A stretch of DNA of 64,000 bases from Tomocerus qinae (lineage: Eukaryota; Arthropoda; Collembola; Entomobryomorpha; Tomoceridae): NCBI GenBank assembly GCA_020055645.1, contig CM034546.1:78988001-79052000 (forward strand), read 5' to 3'. The notes beneath the pieces were generated by a model. The model had not been told where the DNA came from. It saw only the letters and a list, made by a program, of their open reading frames with translations, and did not search any database. Below, piece after piece: positions 1 through 64,000 of the stretch (the stretch's first letter is position 1; every line of letters begins with the position of its first letter). A program made the translations under genes and the position numbers.

Positions 1-1217
1 GAATAGAAACATTAGTCGTACGATCTATGCAAAAAACTCAGTTAATAGAATGAACTGCGACTCTCAGAGCTTGACTCTTCTCTTGGCAGAACTCTCGGAT
101 TTCATGCGTTTTGTATTCACATCAAAACAATGCAATGTGCATGAACATCGCATTTATAATGCGTATTTGGTCTTAGCATTGCATAGTAAATTTTCATTTC
201 TTGTTTGTCCAGTGAAAAATAATTTCTTGTTTGTCCAGTGAAAAATAAATTTACCTTTATAATTCTAAACGCTTTTATCCAACAGGCATAGTATGAAAAT
301 TTTATTGATTTGATACAATTTTAATGCACTTGGTAGCATTTGGATATATGTCCGAGTTAATACGACAATCACATGTTGTTAATTAATTTAATTTAAAGCT
401 TACTCTACGGAAAATATTCGGTGAAAATCTCATGTTGATTTGTATTTATAATGCAGTAAGTAAATGTTAGTTTATGGTAGGGGGCCATAAACTTTGGTCA
501 ATAGAAAGTTGCTAAATATATTCCATAATATCACTTATTATACAATTATGGTGGATGGAGATGGTAGCGCCTGTAAAGTGTACTGTCAATTCTTATACAC
601 TCAGATATACTTTACAGAAATATTTTAGTTGAAATGTCTGTCAATAAGCAAATAAAAATGACAGTATTGGAAAATTGGAATAACTTCTGAATTATAAATT
701 GTTTTGTTGGTGGACTATTGTTTTTTGTACCTTGTCAGCTTGTCAATCCTATCAATGAACTTTAAGTAAATCCGATGAATGATCGCCACAAGAATGAACA
801 TCTATGACCTTGTAATTATTAATGATATTTTGATGCAGCAAATTCATTGTTAAGAGAATAAATATCCTCAAATTGGATCCAATTAAAATAATTTAGAAAA
901 TGTGTGGGCATTTCACGGGGTTTAAATTATGTCAATCAATTAAAAACTGACATTAAAATTGCTCGCTGACAAAAATAAGCAAAACTCAATGAAAGATTCT
1001 ACATTGACTGTGAATGGTACTACGCAAGATAAATATATACATCGAAGCTTGTCACCACTGAAGACTTTTAAATATTTACTTTATTTATGGTCTATTTACT
1101 CTATGTAAATGGCCACACACCTTTTTAAATTGCTGTACAAATAAAACAAGTCCTTAAACTGTTCTACACAACCAGAGGAAATGTAGTTGAAACCTAACCT
1201 CAGATTAACTCAAGACA
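1..1217. other. intergenic, no gene seen
   Basis: AT-rich DNA upstream of the first receptor gene. No ORF with domain character is visible. A short tandem duplication of the phrase TTTCTTGTTTGTCCAGTGAA occurs near 197-242. Nothing else is recognised. Confidence 0.6.
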
Positions 1218-2647
1218 ATGGCATTTGTAAATAGAGTTGCAAATTTTCAATTTGCACATGAAGAACTACCAGATTATCAACGACAATTGAACGATTTGTA
1301 CAAAGGATACTTTAGACAGATGAACCTGAGAGGAATCTCCTCGTATCATCTGGATACCACTGCAAACAGAGGATATATAAAATTGAAGGCATTTGAAAGT
1401 GGTCCTTTCAATTGGCTCCCTACTTGTTCATATATTTTTGTCTGGGGCCTTTTAATCAGTAAATTTGCACTTCTTTTTCTCATCTACTTCAATGATAAAA
1501 TGTCTATAGATGTGGCAGCATTCATGCCAATTTGTGCATCGCTAAGTATGATAACCATTCTTCGAAATGACCGAAAATTTCAGAAAAAATACATTGAAGT
1601 TCTGAATTTCTGGTTTAAAACCGAAAACTACATTTTAGGTAATTTACAAGCTTAATTATTGGATTAAAGAATTTATGAACATTTAAAAATAATACATTAT
1701 AACTCTTAAGCTTTTTAATTTTAAGTATAAAAGTGGAAATAAAAACATTATAGTTATATTTAACTAAATATACAACATGTAGAGGTTTCCATGTAAAATA
1801 TATTAATAATATTCCTTTGAAATAATTTTTCTTTCTTCCAGGAAATTCTCAATCGGCGTACGAAGAGCAAATAAAATTTGTAAAATTTAGAAATGCATTC
1901 TACAAACAGATGTGGCTGCCCAGTTTTCCTACAATGTTCATGTTGGGAATGTTTGTTCCAAGGTTTCCGATTTTTCCTTATATATTTGTTCCTGCTGAGG
2001 AAGACGGGACCGTTTTCGGATATTTACTACGATTTATATCCGCCTCATCGGAAGCCATTGGCTTGCATTTGTTTTGGAGTACTAACACATGCTTTGATAT
2101 TTTAAGTCAATCTATGAGTAATAGCTTTGGGCTGTGTCTGAAGCAACTCATTGAGGATTTGGCCCCAGAAACCCTAACAAGTCAAGGTGGACAAAGGCAT
2201 ACTATTGTCAAGGCCATGGAAAAGTATCGAACTCTGCAGAGGCTAATTAACTACACAAATATAATATTTTCTCCATTAATTGTAGCACAGAAATCCATTT
2301 ATTATTTCTTTTTGAGCATGCTTTTGTATTCATCAATCACATTTGACAATCTAATTATTATTTTTATGTTCTCACTCACATTTTGCGGGCTACTTACGAG
2401 ACAACTGCTTCTTTATCGACCCATTGGATCCATTCAAAAAAATAGTTGCGATTTTTTAGAAAATGTTAAGATTTTCTTGAAAAATGAAAATGGGTCGCAG
2501 TACAGCTACCACTTCCAAAAAGCGTTTCTTCGCTCTTTGTCTCCTATTGCCCTCTTTTGCGGAGATCGGTATCAAATTCAACCACACACCGTGCTCAATT
2601 ATTTCAACATTGTTTTCTGTAACATGAATTTCTTCTTACAGTTGTAA
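1218..2647 (+). CDS. gustatory-type seven-transmembrane receptor, copy 1
   Basis: Two exons, 1218-1638 and 1842-2647, joined by a phase-1 GT-AG intron, give a 408-residue protein. It is hydrophobic with about seven membrane segments and has no signal peptide, as expected for arthropod gustatory/odorant receptor-like ligand-gated channels of chemosensory neurons. The C-terminal segment (THTVLNYFNIVF region, last 25 residues) resembles the terminal TM7 motif of insect gustatory receptors in position and in its aromatic/hydrophobic pattern. Family assignment rests on topology, length and this motif rather than a close match. The start ATG at 1218 is the first in frame. The gene is a tandem duplicate of the gene at 4374-5929, with the same intron position and the same length. 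The ligand cannot be inferred. No frame damage is seen. Confidence 0.8.
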
Positions 2648-3845
2648 ATTGTAAATTGTAAATTTTAGCTGATCACTATAAATCTCAGTACTATACTGCC
2701 ATCCATTTAAGGTGACAAATATTATCTTCTGATTCAAATTGTCTGTACTTAAAACGTTAAAAGAAGATTTATTGCAACAAGCTATAAATATAGATATCCA
2801 TATTATAACACATTTGCATTGTCTGTATTACTGCCGTAGTACCGTAGTCTAATTTTATGTTATTCGCCCATTGTTGCATGTCTTATTGTAATGAATTAAA
2901 AAAGTCACAAAACAGTTCTCAAAATGTTCAGTCGACCGCCACTAAACCAAATCGATAAAGGTTGATCTTATATTTCAATATTTTTAAATAATCAAAAATT
3001 CAATTTGAAAATTTTGACTTTTAGTTGAGAAATACTTGGAAGAAATGTTTTGAATTTTTGTTCACGTTTGCAGACACATCCTCATTTTATTTCCTCCTTT
3101 TATATCATTTTGTTATATTTGCCAAAATCCTAGAATCATATTTTTCTGATTTTAAATGAAAACTTTTTGGTAACGATGGTAACAAATGAAATTTTATTAT
3201 TTAATTGAAATTACGGAACGTGAGAAAATTAAATAACACCACCCATGATTCAAGAACTCCGTGCCCAGTGCATAGTGGTGTTTCCCCATTCCCCATTAAA
3301 TTACTCTGTGGCATGGCAACCAATGTCCCCACACGTCTTTACGTCCAAAGCCCTCACACGTTAACCAGAGTGCTAACTATATAGGTAACTTAACACAAAA
3401 CTCGTGTCATTCCAATACACTTTTATTAATATCAGCCCTTTAAAAAAGTCCCAACACCTACGTAATATAGCAAATAATAAATCACTGTCAGTCGTCAGTG
3501 AATATCAGGATATAGATAACAAGTTTGGTAAGTATGTTATTATATCGACCGTTACGAATATCTATATCGACATATATCAATCTTCGAGGAAATGCACAAA
3601 CAGAGTGATTAGAGGTAATTGCAGTTAGATTATTAGATTAGAACCCCTCAATTTGGCAAATGTCTAAAATGTCATTTTTCAATAAATACAACATTTTCTA
3701 CGAAAGTGGAGGACGTCTGACAAAGTGTTGAAATAGATCGGTTGGCAGTGCTTATTAATATTGTGGGTATGTAATTTATTAACAACAAGTACGGTCTTTC
3801 AATGCTCACAAAATTAAAACATTTAGCGATGCAATTTATCTAACA
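2648..3845. other. intergenic between receptor copies
   Basis: No convincing gene. A 74-codon frame at 3404-3628 has no recognisable domain, composition or splice context. A GC-richer patch at 3240-3370 looks non-coding. Confidence 0.5.
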
Positions 3846-3850
3846 GCAGC

Positions 3851-3888
3851 TATAAAAGGAATAAACCAATGTCAACAGTCTGTCAGTC
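3851..3888 (+). promoter_or_regulatory. candidate core promoter for receptor copy 2
   Basis: TATAAAAG at 3851-3858 is followed 34 bases downstream by TCAGTC (3883-3888), which matches the arthropod initiator consensus TCAGTY. The spacing is slightly long but acceptable. It would give a 5' leader of about 490 bases before the ATG at 4374, possibly shortened by an intron. Inference only. Confidence 0.35.
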
Positions 3889-4373
3889 CTGCCCTCCACC
3901 TTATTTCATAATTAGTGTAATTATTTACTCAAAGGATGAATATTAAGGCATTGCAGTTTAATTTTCAACTACAGTTAAATGTACTAAACGTTGTCCTTTT
4001 TAAATCATACTCTTTTGGCTGGTGTGTTGCCCTACTCCCTATGTGTAAATTATATTTATTTCTTGTATTCATAATTGTGCATTATAGTTAAGTGGTATTT
4101 TAAGTGTCGATTTTGTATTTACGTCTATTAATCAAATAATATGCTTTCTATGATAGATATCAGATATGAAGCAATTATTTTTGACTAGAGCGTTAATTAC
4201 TTTAGTATCTCATTCACATTTTGTCTATTAGTAAAGTCATAAAATTTGATCAAGTCATCGCATTTATCTGTATTACAATGTTTACAATTACAAAATAAAT
4301 CACTAAAATTTGCGAGTTTGAGTAAGAATGGACTGTCTTGTTTAGGTGCTAGGATATTTATTAGGGAATAGAA

Positions 4374-5929
4374 ATGGATAAGAAAATTAAAAATGTGAGA
4401 TCTTGCCATTCAAAGCAGTCAGGTTATAAAAGTGAATTATACCAATTATACATCAGTTACTTTCGACAAATGAAACTGCGAGGAATTTCTTCTTATGAAT
4501 TAGAAATGAACTCGAATTCAGAAACCATAAATTTGAAAACTTTCAAAACCGGAATTTTTTCATGGATGCCTTATCTTTCCTATCTTTTTGTTTGGTGCTT
4601 CCTAATCAGAAAATTTGCACTACTTTTCGTTATTTATAGTCGGAAGGACATGTCTATCGATGCCGCTGCTTTAATGCCGATTTGTGCAGCTCTAAGCATG
4701 ATAACCATTTTAAGAAATGACCAGAAATTTCAAAAAAATTACGTAGAAGCTGTAAACTGCTGGCTTAAACTGGAAAACCACATTTTTGGTAATTAAACTC
4801 AAGAATATCACTTAAATTATTAAAAACAATACAATAAGATTAATCCAATTACTTAAACTCCTATGCAGCTATGTAGTCCTTTTTATAAAGTTCTAGGTAC
4901 CCCTACGCTTTATATTTGAAATTTATAATTTCAATATTACAAAAAATTTATATCAGAAGAACCCTGCCTGTTAGATGTCTGATAAAAACAATTTTTAAAA
5001 TTAAGTTGTGAGCTGTTTTATATCATAAAGTTGAATATTTTTGGTACTCAAATCAATTTAAGTAGAATTATTACAGTAAATATTTTAGTTATCACTTTGT
5101 ACTATTTTTGTTTTTAGGAAACTCTCAATCTGCCTATGAGGAGCAGTTCAAATTTGTAAAATTCAGAACCTTTTTCTACCAGCAGATGTGGCTACCCAGT
5201 TTTCCTACGATGTTCATATTAGGAATGTTTGTACCAAGGTTTCCAGTTTTTCCCTATTTATTTGTCTCTGTTGATGAGGATGATACTTCTGTCGGATATT
5301 TTCTTCGGTTCATTTCTGCTCTGTCGGAAGCTGCGGCAGTACAGATGTTTTGGAGTACTAATACAAGTTTTGATATTTTGAGCCAGTCTATGAGCAACAG
5401 CATTCGATTGTGTCTTAAGCAGCTAATTGAAGATTTGCATTTTGAGTCAATCCAATTAGTCCCTGCTACTCGACAACAATTCAACATTTTAAATGCCATT
5501 GAACGTTACGGGGCCCTTCAAAGGCTAGTTATATACACAAATGAAATATTTTCGCCGTTAATTGTGAAACAAAAATCAATATATTATTTTTTCATTAGCA
5601 TGCTTCTGTATTCATCTATCACATTTGACAACATAATTATCATTTTTATGTTTTCTTTTATATTATGCGGTGCAATTGTTAGGCAACTGCTCCTTTACAG
5701 GCCCATTGGAGCAGTACAAAAAAGAAGTCAAGAATTTTTAAAAAATGTTAGACTTTTCTTGGGCAAAGAAAATGGAGACTTTAATACTTATAATTACCAA
5801 AGAATAGTTTTACGTTCTTTATCTCCCATTGCATTTTGTTGTGGAGATCGCTATCAAATTCAACCTCATACAGTTCTAAATTATTTCCATATTGTTTTTT
5901 GTAACATGATTTTTTTCTTACGATTGTAA
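4374..5929 (+). CDS. gustatory-type seven-transmembrane receptor, copy 2
   Basis: Exons 4374-4788 and 5118-5929 are joined by a phase-1 GT-AG intron and encode 408 residues. The protein shares long stretches with copy 1: the FRQMKLRGISSYE region near the N-terminus, the LPSFPTMF segment just after the intron, and the C-terminal GDRYQIQPHTVLNYF block. About seven hydrophobic segments predict a chemoreceptor channel. Exon 2 is the more conserved part. The N-terminal 30 residues differ from copy 1, which suggests relaxed constraint or an exchanged start. A polyadenylation signal lies 160 bases after the stop. The two copies probably arose by unequal crossing over. Both look functional. Confidence 0.82.
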
Positions 5930-6088
5930 ATTGAATTTTAGGATCTGCCTATTTTAGTTCTTAAATTCAGTACATGAAAGTCACAGCGTCAGCGTCTAAC
6001 TAACTATAAACTAATGAGAAATGTCAATTATGCTTCTCCGATCCATGGCATTATTGGTCAGTGATTTGGAAGTTGCAATTTGGAGAAT

Positions 6089-6094
6089 AATAAA
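6089..6094 (+). terminator. polyadenylation signal of receptor copy 2
   Basis: AATAAA 160 bases past the stop codon at 5929, at a plausible 3'-UTR distance. Confidence 0.45.
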
Positions 6095-6417
6095 ATGTCC
6101 AACCTCCACAATACATTTAAACTGTCTTACTGCACTTGACTTCAAGATAATAAGGATAATAAGGAATTAGATTTTTTTAATTGCTAATTTACATTTGGTT
6201 ACATAATAGTTAATACCATTGTCAATTTTTTTATTTTCGGAAACATTAAAATTGATAAAACAAATAAGATAATGTATATCTAAATTAAATTTGTAGCATA
6301 ATAATGATTACCAATCCTAATATTAAACTAATTTTCAATTACACAGATTTTGAAAATATCCCATTTAATATTTTTAAAAGCATCAATATATTTAAACAAT
6401 TTTAAAAATATTTCATT

Positions 6418-7010
6418 TTATGACGTGGTTGAATTTTTGTCATTCTTTCTTCTCCTAGCTGCTTGCTCCTCATCATACTATGGAAATATAATTAACAATA
6501 GCATGCATACCATATGTTTATTAAAGGGAAAAGTAAATATAAATATAACTTTTTTAAAAGTGTTAACAATTTAGAACTTACCTTTCGAATTTTACTTTTG
6601 AAAAGGTTAGGATCAAAGCTGGTAATAAAAGCCTTGTCATGGTCCAAGCCTCCCAAAACATTTAATCCTTCGTGGACCACATCATGAATACTTTGCATGA
6701 CTTTTTCCAATCCTGCATTTATATGTTCCATAACTTTGTCCAACTGCGTTTTAAATTCCTCGTGAGGAAGACTTAGAGATGGAAAATAGGGTAGACCTCC
6801 TCTTGAAGGGAATTCTGCTTCTTTCTCTCCTACGGGCTCAATCTCTTCAACTTCAGAATCTCGATTTGTAACAACTTTAGATTTATTTGGAGAATTCTTG
6901 ACTTTCTTGCCATTTGGAATAATGACTGCATCATTAGCTGGAGAGTGTGGAGAGGATTCAACGCAACCGAGAAGCAAAAGGATTGAAATAAAGACAAATT
7001 TAGAATTCAT
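6418..7010 (-). CDS. small secreted protein, unknown family
   Basis: Exon 1 runs 7010-6582 and exon 2 runs 6477-6418 (phase-0 intron, donor AAG|GTAAGT, acceptor ATAG), giving 162 residues. An upstream in-frame ATG at 7067 exists, but the ATG at 7010 begins directly with a classical signal peptide (MNSKFVFISILLLLGC) and was chosen. The mature part starts with a Lys/Glu/Ser-rich stretch, continues with an amphipathic segment (about residues 80-125) rich in Val, Leu, His and Met, and ends in a short basic tail (AARRRKNDKN) supplied by exon 2. Apart from the cysteine at the end of the signal peptide no cysteines are seen. I do not recognise a family. It could be a structural or haemolymph peptide precursor. 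Confidence 0.6.
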
Positions 7011-7067
7011 TTTTCTAGAGTTTCGTTTTGTCTGCTGAATGATTTGTTTAGTTAACCGGGATGTCAA

Positions 7068-9294
7068 AATGTGTCAAAAACGTCAATCTATATATTTGGA
7101 AAATCTTGCATTGAACTCATTCCAAGTTCACGATAAATATGGAAGTACTTTATGATAATTGGAAATATCCTGCCTGAACCTATAATTAAGAGCATTCGAA
7201 TGATTCAATGAAACAATGCTCATGGCTACCACTTCAATCATATCATTATCGACAGAATAATCACACGCGACCATTGTTGGATGTTAGTTGACACACGACA
7301 AATATACTTATAAAGTGCACCCACCCAACCTGGATGTTGTTTTAATCCAATTCATTAATAATGGCTGACCTTCTCCAAAATGTTTATATTTTAACAAAGT
7401 TAGGTTATGGATAGGCATCACTACAAAATATGGGTTTAATTCACAATATTTTCTTCAATAAATATATAAAAATTATGTGTATAGAATATAGGAAGTGGTA
7501 TTTCTATTAATTGTGAATAGAAGTACAGGTTGCCATTTTTGTTTATTATAATATTTGCCATAATAGTTAAATTAGGTACGTTTTTATCTAGTAGAATATA
7601 CGAATGAATAATCTTTCTTAGCTGTGCGTATATTATTATTGATCTGGGTATATAAAGTACCACATGTAACATAACTCTATCAGCTATATGGTTTTACTGT
7701 CTCACCAGCCTCACTTTATTATATTAAACGATAAAATAATTAATCTTTGACATTGAAATTTCAATATTTTTTTAATTGGCGTTACCTTGTTAAATTGGCA
7801 TGAATTTTCATGCAAATACTATAGAAAATACTCAAAGACTCAAAGTTTTACAACGATGCGATTGCTACAACCTAATTTCTAATAAGGTCTATTGTATATT
7901 ATGTAAGTCTATTTTATGACGTTTATTTACTTATCTCCAATACGAATAACTGTCCAACTGAGGAACAACAATTTGAGCTCGCCTGAGAAAAGAAGCTTGG
8001 GTATCATGGGTTCATACATTGGGTCCAACCTCCAGAACCTCGGATTGATTGAATAATTTTTAACAAACATGACCAAATCATAGCTGGTCAGTGGACAATG
8101 AGTATCCCCATTGTCTTTCGTCAAAGTCCAAATCCGCTACCTCAAATCATAGATTCTATATTATTATTATTCCATAAACGCCCCACTATGTCCAAATATT
8201 AAAGTTGCTAGTGAATGTGAATTGACGTTACTCACCCAAAATACCTTTAATTTTAAGTTATAATGCTGTGGTCAGAATTAAACCGTCGATAAAGTCGACA
8301 ATAAGGTATGATAATGTTGCCTTTTCTTAAGGGTGAATAAGTCTCGCATAATATTTATCATTAAAAGTCCATATTTCTCACAGCGTTACAATTTCATAAT
8401 TCTGCGTAAAGTGGCAAATCCGAATTAAATACATGTTATCGCAGTATGTCAAATCAATACTCAAAAATAACTATTAACTAGAACTAACGTTCTCATCAGT
8501 CGCAATGAACCTACGACGTTCTAAAAACTGATACCATTAAGTTGACATTTTTGAAGACAATAGCGGGAGAAATAATTTCTTCATTTTGATCCTTGAGCTG
8601 TTGGTCAAATAACTTATTGTAATAAATTATTATGGATTAGTAGTTTTGGACTTTCATAAATAATGATATCGAATCGAAATCAAACACTAAATAGTTAAAA
8701 ATATATTGTCTACTCAACTCATGACATTTTGACGAGTAAAATATACTGAGCTCAGCTTAGGTCGGGATCGGGACTCGGTAGGACCAGGACAAGCGATAGG
8801 GAGAGAAGTCAGGTGGTGAGATAAAGTTAAAAATCTATTCTCCGGAGTCAGCGTCAGGAATATTTAAAAGTAATTCAATTCAATATATTTCTCCTACTAA
8901 TATTTTTATAAAAGACAACGGTACGGTACGCCTGTACCCAGGCTATTAAAGTTACTACTACCTGGCATCCTCCTCGTGTTGTAGTAGAAGCCGGTTTAGG
9001 GTCAAACACGTGTTCATTGCCTTTATGTCCTCTACATATCGAATCATTAATCAAATCACGGATACCAAAAATTGGGGTGCCGGCGGGGTACCAACCTTTG
9101 GGGACCTTTCCCCGGGCAAACTGCACTATGATTTTTTTCATATCCCATTTAAAGTTGTTTATCTCAGTGTATCCGACTACCTAACAGAAGGATCTTAACA
9201 TTCTTAATCCATAGACTTACGCCCTTGTCCTTTGTACGAATTTTTATTTTTTTATTTCAGGGTTTTCAAAACATCAAGAAAGAGAGAAATAATC
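7068..9294. other. intergenic, no gene recognised
   Basis: About 2.2 kb of AT-rich DNA. A denser patch at 8900-9130 holds open frames on both strands without recognisable domains. The minus frame there (about 88 codons) may be a decayed element. A purine-rich run occurs at 8757-8815. Confidence 0.5.
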
Positions 9295-10765
9295 ATGGTA
9301 TACGAATGTATCATTTGTATGGAAAACCTCGAATCTTCTGCACCGGGAACTTCTTCAGAATTTCGGTTATCGCGTGGAAAACCAGAGGAATTGAAAGAAA
9401 TTTGCGCCACGACCGCCTGTGGCCATGTGTTCCACCGCACTTGCCTTAATCAGTGGTTTACGGAAAACGGGTAAGATTGGAGAAAAATCCTCCCTTAAAA
9501 GATGAGAACTAAAAGGAAATTCCTTCTATATATTTTTCAGAAACCTGTAGATGTTAAGTGCCGATACTTCCATAAATATATAATGATGAATGAATAATAT
9601 ATACTAATTAATTGGTAAAAATTTGAAATTACATACATCTACTACAAATAAATAAATGAATGTGGCAAGTGATAAATAAAATTCCAACCCATCAATATTT
9701 ATCTCATATTTAGTCAATATCAAGCACACTAGTTTCAAATAAATCTTATTACTTTACGTTGTGCATAAAATTCATTAAATATTAATTACTTTTTTACTTA
9801 CTTTCAGGAAAAAGAGCTGTCCTTCTTGCCGGATCCCGTTGTCAGGAGGAGAGATTTTCAGAATCTATCCATCAGGATCATCCGAGGATAGCAACGAGAA
9901 CAACCGCGCCCTGCAAATGGCAGAAATTAAGAAATGTATTCAAATTTGTGAAGCTCATAAAATACTCATGTAATGAAAATTATTAAAATATTCAATAGAC
10001 AATAATGCTTGTATGTATAATATATATACTAATATTATTATTACCATATTATATCGTTGAATGCTTATGTCTGTAATTTACAGTGATGAGTATGACGACC
10101 TCCTTGAAAAGTATGCTCAGAAGTGTGACAATACAGCTATGCTTTATGCAAGAAATGCTAGTCTGGAAGAGGAGTGTAATCGCTTGAGAAGTATGCATAA
10201 TGGACCAATCTTTTCTATGATGTAAGTTCTGCATTATATTATTTCGTAATTTGAGTACTGAATCAGAAAGTCTATCCAAGTTAAAAATGAACTCTAAAAA
10301 CCTTCTACTTCGTTTTGCACATAAAACTTTAGTCTGGTGTTTTCTCTATGAAAAGTTCATTTCTAAAAGGGATTCTAGAATGTAATTGAGTTTGTTCTTT
10401 GCACTGTTTGTAATCCCTTCCCTATCATACCAGCGCCTAACTTCCTATGTAATAATTTATCCGGTTGTTTATTGAAGTAGAAGTGAATACAGTCTATGTG
10501 TTTACAATTTTAAATCTTATTATATTTTAGCATTGGCTGTGGACACATATTGAAGTGGATCAAGTCCTTCATCATATTCATCATCGTTCTATTTCGGAAT
10601 TCTGTACTTTTCATTGTCAGCTTATTCTTCACCATCTTGGTCGGGATCTTCGTATTTCAATTGTTCGCATTTGTCCAATTGGAAGATAATGAAAGTTTGC
10701 CAATCACAAGTACCTTTGAAACCACAGGCAGTGCAGTTTATCATTCCGGAATTTACAGTTTGTAA
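9295..10765 (+). CDS. RING-H2 / coiled-coil / transmembrane protein (TRAIP-like RING)
   Basis: Four exons, 9295-9470, 9808-9969, 10084-10221 and 10531-10765, all joined in phase 2, give 236 residues. Residues 4-7 (CIIC), a long loop, CGHVFHRTC near residues 43-51 and CPSC from exon 2 form a complete C3H2C3 RING, so it is a probable E3 ubiquitin ligase that binds an E2 through the RING. Exon 3 encodes a coiled-coil-like Glu/Leu-rich helix (LEEECNRLR). Exon 4 encodes a long hydrophobic stretch (about residues 168-205) that predicts one or two membrane passes, followed by a short polar tail. The RING most resembles TRAIP-type RINGs (ECxxCxE start, CGHxFHxxC). An AATAAA lies at 11040. The paralogue at 13388-14848 has the same exon structure but a different tail. 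Confidence 0.8.
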
Positions 10766-12170
10766 CAATCATTATTTAAATATATAGTGGTATTGGAGAC
10801 ATAGACGATCCTCTGAAATATATCTTAACAAACTTTAGTAGTATAATTGTATTTTATACATGGTGATTTTCTATACAAGAGGTATCTACTTCTATTTTGT
10901 TATAGTAATTGTAATAAGTACTTTAAAAGATTTGTACAACTATTTATATCGTTATTACTCCATAGATTACTACTATACGTCCCATAATGATAATGACACA
11001 ACGATGTCTTTTAATTGTTTTAATTATTTAATGTGATATAATAAAATGGATGATCTGTAAGACTGACATTTTTGACGATCAGATATTAATGAAAATAATA
11101 TCAATATAGCCATAAATAAGAGTTCATAAAAATTATACCTAATGTAATAAAATATATGCGTTGAAATTGAAAATAATTTAAATAAAGGGGTAAGCAGATT
11201 TTAACCAACAGTAGTGACCGTAGACTTGTTTACCGTATTTTATTTGTTTTGGGCATACAGTGTGACATTAACCTTCTGCTGAACATTGGAGCTTTTGTAT
11301 CGTAAATATTCTTCTGGAATAGATTTAAAAAAGTTACCTACATTTATACCAGTCTAAAATTGATAAAGGTAGGTAATATTAACTTTTTTAGTTTCGTTCA
11401 TCTTATAGGAACTCATGAGAAGTACTATAGATAGCGCCATAGCTCTTTCGAAAGTATACATAGAATACCGATATATATATATATAGGTGTGACCTTGTGA
11501 CTGATATATTTTGAACTGTGTGTTTTAGGTGAGTGACCTGCTTACACTGGAGAAATGTTGAAATAGTCTAGCTACCGCGCATAGGAATTTCCTCAATAGA
11601 CCGCAGCGATATATCGTTTCCTCCGTTTCCTCCAAGATAATAGGATACGGAGGAGGATATGCACATGGAAGAAACGATATCCCACTGCCTAAAGCCTGAC
11701 TTCTGAATGACCCAGTATAGTATAATGCTTATTCTACTTCCCTAAAGTCAGTACAGATTCAGCGGCTAGGCATAGCGGGAGAGAAACAGTTTTGAATGTG
11801 CATTGTCGTCTGCTTCTTGTAACTGAGGGCACGTAATAATAATAAATATCCGCTGGTGAGTGAATTGAATGATAATAAGCTTTTATTGCATTGTTATTCT
11901 TTGCCCTAGTCGGTCGTGAGTGGTGAGCCAGTCCGAGTCCTGTCACCATCACCTGTGTTCCTGGTCAAGATTCCGTCAATTTTAGCTATTTGTAAGTCAT
12001 TTTCTCATACAGAATTGTAAAATACAGTGGTAAGCATCACTGTTTGCTGTCAGAACATAAACATCAGATTATTTATATCCAAAGGTTGAAGGTTACTTTC
12101 ACCAACAACCAATGCAATCACAAAACTTCAATGTCAATATTATCTAACAACTTCCAGCAACTACAGCTGA
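10766..12170. other. intergenic with minor inverted repeat
   Basis: No gene is seen. An (AT)n run lies at about 11470-11485. A small imperfect inverted repeat occurs at about 11603-11685 (CCTCCGT against ACGGAGG, and CGATAT on both outer sides). Confidence 0.5.
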
Positions 12171-12175
12171 TCTGA

Positions 12176-13085
12176 TTGGAAGTTGAAATAGAGGTTTCTC
12201 ACAATTTTGGTGACCGGTCACCGAATGAAAATAAAATAGATAGGTTAAGTTCCTTTAAGTATCTTGGGGTCTATCTTGATGATAAGCTCAATTTTAATAA
12301 GCACATTGATTATATTTGTAAAAAAATGTCAGTAAGATGTAATAATTTGCTTCGTCATAAAGAACAAATACCGTCTACTTGTATGCCTATGGTATTTAGG
12401 GCAATTGTATATTCTATATTTGAATATGGGCTTGTAATCTACTCTTGCACTTCTACATCCAACTTGAAATTAATTCAGGACATTTTTGACAATTTCATTC
12501 TTAAGTATTATTACGGAAATAAGGTGCTTCGTAGAATGAAAGTGGGTAATGTAACCACCCCTAATCTCTATGTTCTGTATGATAAGTTTAACATACTCTC
12601 GGTAGCTGAGCAGATAAAATATTCACTGTGCACTTATCTATTCTCATTGCTAGTGAATAAACATTTGCTCCCTACACGTTTATCGAAGTATTTGGTAGGT
12701 AATTCTGGCCCTAGAACAACTAGGCAAAGCTGTAACTTGGTCGTCCCTGCTTACAACTATTCACTTACAAACGACTCATTTATTATACGAAGTATTTGTG
12801 AATGGAACAGTTTACCCCTAGATCTTAAGAAAATAAGTAGTTATACTTTATTTAAATCAAAACTGTTAGAATACCTTAAATCATCTAGATAATTGTTCTG
12901 TTTCCATATTCTGTACCTAACTACTACATACCCTTGTAAATTCAGCCCTACCTTCTATGTGACTAAATATTAATTAGCGTAGTTATTAAGTATATGAATC
13001 ATATGTATTTATGTCTGCTACTGGAGAAAAGCTACGGCTTAAGTAACTTGACAATAAAGCTTTGATTTGATTTGATTTGATTTGA
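12176..13085 (+). mobile_element. 5'-truncated non-LTR retrotransposon (LINE), 3' end
   Basis: The 238-codon frame at 12176-12892 is the C-terminal end of a LINE ORF2: the FKYLGVYLDDKLNF thumb-region motif after the reverse-transcriptase core, and the family-typical tail ICEWNSLPLDLKK. The catalytic RT motifs and the endonuclease are absent, so the copy is 5'-truncated, as usual after incomplete reverse transcription. After the stop comes about 160 bases of 3' UTR, AATAAA near 13053, then a (TTTGA)n tail ending near 13084. The tail and C-terminus suggest the CR1/Jockey group. I could not find clear target duplications. The frame is intact, so the insertion is fairly young. It lies between two RING paralogues. 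Confidence 0.8.
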
Positions 13086-13387
13086 ATTAACATAAATTAT
13101 AGGTATTGAAATGTCTCTAATACCTGTCTGTGTTATCCTTGAGTTGTGAGAAACGTCTATTGTCTATTTGTCCTACAACGCTGTTAAACTGTGAACTGGA
13201 ATTTATAAGGTCAAGTCACCAGTGACAAATACTTAAAAGTAACGTCATAAACGACATCAGCAGAGTATTTTATATTTGTTTCCCAGGCAATGGAATGAAC
13301 AGCTGATTTTATTGTTTTTTTGTTTTTCATTAAGGTCAAAGGTGGGACATGATATACAGTTCGTAAATCAGAAAGTAGTGAATAATA

Positions 13388-14848
13388 ATGACATATGAGT
13401 GTATCGTATGCTTTGAGGGTCTAAGCACCCAGGCTCCAACGACTAAGACTGCGTTTCCTCGACCGGATACAAGTGAGGCTGGTAACTCACGGGGGAAAAG
13501 AAAATCACCGAAAAAGCCTGAAAAGCCTGAAGACCTGAAGGAAAACTGTGTCACCTTCTGTGGACACCTTTTCCACAGGGTATGCCTCAACCGTTGGTTC
13601 GAGCAAAACGGGTATGTAAATGTGTTTACTAATAAAATATTGTCTTTTTTCTATAATTGATTATTTATTTGATGATACTACATGCAACTTATTTAATTCC
13701 AGTTTTTATTTATTTGTTATTATTCAATTATTGTATTTCTACTTCAATGGTCAATGGTATTTAAAGCACACGGAAATGTTTATTTCGTTTTAATATTGAG
13801 AAGGATTAAGATATAAACAGTAACTTAGCCATGATGCAATTGATATAATTTAATATAGAAAGAAAAATTGTCCTTCATGTCGCAAGCCATTAACAATAAG
13901 TAAGATAATACGGATCTTTCCCCCTGGCGATATTTCGGACGCGGCAGAAGAGCCAGAGTCAGATGGAAACACCGTAGCTCCACGCTTGTCAGAAATCGAA
14001 GAAGCCAGTATACCTAAGATCGACTGCAGCAATCAGCTGTGTGACGAGCTTTATCAAGTCCATCGCACCCTCGTGTGAGTGAAACGTGCAAGCGTTATTA
14101 TATTTGTCTTAATAAAGGGACAGTGTCCCACTTTATTTTTTCACCCAAAGTTTATACAAAAAGTTACCCGACATAGTGAATATTGAATTTTAAATGTCTT
14201 TTTAAAAATGTAGGGGCGATTATAACGCCATTGTGGAGAAATATGAAGAAAAATGTGACCAGAATGATTTGTTAACGGCTCAAAATGTTAGTTTAGAAGA
14301 AGAGTGTGAACGTTTGAAAAAGACTTTCGAGGAATCTCAGTCTGCCAATTTGTAAGATCAGATTTCTTTCCATCTGTAGTTTAGAGCACTCAATTTCAAA
14401 ATTTTGCCGACCAACAAAATTGCTTTATTGGTTATTTAATGAGTTACAATTTCTGCAACATTTTTGATGTATAATTTTTGTCTCATTTATAAATACCTGC
14501 AACTATTTTCAGACAAATAGCTGTAATGTAAATACTTTTATTGGTAGTTAGTTAAAACCTAAATATTTTAAATCGTTGTTTGTAATTAATGTACATTGTT
14601 TTAGTATCTATTTGATTCTTAATTCTAATTTTTGTTTTTGCAGTACTTTACCAAAAGATAAAAAGCATATACCGGCATTGATGACCGCTAAACCGTTCCC
14701 TCCTACCCGTAAGCCACGCCGTGCGACAGCTACTGAGACTGTTTCTGTATCAGATAATAATTCTGATGATTCTTCTGATGAGGATAGTAACCCAGAACCC
14801 CAAAAGAAGAAAATGAAGGGTATGACAACTGTTCAAAATAAAAAATAG
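13388..14848 (+). CDS. RING-H2 / coiled-coil protein with charged tail (TRAIP-like RING)
   Basis: Exons 13388-13611, 13859-14074, 14214-14351 and 14644-14848 (all phase 2) encode 260 residues. The RING is formed by CIVC (4-7), CGHLFHRVC in exon 1 and CPSC in exon 2. A basic Pro/Lys insert lies in the first RING loop. Exon 2 adds an acidic linker, and exon 3 (138 nt, the same length as in its paralogue) encodes a Glu-rich helix with the same LEEECERLK core. Exon 4 does not encode a membrane segment but a Lys/Arg-rich region followed by a Ser/Asp/Glu-rich stretch and a basic end, which suggests a nuclear or nucleolar location. It is a probable E3 ubiquitin ligase with unknown substrates. Confidence 0.8.
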
Positions 14849-16245
14849 CAATCTCCCGCCTTTAGTTTGTAGTTATACCACAAAACAATATTGTGATTCA
14901 TAATGAAGAGTGACTTTCCGACAGTGCGGCGATTATACTAGTTGTGTGGGTGGATAATAATACGTATTAATGTATAAAACTGACTATCGTTAGAACTCAA
15001 GGAATTATTTTTGTTATTTTTTTTGCTGTTAGTTAGGGACGAGAGATTTTTGAATACAAGGCTGCAATTGACATTTGCAGAACTGGCGACGTTATACCCA
15101 CTGACGCTGTTGTTGTAGACTAGACATTAATTTTTGTAACAAGTTATTAATCCAATTCAATTAATCCATTATTAAAGTTCCGAATCTCAAGTTCGTTTCT
15201 AAAATGATTGTTACAAAGTAATAAATAATTCCTGGATAGTTATGTATCTGTGGTTTATAAAATCCAGTACAACTAATTTTCTTTCTATAACATGTGACGC
15301 TTTTTGCTTTAGACGTTTTAGTTAACACTATTATATCCTTTATTCAAGTAAATAGATTACGAAAAAAGTATTTTAAGACAATACAAGAATGTTTTTGTTA
15401 TCACTTAATGACAGTTGACATTGACAGATATTTCTAGACTAATGTGGTGATACGTCAGTGTAACCAGTGAAAGATTACTTAGTTTGTAAATATAAAAATA
15501 TTAGATTGTGAATTTATTAGTACATTTTCCATTGAAATATAGTTATTTCAGTAGCCTATAACTAAAAATTTCGATAAATTACATTTTAAGTCTGATTCAA
15601 TTATTGGTTAGATTTAATTATGTGTTGATATAAAATCCAGATACAAATACAGTGTGTTCATTTTGAGAAGGGAAAATAAATAGACAAAAACATATTAATC
15701 AAAATGCTCTAATAATTGAATACGATCTTCTCACATCATCATCAAGGCTAAGTGTTAATGCTAAGTACTTATTTGAACCTGATAGTAGTACATTGATTTC
15801 AGAGGACCTGTAGAAGGAATTTGAATTAGAGCCCTAAGGCTTCTTTGTAAGTTATTTGGCACGCGAATTTCATTGTTATCATTTTTGAATTTATTTTATG
15901 TGAAATAAGTATGGAAATATACAGTATTCAACAGTGACATTATGCAGTTCCCTAGGATAATAGAGGTAGTTGCCAAGACCCTTGCCAATAAAATTTTGTG
16001 TTTTTCTGAAAACCTTTCAATTATGGAAATTCGCTTATGGAAATTCGGGCTCCCAGGGCTCTATTTACTTTTCCTTCTACTTAGTAGTTTCAGCTGAGTT
16101 TATTTAAAAGAAAATGGCAGATTCATTTAATGACATTGCTAAAATACATACACTCATAATTTCCCAGTAGCAGTTTACCATCAAAAATAAAGGTGTATCA
16201 AACTTTAAAAATTCATTGTAGGATTAACTCTAGGCTATCACATAT
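14849..16245. other. intergenic, no gene seen
   Basis: AT-rich DNA between convergent genes, probably holding the 3' UTRs of both. No ORF or repeat is recognised. Confidence 0.5.
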
Positions 16246-18259
16246 CTACATTTGAAAATTTACACTACTTTTATGAACTGATTTGCCAAATCCCTTTTTG
16301 AACACATAATAGTTGGACATTTTGTCAACGCAATGAGCAAGGTCAGAGTTTTTGAACTGCCACTCGTCTTCCCATTCAAAGTTTCCAATGACGAAACGTT
16401 TCAATGGAAGATGAGAGATATGAATACATACATGCATCATTGAGTTCCACTTATAAAGTTCGTTGGTTAACAATAGATTTTTCGTTTTGAACTTATCTAA
16501 ATTTGAAATTATTTCCGAAAACGGGCATTTTACAAGGGACAGGGACTCCAAGTTGCGCATGAACCCTTCGGAAACGCTAACAAGTACATTGGTTAAACAT
16601 AATTCTTGTACACTATGAGGTAGCCAATTCAGATCAACACGAGTAGTACCGTAACGGGATTGAATCTTGACTTTTGTCAATTGGTTACAACCTCTAAAAT
16701 TGGGTAACCAGTGAATTTCATCAAAAAACGTACAATCTAAAACTTTCAAATTTGGAAGAAAGATCTCTGGGCGATTTAAAAAGGACCTAGGGCCATCACG
16801 GTCACGGTTAATGCACAAATCTAAATTAAGTGTTTCTACTGTGTCGGGCACAAATGACCATTGAAAGTTGGTAAATATACCAGTAATACTTAAATTTTTC
16901 AGTCCCCTGCCGTTCTTTAGTAAATTATTTGTAAAATCCCAGTATGGCAAATATAATGTGTGCATTTTTTGACCTAGCTTATCCATTTTTAAATTGAAAG
17001 TACACCCATTGTTATTATCTGTGTTTCTATTTTGAAGGAATTCATGGAAGTTTATCAAATTTGATGAGCGCTCTATCGCTGTAATTAACTTGTCTTCGTT
17101 TTCCATGGAAAAAGTTACGTTAAAAAACTGGTATTCCTTAGCTTGGATATTTGTAATGCCTTCACATAAAACCAACTTGCAATATTTCAAAGTTAAATAT
17201 TTAACTGAAGCTAAATTTTTAACTGACAATACCATCCTTGTAGCCTTAGTATTTAAAGAGTCTTTATTAGTTACAACTACTAAAGTGCTCAACTTATCCC
17301 CAATCAATGGACTCAAATCGAACCAATCCACCTTAGTATTTCCATCTTCATTTCGTAGGGTAATGTGGTCCAATGTCAACGACGTCAGATTGGCGGAATG
17401 TTGTTGGAAAATCCGAGTTAACACCGATGTAAAACAATTCGAATGGGTGAATGCAATATTAGAAAACTTTAGTATTGACACATTTTCAAAATAACCAAGA
17501 AATTCTTCAGGGCTTCGGGAATGAGTAGAAATTAAGGGCTTTGCAAGCTTCAAAAAGTACATCTCACTAGATTCCTCCCAAATTTTGCAAGTCTGACGAC
17601 AGTTTTTGAGGTCCTCAAGCTTCAAGAAACTAAACATACTCCTCAAAATCTGCATATGGAAAACAATTATATTTTACCATGTATAATTTAAGGCGTGTAT
17701 TTGTAGGGGTTGTGGTGTTTTATTCTACCCAAAAAGTTTTGGTAAAAGACTAAAGAATTTTAGATTTTGTATAGATTTAGAAAATTATTTTTATGCAAAA
17801 ACTATTCAGGAAGAGCTGTGCAATTGTTAATTACAATTTCCGAAATTACCCACCACAGTATTCGCCGCAACGAGTGGACCATAAACTGCTGGATCCGATT
17901 TTAAATCTTCTCCATTTGGATGGTCACATTTGATTTCCTTTTTTAAATTCTGTTCCGAATTTTCATGAAAATTTCCCGATAACAAAGCTTGATCCTTAAA
18001 ACCAAACAAAAGTTTCTTAATTTTTTAATTGGGTTTTTGACAGTTTGATTGCAAAAATTAACTAACCACTAACTAAACATACCGATGTAATAGTTGGAAT
18101 CTCATCCAGGTTACTTAAAGCTGCCAAAAGGTTGTGTCCATTGATGTCATTTTTTGAAGTACATAAAAGTGATTTGGCTTCGCACAAAACCAAATTAGAT
18201 TTTTCTCTCAGATTTCGAAGTTCCAGGCTCAAGCTCCTCAATTTATTTACAACTTCCAT
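16246..18259 (-). CDS. F-box / leucine-rich-repeat protein
   Basis: Three exons on the minus strand, 18259-18083, 18015-17854 and 17649-16246, joined in phase 0, predict 580 residues. The F-box straddles the last intron: exon 2 ends with GPLVAANTV and exon 3 opens with ILRSMFSFLKLEDLKNCR and then CKIWEE, the usual F-box helix pattern for Skp1 binding. The donor of intron 2 is a weak GTGGGT. The first 59 residues form a Leu/Glu-rich helix. About 430 residues after the F-box contain degenerate leucine-rich repeats (LTSLTLDHITL, LKNLSITGIF, LESLSLVKCPF), likely the substrate receptor of an SCF ubiquitin ligase. Springtails carry many such genes. The large exon alone has an internal ATG at 17655, but that position lies in the intron. 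Confidence 0.8.
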
Positions 18260-19863
18260 ATTATTTTTTATGCCTTACAAACGTATACCTATTCAAATCT
18301 AATTAGTGAACAGTATTCCCTTTAAAAAGTGATTTTTATTATGTGTAACTGTGTATAATGGTTAGTGTAATATTCAATTCAATTCACTTAAGCACCACAA
18401 TATTCAATTTGTTAAATAATAACTATTTCAATCAGAACACTTTAATCACCAATACTTTACGCAACACGTTGCATCTTGCATCCCTTCACTATTATATAGA
18501 ATGAATGTAAAGTCCAACTAAAACCAAACAACGAAACTTCTAATGTAAAGGGCTGTGGTCACAAAAATAATAGTTCTACTTTTACATGCTAATGTCAGGT
18601 GCCCTTTGTACAGGTAACATGTCTACAGGTACCTAGGTATGTCTATGAACTCCAGGAATTCCTAATCAGAAAGGACTTACGTGTCTCAAGACAAAACAAT
18701 ATAGGTAATAATATATTCATCATACGGTAATCCCAGCAACTCATCAACCCCAACTGATAACTGGTATGACACTGGTATAGTGCAGTCTATACAATATTAT
18801 ATTATACAAAACTGAAATTCATGCATATTTTCTCTATTAATAACCATATTATGCATGTACCCTTGACCCATGACTTATTAACAGAGCCGTTCCACATTAC
18901 CTCTATAAATTACTTGAACATGGAATCTTCTATTCCAATAATCATAAACCTTCTCATTCCTAGAATAATTTCCAGCCATATATTACATACCAACAAATTG
19001 GGATTAGGGATGGAAGTTATTTTCACCAAGGGAAGTTTGAAAAGAACCCCTAAACTGTTATTAACATAGGTAACAAAAAACTCGCACATAGGAAAAGTAT
19101 GTAAACGATTTGCATGTAAAGAGTTTGAAGAGGTTAAACTCCAAAAGCTAGGAGCAGTATAATGGTTCGATCCCTGATGTCCCGCAGGCTACACATGGCA
19201 TTTTCTATACACATGATGCTTGTAATAATTTACTGGCAAATTATCAAACAGAATTCTCTTAATAATAATATTTATTTTCATTTGACAATGAACAAAAATT
19301 AGCGATAAATGTTAATTCCATTTTATTTTTCTTTAGAACAGTAATGCCAAGATTTCAAACATGTTATGATATCCAATTTAAATATATTCCAAATAATGTT
19401 TAATTGCATTTTACTTTACAACGCAATACCTTAAAAAAGTTAATGCTGTTCCCCTTTCACCTTTTCACCTGTTAATGCTTTCATTAAATTGAAAATTAAT
19501 TTTAAATAAGAATATTATGATTCCTCTTCTTGACGGGGTTCTTTGAGACGATGTTACAAGCTAATGAGCAAAAGGAAAGCAAGCGCGTATTTTAAGCTCA
19601 TTGTTGCAAAATATTTCAGTTACGGCGTTTGCTTTTTGGAACAATGAATTGGATTTTCAGTTTCCGATTATTTTGAAGTAGGAGTAGAGTAGTATGGAGA
19701 ACATAAGGGCAATCTAAATGTACAGATAATTTAACAGACCTTGGTCTGGGTTATGACATATTATTATGAATTCTGTACTAACAAACTGACACTACATTTC
19801 TTTCGTCATACACCATAAGTTGTGCGTTGACCAAGCGAAATTATAGTTGGTGTTACAAATAAA
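18260..19863. other. divergent intergenic region
   Basis: Between divergently transcribed F-box and zinc-finger genes, so it should contain both promoters. An 82-codon frame at 18821-19069 shows no domain. No clear TATA/initiator pair was found. Confidence 0.5.
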
Positions 19864-22700
19864 ATGACCCATCGCAAATCAAAAATGAGTTGCAGTTCGT
19901 TAAATTCAGAAGACAATTCCTACCAGACACTAAAAGTTAAAAATTGCTCGTTTTGTTTCTCCGAATTTAAAGAAGAAAATGTAACCAACAAGTATTCTCT
20001 TAAGTTATACAGAATGTGCTGCAAATATTTACATTCTACACTCACTCTGGGATCTCTGTCTAGCAAGGCAAAAAATACCCGAAATTTGACATTTTGTCCG
20101 CAATGTGTCGATTCAGCTAAGAAATTAGTGGATTTCACAGAACAGAAAGAATTCTTTGACAAACGAATTTCGGAATTAGTTTTTATTTTCTCTGTGGACA
20201 TTCTCCATCGTCGAGGAAAAGTGTCCGATGTTGACATTCAAAATAACATTACTTATCACCCCTACCGAAAAAAGATAGTGGAGGTTGATATTGGAACATT
20301 ATCGATAAATAGCGACTCTTGTGATTCCTCAGCCTTTGATTTTGACGGCGCTCCGATTTCACCCGGACAGTCACAGAATAATTCTGAAGACATTAGCACA
20401 TCCGAATCTCTCACTAGTCACAATTATGGGTTGCCGAATGTTGAAAAGCCAATTGAAGTAATTATTGAAGGGACAATGCAACTTGAAGGCAATCTTCAAT
20501 TTGAAGATGAAAGTATTGAGATCAGATTACCAATTGAGGAAAATATAGTGGAAAATAATATTCCTAAGGCTAACCCAATTAAACTGCCAATATTAAAACT
20601 GAAGAGTAAGAATATGATGTGCTTTGTAGATTTTCAACATGCAAATATGAACAATTTTTGAACCCTAAATTTTTCCAAATTTTTATAGGACTTCAGTTTG
20701 AAATCGATAGCATGGGAACGGAAGTTATCCGTACAGAATGTGATAGTATGAAAACCGTATGTTAATATACTCCTCTGTATTTTACGTAATGTATTACTTT
20801 TTTTACATATATAAATAAAATATTTATATGTCACAATTATTTTATTTACTTTTAGGTTGACAATTGTGACGTCAATGAAATAAAAGACGAAATCTTGCCA
20901 ACTACAACAGCTACCGCAAGTAATTTAGGGGACGGCTTTTATTGCGACAATCAAGTAGAAGAAGAAATTTTGCCAAGCGCTACAGGCGGTTTAGGCAACG
21001 GCTTTAATGAAGTTTATATAAAACAGGAATATGCAACATTGTAAGTAAATTAATTAAAAATACCAAATTACTATTTTTAATGCCTCGGATGCTTTGGAAA
21101 CTGAATACTTGTTTTATTGACATGTCAGAAGATACAATCTGACGAAACAAATTAAATCGCAAAGAATATGCTGCCCAACTTCAAAATCTTAATTATTTCA
21201 ATCTTTTAGTGAGATTTAGTAATTTTATTTATATAATTAACACTTAACAATAATCATTCAATACTAGTCCTTAATAGATAATCATCACAAAGTACATGAA
21301 AACAATTTTAAGATGTGGCAGTCTCCCTTTCAAAATTATAAATTAAACTAGTTATTGAAATCATGATTTCAAAAACACGCCGGGAGCTTATTCTGAGATA
21401 CGCTCAATTTTGTTTAAAGTTTTTTGTCAATTTGGTTGTAATTTTGGTCGTGAATTCGTTGTCGCCATGAATATCAAATTATTCACAAATTGATTAGTGC
21501 TACGACGAAAATCACTACCACCTTAGAATTACATCCCAGGAAGACCCACTTAAGACATAATTTGGTTTGCTCATCTCTGTTGTGTACTTTGTACTAGAGA
21601 GCCCTAAAAAATTTGGCTTATTTTATCCCAAATAAGTCAAAAATAGCCTGAAAATCACATAGATCGCTCAAAATTTTTCGGTATTTTGAGAAAAATTCTT
21701 TTTTCTTGGATTTCGGCGGGAGGGCAACAGACTATATTGTGTATTGATTAGTCAATATCATTTATTAAGTGTTATCCATGAATGCTGGGGAATTTTTCAT
21801 TCTGTAGAGTAGACGGTTAAATTAAAGTTATACCTTAACAGCTTATAACCGTCAACCGTTAAGGTATAACGTGGGCAAATAGAATTACTATAAAGAATAC
21901 AACATAAACTGTTACATTCTTTTTGCAGGGATGGATTATTGGATTCAGAAATCAACCAGGACGCTCCCACTGAATTATCAATGCCAATTATCGCAGCAGT
22001 ATCTTCCTCTGCCGATTATGTAACAGAGAGAGAAAGATCTGTAACTGAAAAGTCACAAAACCAAATGGATGACGATAATTGTCTATCAAACTCTTACAAG
22101 GAAAAAAATTACAAATGTGATGTGTGCAACAAACAATTCGGAAACAAATCCAGTCTAGCAAATCATTTTAAGGTTCATGACAGACCTTATACCTGTGATG
22201 TTTGTGGTTGGAAATTTTCTTATAAGGAAAGTTTTTTGATACACAAAAAGACACACATGAAAATAGTACACTTTAAATGTGATTTTTGTGGTAAGGAATT
22301 TTTGAATGAAAAATTCCTTACAATGCATAAAGAAAGTACTCACACAAAATTAAAGAGATCAAATTCCATCAGATATACCGGAGGAAAAGAAAAACCATTT
22401 AAGTGCACTATCGGTTGGTGTCGTAAGAAATTCAAAACCAAAGTATGGCTAAAACGTCATGTCGCGGCACACCACGATGACGGAACGCCTGTGAAGCAGT
22501 TTAATTGTGACAAGTGTGATTATGTTACTGATTGCCCCTTTAATCTGAAAATTCATGAAGATGGCAAGCACAAAGAAAGCTACTCTTTTAAATGTCGAGA
22601 ATGTGAAAAAGAATTTAAAACTGCCAATGTAGCTGAACAGCATTATAAAACGGATCACTTTGCCCTGGACTTCTCCGATGATTGTATTATAACTTTATAA
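19864..22700 (+). CDS. C2H2 zinc-finger transcription factor, six fingers
   Basis: Exons 19864-20605, 20689-20756, 20856-21040 and 21929-22700 join in frame (phases 1, 0, 2) to 588 residues. The N-terminus has two Cys pairs (C28/C31 and C78/C81) spaced like a ZAD-type zinc-binding dimerisation module, though a true ZAD is not proven. A long acidic, Ser-rich linker follows. Residues from about 393 carry six C2H2 fingers beginning YKCDVC, YTCDVC, FKCDFC, FKCTIGWC, FNCDKC and FKCREC. Finger 4 has a four-residue Cys spacer. Most linkers are not the TGEKP type. Likely a nuclear DNA-binding regulator with unknown target. Intron 3 (21041-21928) contains a dispersed repeat. AATAAA lies at 23111, 410 bases after the stop. 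Confidence 0.82.
21605..21713 (+). repeat. dispersed repeat, intronic copy
   Basis: About 109 bases in intron 3 of the zinc-finger gene are a diverged reverse-complement copy of 41500-41607. Shared words include TTGGCTTATTTT, AGTCAAAAATA, GAAAATCACATA-like and GGTATTTTGAGAAAAA. There is no coding content. Confidence 0.7.
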
Positions 22701-23638
22701 CTGCATGAATGCTATTTTATTTTCCTTTCATTAATTGAACCATAACAGTGAAAAAATTCAGTTTCCAATTTCATGTTTACATAACTTTTGACTTTGTGAA
22801 AGGTCAGTTCAGTTACTGGAACTTGATTCATTACAGAACAATTCGCTTCAATATTATTTAATTAGAACGATTATTTTATAGCTGTGTAAAGCAACCATTT
22901 GTAGATTATTGTAGATATATTAGGTTATAAAATTTTGATGTGTAGACAGTATCATGATGTCATTTTCGAAACCAGGTTTTTGTAATTTTTATAGGTAATG
23001 TAGTGAACTGAAATTTTGTGGAAGCAAGTTATTTAATGAGGAAATGCAAAGTACAAATTTTCTGGCCGAATGTTTTGGTGTGTTAATGTGTTCCATGTTT
23101 TTGTGCTTGTAATAAATACTATTATGAAACTATTGTGACATGTATTAGTCATTTTTGGATAAATTCTAGTTTAGTTACGCAATTTTAAATAGGCCCAAAG
23201 GTGTTAAATTGCAATTTTTCGCGAATGGTATGTGTTATGAATGAACATAATTTAAGTCCACAGTTGCAAAGAGCTTATAATACTTTTTTATCATTGCTAT
23301 TATATTATTATACATGTATAAATTGGTTATCTCACAAGGCAGTCAGTTCACCGAAATATCTGCTAAAACGCAATTCTCATGAGTTGCGTGTCGGCGATAA
23401 TTTGGAATATGTTTCTCCAGTAGAAGGTCAAAATGTAAAACTCTATAACACATCACCCTTTAAGTTGGTTAGGCCATTAACTGTGTGGGCACGACAAAAA
23501 TATGTTATTGGCCAAGATTTTATTACTGTTTACTATTATAGTGTTTTAATTTTAAGGCGACTACGCATATTTGTTTTCTTAGTAGTATATCTTCTTAAAT
23601 CCACATTTTAAATTAGGCATTGAGTCTCCGCAGAGATC
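22701..23638. other. 3' UTR and intergenic region with unassigned frame
   Basis: Contains the zinc-finger 3' UTR. A 136-codon frame at 23201-23611 on the plus strand is open but has no recognised domain. Its C-terminal part is hydrophobic. It could be a decayed retroelement piece or chance. Confidence 0.4.
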
Positions 23639-26795
<3,157 letters not shown>

Positions 26796-28589
26796 AGATA
26801 TTCGTGCACGGTTTATTTAAGTCAGCACGCATGAATTAAATACATAGTTCAGTGAGTATAATCATTCTACTAAAAGTGTAATATAAATATACCAATTTCA
26901 AATGTAATGTTATAAAAAGTGTGAAAATTTGGAGGAATTCAAACTATAGTTTTCTATACCATTGTATACATAGCGATTATAATAATATATCTCTTCCTTA
27001 TTTCATTGTGTGCAACCTTAGATTCTTAATACAACTTGTAACTAGTATCCCAATTATTTTGTATTAGTTTGCATGGCAGATTCAAGGCCAAGCTTTATCT
27101 GTATACTAGAACCTAGCCTTATTACTGCTATGGTACAACTCACAATTACAATACATTTATTGTCTAAAACCGCAATATATAGCTTGTTTGAAATTTATTC
27201 GTATAGTTCCTACATGCATAGTTCCACTAAAATCAATATATCTTTTGTAACATAACGCAATGAACATTTCAACTGGACATTCTGCTTAGGTATAACCTTT
27301 TCCATATATATGTAGTAGCTTAAGTTTATTACAAAGCCATTATATAGCGATGTCTAGTAGAATTCTTGAACTTGAGAGTTCATGATATATTGCTGTCAGT
27401 AAGTCCAGCAAGGTTAAGTGGATGATAAAATATTTACTGTCTTACGCTTATAAGAAATCCATGGCATTTAAGCCACTATCAAACTATTTCACTAAAGGCA
27501 CCCTAGAAATGTATTTAAATGAAAGTAAAGAGTAACTACATTCAACTAGGTACCTAACTAACAAAATTGTATAGATAGCTGAATCCAACATTATACTGCT
27601 TTGACATTTTTCTTGTTCACTGGTATTCACTATAGTACTTCTATTAAGTAGATATTGTAAATCGGATTGTAGTATTTAGGCCAATTACTGGAGAGAAGTC
27701 TCAAGTAGTTTACCAAAATTGCTTTGATTTGATTTCAACCTTCAATACAGACAGAAAAAATGGATGCTCTTCTGGGTAGAATACCTTAAGGTTTCCATTT
27801 TCCTATGTCAAATTAACTTGTCTAAATTATTTTTTGAATGAGGGGAAGTATGATGAAAAACAGTACAAAACCCTACTTGCTCAGTTGTTTTACTTTATTA
27901 AATGTATTATGTGTTTCATGTATTTAGAATAGTATTTTATACCTCATTAATATAACGTTACAGAATAATAGTACCACAATGCCCCAAACCTACATTGCAA
28001 ACATTAGCTAGGTTCAGCTAGGTTGCATCTTTTTACCAATTTATTACAGCGCAGCGCCCCTTCCAACCCATGCATTGTGCTTTGCATGCAAAAAACTTGC
28101 TGTGTTCCATTCCATGCTATCATTACATGCTTTATACCTTAATAGGTATTTTCGAATTGTATTATAACAGTTGATGCAAATACAAGTTCACCTATACCGT
28201 TATTGTGCAATATCTGTTTTAGTGAATAAAAATACAAATAATGAAGATCAGTCGATGGCTAATTATTATGAGCAGCATAATTGGCTATTTTCTTCCTGCG
28301 TAGGTATATTGAACAAAATACCAACATAATACATAATGTACATGGTGATAATACAAGTACCTATTATTTACATTTTGTTTGCCAAAAGTGCCTAGGGTTT
28401 CATAATGACGCTATTTCTTATCCGATTATTCATAATTTCGATCTGGATTGTAAGAATACGTACAAGTAGTTATAATCCAGAATATACATACAATCGTTTA
28501 ACTTGTTCACTTAGTTCTATATAGATGGTTAGTGCAAACTGTAATATTAACGGTACCTAAAACTTATTATTTTTCTTTTGTCTAAACAG
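26796..28589. other. intergenic with LINE-tail relic
   Basis: No gene is seen. About 27680-27735 resembles the 3' end of the LINE at 12176-13085 (TTACTGGAGAGAAG and GCTTTGATTTGATTT). A potential signal-peptide-like start (MKISRWLIIMSSIIG) lies at 28241, but its junction to later exons is unresolved. Confidence 0.45.
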
Positions 28590-29276
28590 AAAGATAGTTT
28601 CTCCAGTCCTGTCAAGACAACTTACATTTCAGCAACCAAATATCATGGAGATAGCAACACTACTAAGGTACTAGAACCAACAAAATGAATAGTTGGCTGA
28701 ATAAACTCAATACAGGGCAAGAGGTGTGTAAATAAAATTATCGCACCCCAAAATATTCTGTATCAGAATATTTTGCAGTGTAAGAAAATGGTATAGCCAT
28801 TAATACATTACCTGAAGAGGTTTCTTGGCCAAATTGGTATTACTTATTCAAGTAGTTAATTATACAACATTAATGACATTAAACGTTGATTGCTAATACT
28901 ATTTGGAATTAAAAAGCAGTTTTCGGAGGAAAGGCAAAACATTTATCCGCGCCAAGAATCCGAAGAAAATGACGACGAAGAGGAAACTCCAGTAACATTG
29001 GCTCCTGGAGCATTTGAGAGAATCGGTAGTGGGGTACTTACTATAGTGGCATCGGCCCTTACAGGGCAGTTTGGAACTGCAATTAATACTGGACTGACCA
29101 TCATTAACAACAGAGATGGTGCAGTCGACAGAGTTTTCGAAAATTTGGGATTCACAACTACTACACTTCCAACCCCTATATCAAACTTAACTGCCGCAAA
29201 CCAGTCAATTAATGTAACAACAACGAGTCTGCCATTAATAGAAGATGAGGAAGGGGAGGAAGGTGATGATGACTAA
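28590..29276 (+). CDS. small acidic secreted-type protein, partial model
   Basis: Two exons are supported, 28590-28667 and 28917-29276, joined in phase 0 (donor AAG|GTACTA). They encode about 145 residues: a Ser/Thr-rich start, an acidic patch (ESEENDDEEE), a hydrophobic Gly/Ala/Ile core (about 30 residues, GVLTIVASALTGQFG), Thr-rich segments with possible N-glycosylation sites (NLT, NQS, NVT) and a very acidic tail (EDEEGEEGDDD). The first exon is not resolved. The ATG at 28241 opens a signal-peptide-like segment, but its donor (GC|GTAGGT, phase 2) does not fit exon 28590 in this frame. The family is unknown. The composition suggests a secreted or cuticle/mucus protein. Confidence 0.45.
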
Positions 29277-29779
29277 CCACTGCAATCACGACAAAAAAGC
29301 TTTTTCCATGACACGCATCTCAATAGCTTTGTGTAATTTAAAAATTGTGTTGTCTATGCATAAATAAGTTACTGTTACATATTATTGAATTCGTATTTGC
29401 ATAAAATCAGTTGGGAAAACTTTTTTGTAGCTTCTATAAATTACACATAGCATAAGTAGCGCAGAACGCCAGGATGACACATTATTTTACTAACCCGTGT
29501 TACACAGGGAGAATGAAAACTCCACAAACACAAACGTTCGCAGTAGAATATTATGTCGATTGGTAAAAATTATATAGACAACTTTTCAAAATTACTCATT
29601 GCATCATCAAGATTTTGTAACAAATTATCCAAATAAACAATTAATTACCAAAATAAAGTCAAGATAGACTTCAATGCTATTTTTTATTCAGTTTTGTGAC
29701 GTTGTGGCTAATTTTACTTAAGCTGTGTAACAGGATATCATTTTGCACTTATTATATTATTATTATATTACTAGGCGGT

Positions 29780-29945
29780 CACAGGACCCAGGTCCTGTAG
29801 TACATGGGGCTAGTGCATCTACAAACAATTTTGCAAGAATTATTATGGTTTCTAGTAGGCCAATTACACCGGCATTTATTTGGGTTCATCACTAATATAA
29901 TGTACCGGTCACAGGACCCATGTCCTGTTATAAATAAAGCTAGTG
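29780..29945. repeat. paired copies of a palindromic motif
   Basis: GGTCACAGGACCCA, one variable base, then GTCCTGT occurs at about 29777-29799 and again at about 29908-29930. Each copy contains the inverted repeat ACAGGAC/GTCCTGT and is followed by a similar GCTAGTG word. The intervening DNA is not duplicated. Could be the ends of a small element or a binding site pair. Confidence 0.5.
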
Positions 29946-30039
29946 TGTATTCCGGGGCAATATTGTACGATGGGTAGAATATATTTCAGATACATAGATT
30001 TTTATGTTAATTCCAATTGACGTTTTCATGCTTTCTCAG

Positions 30040-30311
30040 GTGGGCCAGGCCCAGAAGAGGTACAGATTTTACGTTACATTGATAGAGTCAAAAAATATTC
30101 CAAAACTTCGCCTTATTACGGCCTAGGGTCAACCTTTTGTTCAGAAAGAGAATTTGGCTATTGGCAAATTACTCCGGTTACCCACCACATTTTTGACTCG
30201 AATACTTTTAATCACCATTATACATACTACCATCACTGGACAATGGACCATTTTAAGGCCGAGTTAGCCTTAAGTAGCAATGTAGCGTCAAGCGATGAAT
30301 TAGAAAATTGA
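30040..30311 (+). CDS. orphan terminal exon-like open frame
   Basis: A strong acceptor (pyrimidine tract plus CTTTCTCAG ending at 30039) opens a frame of 90 codons ending at TGA 30309-30311. It enters in phase 1 after a leading GT. The predicted peptide begins GPGPEEVQILRYIDRV, is rich in Tyr, His and Phe (HHYTYYHHW) and has no ATG near its start, so it would be the last exon of a gene. A phase-1 donor that could feed it lies inside the preceding gene (ATC G|GTAGTG near 29024), which would make it an alternative C-terminus. Unrecognised family. It may instead be chance or an old element. Confidence 0.35.
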
Positions 30312-31620
30312 GTGTTTTTTGTAGTAATTTTAGCTCATCGCCTGAGGAAGCAAGCTTTAAGAACCGCACAGTCTGTCCGTACGTCCGTCCTTCTGTCCCC
30401 ACGATAACTTTCGAATGTTACGACGGATATTGGCCAAACTTGGCAAAAAAATGCCTATGGACCACTGACAACCTCTATTGATTTTGGGGTAAATCGGTCG
30501 GTAAATTGATTGATGAGATACCGCGCGCTCACTTTGTTTCATTTTGATAGTCAAAGTAGAAAATAGGTATTGAAAAGTTCAATTGCGTTTCCTATAAATT
30601 GTTTGCTGAAAATATTTCACTCCGCTCCTACCCAATTTAAGATTTATTTTGATAGTCAAATATAACTTATTTTACTTATTATAAAATTTTTTGATGTTGA
30701 TAGTCAATTATGATCAATATTGTTCCAATTTGAATTACTGTAGATTTTAGTAATCAAATCAAAATAAACCTATTTCTACTATCATTCTACCAAAAGTGTG
30801 CACATGGTCGCCTTTACTCAGGCGAGCTTCTGTTACGGCTTGCTGTAGGTTTTGATCTCCACTCCTGTACTCAAAAAGGAGTAAAATTTGAACGTGAGTA
30901 GCGTCTACTCCTTTTTGGCAACAGTCCATACTCATTTCCAAGCACGTACGTGCTAGGACGTGTCCAATGGGGGAGGGGGTGCAGCGCCCCTTTCAAAGTA
31001 ACGTTACCTTATACCCTAAGCTAAAAATGTGACCCTCGTGGGTGGCCAGAGTATGTTACCGATGGCCAATATGCTATTTTAATACAAATATATTGACCCT
31101 GGTATCGAAAATCTCTTGCAAACCTACAACCTGGTTGCTGCGGAAATCGGGCCTTGCCCCGCCCCCAAAGTAGAGGGAGCTTACATGTTCTCAGCCAATA
31201 GAATGTCACGCTCCCTTCGGGGGCGTGGCGGAGCTAAAGTGTGAAAATTAGACAGTGGGCGGGGCCTGTTACACTGGAAATTAAAATTTTTTCGATGCCT
31301 ATTGACCCTAGGTAGTAGTAAGATGAAATTTTAGAATATTTTTTGACTATTGAAGTAACTCATTGAGCATACTATACTATTATACTATTAATGTATATCG
31401 CATATTTTATACATTGTGATGGTCGACATTATATTCAGGATTCCAAAAATGTACCACACAAGAAGATCGGGTAAGAACTTTAAACAGAATTCCAATGGTT
31501 GTAAAGCAACTTTTACATGCATTTTGATGATCATCAGAGATTTCCAAATCTGCGGTACCGGGAGCTTAAAGTCCTGGTGCATAAAAACGTAAATGATCTC
31601 TTGACTATCATATCCCTCAT
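30312..31620. other. repeat-like non-coding DNA
   Basis: Contains a pyrimidine/CCGT-rich patch (30365-30400: GTCCGT-type words) typical of old dispersed repeats, and two GC-rich patches (30960-31000 and 31140-31275). The latter holds an imperfect inverted repeat of GCCCCC/GGGGGC and GGGAGC/GCTCCC words. No gene is supported. Confidence 0.5.
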
Positions 31621-31624
31621 TAAA

Positions 31625-31955
31625 TTTTTTTGAAAAATTGCTAAAGGATCCGAGATTACTGATCCATCACCCATAAAGTATATTCAATAAAGATTCATCG
31701 GAACTTATTCTAGAGGTTATATTTAGAAATTTTTACAATTTTGTCTTTGATTGGAAGATACACGGATCACAAAATGCAAATACAGGATTATGAATCAATT
31801 TCAAGTTTCAAACGATGATATCTTCAAGCCAGAGACAAAAATGTGAAGTTTTCAAAGTATAACCTCTAGAATAAGTTTTGAAGAATCTTTTTTACATTTA
31901 CTACATGGGTGTAGGACCAGTAATCTCAGATCCTTTAGGACTTTCCCAAAAAGTA
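31625..31955. repeat. long imperfect inverted repeat (foldback)
   Basis: The left arm, about 31625-31762, pairs with the right arm, about 31819-31955, around a loop near 56 bases. Examples are CTAAAGGATC with GATCCTTTAG, GAGATTACTG with CAGTAATCTC, and TTATTCTAGAGGTTATA with TATAACCTCTAGAATAA. The arms are perhaps 75-80 percent identical by eye with small indels. No coding content. Likely a MITE or foldback transposon. Confidence 0.75.
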
Positions 31956-32714
31956 CGAATTTTCGCGATACCCATTTACCCTCTATGATAATTTTTACTG
32001 GTTACCTAGCAGCGTCCCCATCTGTGGCAAAAACAGTCTTTTGAAATCTGCACCACTGCCTTAAACGGTGCAAAATTTGTTTTACAGAATCGAAAACTGG
32101 CTCACTTTTTTGGAAATCTAACTTTTATTAAACCAATTCAAAATTCCAAACATCAATGTAAATGGCCAAATTGAATTTTCCCGCACATGAAGTAATAGAA
32201 ACCTTGAGCGCACTGAAAGCTGGTAAAATTTTCATACAGAATGCATGCATTGTTCCTGTTATGAAATTTTTTGTGCCTTGTAAGTCGTAGGAGACTATAG
32301 ACCGCGCAGTGCATAATTGTGTAGTGCCACCAAATTGTTCTGCTTTGGACGTGTTGGAATTTGCCTCATTATGTACGTTATTATGTGCTTGCCTGCGTTT
32401 TAGAATTACGGCAAATCAACACACGGAAGTACAAACATACAAACGGAATTGTCACGTGACTGACTTTTGCCGTTTATCTAATAGTAGTGATTGATTTTAT
32501 TTATTTTTATAAATATTTTAATAAAATCTCACACATAATAAAATTTTTCATCATCTCTAAAGATGTAATTATGTGTGATGGTGTGATTGTATTACATATT
32601 TTAAATTTTATGCTAATAATATTTGTGTTTTCTTTTTATAGTGATCTAGAACAAACTTTATAGTCCAGTTTTTTACCTATTGAGTGGTATTTATTGGCAT
32701 TGGGTGATTGACTC
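31956..32714. other. intergenic, no gene seen
   Basis: Mixed-composition DNA with no domain-bearing frame. Probably includes the 3' UTR of the minus-strand receptor gene to its right. Confidence 0.5.
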
Positions 32715-34023
32715 TTATGGCATGGAAAGCAGAATGTCGACAGTGTTATCAACAATTTTGGACAAGAAGGTCAATGGGAATCCTCGATCCACAAAGCCAA
32801 ACTTGCCCATTCGGAGTGAAATGGGCTGCAAACCTCTAGCAAGTCGCTTGATTCTTTCGTTTTTGCTGGACTTGAGCAGAAAAATGAATTTGCTGGAGTC
32901 AGTGTGAATCGTCCCGGTTTGATTACATAAAAGTATTGCAATCAGAATGGATATTGCAGTCAGAGTTGGTAGAATGATGTAGTCCGAGAATTCCATGGTG
33001 TCTCTCAGTTTGACTGTGCCACAAAGCCCGAAGACGATGAGGAAATGTCCCGTTGCCACTTGCAGTGGAATCATAAAGGACGTGTGGTCGTTCACTGATG
33101 AAGAATAAAATCTTAATTGCGTGAAGAATTTAATTGCCAACTCGGAAGGAAATTTCCCGATTTTTTCTGCCCAGTGACATAGGAATTTAATGTGAATGGA
33201 TCCGAAAAGCAAGTAGACGTTTGCAGGAGCGATGAATGCCATTGTCGAGAAGAGCCCTAGAATGAAGAAAATCAGACGGTTTATTATCTCTTGGATGTGG
33301 ATGGTCTGTCCTCGTCGGTAAGGCGGCTCAATGCTGAGGTACGGATATGTGTTTCCCAAGCCAATATAAATTGACATAAGGAGAGCAATAACCATTTCCG
33401 AGGGAATGATACTCAAGACTACTACTCCAAAGTAGTCAAACCTCTGAGCTTTCCTATCTTCGATGACCAGTTCATTTTCGATTTCTGTAAAATTTAAATA
33501 AAGGTGAAAATGTCAATTCTTGTTGAATGCAATATCAAAGGTAATATTATATAATTCAAATATTGTTACATTTACTAAACCATGTAATTGAAATTTAGTC
33601 AAAAGAATGCCAAAACAAGTCTGGGTATTAATGCATAAGAAAAATATAGAAATAAAACGCCTTACTTGATAGTTTACGATCCAAATTTACGCAGCAATTT
33701 AGAAGTGGAGGACAACTTGTTAGTCCATTGCGCACCAACGAATAGTTTCCTCCACTAGATATTGCGAGAAGGATTATAAACAGAACTAATATGATTTTGT
33801 TTTCCGCTCCCAGCAGCTCGGAATTCAACGTCAGAAAGATTGTGCAATGAATCAGTATTAGTGAATTCAGCAGTGCACCTGCAGCCCAAAATCGAGTTTT
33901 CCATTTTCGTTTGCTGACGCTCACCTCAAGCGTTTTGGCGTTTAACTCAAAGGGGAGAAAGCCAAGCCATCCGAAAGTTTTAAACTGCCAAATCAATGCA
34001 AGTGCAGTCAATTTTGATATCAT
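32715..34023 (-). CDS. gustatory-type seven-transmembrane receptor, copy 3
   Basis: Two minus-strand exons, 34023-33666 and 33484-32715, with a phase-1 intron, give 375 residues. Multiple hydrophobic segments predict a multi-pass chemoreceptor. The C-terminal motif (GFVDRGFPLTFLSKIVDNTVDILL) matches the arrangement at the end of the receptor at 60364-61667 (VVKRMTGISLMRFIVDNLITMLL), so these two form one subfamily, distinct from copies 1 and 2. The single intron is again phase 1, about 119 codons in, as in the other receptors. No damage is visible. The ligand is unknown. Confidence 0.75.
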
Positions 34024-34097
34024 TTTGTCACATTAACTGTTTTTGAAACCTGAAAGTACCATAATATTTTTTATTATTAAGCTGCACATTAAACAAG

Positions 34098-34683
34098 GGG
34101 TGCCAATTAATTTGTATGGCGCACACATGACTTTTGCATGGGGAATTTTTTGACATTTAGTGTGACTTTGTATGGTGTGTTAAGACTTACCTAATGAATT
34201 TGTATGGAAACAATGACTATGTATGGTGATAGTTTTTTATAAGCATGCATAGTATATCAATATATATCACCATAGGTTGGTAAATTTATTCAAGTTTAAA
34301 AATATATTTGTAGAATGATAAGACCCAAGTAGAAACTGAACAGTTATGTAGAAAGCATGGATAGTTAGTTATGTGTGTAAAATGAATTCAATGCTCTGAG
34401 CTCCGACGTTATCTCATAATTAGCATGTTACCATCATTTTTCCAATCTGTACATTTCCTCTCCTCTGCATTTGTGTTTGCTTTATTTTGTTAAAACTTGC
34501 TTGTCCGTGAACACAACTACCATGGCCGGGACCATTTACCTATTATGTTAAATTAACTTAATATTACCATACAAAGTCATAAAGCGCCATACAAAGTCAT
34601 AAAGCGCCATACAAAGTCATACTATCTATTTTTAGCTCTCCCATACAAAAGTCATGTGTGTGCCATACAAATTCCTATTTTCC
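34098..34683. mobile_element. MITE, possibly Mutator-like, with 11-bp target duplication
   Basis: A 586-bp non-coding element is flanked by the direct repeat CATTAAACAAG (34087-34097 and 34684-34694). Its ends are inverted repeats: AATTTGTATGGC, CACACATGACTTTTG and CATGGGG-like words on the left recur in reverse complement on the right. The subterminal region has three copies of a 20-bp word containing CCATACAAAGTCATAA (34564-34620). A 9-11 bp duplication is typical of Mutator-like elements, so the family is inferred from that alone. Confidence 0.75.
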
Positions 34684-34694
34684 CATTAAACAAG

Positions 34695-36896
34695 TACTTG
34701 ACTACGAGTTTTATAAAAGCAATAAAATAATCTGGGCAAAAATGTTCAGCTATCTTTGGTCATTAATATTATCTTTGTGTCCAGAATCAAAAATGTTTTA
34801 TAGGTAAAATATTTCCTTCCATTTAGTAGGACCTCCCTTTAATATGTATTGGCTGTTGGTGAATCAACCAAGTTGTTAATCAAAATTTTTTACAATACCA
34901 TGGGTTAATTTACATCCTGACGAAAATATACTAAATACTATGTAATTTTATTATTACTTAAAATTTCTATTAATTCCGTGTAAACAAAATGAAAAATGGC
35001 TTGTAGTAAATGTATCAGAAAAGCATTAATGACTTTTTTTTAAATTTTAGCACTTTTCAATGATTAAAATACCGACTACGATTAAACTAACTCACCCAAT
35101 TTCTATAAAATTATTTTTACTCTTTCAAAAATGGAATAAGAACGTTCACCAAGTATGATGTTTTGTATTGCTAGCTAAAGTATAATAAAAAAATAACCTA
35201 AATCAGTGCTTTGAATGACTTACGTTTTTACTTAAACAAAGGAGTGACGAAGAAGGTTCAGTGAAATTGTATAATTCCCTGAAAATAATTAGTAGAAATT
35301 AAACTTTTGTGGACCTTATATATGCATATTGGCAAGATAATATCTACATTTGATTTTCTGGCAATGCGTTACTGTAATTTCTCATGCCAAAATATCATTA
35401 CATTTGACTTTTCTTAAAATTATAAATTCCGACTACGAATTGGATGTTGACCTGAACAAACTTGGGAGGCAGAATGTCTCTTTATTTAAATAAATTGATT
35501 TGTCGGAAATATTTTTTTAGTAAATTCTCTAAAATAAGTAATAAAATGTGTTGAATAGCTTGCTCTCAAGTATTAGCTCCTATTGCAAAGAGTAGCATAG
35601 CATTATGACAATAGTTCCAGGACAAAAGCACTTCCAATGAAAGTGCCTTTGAGAAACTATGTTGCAACATTCGATGTTGTTACAAAACGATCACAAGAAT
35701 GGGTTTTGAGTAAAGTGCATTTTCTGGTCAGTCCCTAGGACTAAACCTCCTACTTCTTGGGATGCAGTGTACTAGAACAGAATATGGCAATGTAAGGTTT
35801 GTACTTATACACATTCACAATTTCTTAGAAAATAATGTTTTTATATATTGTAAATTATTTGTATTTTGCTATACTTTAGGGCTTCTTAGTCAATATAATA
35901 GAACTTCTTAGGCAAAACTCTTATTTATAGAAAGTTGAAACTAACTTTTAACTTTGACTCCTCAGCACTGTTCATTTCCTACCTTTTACAATATCCGCCG
36001 GAAAGTCGACCTGAATAATTTCTGGAGTTTCTCAATACAATGACTCCTTAAACTTAACCATAAAGTATATTATATGGTGCTGAAGCACAAACTCGTTACA
36101 TTAAGTAATATCTAAATATATGCCCCAAAAAAGTTTAAGAAACAAATAATTCTAAAAATGCCGGTCTTCTATGAAAATTCATAGATTCATCTGAATGAAA
36201 TGAGCCCAACAGCCAAAATAAACGTATAAGCATCTATGACCAACTTGGTATGAAAACTCTCTAATATTGTGCCACGAAGTCGTTTATGAAATAGGTCAAG
36301 AATCGGATTCGTTTTATTTAAATAATTGGATGAAATATATGACAGAAAGCTATTTTCAGTTTTTCACTTTTTGATTAAATTTTTCTGAAATTAAGAAAAA
36401 CTACTCATACTTAAGATAATGCTTGTTGTGTGGAAAATGTTAACTGGCGTTGTCCATCCCTCACTTTTATGGCCACAATTACATCATATTTTTAAAAATT
36501 GCGTTTTGATCTAGTTCAAAAAGACCCAGAGGTTGAGTATCGGCGAGGTTTCGTAATAAGTTTCATCCAAATCAGTTCAGAGGTTTCTGAGATATATTTA
36601 TTTTGCTAGATAATGGAATTTTTATATTTATATTCATTTTATTTTTTATTTTCAGGCAAATTCTTTATTAGACATTCCAAATGCTTTTTTGTGGAAAAAG
36701 TTTGTATATTAATTAGTTATAAGAATTTATAATTATTCCATTCCTACAAATTTACGATTACCTTTTAAAGATGCAAAATGTAGCAATGCCTTCAATAATT
36801 GCAAAGGGTGGATTAGATCACACCCACAGTTATTTAATGCAATCACATCGGTACATGAAAAGTAACAGAATCAGTATCAAAAAAAATTGATGGGAA
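34695..36896. other. intergenic, no gene seen
   Basis: About 2.2 kb of AT-rich DNA without a recognisable frame, repeat or RNA gene. Confidence 0.5.
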
Positions 36897-38539
36897 TCAA
36901 TACAAAGCAGCATTTTCAATACGTCTCTGGTAATAATCGAAGGCAATAACAGGAGGGCGTGTAGAAAATTCTTCTCTCCCTGGAGAAATGGGGACAACTG
37001 GAAATATTTTCTCGTCGCCATCAGGATTAACAAAATACACAAAACTCTGACGAGAATCAGTGGCCGGGCGACCTTCTGTCAATATTCTGACTCGATGCCG
37101 CTACAAAGCAATTTAGAAATTCAACAAGACTTTTAGAAAAATGATACATATTAGTAGCAGTGTCAGTTAAATGCTACTAATACTTATTTCTTCGTATTTT
37201 ATCGGGTGCCGGTTGCTATATTTGCGTTGTATATCTGTTGCGATGGAATTTATTAATGTTTTAGTAAATGAATTCAGAAATGAATTTTACCGCAGCATGA
37301 AGTTCTCCAGCGGTCCAAAATTCCATTAGTTGGCCACTGTTGAGGAGAATTGCGTCTTTAATTGGAGTAGCAGGGATCCATTTTCCAGTGGATGACCGCA
37401 CCTTCAATTAGGCTCAAGTTAGATGTAATTTTATATTAATCGAAATGTCAAGGTCGTTTTAAAACTTTACAAAATTGACATGAACTGCAACTGCAGTCAG
37501 ATTATGAACAATCAAGCAGTGGCGTAAAAATGGAAAGTAAAGATAAAATTCATAAAATTAAGCATATTTGGGACTACCTCCAAGCCTCCAACCATATCCT
37601 GTACAAAAGAAAATAACATCAGCAAAGCTACGAACCTATTTTATAGCCAAAAGTTGAGTTCGTTTAATGATGTCATAAATGACCTGGAAAAGAAGTGTAA
37701 TTGAGCCCCAATCACTATGGTCTCCACATCTAATGACGTCTTCTGGATGGCTATCGTTAGGATTCAAAGTGTAATAATACAATGTCCTGAACTGTGTGTG
37801 GCTCTTCACGGAATTGTCATCCAGATTTTTATGACGTTTAACGAAAAAGTCTTCATCTTTCAATTTTCCGTCCATGTTCAAATACTTTCCTAAGCATTTC
37901 AGAATCTTCTTGGCACAAATCTCCATGTCTATTCGGATATCATCAACAGCCGCTTTCATTCCTGGAATTTCTTCTGGAAAATTCTTCTCGTCGTGCACAT
38001 CTTGCCCCCAAAAATCAATCAACTCTTTAAGCTCAGTTGAATTCTTTTCATTCTCATTCAAACTACAAAAACGAATAAAATCTGACAATTTTTTGACCCT
38101 TGGAATTTATAAACCAGATAAAAACCGTAAAAATGGATTGTTGAAAATTGAAAGCTCACAATTCGTCTCCAGGGCCCGAATATCCATGATAAGATTTTAC
38201 CGGGTCTGTTTTTTTGAATTTTCTTTTGATTTCTATTGGCAATTGAAAAAAATCTTTGCAAAGTTTGTAGACCAATTCAAGCTGATAAAAGCAAAAAGAT
38301 TTATTTTAATATACTACATTGTACTTATACAAGGCACAGATAACGATTTACAACTTATTTATCAATTAATAATATTTCAATACCTTTTTTAGGTCGACTC
38401 CATGATTTACAATATAGGCAAAACCAACACTGCCCATTGCAGCACCAAGTTCCTTTGCAACTCTTTGGTAGTTATCATCATTCACATTTTCAAAGTGGCC
38501 CACAATAGCTGAGAAATCTACAATTGGAATCTCTACCAT
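36897..38539 (-). CDS. Fe(II)/2-oxoglutarate oxygenase, IPNS-like, copy A
   Basis: Six minus-strand exons, 38539-38384, 38281-38160, 38062-37684, 37598-37578, 37401-37291 and 37100-36897, join to 330 residues. The N-terminus (IPIVDFSAIV, GFAYIVNHG) is the DIOX_N domain of the isopenicillin N synthase/ACC-oxidase family. The jelly-roll core supplies the iron ligands H208 and D210 (HSDWGS) and H265 (HRV), and the 2-oxoglutarate/substrate anchor R280-x-S282 (RQS). All are intact, so a cytosolic mononuclear iron oxygenase is expected. The substrate is unknown, and true beta-lactam synthesis is not implied. Exon 4 is a 21-nt micro-exon (DMVGGLE). The gene shares every exon length with copy B. Confidence 0.88.
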
Positions 38540-39457
38540 ATTGTCTGCAGAAAAAAAATCCTGTGACCTCTAGCTATTATTTATTTTTGTGCAAATCTTA
38601 ATTTAGAATCCTAAAAATTGGAATGGAGAAGATAAAGGACCCTAGGTATCTCATACACTTGTCAATTTACAACTTATGAATGGCTGCAGTTTTTTTAACG
38701 ACTGCATACAGTTTTCCAACCACAATGGCAGTTATCAATATTAATACAATTCTACTCGGTCAGACTATTGTACTATTTTGTATCTATGTACGTTGAAGTT
38801 GTAAATAGATAAAAGAGAGTTAAGCAAGATAAACAACACTCACCCACTCGCTTCTCACAGGAAAAGGTGTCCTGCCTCACCCGCCTTACTTGATGAGTTG
38901 GTACAGAGGAAAGATATCCGCCTTTAGATTTACATAAATGATAACGTAAAACAGATGCATTTGTGTAGGTTATAGGGGAACAATAGATATAAAAGGAGAG
39001 GGGATACTAGGGGAGCATGTAAATATAGGTTATCAACTGAATTCAATTCTAACTCCACCACTTTCCACAGCAGCAACAATGCCATTTCTAAACGCACAAT
39101 AATGGCCACTAAAAATAAGTTGGGACAAAAAGCATTTTTCAGAAAAAACTGAAGCAATCCATAATCCCAATCTTAAAAACGCAAAACTTTTGCATTTATA
39201 TCAATGTTTAATAATGTTTAATAATTCTTAATTCGCTCCAAAAGTGCTGCCACGCACTGATTGGTTTCAAGAAGGTATCGGCTTCCACAAATTATTATGA
39301 CATGTAATCCATTCCTTCCAATTCAATTATGATTACTTAGTATCCCTTGATATGGTCTCCTTATAGTTGAGGCATATGCCAAAATAGAAAAAAACGAGTG
39401 GGTAATGGCAAATAAATCCTGATATTCAGCAAATTCTGAGTTTTCTTTTCATAGAAT
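38540..39457. other. intergenic, no gene seen
   Basis: Separates oxygenase copy A from the LigB-like gene. It should hold the promoter of copy A on the minus strand. No motif is convincing. Confidence 0.5.
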
Positions 39458-40891
39458 TTATTCAGGAAACCAAATGGTTACCATCATTCCAAAATAGGAT
39501 GGTACACTATATTCATAGAAATGTGCTCGATATTCGTCCCCATTTTTGACCGATTGGCTCAATATTCCATGAAGTATTACGAGTCCTCTATAACCACAAC
39601 TGCCTGCTAATTTTTCAATATAACCAGCTCGATGAATGAGAATATTTGTACTTCTTTCCTCGGTTTCACGATTTCTATCCAATTTAGCCCATTCCAAACA
39701 ATAGTTATCAAAAGGTCGGGCAACTTCACTATATGGATAAGGACTGGATGTTGCGTTGGAGTGGTAATGAGACAAATCACAACTAACCACAATTGCAACC
39801 CTTTTGTGTGAGAAAAACCGATTGTTATCAATAATATTTGCAATATCATTTCCCATTTTTAAATACGGGGTCAGTGAATGTCTTCGTGGAACTCCAATCA
39901 ACACAACAGGAGGAAGTTTATAATTTTCACTGTCGGCTGCTTCTTTGAGAAATGTCCAGGGAATCACCTCGGCCCAACGAATTGGCAATGTGTCCCTTCC
40001 AGATCTGTATAGATTTTTCATTGTTGATATAAATTGCTTTTGCGTATTTTAATATTTTGGATTTTGAGACATATTAATTTAGCAAGGTGCAAAATTATGA
40101 TTAAAAAGAAGTCATAATATACATTAATACACATTTCTTTAAATTAGAGGTATATCTTAGTCTAACACAAAATACAAACGTAACTAACCCCAATGTCATC
40201 ATTTCCACAGGGTTGCTGAAATTAAGCAAATTTTTAAAAATAACGGCCGAGGACTGCAAATCTAAATCGAAAGATGCAGAGTATTTCCCTTTTCCAAATG
40301 ATCCTTCAGCCTGTTACATATTATGCAAGGAATGAAAAATGAAAAATTATTAGTGAACACTCTAGTAAAAAGTTACTGAGTAAGCTCTCAAAATAATTAT
40401 TTCAAAACCACAAACATTTCTCTCAACAGATTTTTGATTAATCTAGCCTTTCTGCAAATATAAAATCATAAAAGATAAAATGATAACCCATTTACATGTG
40501 CTCCTCCCACAAATAGAAAATGGTTCTGTAGCTTTAGCCCATGAGGAGTTGTAAGGATTATTAAATCCGGTCTCTTTCTCACAAGTTCATGTGCCGCTTT
40601 CTTCATTGCCTTGTTAAGTTTTATACTTTCTTCTTTTGTCTTTTCTCCAGAAGCAGATTCCTTAGAGTAGTCTCTGTTCTCTGGGTCAACAGTAATACCC
40701 CCATGGGGAAAAACAAAAACTCCTACTATTCCATTTCTGCTGTCTATTGTAGTTTCCGTTTCATTCAAACCTGATTTGAATTTAATAGATCTTTGCCTGT
40801 TGCGAATGTCATTATGACAATTAATAGAACTGACGAAAAAAATAATTATGATAAAAGTCACTTTTAAATGTTTATTGTAAATATACGTCAT
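39458..40891 (-). CDS. secreted LigB/MEMO-superfamily extradiol-dioxygenase-like protein
   Basis: Exons 40891-40496, 40310-40189 and 40004-39458 (phases 0 and 2) encode 354 residues. A signal peptide occupies about residues 8-25 (FIIIIFFVSSINC). The remainder follows the class III extradiol dioxygenase subunit B / MEMO fold: FPHGGI (H63), a Lys-rich helix, PDLIILTTPHG (H117), CDLSHYH (D249, H252), a SCGYRGLVILHGIL block and the final SYFGMM strand. Those His/Asp residues are the usual metal site. Where many bacterial homologues have a DHG active-site histidine before the VP motif, this protein reads RWAEVIP (W183), so catalysis is uncertain. It lies between two oxygenase paralogues on the same strand. 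The bacterial-style family makes horizontal transfer worth testing. Confidence 0.75.
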
Positions 40892-42230
40892 GGCGTAATT
40901 TGAGGACCCGTTAGAATTATCGAGTAATAAAAATATTTTGTTACTATGAAGTGAATGTATGCTGCTCTTAAAATCGAACTACAATCCATTCTTGTATAAA
41001 TCAATGGCTCAATTGCGTCTCCGGAATAAATCCTAACCAAACTAATGATGAGATTAACATCTGTTAGTTAATCTGCCCTAATTACTATATATAGCAGTAC
41101 AAAATAAATGAATATTGAAAACAATAGAGAGGGAATAATGATTAACTTTGTTACACCCTACAAAACAGAAAACCATTACTCATCTGTAGTTTAGACAATC
41201 GTGAAAAATGCATCATTATGAACACTATGTATACCTATAACAAGTAATAGAAAATGGCCAATGCCAATACATTTAACGAAATAGGTAAAATTTCCACCTT
41301 TCTTACCCATGTAATTTATAATGGTCTGAAAGAGTCTTTATTGGTGTGAAATAGTGTACTCAATCAATCATCAAAGATCTAATTCAATCGTTAAATCAAT
41401 AATGAAAGCAATATGTCGAATTAATGGGGAATCTCCGATTCACCAGCCATAGCCTTAAATTAAAACTGAAATAAATGGAATCATAATATTACAAGGCTTC
41501 CAAGAAAAAGGGGAATTTTTTCTCAAAATACCAAAAAATTTTTGCTTCGCGCGATTTTATGTGATTTTTAGGTTATTTTTGACTCATTTTAGACAAAATA
41601 AGCCAATGACACTTGACATTTTTATAATGAGTTGATCTATCTATAAGTTCAAACTAGAAATATAATTTGACAGTTCACACAACTTTGGAAATAGAGTAGT
41701 CCATTCATAGCTTATTGTAATTCTTAATTGAACAACAATTGAGATGCCCAGTGTACTTTTTTATTCATTTACGGTATGTGATGAGTGATGACGAATATAA
41801 GCAGTACCATGAATGTTTTCTCACTCCTTAAATGTGAGATTAGTATTATGTCCAAATAAATACTATACGTATAATAATGAAAAAATACATGATATTTTTA
41901 CCTAAATTTTACCTTTTATTTTACCTAACCTTTATTTTACCTTTTATTTTACCTAACCTAACCTAAATGATGGAAATCTTGCTATTTAATACATAGTATT
42001 TCGATTTATACATAAAAAGTGCATAAAACCAAAAATACAGTATTTTAAAGTATACAGTAGGGGAGCACGATAAATAACTTCCGAATATAGTAAACACGGG
42101 AAATAGACGCTAAATATTATGCTGTTTCCAATTACTAATAGTTTTTAGTATTCAGAGAATTATTAGAATTATTCAATGCAGAATTATTATTGTAATCAGA
42201 TAAGTAGACCGTCATCCTCAGAATTCTAAA
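40892..42230. other. intergenic with dispersed repeat
   Basis: No gene. The inverse copy of the dispersed repeat lies at 41500-41607. CTATATATAG at about 41090 on either strand could be the TATA element of the LigB-like gene but lacks an obvious initiator. An ACCTAACCT-type short repeat lies near 41925-41965. Confidence 0.5.
41500..41607 (-). repeat. dispersed repeat, second copy
   Basis: Reverse-complement relative of 21605-21713, ordered CCAAGAAAAA, TTTTTCTCAAAATACC, TGTGATTTTTAGG, TATTTTTGACT, AAAATAAGCCAA. Estimated 75-80 percent identity by eye. Confidence 0.7.
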
Positions 42231-44520
42231 TCAATAAGAAGCAGTACTCTCAATGCGCTCTTGGTAATAGTCGAATGCAAATACGGAAGGTCGGGTAGAA
42301 AATTCTTCTCTCCCCGGAGCAATGGGGACAACTGGAAATACTTCTTCGTCACCATCAGGATTAATAAAGTACGCGAAACTCTGACGTGGATCAGTGGCAG
42401 GACGACCTTCTGTCAATATTCTCACTCGGTGTTGCTACAAAAACACGTTTACAAGGAAATTAGATATAAGCCTTGAAGGACGGTCAGTTCACAATAGAGC
42501 AATAAAAAAGCTAGAGATGCTTTAACTAGACACAATGGGGTAAATGCTACGTTTAAGTGGTGATACTTACTTTTGTTTAATTACATGTCGCTGCCAGACA
42601 ATCATTTTTATTATCACCTAATATTTAATTCATTTGCTACAATGTATATAATGTTTTCAAGAATTAATCAAACCAGTTTTCCCTAAAATCTTTATTACTT
42701 TTAACACGAAATGTCAATTAAATATAATCCGTATCCGATGGTATACATGTGTAATTAAATGGTACAGTATATTCACAGGTGAAACTATTCCGTAGACAGA
42801 CGTCATTTTACAATTTACGTGATTTAAGTCTGTTGACAAGGTATTTAATCATTGTTTGGAGGCAATATTATACCATAAAAAGTATAATCATTTTACTTCT
42901 GAGGAAAATGTTAGGAGCTTGGGCATAAATAATGTATTATTATAAATAATTTATGATTTTATGTATGTATGACTATTTATTATGTCTACAAGGTTCAATA
43001 AAATTATAGAGAGATGTGGCTCTTACCGCAGCATGAAGTTCTCCTGCAGTCCAAAATTCCATTAGTTGGCCACTGTTGAGGAGAATTGCGTCTTTAATTG
43101 GAGTAGCAGGGATCCACTTTCCAGTAGATGACCGGACCTTAAGTTAGACGCAAATTAGATATCATTAGTTGAAGTTAATTTTTAAAATGGACAAATGCCT
43201 TAGAATGTTTTAAACTAGCGATTTTAACCCAGCGATTGCTTACAGCATACGAGATAAGCCTAAATATTTCTAAGTCCTAAACAATTCCGCCTCTTATGTA
43301 CTGTAGTGGTATAATATTGCCTAAAGTAGATTTCTAATGGGGTTAGTAAATTTATTTCGAAATCGTTATTACCCCATCCTAATATCGTGACCGTTTTAAA
43401 AGTTAGCAAAATATTTACATGAACTCAGTCACCGCAATTAGACCAAAAGAGCAAGCTGGAAAATGAAATACAAGGAAAGAGTTGACAAAATCGAAAATTC
43501 GTGGAATAATGCATTTGGGACTTACCTCCAAGCCTCCAACCATGTCCTGTAAAATAAAATAACAAAATTAGTCTAGACAAAAACCTCATTTAAATCTTTT
43601 CCTGGTATTACTAGAATAAATAAATAATTATGATTCCAGGTAATTTATTATAGAAATAAATTACCTGGAACAGCATTGTGATTGAGCCCCAATCACTGTG
43701 TTCTCCGCATCTAATAGCGCCTTCCGGATGATTTTCATTGGGATTCAACGTGTAGTAATATAAAGTCCTGAACTGTGTCTGTGTCTTCACGGAATTGTCA
43801 TCAAGATTTTTATGACGTTTAACGAAAAAGTCTTCATCTTTCAATTTTCCTTCGATGTTCAAATACCTTCCTAAACATTTCAGAAGCTTTTTAGCGCAAT
43901 TTGCCGTTTCAATTCGGAAATCATCAATAGCGGCTTTCATTTCCGGAATTTCTTCTGGAAAATTCTTCTCATCGTGCATATCTTGCCCCCAAAAATCAAT
44001 AAATTCTCGAAGCTCCGTTGAATTTTTTTGCTGTTCATTTATTCTGCATAAACGATAAAAATTAAATTCTTACAATTTTCATTACCCATGGAACGCAAAA
44101 TACTGATACATAATTACAAACAAATTCATCATTATAGTATAGATTGATATTATGTGAATACTCACAATTCGTCTCCAGGACCCGCATAACCATGGAAAGA
44201 TTTTGCCGGGTCTGGTTTTCGGTATTTTTGTTTGATTGATTCAGGCAATCGAAAAAAATCTCGGGAAAGTTTGTAGATCCAATCAAGCTGATAAAACAAT
44301 CAAAAAATTAGTGCACAATAGTACAAATGAAACAAGAGGAAATTAAAGGAAATGCAAAATTTACCTTTTTTAGATCAAGTCCATGATTTATAATGTAAGC
44401 AAAACCAATGCTGCCCATCGCAGCACCAAGATCCTTTGCAACTTTTTCGTAATCATTTTCATTCACCTTATCAAATTGGCCCACAATAGCCGAGCAATCT
44501 ACAATTGGAATTTCTATCAT
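42231..44520 (-). CDS. Fe(II)/2-oxoglutarate oxygenase, IPNS-like, copy B
   Basis: Six minus-strand exons, 44520-44365, 44287-44166, 44043-43665, 43546-43526, 43137-43027 and 42434-42231, give 330 residues. Exon lengths equal those of copy A exactly (156, 122, 379, 21, 111, 204). The iron triad H208, D210 and H265 and the RQS anchor are present. Differences are spread through the protein (for example INEQQKNS for LNENEKNS after intron 2), with no stops or shifts, so both copies appear constrained. The introns have diverged strongly in length and sequence, so the duplication is not recent. Members of this family are scattered in arthropods, fungi and bacteria. Cytosolic. Confidence 0.88.
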
Positions 44521-45685
44521 CTTGTTTGTCTACAGATTCCCGTATATGCAATTACCTATTGATTTATTAGGGAAATCTTTACGGAAAATCTCAAAAATAT
44601 TGTTTGAGGGGAGAAAGAAATGTTCTTGTTAACAACTGAAGACAGACTGAAACTCTTTGGATACAATTTATCATTACAAGACTCGCCCAGAATAGTTTAT
44701 ACATATAACTGGAGGTTTTAAGTAGCTATAGAGAAGGACAAAAGGTGAACTTGTAAAACAATGCCACCGTTTACAAGCGTGGCCCATCCTACCCCCTAAA
44801 CATGTCTATTCAATATACTCGGTTGCATACGGCGATAAAGTTATCACATTTTTATTGAGATAATGGTCCAATAAAGCAGACATACATGCTATACATATGC
44901 ATCCCAGGAATTCAGTTAAAACGAATCCTTTTGCAGAAGACTTATATTGACTCCCTTACAAGTGGACGTCCTTGATGGCCTTTGTTGTTTAACAACTGAT
45001 AATTTAATGTAACCATTACACGGCACATATATGTAGTAGTCTGAACGAGCAGTGAAGCCAGTAGTTCCAATGTCTAGGCCAAAGGAGCATGTATCTTTAT
45101 TTCGTATGCCATAGCCAAAGGATCTATTACTATTAGTCCGTAGGCTAGTCCATTTCTCAAATTCGGCTTGGCACCTAGAGTGTTTATTTGGAGAAATATG
45201 GTAGTTTCTATGCAGTTACCTGCACGCCTAATAAGTTGTAGTAATAAAATAAATAAATTTACACTGCTCGAAATGGAAGACTCAATTATTATAATTCACG
45301 GAAGAAGGAAGGGGACAACAGACTGAAATCTAATTTTGCACAAACTTAAAGTGATAAAAATTGTAGCCTGGAGCAAAAATGTACGATTAACGTAAGTTGA
45401 TGATGCATAATGCACCGCAATGCAACTGCGTATAATTATAGCAGGTGAGATGAGACACTGTGAACAAAGTACTTCAATTATCAACGCAGCCAGGTTAGAA
45501 GTTTTATTGCTTCTGTAACTTTTCTTGCTAAACAAGAGATTGATTGATGTATACATGTACAGACTATTTTGATAGAGTTGTAGGCTGTTGTAGGCTGTAG
45601 CCTTACATAGTCAGATAAATAAACGCATTCATTGTTCTTTGTGGGACTACAAGTTAAGTTAAACAACATGATCAATTACAAATCA
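44521..45685. other. intergenic, no gene seen
   Basis: Region upstream of copy B up to the hAT-type element. No supported frame. An 86-codon minus frame at 45296-45556 lacks domains. Confidence 0.5.
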
Positions 45686-45693
45686 GAATTTAC

Positions 45694-46306
45694 CAGGGAA
45701 CAAAAATGAACTCTTGTTTTACAAAAAAGGTAAAATGTAGTACTTTTTCTATAAAAGTAGTACTTTTTCTAAAAAACAGTACTTTTTCTAAAAAAACAGT
45801 ACTTTTTCTAAAAAGGCAGTACTTTTTCTAAAAAACTACTTTTTCTAAAAAACAGTACTTTTTCTAAAAAACAGTACTTTTTCTAAAAAACAGTACTTTT
45901 TCTAAAAAACAGTACTTTTTCTAAAAAACAGTACTTTTTCTAAAAAACAGTACTTTTTCTAAAAAACAGTACTTTTTCTAAAAAACAGTACTTTTTCTAA
46001 AAAACAGTACTTTTTCTAAAAAACAGTACTTTTTCTAAAAAGAAGTACTTTTTCTAAAAAAGCGGTACTTTTTCCAAAAAAGCAGTACTTTTTCTAAAAA
46101 ATCAGTACTTTTTCTAAAAAAGCAATATTTTTTCTAAAAAAGCAGTCCTTTTTACTTTTAACGTTTTTTTACCTTATTTACATGTAAATTGGAAATAAAT
46201 GGGGTACGCTGCTACATCAAAAAAGACAAAAAATTGACTGCCTTTAAAAAATCTTACTTCTACCTTCTTTATAAAAAAGGCAAAAATTGTCATTTTTTGT
46301 TCCCTG
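45694..46306. mobile_element. hAT-type MITE carrying an 18-bp minisatellite
   Basis: Termini CAGGGAACAAAAA on the left and its inverse, ending TTCCCTG, on the right define a 613-bp element. The flanks are GAATTTAC (45686-45693) and GCATTTAC (46307-46314), an 8-bp target duplication with one mismatch. CAGGG-type ends plus an 8-bp duplication are the hAT signature. There is no transposase. The interior is mostly an 18-bp tandem repeat. Located just downstream of the C-type lectin gene. Confidence 0.85.
45735..46155 (+). repeat. 18-bp minisatellite
   Basis: About 23 copies of the unit CAGTACTTTTTCTAAAAA, with outer copies diverged (length 17-20) and the central ten or so near identical, which indicates recent expansion from the middle. 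Confidence 0.9.
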
Positions 46307-46473
46307 GCATTTACATGTTCGTTATGATGATTAAATACATGCTACATACCAAACAGTAAACATATTAGAATAGAATGAATCAGAAACCAGCGTTGAATAA
46401 TTATAATATTGGTAACATAATTTATGCATCAAGCTGAATGTTTTAATAATTCTCACTCCGAAAGAAACATAAT

Positions 46474-49400
46474 TCATACATCACAAATCGGGGACTCTGT
46501 TGTCCCCGGCGGGGCAGTGGTTGTTGGTGGGAGAGCTGTGGTCGGGGATGTTCCTTCAGTCCTACGATAAGTTAAAAACAACCAAATTTAATATTTTTAA
46601 GCTTGGACGAGCAAATAGCAAAGCCTTAAATTGGCAAGAATTTATAGCTTTTTTAAGCTATTTTATATTCTACCATTTTATATAATATTAATATTGACAA
46701 TTAATTGTTGATTTCCTAAAGGTTTTTAGATACTCCAAAACTCCTCTTTTAAAGATTTCCAAATATAAGATAAATGAATATTAAACAAACATTTGTATTT
46801 ATATGAGTACACAAGCGATAATTATTTGGTGATAGCTCTAAGGACGTTGTCATTCATTCTAGAGGTATTGATAGATATTCATTTGCTCTGAACTTTTCAT
46901 CATAATAATATTATTGCAGGGCAAAATAAGTGGGTCAAGATTATTAAAATGATAACTTGAAAATACTGTTGAGGGTTTAAACGAATCAGGAAATGCAACT
47001 AAGTGTGACAAACATTGTTAAGCCGAAAAAATGAGTAATTGTTAATGTAGCCTTACACTTCACAAATTGAGTGGCGAGATGCAGTCATATCATTAACAGC
47101 CCAATATCTGTTAAATAGAGCATTGACGATCACAATTCGGGAACTGTCATTGCTACTGCTTGGCTCAGTTGGACTCCATTGGGCATTGGTAATTTGTTGT
47201 TGGTTAGAAACCCATCGCCATACTCCAGAAAACGAGTCATAGGCACCGGATGTCCACACGATACCTAAGAAATACAATAACAATTACTTTTTAATTTTGG
47301 TAAGAGATACTTGGTTTTTTGTTTTTAGAGGAAAATCATACTTCGCCCGTCTTTCAGCATTAAATCTCGAATATAATCATTTTCTTCAGTTGTTTCAACT
47401 GTGAGTAGCTGACCATTAAAAGCTTGTTGGCATGAAAACCACGCATCACCCCAATTGCTCTATGAAAATATATTATGCAATAAAAATGTTAATTTTTCAG
47501 CTAAATAATAATCTATGTGTAACCGAGTGATCATGTCAAGGAAACTGTTTTATATTTATTATTTCATACTCGAATATTTGTTATTATTTGTTTGTTGGAT
47601 TTATTGGTGAAATAAGGAAAATTAATCAGTCGATTAGAAATTCTGATGAAAGTAACACGCATGTAGTGGTCGTGTCGGAATTGGAACTAAATTCTATATT
47701 TTCGTTAGTAAATCGTAGTAGTTTTTGTAAGTTACTGGTTAGCGGAGTCGGCAGTCAGTACTTTACATGGTCCTTCGAGCCGGATTAAAAGGACCGGATC
47801 TTCTTAATTCTCTAGTTACTGTTTTATGCAAGTTTCGTCAACACAAAATTGGATTTAGTGGGGATATCAAAGAGATGTTCCATCAAATCTGTATCCGAGA
47901 AGAAGGTGTAACTTCTCAAAGATTTTTATGGCGGGGAATGGATCGGCATCGCGAACCAGACACATATGCAATGCAAGTAATGTTATTTGGAGGAGTGTCA
48001 TGTCCATTTCAAGCTCAAGAAGTTAAGAACAGAAATGCGAAAGAATTTATGAGCGAAAATCCTGAAGCCGTAGACGCCATAATAAATCGACACTATATGG
48101 ATGATTATTTGGATAGCTGTTCAACTGAGGAAGAAGCTTTGAAGAAAATCTTGGATGTAATAGAAATACACCGTCGTGGAGGATTTGAGCTCCGAAATTG
48201 GACGTGCAGTTCAAGAGAAGTTTTATCCAAGATACCAAAAGAATTGCAATCGGATAAAACAAAGAACATGAATATTGAATCTGAATTACCTGTGGAACAA
48301 ATTCTTGGTTTGTATTGGAATCCGAATTCAGACAGCTTTTCATTTACTTTAAATTTTCATAAGGTGAACAAAGAAATTGTTGAAGGAATCCGAAGACCTA
48401 CAAAAAGGGAAGTATTAAAATTGACAATGTCAATTTTCGATCCTCTTGGCTTTATTGTTCATTATACAGTAAAATCAAAAATCCTATTGCAAGATATCTG
48501 GAGAAAAGGGATTGGATGGGATGATGAGCTCTCTGAAGATCTTTACTGTAAATGGAAAATATGGCTTGGTGAATTAAAGGGAATTACTACTGTGAAGATA
48601 CCTAGATGTTATATGCAAAATATTGAGGATGCAGTTTCAATTCAACTACATGTTTTCTGCGATTCAAGCGAGAAAGCTTTTGCAGCCGTGGCATATCTGA
48701 GGGTGCAAGTGGGGAACAATTATTATACATCGTTTATCTCAGCTAAATCACGTGTGGCACTACTACGTCCACTTTCTATTCCAAGATTAGAGCTACAAGC
48801 AGCTGTAATGGGAAGTCGACTAGCTGAATGCATTGAAGAAAGTCACAGCATTACATTTCACGAAAAACACTTTTGGTCTGATTCAAGAACAGTAATTTGT
48901 TGGATTAATTCAAATGCTCGAAGATACAAGCCGTTTATTGCTCATAGAGTTGGAGAAATCTTGGAATTAACCGAAGCTAGTAGTTGGCACTGGATAACTA
49001 CTAATGAAAACGTGGCTGACGAAGCCACAAGGGACAATTCTCCGAGCGAACTTCATCCAGAATGTAGATGGTTCAATGGTCCTGACTTTCTTCGATCACC
49101 GGAATCATCGTGGCCTATTTTAAATGAGGAACGCATTATGGGAGAAAATCTACGGGGGGAAGAATTGGAAATGAAGAAGGATTTTGCGAACTTCATTTCG
49201 TGCAATGAAAATTCTCTTCCAGACATTAGTAGATTTTCATCCTACACACGATTAATTCGTACTACAGCCTGGATTCTCAGATTTTTGAAGATTTCCAAAT
49301 TGAAAAGCAAAACCCGAAATCAAAATAAGTCATATGAACTTTCACCAGAAGAAATACGTGAAGCAGATATTCTTTGGATTAAGCAAAGCCAATTTGAAAG

Positions 49401-51548
49401 TTTCTCTTCCGAAATATCTTGCTTGGAAAAGGGTAAACCTATCGAAAATAGTAGCCGCTTGAAAACCCTATTACCTGTTTTAGACGATTACGGAATAATT
49501 GGAATGAAAAGCAGATTAGTACAATCTCCAGATCTGGAAACTGAAGTGAAACAGCCAATCAGTTTAGACCCTAAGCATGCATACACAAGACTTTTAATCA
49601 GATACTATCACTGGAAAGCTAATCATAATGGTCAAGAATTTGTTTTTAACGAAATGCGACAGAGAGTATGGATACTGGATATGAGAGCAGCTATCAAGCG
49701 AGTTTGGAATTCATGCCTTGTTTGCAAAATTAGACGAGTCACCCCGATTATAGCGAAAATGGGCAATTTACCGGAAGTAAAATTGACTCCTTATGTTCGT
49801 CCATTTACAAATGTGGGCATGGACTACTTTGGCCCAATGGAAGTCACTATAGGACGAAGACAAGAAAAACGATACGGAGTACTATTTACGTGTCTTTTTA
49901 CTGGAGCCGTTCATCTTGAGATCGCAGCATCTTTATCAACAGATTCTGCTATTATGGCGATACGAAGGATGATTGGCAGACGGGGATATCCAGCTACCAT
50001 TCACTCTGACAATGGTACGAATATGCGAGGAGCAAATACAGAAATGAAGACTGCAATCAAAGAATTAGATCAAAATAAGATTGTAGCAGATTTATCAATG
50101 AAAAGAATTGAATGGCGGTTCATACCACCCTCTGGGGCTCACATGGCAGGGAGCTGGGAACGTTTAGTGCGATCGGTGAAGACAGCACTTGGAGCTGTTT
50201 TGAAAGAAAAATCCCCGAAAGAAGAAACACTGCAAACTCTAATGGTAGAGTGTGAAGCAATCGTGAATGGAAGGCTCTTGACTCACGTTTCTGTGGATCC
50301 TGTGGACAAGGAAAGCCTCACCCCCAACCATTTCTTAATGGGAACATCTAGTGTTGGAACATCACCTGGAAAATTCGTGGATGCAGATCTATGTCTGCGG
50401 AAAAACTGGAGGATTGCTCAGAAATTAGCCGAAAACTTCTGGAAAAGATGGATTTATGAGTACCTCCCTACATTAGCTAAGAGGACAAAATGGCACAAGA
50501 CTACCAAGCCGATTAAAATTGATGATCTGGTTCTTATTGCTGATGGAGATTTGCAAAGGAACCACTGGCCCAGAGGGATCGTCGTGGCCACTCATCCTGG
50601 AAAAGATGGAGTAGTTCGTGTAGTAGACGTGAGAATTTTTAGACGACCTGTAGCCAAAGTGTGCATCCTTGACGTAGAACCGGAAGGGAAAAGACCCGAT
50701 GTCTTTTACGGGGAGAAGGATGTAACCGAGTGATCATGTCAAGGAAACTGTTTTATATTTATTATTTCATACTCGAATATTTGTTATTATTTGTTTGTTG
50801 TATTTATTGGTGAAATAAGGAAAATTAATCAGTCGATTAGAAATTCTGATGAAAGTAACACGCATGTAGTGGTCGTGTCGGAATTGGAAATAAATTCTAT
50901 ATTTTCGTTAGTAAATCGTAGTAGTTGTTGTAAGTTACTGGTTAGCAGAGTCGGCAGTCAGTACTTTACACTATGTAAAAGTTTATTATTAATAAATCAA
51001 TAGTTAATATAAATTAAATAATAGTGTTTAATTAAGTAAAATAAATAAATATAATATTGATGTATGGAATTATTTCCTTACCGTTGTAGTGCTGACGTAA
51101 TAAACAGAGCTTACTGCAGCAATATTACTTCGTTGGACACCCGTAGTCAGAGGAGAAAAGCGTCCGAATTGTGTATAGTCTGAAATTGAAAATTGTCGAT
51201 TAATACCTGTAAAACTACTTACTAACTAGTCAATCGCGTTTTCAATAGCTTTAATTGGAGAGGCACTATACGACAAAATGATATTGAAAATTATTGTGGT
51301 TTTCACTTTCAACTAAATTTTCTCCGTTAACTAGAAACTTGGTAACTAATACAACCAATTATAATTTGTTAGAAAATTCACATTTTTCATTCAATTTTCA
51401 AGAAATGCTAACATTCTTTAAAAAATCTGCCTATAACATAATTAGGCTTTACAAACTGTTATACATATATAAGCTTACCTAATTGAAAAGCCAAATTCAT
51501 GTATGGCAATGCAGAGAAAAGAAATAAATAAATTGGGTATCTGCCCAT
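46474..51548 (-). CDS. secreted C-type lectin-domain protein with Pro/Thr tail
   Basis: Five minus-strand exons, 51548-51479, 51179-51082, 47459-47342, 47264-47057 and 46561-46474, join (phases 1, 0, 1, 2) to 193 residues. Exon 1 is a signal peptide (MGRYPIYLFLFSALPYM). Residues about 45-165 form one C-type lectin domain: YYVS, WGDAWFSCQ (C66), WTSGAYD, WRWVSN, W-SP-EPS, AVND and SICEV (C163). Only the outer disulfide pair C66-C163 is present. The inner pair and the EPN/WND calcium-sugar motifs are degenerate, so sugar binding is doubtful. Exon 5 adds a Pro/Thr-rich mucin-like tail ending PICDV. Without that splice the frame would stop just after ICEV. Intron 2 is enlarged by a BEL/Pao insertion on the opposite strand. 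Confidence 0.8.
47518..47767 (+). repeat. 5' LTR
   Basis: 250 bp, starts TGTAACCGAG and ends GTACTTTACA. Partner of 50721-50970. Confidence 0.93.
47767..50733 (+). pseudogene. BEL/Pao pol remnant: partial RT, RNase H, integrase
   Basis: One open frame of 988 codons. It opens inside the primer-binding site and enters reverse transcriptase abruptly at the GPDLLNSL motif, so everything upstream (gag, protease, first RT motifs) has been deleted. Visible are the RT catalytic box YMDD (about residue 112), an RNase H region (FCDSSEKA, WSDSRTVICW), the integrase HH-CC zinc knuckle (HYHWKANH to CLVC), the DDE core (MDYFGP, HSDNGT, GSWERL) and the C-terminal BEL-type domain. No internal stops. The frame ends 13 bases inside the 3' LTR. 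It cannot supply Gag or protease, so any movement would depend on a complete relative. Confidence 0.88.
50721..50970 (+). repeat. 3' LTR
   Basis: 250 bp, four mismatches to the 5' LTR by eye. Followed by target duplication CTATG. Confidence 0.93.
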
Positions 51549-53447
51549 ATTAATAATATATTAATAAAGTAGATATTTGCACTAAAACTGTGAAATATTT
51601 TATGCTAATGTGAACTCAGCTCTGTACTAATTCAGTTTCACTAGTACAGTGAAATCTAATTTTCATTGTATTTATACATAAATCTTGTTTTGACATTTTC
51701 TGAAATTATGTAATCAATTTAATTACACGTATAGTGATGGTGTAAGCCATTTTACTGCAGTTACGGTGTAATTGTAAATGGCTTTGTAATTAGTTCCGTA
51801 ATACAGATTACCGGTAGGGCTATATAGTACTTTGTCGGCGAATCATAAAAGTATATTCTGCGTAAAAAAGTACGCAAAGGTGTGAGCCGTTGACGAGTTA
51901 GTTACATACAATTCAGATAAAAGTGAATGCGCGTTCCATCCATCATTCAAATATTTTGCAGTAATTGCAGATTGCAGTGCGAGCGATGAAAGCGGTTCGC
52001 AATAAAGGTAGGTAATTCCTTTGTATTCTTAAAATTACATTACAAAATTCAGTTTTATAGACTTTTATAGCATTTAGTTGGAATTAAATTTAAAAATGAA
52101 AATAAATATCTAGCATCCCAGTAGTTTAGTATTAAACAACAGCCATTCACGGCGATGATGTGTGGTCTTTGTCGTTTAGATAATCCATCATAATTATTGT
52201 GAAGTTGGCAGCTTGAATCGTTGGATGATTAATTTTCGCAGTACTTGCATAAGCCCTCCTTATTCTGGCTGGTTACGATAGTAAACTGTCATAATCACAA
52301 CTTTTGAAGCTGGCTATTTTAAGTTGTAGATAGAAAAGTTTTTTAATTGCCACAATTTATATTAAGACTACACCGATAGCGCTATGCCGGAACTTAATAT
52401 TATTATGAATGCAAACAGTAATAGACGTACAAAGATATTATTTCAAGTTTTTAAATTCAGGTATAATAAATAATGGAAATAAATGTAGATAGAGATATAT
52501 TTTTGTAGATTACACAGAAAGAAATTGACAGAATGATGAAATATGAAATTATTTGTGCAAACTTGATTCATGCAATTTTTGATGAGAGATAACAGGATTT
52601 TTATATTATGGCAATTACTGATTATGTTGCTTCAATAACGATAACATTTAATACTCCTTTTTTGGTAGAAGTGCTGGCACTTTTTATTAAAACAGTTATA
52701 TTAGGACAAGACTATCAAACCAATAGTATACTTATATGCCAAATAATAAATGGTTATTGTATGTGTTTGCATTATAGATATATAATTACATAGCTCATAC
52801 TGCATAGAATGGCAGTATTTCAACTTTTACTTTTAAATACCATCATACGCTATAAATGTAGGAAAGCACTTCAATGTATACTAAAATCATACAGAAGAAA
52901 ATACCTATCCTTTTAATGTGAAATAGAGTCTAGATTACGCGTCCACATTGAGTGAATTATTAGCACAAGAAATGGGTTCTAACAACGATTGTTTTTAAAG
53001 CGTAGGTATATTTAAGAATGTTTTCAATTATTTATTGGTATAGACAGCTCACCACCGCATCGGCATAAGTGCTAGGTAGGTATGGTATTTATGTATTGAA
53101 TATTTAGTCCTTGGTGTAAAGCGGAATAACATAACGTATTCTTCAATAAACTAAGAAACTAAATTAATATTATAATATTTGACTTTATAATGGCGGCGAA
53201 TTTTTGCTTACTAGTTTTTAGTTTAGGAACTTAGAAATGAATATTTTTAGAGAGAATAAATTTTGATAGAGTTTTATTTTAAAAAGTGATCTTCCTGTAG
53301 TATTAAAACATAAAATAATTTAGGATTCTGAAATGAGAGCATGGTTGGATGGTTCATTAGACGAGGGATAGTGCAAGGCAGTTACTTACGTGTATATAGC
53401 CATATCTGTAATTTTGCTTTTTTGCTTTTAAAGAGCCTGCAATATTA
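51549..53447. other. intergenic, no gene seen
   Basis: AT-rich DNA upstream of the lectin gene, so it should include its promoter. No gene or repeat is recognised. Confidence 0.5.
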
Positions 53448-53843
53448 TATTACGTGTGCAGTTGATGGAAGGAGGTACACAAAAGTGTTGCAGTCAGCAC
53501 TTGTGTTACACGTGGGGGGATAGGTCCACAAAATGAAAAATGGATTTAGGCTATTTCGTCCACAAAATGAAAAATGGATTTAGGCTATTTCGTCCACAAA
53601 ACGAAAAATGGATTTAGGCTATTTCGTCCACAAAACGAAAAATGGATTTAGGCTGTTTCGTCCACAAAACGAAAAATGGATTTAGGCTATTTCGTCCACA
53701 AAACGAAAAATGGATTTAGGCTATTTCGTCCACAAAACGAAAAATGGATTTAGGCTGTTTCGTCCACAAAACGAAAAATGGAGATAGGCTAAATGGTTCC
53801 TTAAAGGACGATATGCAGGATTCCTGGATTCTCCCTACCACAC
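53448..53843. mobile_element. small repeat element with minisatellite core, copy 1
   Basis: The ends TATTACGTGTGCAGTT and CCTACCACAC are shared with 58812-58950. In this copy the middle is expanded by a 34-bp tandem repeat. Its right edge abuts a truncated receptor exon, so it marks the breakpoint of that gene. Confidence 0.6.
53524..53795 (+). repeat. 34-bp minisatellite
   Basis: Eight copies at exact 34-base spacing from 53524. The core is GTCCACAAAACGAAAAATGG followed by ATTTAGGCTATTTC. Variants are few (A/G in ACG/ATG, A/G in CTATT/CTGTT). The last copy is diverged. Confidence 0.93.
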
Positions 53844-54109
53844 GGATCTGGTGAAAACAATTCCTTGAGGAGTCGAAATGCACCGTAAACGAGAATTACA
53901 GCAGCTCCTTCAACTACAAATATCCACACCAGGAATCGAAATCTGTTTTTGGTGAATGATATTGCCAATTGTCTTCTGTCCCAATGAACTATATTCGTAA
54001 GTAAGCATTGACCAAAGCCATTAAACCAATCTATGACATGTAAATGTTTGTGATAGCGTTTTTCTAGCTCTCCGGACAAAATAGCGTACAAATTAATTGG
54101 CTTATCCAT
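53843..54109 (-). pseudogene. truncated gustatory-type receptor exon 1
   Basis: About 88 codons from ATG 54109 align with the start of the receptor at 61667: MDKPINLYA / MHRPTNLYA, LTNIVHWDRRQL / FTNIIHWDRKSL, FTKNRFRFLVW / YTKNRFRYVVW, and LLKELFSPDP / LSKELFSPDP. Immediately after SPDP the homology ends at the boundary of the 53448-53843 element, and no second exon follows. The frame itself is open to a stop at 53801, but the last dozen codons come from the repeat. A dead gene or partial duplication. Confidence 0.8.
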
Positions 54110-55927
54110 GAATGACGATATTAAGAGAAAATGATACTATGGTTAAAGGTTATATTATTTATGCCAGAAATTATTGATTGTCTAAACGGTCAAGTTTGGC
54201 GCAAATAAAGTCGAGTATTGACAGAATAAGGATGTGAAAGTATATGACCCATAGAAACTATTTCTTTTTTAAAGTTCCATAATAAAATATTGCAGAAGAA
54301 AAGAAATCAGTTCAGTTAATTCTGCGGCTATTAAAGTTTACATGTATAAGAACGTTGTAAGCATTAAACCACATTTAATGCAGGTGGAACTTGTTTTACT
54401 TTTATTTTTGTTTGAGAAAATTATAAAGGTATACAGACGATTTGCTAGCGGCCCTTTCTTAAATACATTGCTCAGTATGCTCAGCATTAATTGAAGAGAA
54501 AAGGTTGTTCTAAAAGTGCTTCACTCAATTCTTAGAAACTAGTTAGTAGAGCATGGTCTATCATTTTCGACCCATTTAAATGGAATAAGAAATGTTATTA
54601 CGAACTAAACACAATTGATTATTGTATATCATCGAAACTTTGCGGTTCGTTGAAGTATCAAAAAATCAAACAGAATGTTAAAACGCTAACTTAAAATTGA
54701 TTGGATTCTTTCTTTACATTTTTACTTCCATCTTTGCTTTGCAAATTAATTCGATGCACCGGATCGGTTTCGGATGTTCTGGTACAGTTCTTCTACCTTT
54801 CGTAAATGTTGGTTCGTTCAAACTTTTTAAGTGGTTAAGCTTCGGCAGTGAAAACAATTGAAAGTTGTCGGTTTACTCCATACTAAATGGAGACGATACT
54901 ATACTTACTATAAATTATTCATTAAGCAATTAAACAACACTTATTACTATATACAATACTATGCTATACTATACATACTACGATACTACATTAACATTCA
55001 GTATTCTTATTCTTGTCTTAGTTATTATTATGAACCACTTTCATTCCTGCTTTCCATCAAACAGTTTGCAATAAACCGAAGGACTTGTTTTTATTTTATT
55101 TAATGTTAAATAAATATAACAAGTTGAGTGCTGACGTGGACACAGCTATAATATGAATGCATATTAAAATATTTTAGCATTAAAACATTATTACGTTTTC
55201 TTATTTAGTTAATAGCAAGGTTTTTGTTTCTGTCTCCTTGCAATTTCTTTTTCACTTAGCATTACCAAAAGATGTAAAACATTAACATTGTATATTATAG
55301 GCAAGCTATTTTTACTATTATAATAAGAATTGTTTTATTGTAATTAATTATTAAAAATCTTTGTTAATTTTAATGAATAATGATTGAAATCTGTTAATAA
55401 ATATCGATTGTCTGCTACTGCTTATCGATTAAAATACCATTATGTTATAGCAAATTATTTCATGTTTCTAAAGAGTATGTATTATTCTTGGCTCGTATTT
55501 ATATTAATTAAAAGTTGCTAGTAAATAAAATTAACTGCAGAGCAGAGAAGAATAATTGAATAATAAGGCGTCGTACCTAATTGAACTACAAATACATACG
55601 TAGTCGAAAAGGAGAAAACCAATTTTATTAGAACACAGCCATATCAATAAAAAAACTAGCTGACGTCAGCCGATATCCACCTTTATTATATTACTAGGTA
55701 CACAGCAATTATCGTAGGTACTGTAAAAATTGTATTGTACTAGGAAACTTGCATGTGTTTATTACGATGTAAGATGAACCGTTTTTACATACTACTTGCA
55801 TACATAATGGCATCTGTTTAGCCTTTGGCCTTTACTCTTTACTGTATGAAAGTTGACATTTGCCCTTTTATTTAAACAAGCGACCGAAGTCATTTCCATT
55901 ACTATACACTTTGAGTTTTGAAATAAA
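54110..55927. other. intergenic, very AT-rich
   Basis: Low-complexity A/T stretches such as the TACTATAC-type words at 54890-54990. No gene is recognised. Confidence 0.5.
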
Positions 55928-55931
55928 TAAA

Positions 55932-57537
55932 TGTCGTAGTATAACGAAACCCTTTGTACAATGGCGCCATTGTACTAGTATAACTGGTCCTTCTCCGTTG
56001 TACTAGGATAACCGACCCCCAAGGTTAATTTCAGTACAACTGAATCCTTTTTAAATACATTGCAAAGCATGAGTTAATAAGACAATTATGCAGCTTTATA
56101 ATGATTATGATTATAATTTATGCTTAAAATCTTAATAGCTTGATTTACTCAGTCAAATAGTGATAATTACAAAAACCAAATCACTAATATAATATCGGTA
56201 GATACGTAAAAGAACAATTAATTGCACTAACATTCTTACATGTATTGCCAACATGACACTTTGGACCACAGGGTATGCCATTCTTTTTACATGGACATCT
56301 ATTAGTTTGGCAATCCGTCTTGCATTTGCAGATTGATTGTCTACTGTAGGAAGTTACCGACCTTAAGGCAGTGATGTACTTAATTGTATTAGTTGGCCAT
56401 GCCGCTGTGTTTATTTCGGCTGACCAAGTTCCAACTTTCGATTCGTTGATCATGGTGTCGATAATGCCTTTTGCGCATTGTAGTTGTAGATTTCCATTTT
56501 CGCGACAGCTAAGGACTTTGCATGGCAAATTTTTAGGATCCGTGTTGGATCTATCTACCTTATGAATCAGCAATGAAACAATACTGCCAACGTTTACAGT
56601 TCTACTCCTTTGCTTTGCTTGATACCGGTCTTCTTGCTGTTTCCTGTTAACCAAATACGCTTTTAAGTGTCCCAACCGAAAATCCAAGTTTCTCAAAGTC
56701 GATCCTAGGCAATTGGAAGCTTCATTTATTGACCACAGAACTTGTAACTTTTCTGAGATGATAGCACCGTTCAAAACGGGACAAGGGCCTTCCTGTAATG
56801 CCTTCAGTACTTTGTAAAATCGTAATTTTTTTGCCACTGCCTACATATGTTAACAATTCAGTCCCATTCTCTATATCAATCTTATACCTCTTTCGGACTC
56901 TTTTTTTCCTATCACCGCTTACTCCTTCAATTGATTCTCCCTTCTGTAGTTTAATTATCGACAATAAACTTTGGTATTGGGAGTCTGAAGGAAACTGATC
57001 AGTACGCTGACTCTTTTTAATGAAATCTAAAAAATATGTAGGAAATTCCATTTTATAAAAAAAGTAACAAATGTGATATGTGAACCTACAGATAAATCTT
57101 AAATCTGTTACACTGCCTAACCTAACAATCACATTGGCACACTAGCGGTTTTTTCATTTAGGATTGTCTGGCTGTCTCAATTTGACCCGTCTTTAAATAC
57201 ATCTACCTTTTCAAATCTATACATGATTGACAATATGTCGTATTAACTCTATTAATTGTTCTTTTACGTTTCTACCCATATTATATTAATGATTTGGTTT
57301 TGGTAATTATCACTATTTGACTGAGTAAATCAAGCTATTAAGATTTTAAGCATAAATTATAATCATTATCATTATAAAGCTGCATAATTGTCTTATTAAC
57401 TCATGCTTTGCAATGTATTTAAAAAGGATTCAGTTGTACTGAAACCTTGGGGGTCGGTTATCCTAGTACAACGGAGAAGGACCAGTTATACTAGTACAAT
57501 GGCGCCATTGTACAAAGGGTTTAGTTATACTACGACA
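55932..57537. mobile_element. internally deleted Ginger-type DNA transposon
   Basis: Long terminal inverted repeats, 55932-56222 and 57251-57537 (about 290 bp, very similar), begin TGTCGTAGTATAAC. A 4-bp TAAA target duplication flanks the element (55928-55931 and 57538-57541). Each end contains a 20-bp perfect palindrome (55956-55975 on the left). The interior encodes on the minus strand the N- and C-terminal parts of a KRBA2-like/Ginger integrase without its catalytic core. TGT ends, a 4-bp duplication and this protein family fit Ginger1. Confidence 0.8.
56184..57051 (-). pseudogene. Ginger/KRBA2-like integrase remnant
   Basis: The N-terminal piece from ATG 57051 (MEFPTYFLDFIKKSQ start) runs to about 56840. 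There a frame change joins it to a C-terminal piece ending at 56184. The C-terminal piece contains the VGSIVSLLIHKVDRSNTDPKNL SH3-like segment and a cysteine-rich CKCKTDCQTNRCPCKKNG motif, both typical of the end of KRBA2-like integrase-derived proteins. The zinc HHCC and DDE core expected between them is absent, removed by a deletion at the frame change. The last codons lie inside the left inverted repeat. Not functional as transposase. Confidence 0.7.
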
Positions 57538-57541
57538 TAAA

Positions 57542-57984
57542 CCAAGCCACCTTGGTCTGTTGGTGTGGACACTCAATTCCATACTGGCGGTCAAGGGTTC
57601 GAATCCTGTCAGTGGCTTGGGACATTGGTACATGGAGTGGGTTTTTCTCCACAGCTGTTAGTAGTCACATTACTAATATGCAATGGTTTTCCCTACTCTC
57701 AACTAACTGACTTGTCAGATAGGAGAAATGCCCGTAATTGGGATGTACCTTAACAGTCTTCTGTTCTAACCGCTTCTGCTTCCTATCCTATGCTCTGCCT
57801 TCCTATTCCTGCACTAACCACTTGGAGTGAGCGCCCTTGATGAAATAAGGCAAGGTTGTGAGGGGTAAACTCACATAAAACGCCAGCGATCTCCAAGTTC
57901 TCTAGTTGCCCTTTCCTGTAACGTTACCACTCTGAATGTGCCTTGAGCCAAATTCGGAGTATAAACCCCTATCCTTTATCCTTT
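57542..57984 (+). mobile_element. tRNA-derived SINE
   Basis: The 5' end carries pol III box A-like TGGTCTGTTGG (57553-57563) and box B GGTTCGAATCC (57596-57606) at tRNA spacing, then an unrelated body and a pyrimidine-rich 3' end (CTATCCTTTATCC). Direct repeats of 17 bases, TTATACTACGACATAAA, at 57525-57541 and 57985-58001 are its target duplication. It inserted across the edge of the Ginger element, so it is younger. Confidence 0.88.
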
Positions 57985-58001
57985 TTATACTACGACATAA
58001 A

Positions 58002-58811
58002 TATGTAGCTTAATCTTGGATTATAATACCACAAAAGCGTTTTGATGCAGGTCACTTATATATGAAACATTAAAGGAAATCATTGCAAATATAGTGAAAT
58101 GAATCACTATACTTTCTTCTTGAAAAGACGACTGATGATAACCCTGTTCTGTTTTATAATAAAAATTAAATAGTTGCTGAATCCAACGACGATGCTAAAA
58201 TGATTGTTTGTCCATTAACACTTACTTTGTACTTCACACATTGACGTCAACCCAATTTCTTTGTATTTGATAAGTATTGGGCGACGATGAATATGAAAAG
58301 CAAAGAAGTGAGCAAACTGAGACATTATTTTGGTTTTTAATAATATTATAGTGTACTAGTGAACCCAGCTAAGGGGAAAACTTAGCACTCAAGGGAATTT
58401 CAGCAGACTGGCCATCACAGTAACAAAAACAATTCCAAAAAAATCATTAGTAATTTATTAAGGTTATTTTGTGAACCAGTAATGTTATTTAATTCCACAA
58501 AAAATGTGTGCAAACTGGCACAAAGAAATCAAGGGAACAGTAAAAAGTAAAACCAGCTCTACTGAAAAATGCTAAAGTTTGTCGACATAGCAGAAACAAT
58601 TTGTGTTTGGTTTTGAAATGCTAATTAATAAGCACGATCATTACAAATGTCCCCTTTCGCTAATAATTTTCATTCAATCACCAATAATCAACTCAATAAA
58701 TCACTAATTGTATAGTATTTATTGTTATAATAATATGAAAAAACTCGTTTCGATGGTTTAGAGGGAAGGGTCATGCGCATTTTGCTTTTTCGATTTCAAG
58801 GAACGTGTATA
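58002..58811. other. intergenic, no gene seen
   Basis: AT-rich, no frames or repeats recognised. Confidence 0.5.
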
Positions 58812-58950
58812 TATTACGTGTGCAGTTAATGGGAGGAGGAGGTGCCCACAAGTGTTACGGTCAGCGCAGCACAGGGACCTGCGTTACACATGGGGGAGGG
58901 AGTTTTGCTTTACGTAATATGTGCAGGTTCCCTAGGCTCTCCTACCACAC
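58812..58950. mobile_element. small repeat element, copy 2
   Basis: 139-bp relative of 53448-53843 without minisatellite: TATTACGTGTGCAGTT at one end, CCTACCACAC at the other, and shared interior words (GTGTTACACATGGGG-like). Confidence 0.6.
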
Positions 58951-59266
58951 ATAGTTACATACATAGATATATAGGCAGGTAAATTTATTGCTCTATCTGT
59001 ATCACGATTATATATAGTAATTCTGTTAGGTAGTTATTTACCATCGTTTGTATTAAGCTCCCAGCATACATGAAGACTCAATTTCGAAAGGCAGGCGGAT
59101 TTTGGATATTGAATTTAAATATTTACTATATGCGTTCAACATATTAGCTTATTTTCAAATTATGCTAATTACTATTAACACAGAGTGTAGTTTATTTTTA
59201 TGTAAAATATGAACACATACGCATTTTGCTTTTGGGAACACCCTACCACCCGTACATACGGTATAC

Positions 59267-59665
59267 GGTGAACTGGCCTGAGAAACTGGTCCAAAAAGGA
59301 AAAGGTGATTTGTTTCAATGACAAAGGTGAACTGTTCCAATGACAAAGGTGAACTGTTCCAATGACAAAGGTGAACTGTTCCAATGACAAAGGTGAACTG
59401 TTCCAAAGCAAAAGGTGAAATGTTCTAATTCTGTCTTTGAAAATTGTACTCCATATTTTAATTAATTTTAGGTCTCGTATACATTATAAATGTCCATTGT
59501 AAACCTTTACATGGGAGAAATCAAGTTGTACTTAGCACCGAAGCCCAGAACCTATGTCATTTTTTCTTTGGAACAGATCACGTCTGACATTGGAACAGTT
59601 CACCTTTGTCATTAGAACAAATCACCTTTACCTTTTTATAAGTAGTGGTTTCAGGCCAGTTCACC
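59267..59665. mobile_element. foldback MITE with 22-bp tandem repeat
   Basis: The left end GGTGAACTGGCCTGA and the right end CCAGTTCACC are inverted. The inverse similarity continues for about 80 bases (AAAGGTGATTTGTT against AACAAATCACCTTT). A 3-bp TAC may be the target duplication (59264-59266 and 59666-59668). No coding capacity; the minus frame of 83 codons is the repeat translated. Confidence 0.7.
59316..59425 (+). repeat. 22-bp tandem repeat
   Basis: About five copies of TGACAAAGGTGAACTGTTCCAA inside the foldback element. The same word is found inverted in its other arm. Confidence 0.85.
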
Positions 59666-60363
59666 TACATCCGTACATACATAGATAGAAATATAGACAC
59701 GTAAATTTTTCAAGTCTACAATTATAATATAAAGATTATTATGTATTTTACAATTTAATTAAACGTAAGCATTGAATGGTTTTACACGTATTTATACGAA
59801 TGGTTATCTGACCATTTATTAATTTGACTTTCAGTAATATCCAAACTTTCTTAGTACGTAGACCTGTTTACATTGGATACCCCATGCTCCATATTCAAAC
59901 TTTATTTGTCGGAAGAACATTATTTTAAATGTATGTACAAAATGCAAAAATATTTAAAGTTTACATTTTATAAACACACTTTTAACCTCGTGTTATGTTA
60001 CGGTAGTTTTACACGCTTTATAAATTCCTCTCAGTTTTCATCATGAATATATTTACAGTAGAGGATATGCAATATATTTATATGGCTAGAGTAATGTGAG
60101 GAAAGTGAGTTTTTGTAAGTAAAAATATCTTTTCCCTAATTTTCTGAAATTATATAATGTTTTGTAAAGTGATTGATTGATTATACTTTATTACTTGCAC
60201 TGACAAACATTGACATTACAACAGGCCATTCAAGTACACAAGTCGGTAATAAGTAAATACAAAATACTATGATGTAATTATAATTAATAGCGATAAACTT
60301 TTTATTTACAAGGTATAATTATCATTATCATTCATCCTGCGCCCTATTCAGTACATAAGGCAT
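59666..60363. other. intergenic, no gene seen
   Basis: Probably the 3' flank of the receptor gene to the right. Words near 59672-59710 (CCGTACATACATAGATAG, CACGTAAATTT) resemble 58950-58990, hinting at an older repeat into which the foldback element inserted. Confidence 0.45.
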
Positions 60364-61667
60364 TTATTTATTTTTTGGAATGGTCAAAAGCATGGTAATG
60401 AGATTATCAACAATAAACCTCATCAATGAAATTCCAGTCATTCTCTTCACAACAAACCAATTCGAACATCTGAAGCCAAAGGGTCGACAGATTTTGATTC
60501 GGCGTCTCTCATAGGCGGACAATTTCACATTCTTCCATTTGTTTTGAAAATCTTTAGAATTTTCAATAATATTTCCCATTCGAGGAAAGCCAAACAATTC
60601 AAAACAAAACAGACCTATGGTAATTGCCGGGTTATACAAATAGACAGACAGGGGACGGCTGTGCTGGGTAGCAGTGCCGTAAGCTGCGAGAATGTGCTGA
60701 ACAGCCAGACCGAGAATCATGAAGGGTACAATATGAAATACAATTTCATCGATCTCTTTCATAATCAAATTCAAACACTCATAAATGTGCACTGCTTGTG
60801 CAGCACTTTTTATTTTTGGATTGTTTGAACCAAGCAGACAGAGAAAGCTGTTGAGGTATTTACATACAAGCAGCCACATAATTGCAAGGATGTACAAAAA
60901 GGAGATGACATTTCCAGCAACGAACAACGTTCCAGCTGCGACGCCCAACTTTACTGGAAAAAAAGTGTGGACATCTTCATCAAAATTTTCCACCAGAAAT
61001 CGATATGCAGGGTCCGAAACACTGCCGACCAACACTTGGGATGCTACGGCGCCACTTGAGACCAATGCAATGCTCATTGCAATGAAAACGACTAGTTTCG
61101 GCCACTGAGATGCGAGGAATCCTTCTTTGTCTTTTCGCTTAGGCGGGATACTTATACCTATGAAATTCATTTGACAATGAAATCAATCAGTCAATTTTTT
61201 TTAACACTGATCATAATCCTAAGAATTAGTAATTTAATTTACATACCTGAAAAATACCGAAAGAGGAAAATGAATTTTTTCGTAATCAAAAACATTTGCT
61301 CCCCTTTAACAAACACCATCAGTTGAAAGATGAAGTAATTTAACAAGAAGGAAAAGTAGAGCATGTAGATCACAATTTCTTGTCGTTGGAAATTTGGATC
61401 TGGCGAGAATAATTCCTTGGAAAGTCGAAATGTAGCATATAGGAGGAGTACAGCGGAAAACTCGATCATCCACATCCATACAACGTAGCGAAATCTGTTT
61501 TTGGTGTAGCATATCGACAAGGATTTTCTGTCCCAGTGAATTATATTTGTAAAACAACACTGAGACAAGAAGAATAGCCAATCTACGCAATCAAAATGCC
61601 TATTATAAAGATTTTCAAGCTGTCTACATAGATCAGCGTACAAATTTGTTGGCCTATGCATATCCAT
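60364..61667 (-). CDS. gustatory-type seven-transmembrane receptor, copy 4
   Basis: Exons 61667-61247 (140 codons plus one base) and 61157-60364 join in phase 1 to 404 residues. The first exon shares its sequence with the truncated copy at 53843-54109. Multi-pass hydrophobic profile without signal peptide. The C-terminus (MRFIVDNLITMLLTIP) groups it with the receptor at 32715-34023. The intron position and phase equal those of copy 1 despite little sequence similarity. Predicted chemosensory channel with unknown ligand. Confidence 0.8.
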
Positions 61668-64000
61668 GAATTACAATTAAGTTATTAGAAACGAGGTTTT
61701 GTCCTTTGAGTGTGTAAAAATTGATTTGAAGGAGAATATTATGTTATAGATTGTCTAAAACTGTGGTTGAAGCCAAAGTGAAGGAAATAGTATAATGAAG
61801 GCATTATATAACCAATTTATGGTGCCTTAGTCCACAGAAATATTTTTTCTTTAAATGTCAAATGGTCAAACTTAAAACTTCAGGTAAAAGAATTCGGTTT
61901 TAATAATGCATGAGTTATTAACTTTAACATACATAAGGACGTTTTTAATTTTCCTAGAGCTCTCGTCTTAATCATCTCAATTTAGAACAATTCTGTCAGC
62001 TACTATAATGTATTATCGATATACCAGACTGTGGTTGTCTTAAAGGAAGAAAATTTTTCTCATCCACATAATATATTGTAATGTTACTACATTTCGGCTT
62101 ATACTACAATACAAACTGAAATAGTAGGTATGTTAACGTGTTATAAGTATAAGTTATTGTGAGTAATATTATAACGTTTCAGTGCAAAATTTTAAAGCGT
62201 GACTGAATAAAGCTGTAGTTATATTTTCGTTTGTCCACAATGTACCTTTCCATTACGATAGATTGAAACTAGAAAGCCAGAAGTCATATTACAGAAATTA
62301 AGCAAATGTTGCCATAAAATGTTTACGAGAGCGTGATTAAAACGCCCAATTGGATGCTCAGATTTGTTTAATCGTGAATATCTTGGAAGTCAAACTACAG
62401 TCTATATAATGGTTTACTTTAGGTAGGATAAGGCAACAGATGTAGAACTGGACTGTCTGATTATATTTTCAGGAAAAGGTTAACTACCTATAGTAGGCTG
62501 ACTAAAGGTTAGGCCAATATTAACTATTTATATGAATATATAACTTTCTCCCACTCATATTCTATTCAATTTAGCATCAGTAACATATATAGAAATTCAA
62601 CAGAATTTACTGAGAATAATGATACAGTTTGCTCTTATGGTTGTATCAAGGCTGGGGATTGAAGCCCTCGTTTCCCAACCTCTATAAAGGAAAAATATTT
62701 TATTCTAAAATGCAAAACAAATTCCCGATTTCGTTTTTATACGCCATTTGTTATTGATTTCCTACAAAAAACGTCTGAATTTTTCTAAATATGCCTTATG
62801 TCTGTGTCTATCACATGCAGTACAGTGTACAATCCTCCTCAAATTGCGCTTATAGATAGGTACTGTATAATGTTTCAATATACTTGCTGAAACGTATATG
62901 ATTAATCAGATTGCATTAACTTTGATAGAACAAGGCCATCAATTCAATGGCCAACTTAAGTTACAATATTATTTATATTTTATTTTCTTTATACCTTAGC
63001 TTAGGTATATAAATATACCAGAGAAGTACAAAGGAGAAGCCGTGAAATGGCATGCAGATTAATACACCACGATACAAAAGAAGAAAGCATTTAATATCTG
63101 ATTATAAATGTGGCAACCGAAATATTTCCCTTTAAATGTCAAATGGTTTAGTTCGGTATGTAAATACTAAATGACTATAGACTTGGGTAAAATAAAGATA
63201 ATATTATTAAGTTAACATGCTCAGAAATATTTTTAATTTTCCTCAACTCTTGTTCTGTCGTAAGTGTCGTACGTCAGTTAAATTGGATGGATGTAAAACA
63301 TTTCTCAACATTCCTATTATGGTATTTATTGATGTGAGTTATATTATTATGTAGATGCCGAAAGAAACAGAGATAATTATTATGGTAGAGAGGAGCAAAA
63401 GTATATGTATTTAATTTTCAGTTATCGGTATAATAGTCTAATTTATTAAACATTATTTGCATGTAAGCATTCACGTCGTATTTTGTTTGTACAGTACATA
63501 ATATTATTAGGATAATATGTTATAATGATATTTATTCTTATATTACCTACTAGTCTGTATTTATCTTCATGTAGCCAAAGATCTTTACTTGTTTTTACTT
63601 TTCCTGAAGATGTAAATGTTATTCGGGATTATAGCATCTTAAATATTTTTCACTACCGTAGGATAAAACATGCATAATACTTATTTGTTAATTCATTGCA
63701 TTGCAATATACTTATTTTTAATATTCATTAACTTGACTGTATTAAAAAAAATTTATTTTTAATATAGCTAAAGTTGAATGCATGCATTTTTCTCGGCTGC
63801 ATATGTAATAGGTAATAAAGTGCAACTTACAGATACTCATTTCATATAATTTCAAACATTATCTAGATCAGAAGATATCTAGGGTGTACGGTCCTTACTT
63901 ACTCGGGATAAAAATGGGGAAAGATTTACTGATACATGGATGGAGCAAGCACTGGTTATACATGACAATTTTTTACTCTCGGTCGGAGATACTGACAGGT
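61668..64000. other. intergenic, no gene seen
   Basis: About 2.3 kb upstream of receptor copy 4. AT-rich, with a few short frames only. No domain, repeat or RNA gene is recognised. Confidence 0.5.

Follow-up and report, generated by a model that had tools for sequence, protein, structure and literature searches.

Three genes, referred to as A, B and C, lie on the minus strand within 7.6 kb (36,897-44,520) of the window, the 64,000-nucleotide stretch of Tomocerus qinae DNA analysed here. Gene models rebuilt from the sequence have GT...AG introns throughout (12/12), and each coding sequence stays open up to its own stop codon. The features are listed below with the evidence on which each is based.

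42231..44520, minus strand: gene A, predicted 2OG-Fe(II) oxygenase of 330 aa in 6 exons (44520-44365, 44287-44166, 44043-43665, 43546-43526, 43137-43027, 42434-42231); splice model, Pfam, motifs.
39458..40891, minus strand: gene B, predicted LigB-superfamily protein of 354 aa in 3 exons (40891-40496, 40310-40189, 40004-39458; lengths 396/122/547); splice model, Pfam, paralogue alignment, hydropathy.
36897..38539, minus strand: gene C, predicted 2OG-Fe(II) oxygenase of 330 aa and tandem paralogue of A (exons 38539-38384, 38281-38160, 38062-37684, 37598-37578, 37401-37291, 37100-36897); splice model, Pfam, dS/dN, tree.

An earlier sequence-only reading had placed three minus-strand genes at 36897..44520, and its coordinates and splice structure proved exact. 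Its assignment of the genes to two unrelated oxygenase-type folds agrees with Pfam, which finds 2OG-FeII_Oxy in A and C and LigB in B. The outer genes had been called paralogues with identical exon lengths; the same six lengths (156/122/379/21/111/204) indeed occur in A and C, which are sister tandem duplicates. The observations of that reading thus hold, whereas its interpretation holds only in part and mostly fails.

Both DIOX_N and 2OG-FeII_Oxy exceed the Pfam cut-off in A and C (E 2e-19 to 4e-18), the latter with 66.7 and 66.1 bits, respectively, against a cut-off of 23. The HxD...H motif binds Fe(II) and RxS binds 2-oxoglutarate; both proteins carry HSD...H from residue 208 and RQS at 280. 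Comparisons with the PDB and NCBIfam were run with gene A as the query. The best PDB match is the ethylene/succinate-forming enzyme 9ovh (112 bits), with thymine dioxygenase 5c3p (91.5 bits) and an iron/ascorbate oxidoreductase (90.9 bits) further down; no NCBIfam family matched A at E up to 1. 9ovh and 5c3p resemble A over nearly its full length and share HxD...H and RxS, but the similarity is low at 112 and 91.5 bits. By profile and motif, A and C are members of the 2OG-Fe(II) superfamily. They would bind Fe(II) via HxD...H and 2-oxoglutarate via RxS and, if we infer location and substrate correctly, work inside the cell on a small molecule that they oxidise; a role in detoxification or secondary metabolism is plausible.

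Between A and C there are 71 synonymous and 76 non-synonymous changes (dS 0.43, dN 0.105), and exon 5 has accumulated five synonymous changes and no amino-acid change. A dN/dS of about 0.25 with 71 synonymous changes indicates constraint since the duplication. When positions 41,300-47,000 were compared with 34,000-41,000, DNA similarity between the two regions covered the exons and parts of the introns and stopped no more than about 10 bases from the start and stop codons. A tree of 15 rows groups A with C as sisters (96/97) inside a 13-row paralogue group. In this tree, models C4_13.54Ma and C1_72.55M may join exons from adjacent copies, C4_13.545Mb is incomplete, and a single stop in C1_60.9M was entered as X. 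A genome-wide search with A gave 61 exon-level matches. Hand grouping of the matches over the long third exon yields, as a lower bound, at least 19 copies of that exon, A and C counted, and 2OG-FeII_Oxy also matched at four places beyond these 19. Nor does the exon pattern set the pair apart, since the paralogues at C1:77.55 Mb and C1:72.586 Mb show the similar lengths 147/122/367/21/111/207; their first exon was measured from the first aligned residue onward, which makes 147 a minimum. Given at least 19 copies and a shared exon pattern, the tandem duplicates A and C are, as judged from sequence and tree, one twig of an expanded oxygenase family.

A and C had also been labelled "IPNS-like" (isopenicillin N synthase), with the remark that horizontally acquired IPNS-like genes have been described in springtails. 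The springtail literature offers some footing: IPNS, ACVS and cefEF genes are reported in springtails (PMC10531068), and springtail IPNS is thought to have been transferred (PMC5490193). The genome itself holds long non-ribosomal peptide synthetase (NRPS) frames of up to 2456 aa; when the best 20 candidates were scored, at least 12 condensation-domain matches were found, at least nine of them above cut-off. These frames are all on C1, at 37.8-42.2, 60.1 and 108.4 Mb, and the window is at 79.0 Mb. The linkage with ACVS seen in springtail clusters is absent for A and C, the nearest condensation-domain match among the best 20 candidates being about 19 Mb off. Moreover, in the 60 of 63 PDB matches listed, the best IPNS reaches only 33.3 bits against 112 for 9ovh, which places A far from IPNS and led us to reject that identity. 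Relatives of A occur in 319 plasmid records, all less than 60% identical and, for the 12 listed, only 27-30% identical, so a close bacterial source among the plasmids was rejected as well. Three of these 12 carry the annotation "isopenicillin N synthase family oxygenase", showing how loose the label is; ctenophore and oyster genes have borne the same kind of label (PMC4488382). "IPNS-like" often says nothing more than 2OG-oxygenase-like, and for A and C it is a superfamily label only. With such distant plasmid relatives and an IPNS score of 33 bits, the claim of a recent transfer is unsupported, and we give almost no credence to A and C being horizontally acquired IPNS relatives tied to springtail beta-lactam synthesis.

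Gene B matches Pfam LigB with 35.4 bits (cut-off 26.3). Within the window, the best non-self tblastn match of B among the best 20 rows has an E-value of 1.7; elsewhere in the genome it has two paralogues, B2 at C1:40.08 Mb and B3 at C2:66.7 Mb, with domain identities to B of 68% and 45%, respectively. B3 scores 25.5 bits for LigB, just under the cut-off. All three proteins keep His63, His117, Asp249, His252, His254 and Cys309 unchanged, positions that resemble a metal site, and B carries DLSHYH and SCGY motifs reminiscent of LigB as well as MEMO proteins. A search of the same genome for the LigB family found only a clearer, DODA-type LigB-domain gene at C1:123.89 Mb and missed B, B2 and B3; family searches therefore under-count in this intron-rich genome.

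The most hydrophobic 11-residue stretch of B falls within its first 35 residues (3.05), a value reached there in 6 of 2000 shuffles; the signal-like segment spans about residues 1-25. The B2 N-terminus is likewise strongly hydrophobic (14/2000). B3 begins at the domain and lacks a signal-like N-terminus (1036/2000 shuffles reach its value), a result that depends on the start codon chosen, those of B2 and B3 having been picked by us. For A and C, the corresponding values are 1.81 and 1.84, reached in 99 and 140 of 2000 shuffles. By hydropathy, B is probably secreted, and the predicted B family consists of three genes, two with a signal-like N-terminus and one without.

B had been described as a bacterial-style LigB/MEMO-type protein with a signal peptide. 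The LigB match and the signal-like N-terminus uphold part of that description; the bacterial style finds no support, since narrow searches turned up no close relative among prokaryotes and the introns are common to the two paralogues. The pattern scans in question used two to six short peptides. With B alone, they returned 54 stretches and no relative from the genome contigs; with the three-paralogue alignment, they returned 75 stretches and one relative, a MEMO gene beside AMMECR1. In plasmids, the scans turned up no relative of B or B3; 17 pattern stretches in viral contigs included no relative, and 297 genomes of one bacterial phylum gave a single weak match, again a MEMO. In B, B2 and B3 alike, the two introns lie at alignment columns 137 and 178; this suggests that the family is old and has long had introns, and that it did not come from bacteria recently.

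Among known structures, only TK2203 (5hee) matched B at a meaningful E-value (1.3e-8). TK2203 shares with B both P-[IL]-x-W-x-E-x-[IV]-P and the C-terminal YFGM, but it is an archaeal extradiol-dioxygenase-like protein with no Cys facing Cys309 of B; the alignment begins at TK2203 residue 38 and covers neither His63 nor the N-terminus of B. MEMO and AmmeMemoRadiSam system protein B have DLSHYH-like and Cys-Gly motifs as B does, whereas B scores under their cut-offs, has a signal-like N-terminus and does not place His63 or Cys309 on the MEMO ligands. The class III extradiol dioxygenases DODA and YgiD belong to the same Pfam superfamily, but their profile probability with B is 2.4%/13% and the DODA-type gene of this genome is a different gene. 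Among the non-subscription titles listed, none reported a LigB- or extradiol-type gene from springtails or from arthropods in general, which is no proof of absence. The intradiol dioxygenase fold is unrelated to that of B. An arthropod case in the literature is of the intradiol type, namely the secreted ring-cleavage dioxygenases of spider mites, which were acquired from fungi, tested enzymatically and serve detoxification (PMC9167512); as secreted arthropod proteins, they offer an analogy for B only.

Class III extradiol dioxygenases hold their metal by His-His-Glu or three His (PMC11081632, PMC11926856). The iron ligands of MEMO1 are H49, H81 and C244, matching H12, H61 and E242 of LigB, and the same MEMO1 study reports that no dioxygenase activity was detected (PMC11081632). 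Both MEMO family models score B below cut-off (TIGR04336, 16.9 of 26 bits; PF01875, 13.6 of 27). Yet a true bacterial MEMO attains the LigB cut-off of 26.3 bits; the LigB score of B consequently does not prove an extradiol enzyme, and family scores do not tell LigB and MEMO apart. Locally, B matches MEMO profiles with probabilities of 93.9% and 95.2%, centred on the DLSH stretch, and a global profile alignment sets only His117 and His252 against like residues of MEMO, His in both cases. Against DODA-type profiles, probabilities are 2.4% and 13%, the latter with a DODA set from plus-strand loci only; His63 and His117 meet DODA His in the weak 13% alignment, and no third ligand was located. B as a DODA was rejected on these values. 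B as a canonical MEMO was also rejected, being under both MEMO cut-offs in a genome with a separate MEMO match at C2:65.4 Mb.

A secreted MEMO-like protein that binds metal and cleaves no rings is nevertheless a possibility to which we assign a distinct minority share. Cys309 and DLSHYH are invariant in the B family. In 99 genomes, PF02900 gave 31 matches, 30 of them with loci, and 20 of these 30 yielded MEMO-type frames (at least 191 bits with a profile from two MEMO proteins); of the 20 bacterial frames, 16 contain S-D-x-[ST]-H, 19 have a Cys-Gly later in the sequence, as B does, and only two contain the full SSDLSHYH, which also occurs in L044. Iron binding by MEMO1, with no dioxygenase activity detected (PMC11081632), and the LigB-level score of a bacterial MEMO fit the same picture. 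It is weakened by the sub-threshold MEMO scores of B, by His63 and Cys309, which do not stand opposite same-kind MEMO residues in the global alignment, and by the separate MEMO match at C2:65.4 Mb.

We consider it probable that the locus combines a tandem oxygenase pair with an independent secreted LigB/MEMO metalloprotein, neighbours without a shared pathway. On this view, B would probably act on catechol-like substrates by metal-dependent O2 chemistry, or bind metal, outside the cell. The sequence-only reading had proposed a functional cluster instead. The 2OG-Fe(II) and LigB folds each include non-haem iron oxygenases. This common chemistry, the tight packing of the three genes on one strand and the precedent of secreted ring-cleaving dioxygenases in spider-mite detoxification (PMC9167512) would suit a two-compartment metabolic or detoxification cluster, with A and C oxidising aromatics intracellularly and B, once secreted, cleaving catechols outside the cell. 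The other two LigB loci speak against it. B2 is flanked by an ion-channel exon and a CCSMST1 frame, B3 by kinase and glycosyltransferase exons; of the 19 oxygenase copies, the closest lie 21.5 Mb from B2 and 6.4 Mb from B3. Counting copies of the A-type 2OG-Fe(II) family, one occurs within 6 Mb at only one of the three LigB loci, and the A-B-C arrangement does not recur; the four extra 2OG-FeII_Oxy matches leave this statement intact, the nearest (C1:60.93 Mb) being 20.8 Mb from B2. Conversely, two of the 19 oxygenase copies adjoin a LigB gene. Because the arrangement occurs at one of three LigB loci and a LigB neighbour at 2/19 oxygenase copies, the cluster claim is unsupported; no obvious pathway partner appeared among the 11 of 27 window ORFs scanned either. 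We therefore judge such a cluster unlikely. A bolder version is less likely still, and we put it forward as a long shot: B would found a secreted animal LigB/MEMO branch whose His-His-Cys site cleaves or oxidises soil or dietary catechols outside the cell, with A and C processing the products inside as a small two-compartment detoxification cluster.

A true cluster would be an added animal detoxification cluster, and the evidence here points against one. With neighbours sharing no pathway as the preferred reading, the lasting point is B: probably secreted and found in an animal, this LigB/MEMO-superfamily protein has invariant metal-site-like residues and one paralogue without a signal-like N-terminus. 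This probably secreted branch is the part of interest, and the family labels of the sequence-only reading were too specific.

Three iron-oxygenase-type genes within 7.6 kb are still notable and weigh against the reading as mere neighbours; the pairing was chosen after the fact. The window contains 27 ORFs of at least 110 aa, of which 11 were scanned for domains as they stand. Zinc-finger, carboxylesterase and Pao-type element domains were found, F-box-like and 7tm_6 matches were below cut-off, and six ORFs had no match; by eye, some of the unmatched frames resemble chemoreceptors.

Contig C1 of the same genome (G000) carries additional genes related to the tandem 2OG-Fe(II) oxygenases A and C, and to the LigB-superfamily gene B that lies between them:

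L001:922-1959 (120.03 Mb), intronless 2OG oxygenase frame closely resembling bacterial enzymes
L040:3967-4333 (77.55 Mb), oxygenase paralogue with an altered HxD
L078:581-1434 (123.89 Mb), DODA-type LigB-domain gene, split into exons and distinct from gene B

The intronless frame scored 489 bits against the ethylene/succinate-forming enzyme 9ovh in the PDB comparison, and shares 62.8% identity with a Gloeothece plasmid protein in the plasmid comparison. Its base composition resembles that of A, B, and C. This oxygenase would be a stronger candidate for transfer than A or C.

In the L040 paralogue, GENCDWG replaces the GEHCDWG present in two other paralogues; asparagine in place of the first histidine of HxD possibly renders the enzyme inactive. 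Exon 5 of A (43,027-43,137) and C (37,291-37,401) encodes 100% identical protein with a DNA identity of 95.5%, above the 80-85% in exons 1, 2, 3, and 6. Such likeness would reflect either strong constraint or gene conversion.

The first exon of the DODA-type gene scores 82 bits; SAHWEE and REEHLIPL stretches were noted in this gene by eye.

The window itself contains other open frames:

47,743-50,733, plus strand, stop-free Pao-type retrotransposon frame of 996 aa
1,826-2,647; 5,066-5,929; 32,715-33,512; 60,364-61,182, multi-pass ORFs, chemoreceptor-like by look

Pfam scanning gave a weak 7tm_6 match under the cut-off for the ORF at 1,826-2,647 and zero matches for the other three. Upstream of gene A, a tandem repeat of about 19-20 bases was noted by eye at 45,740-46,000. 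Elsewhere on C1, NRPS condensation domains occur at 37.8-42.2, 60.1, and 108.4 Mb of this animal genome, in open frames reaching 2456 aa.
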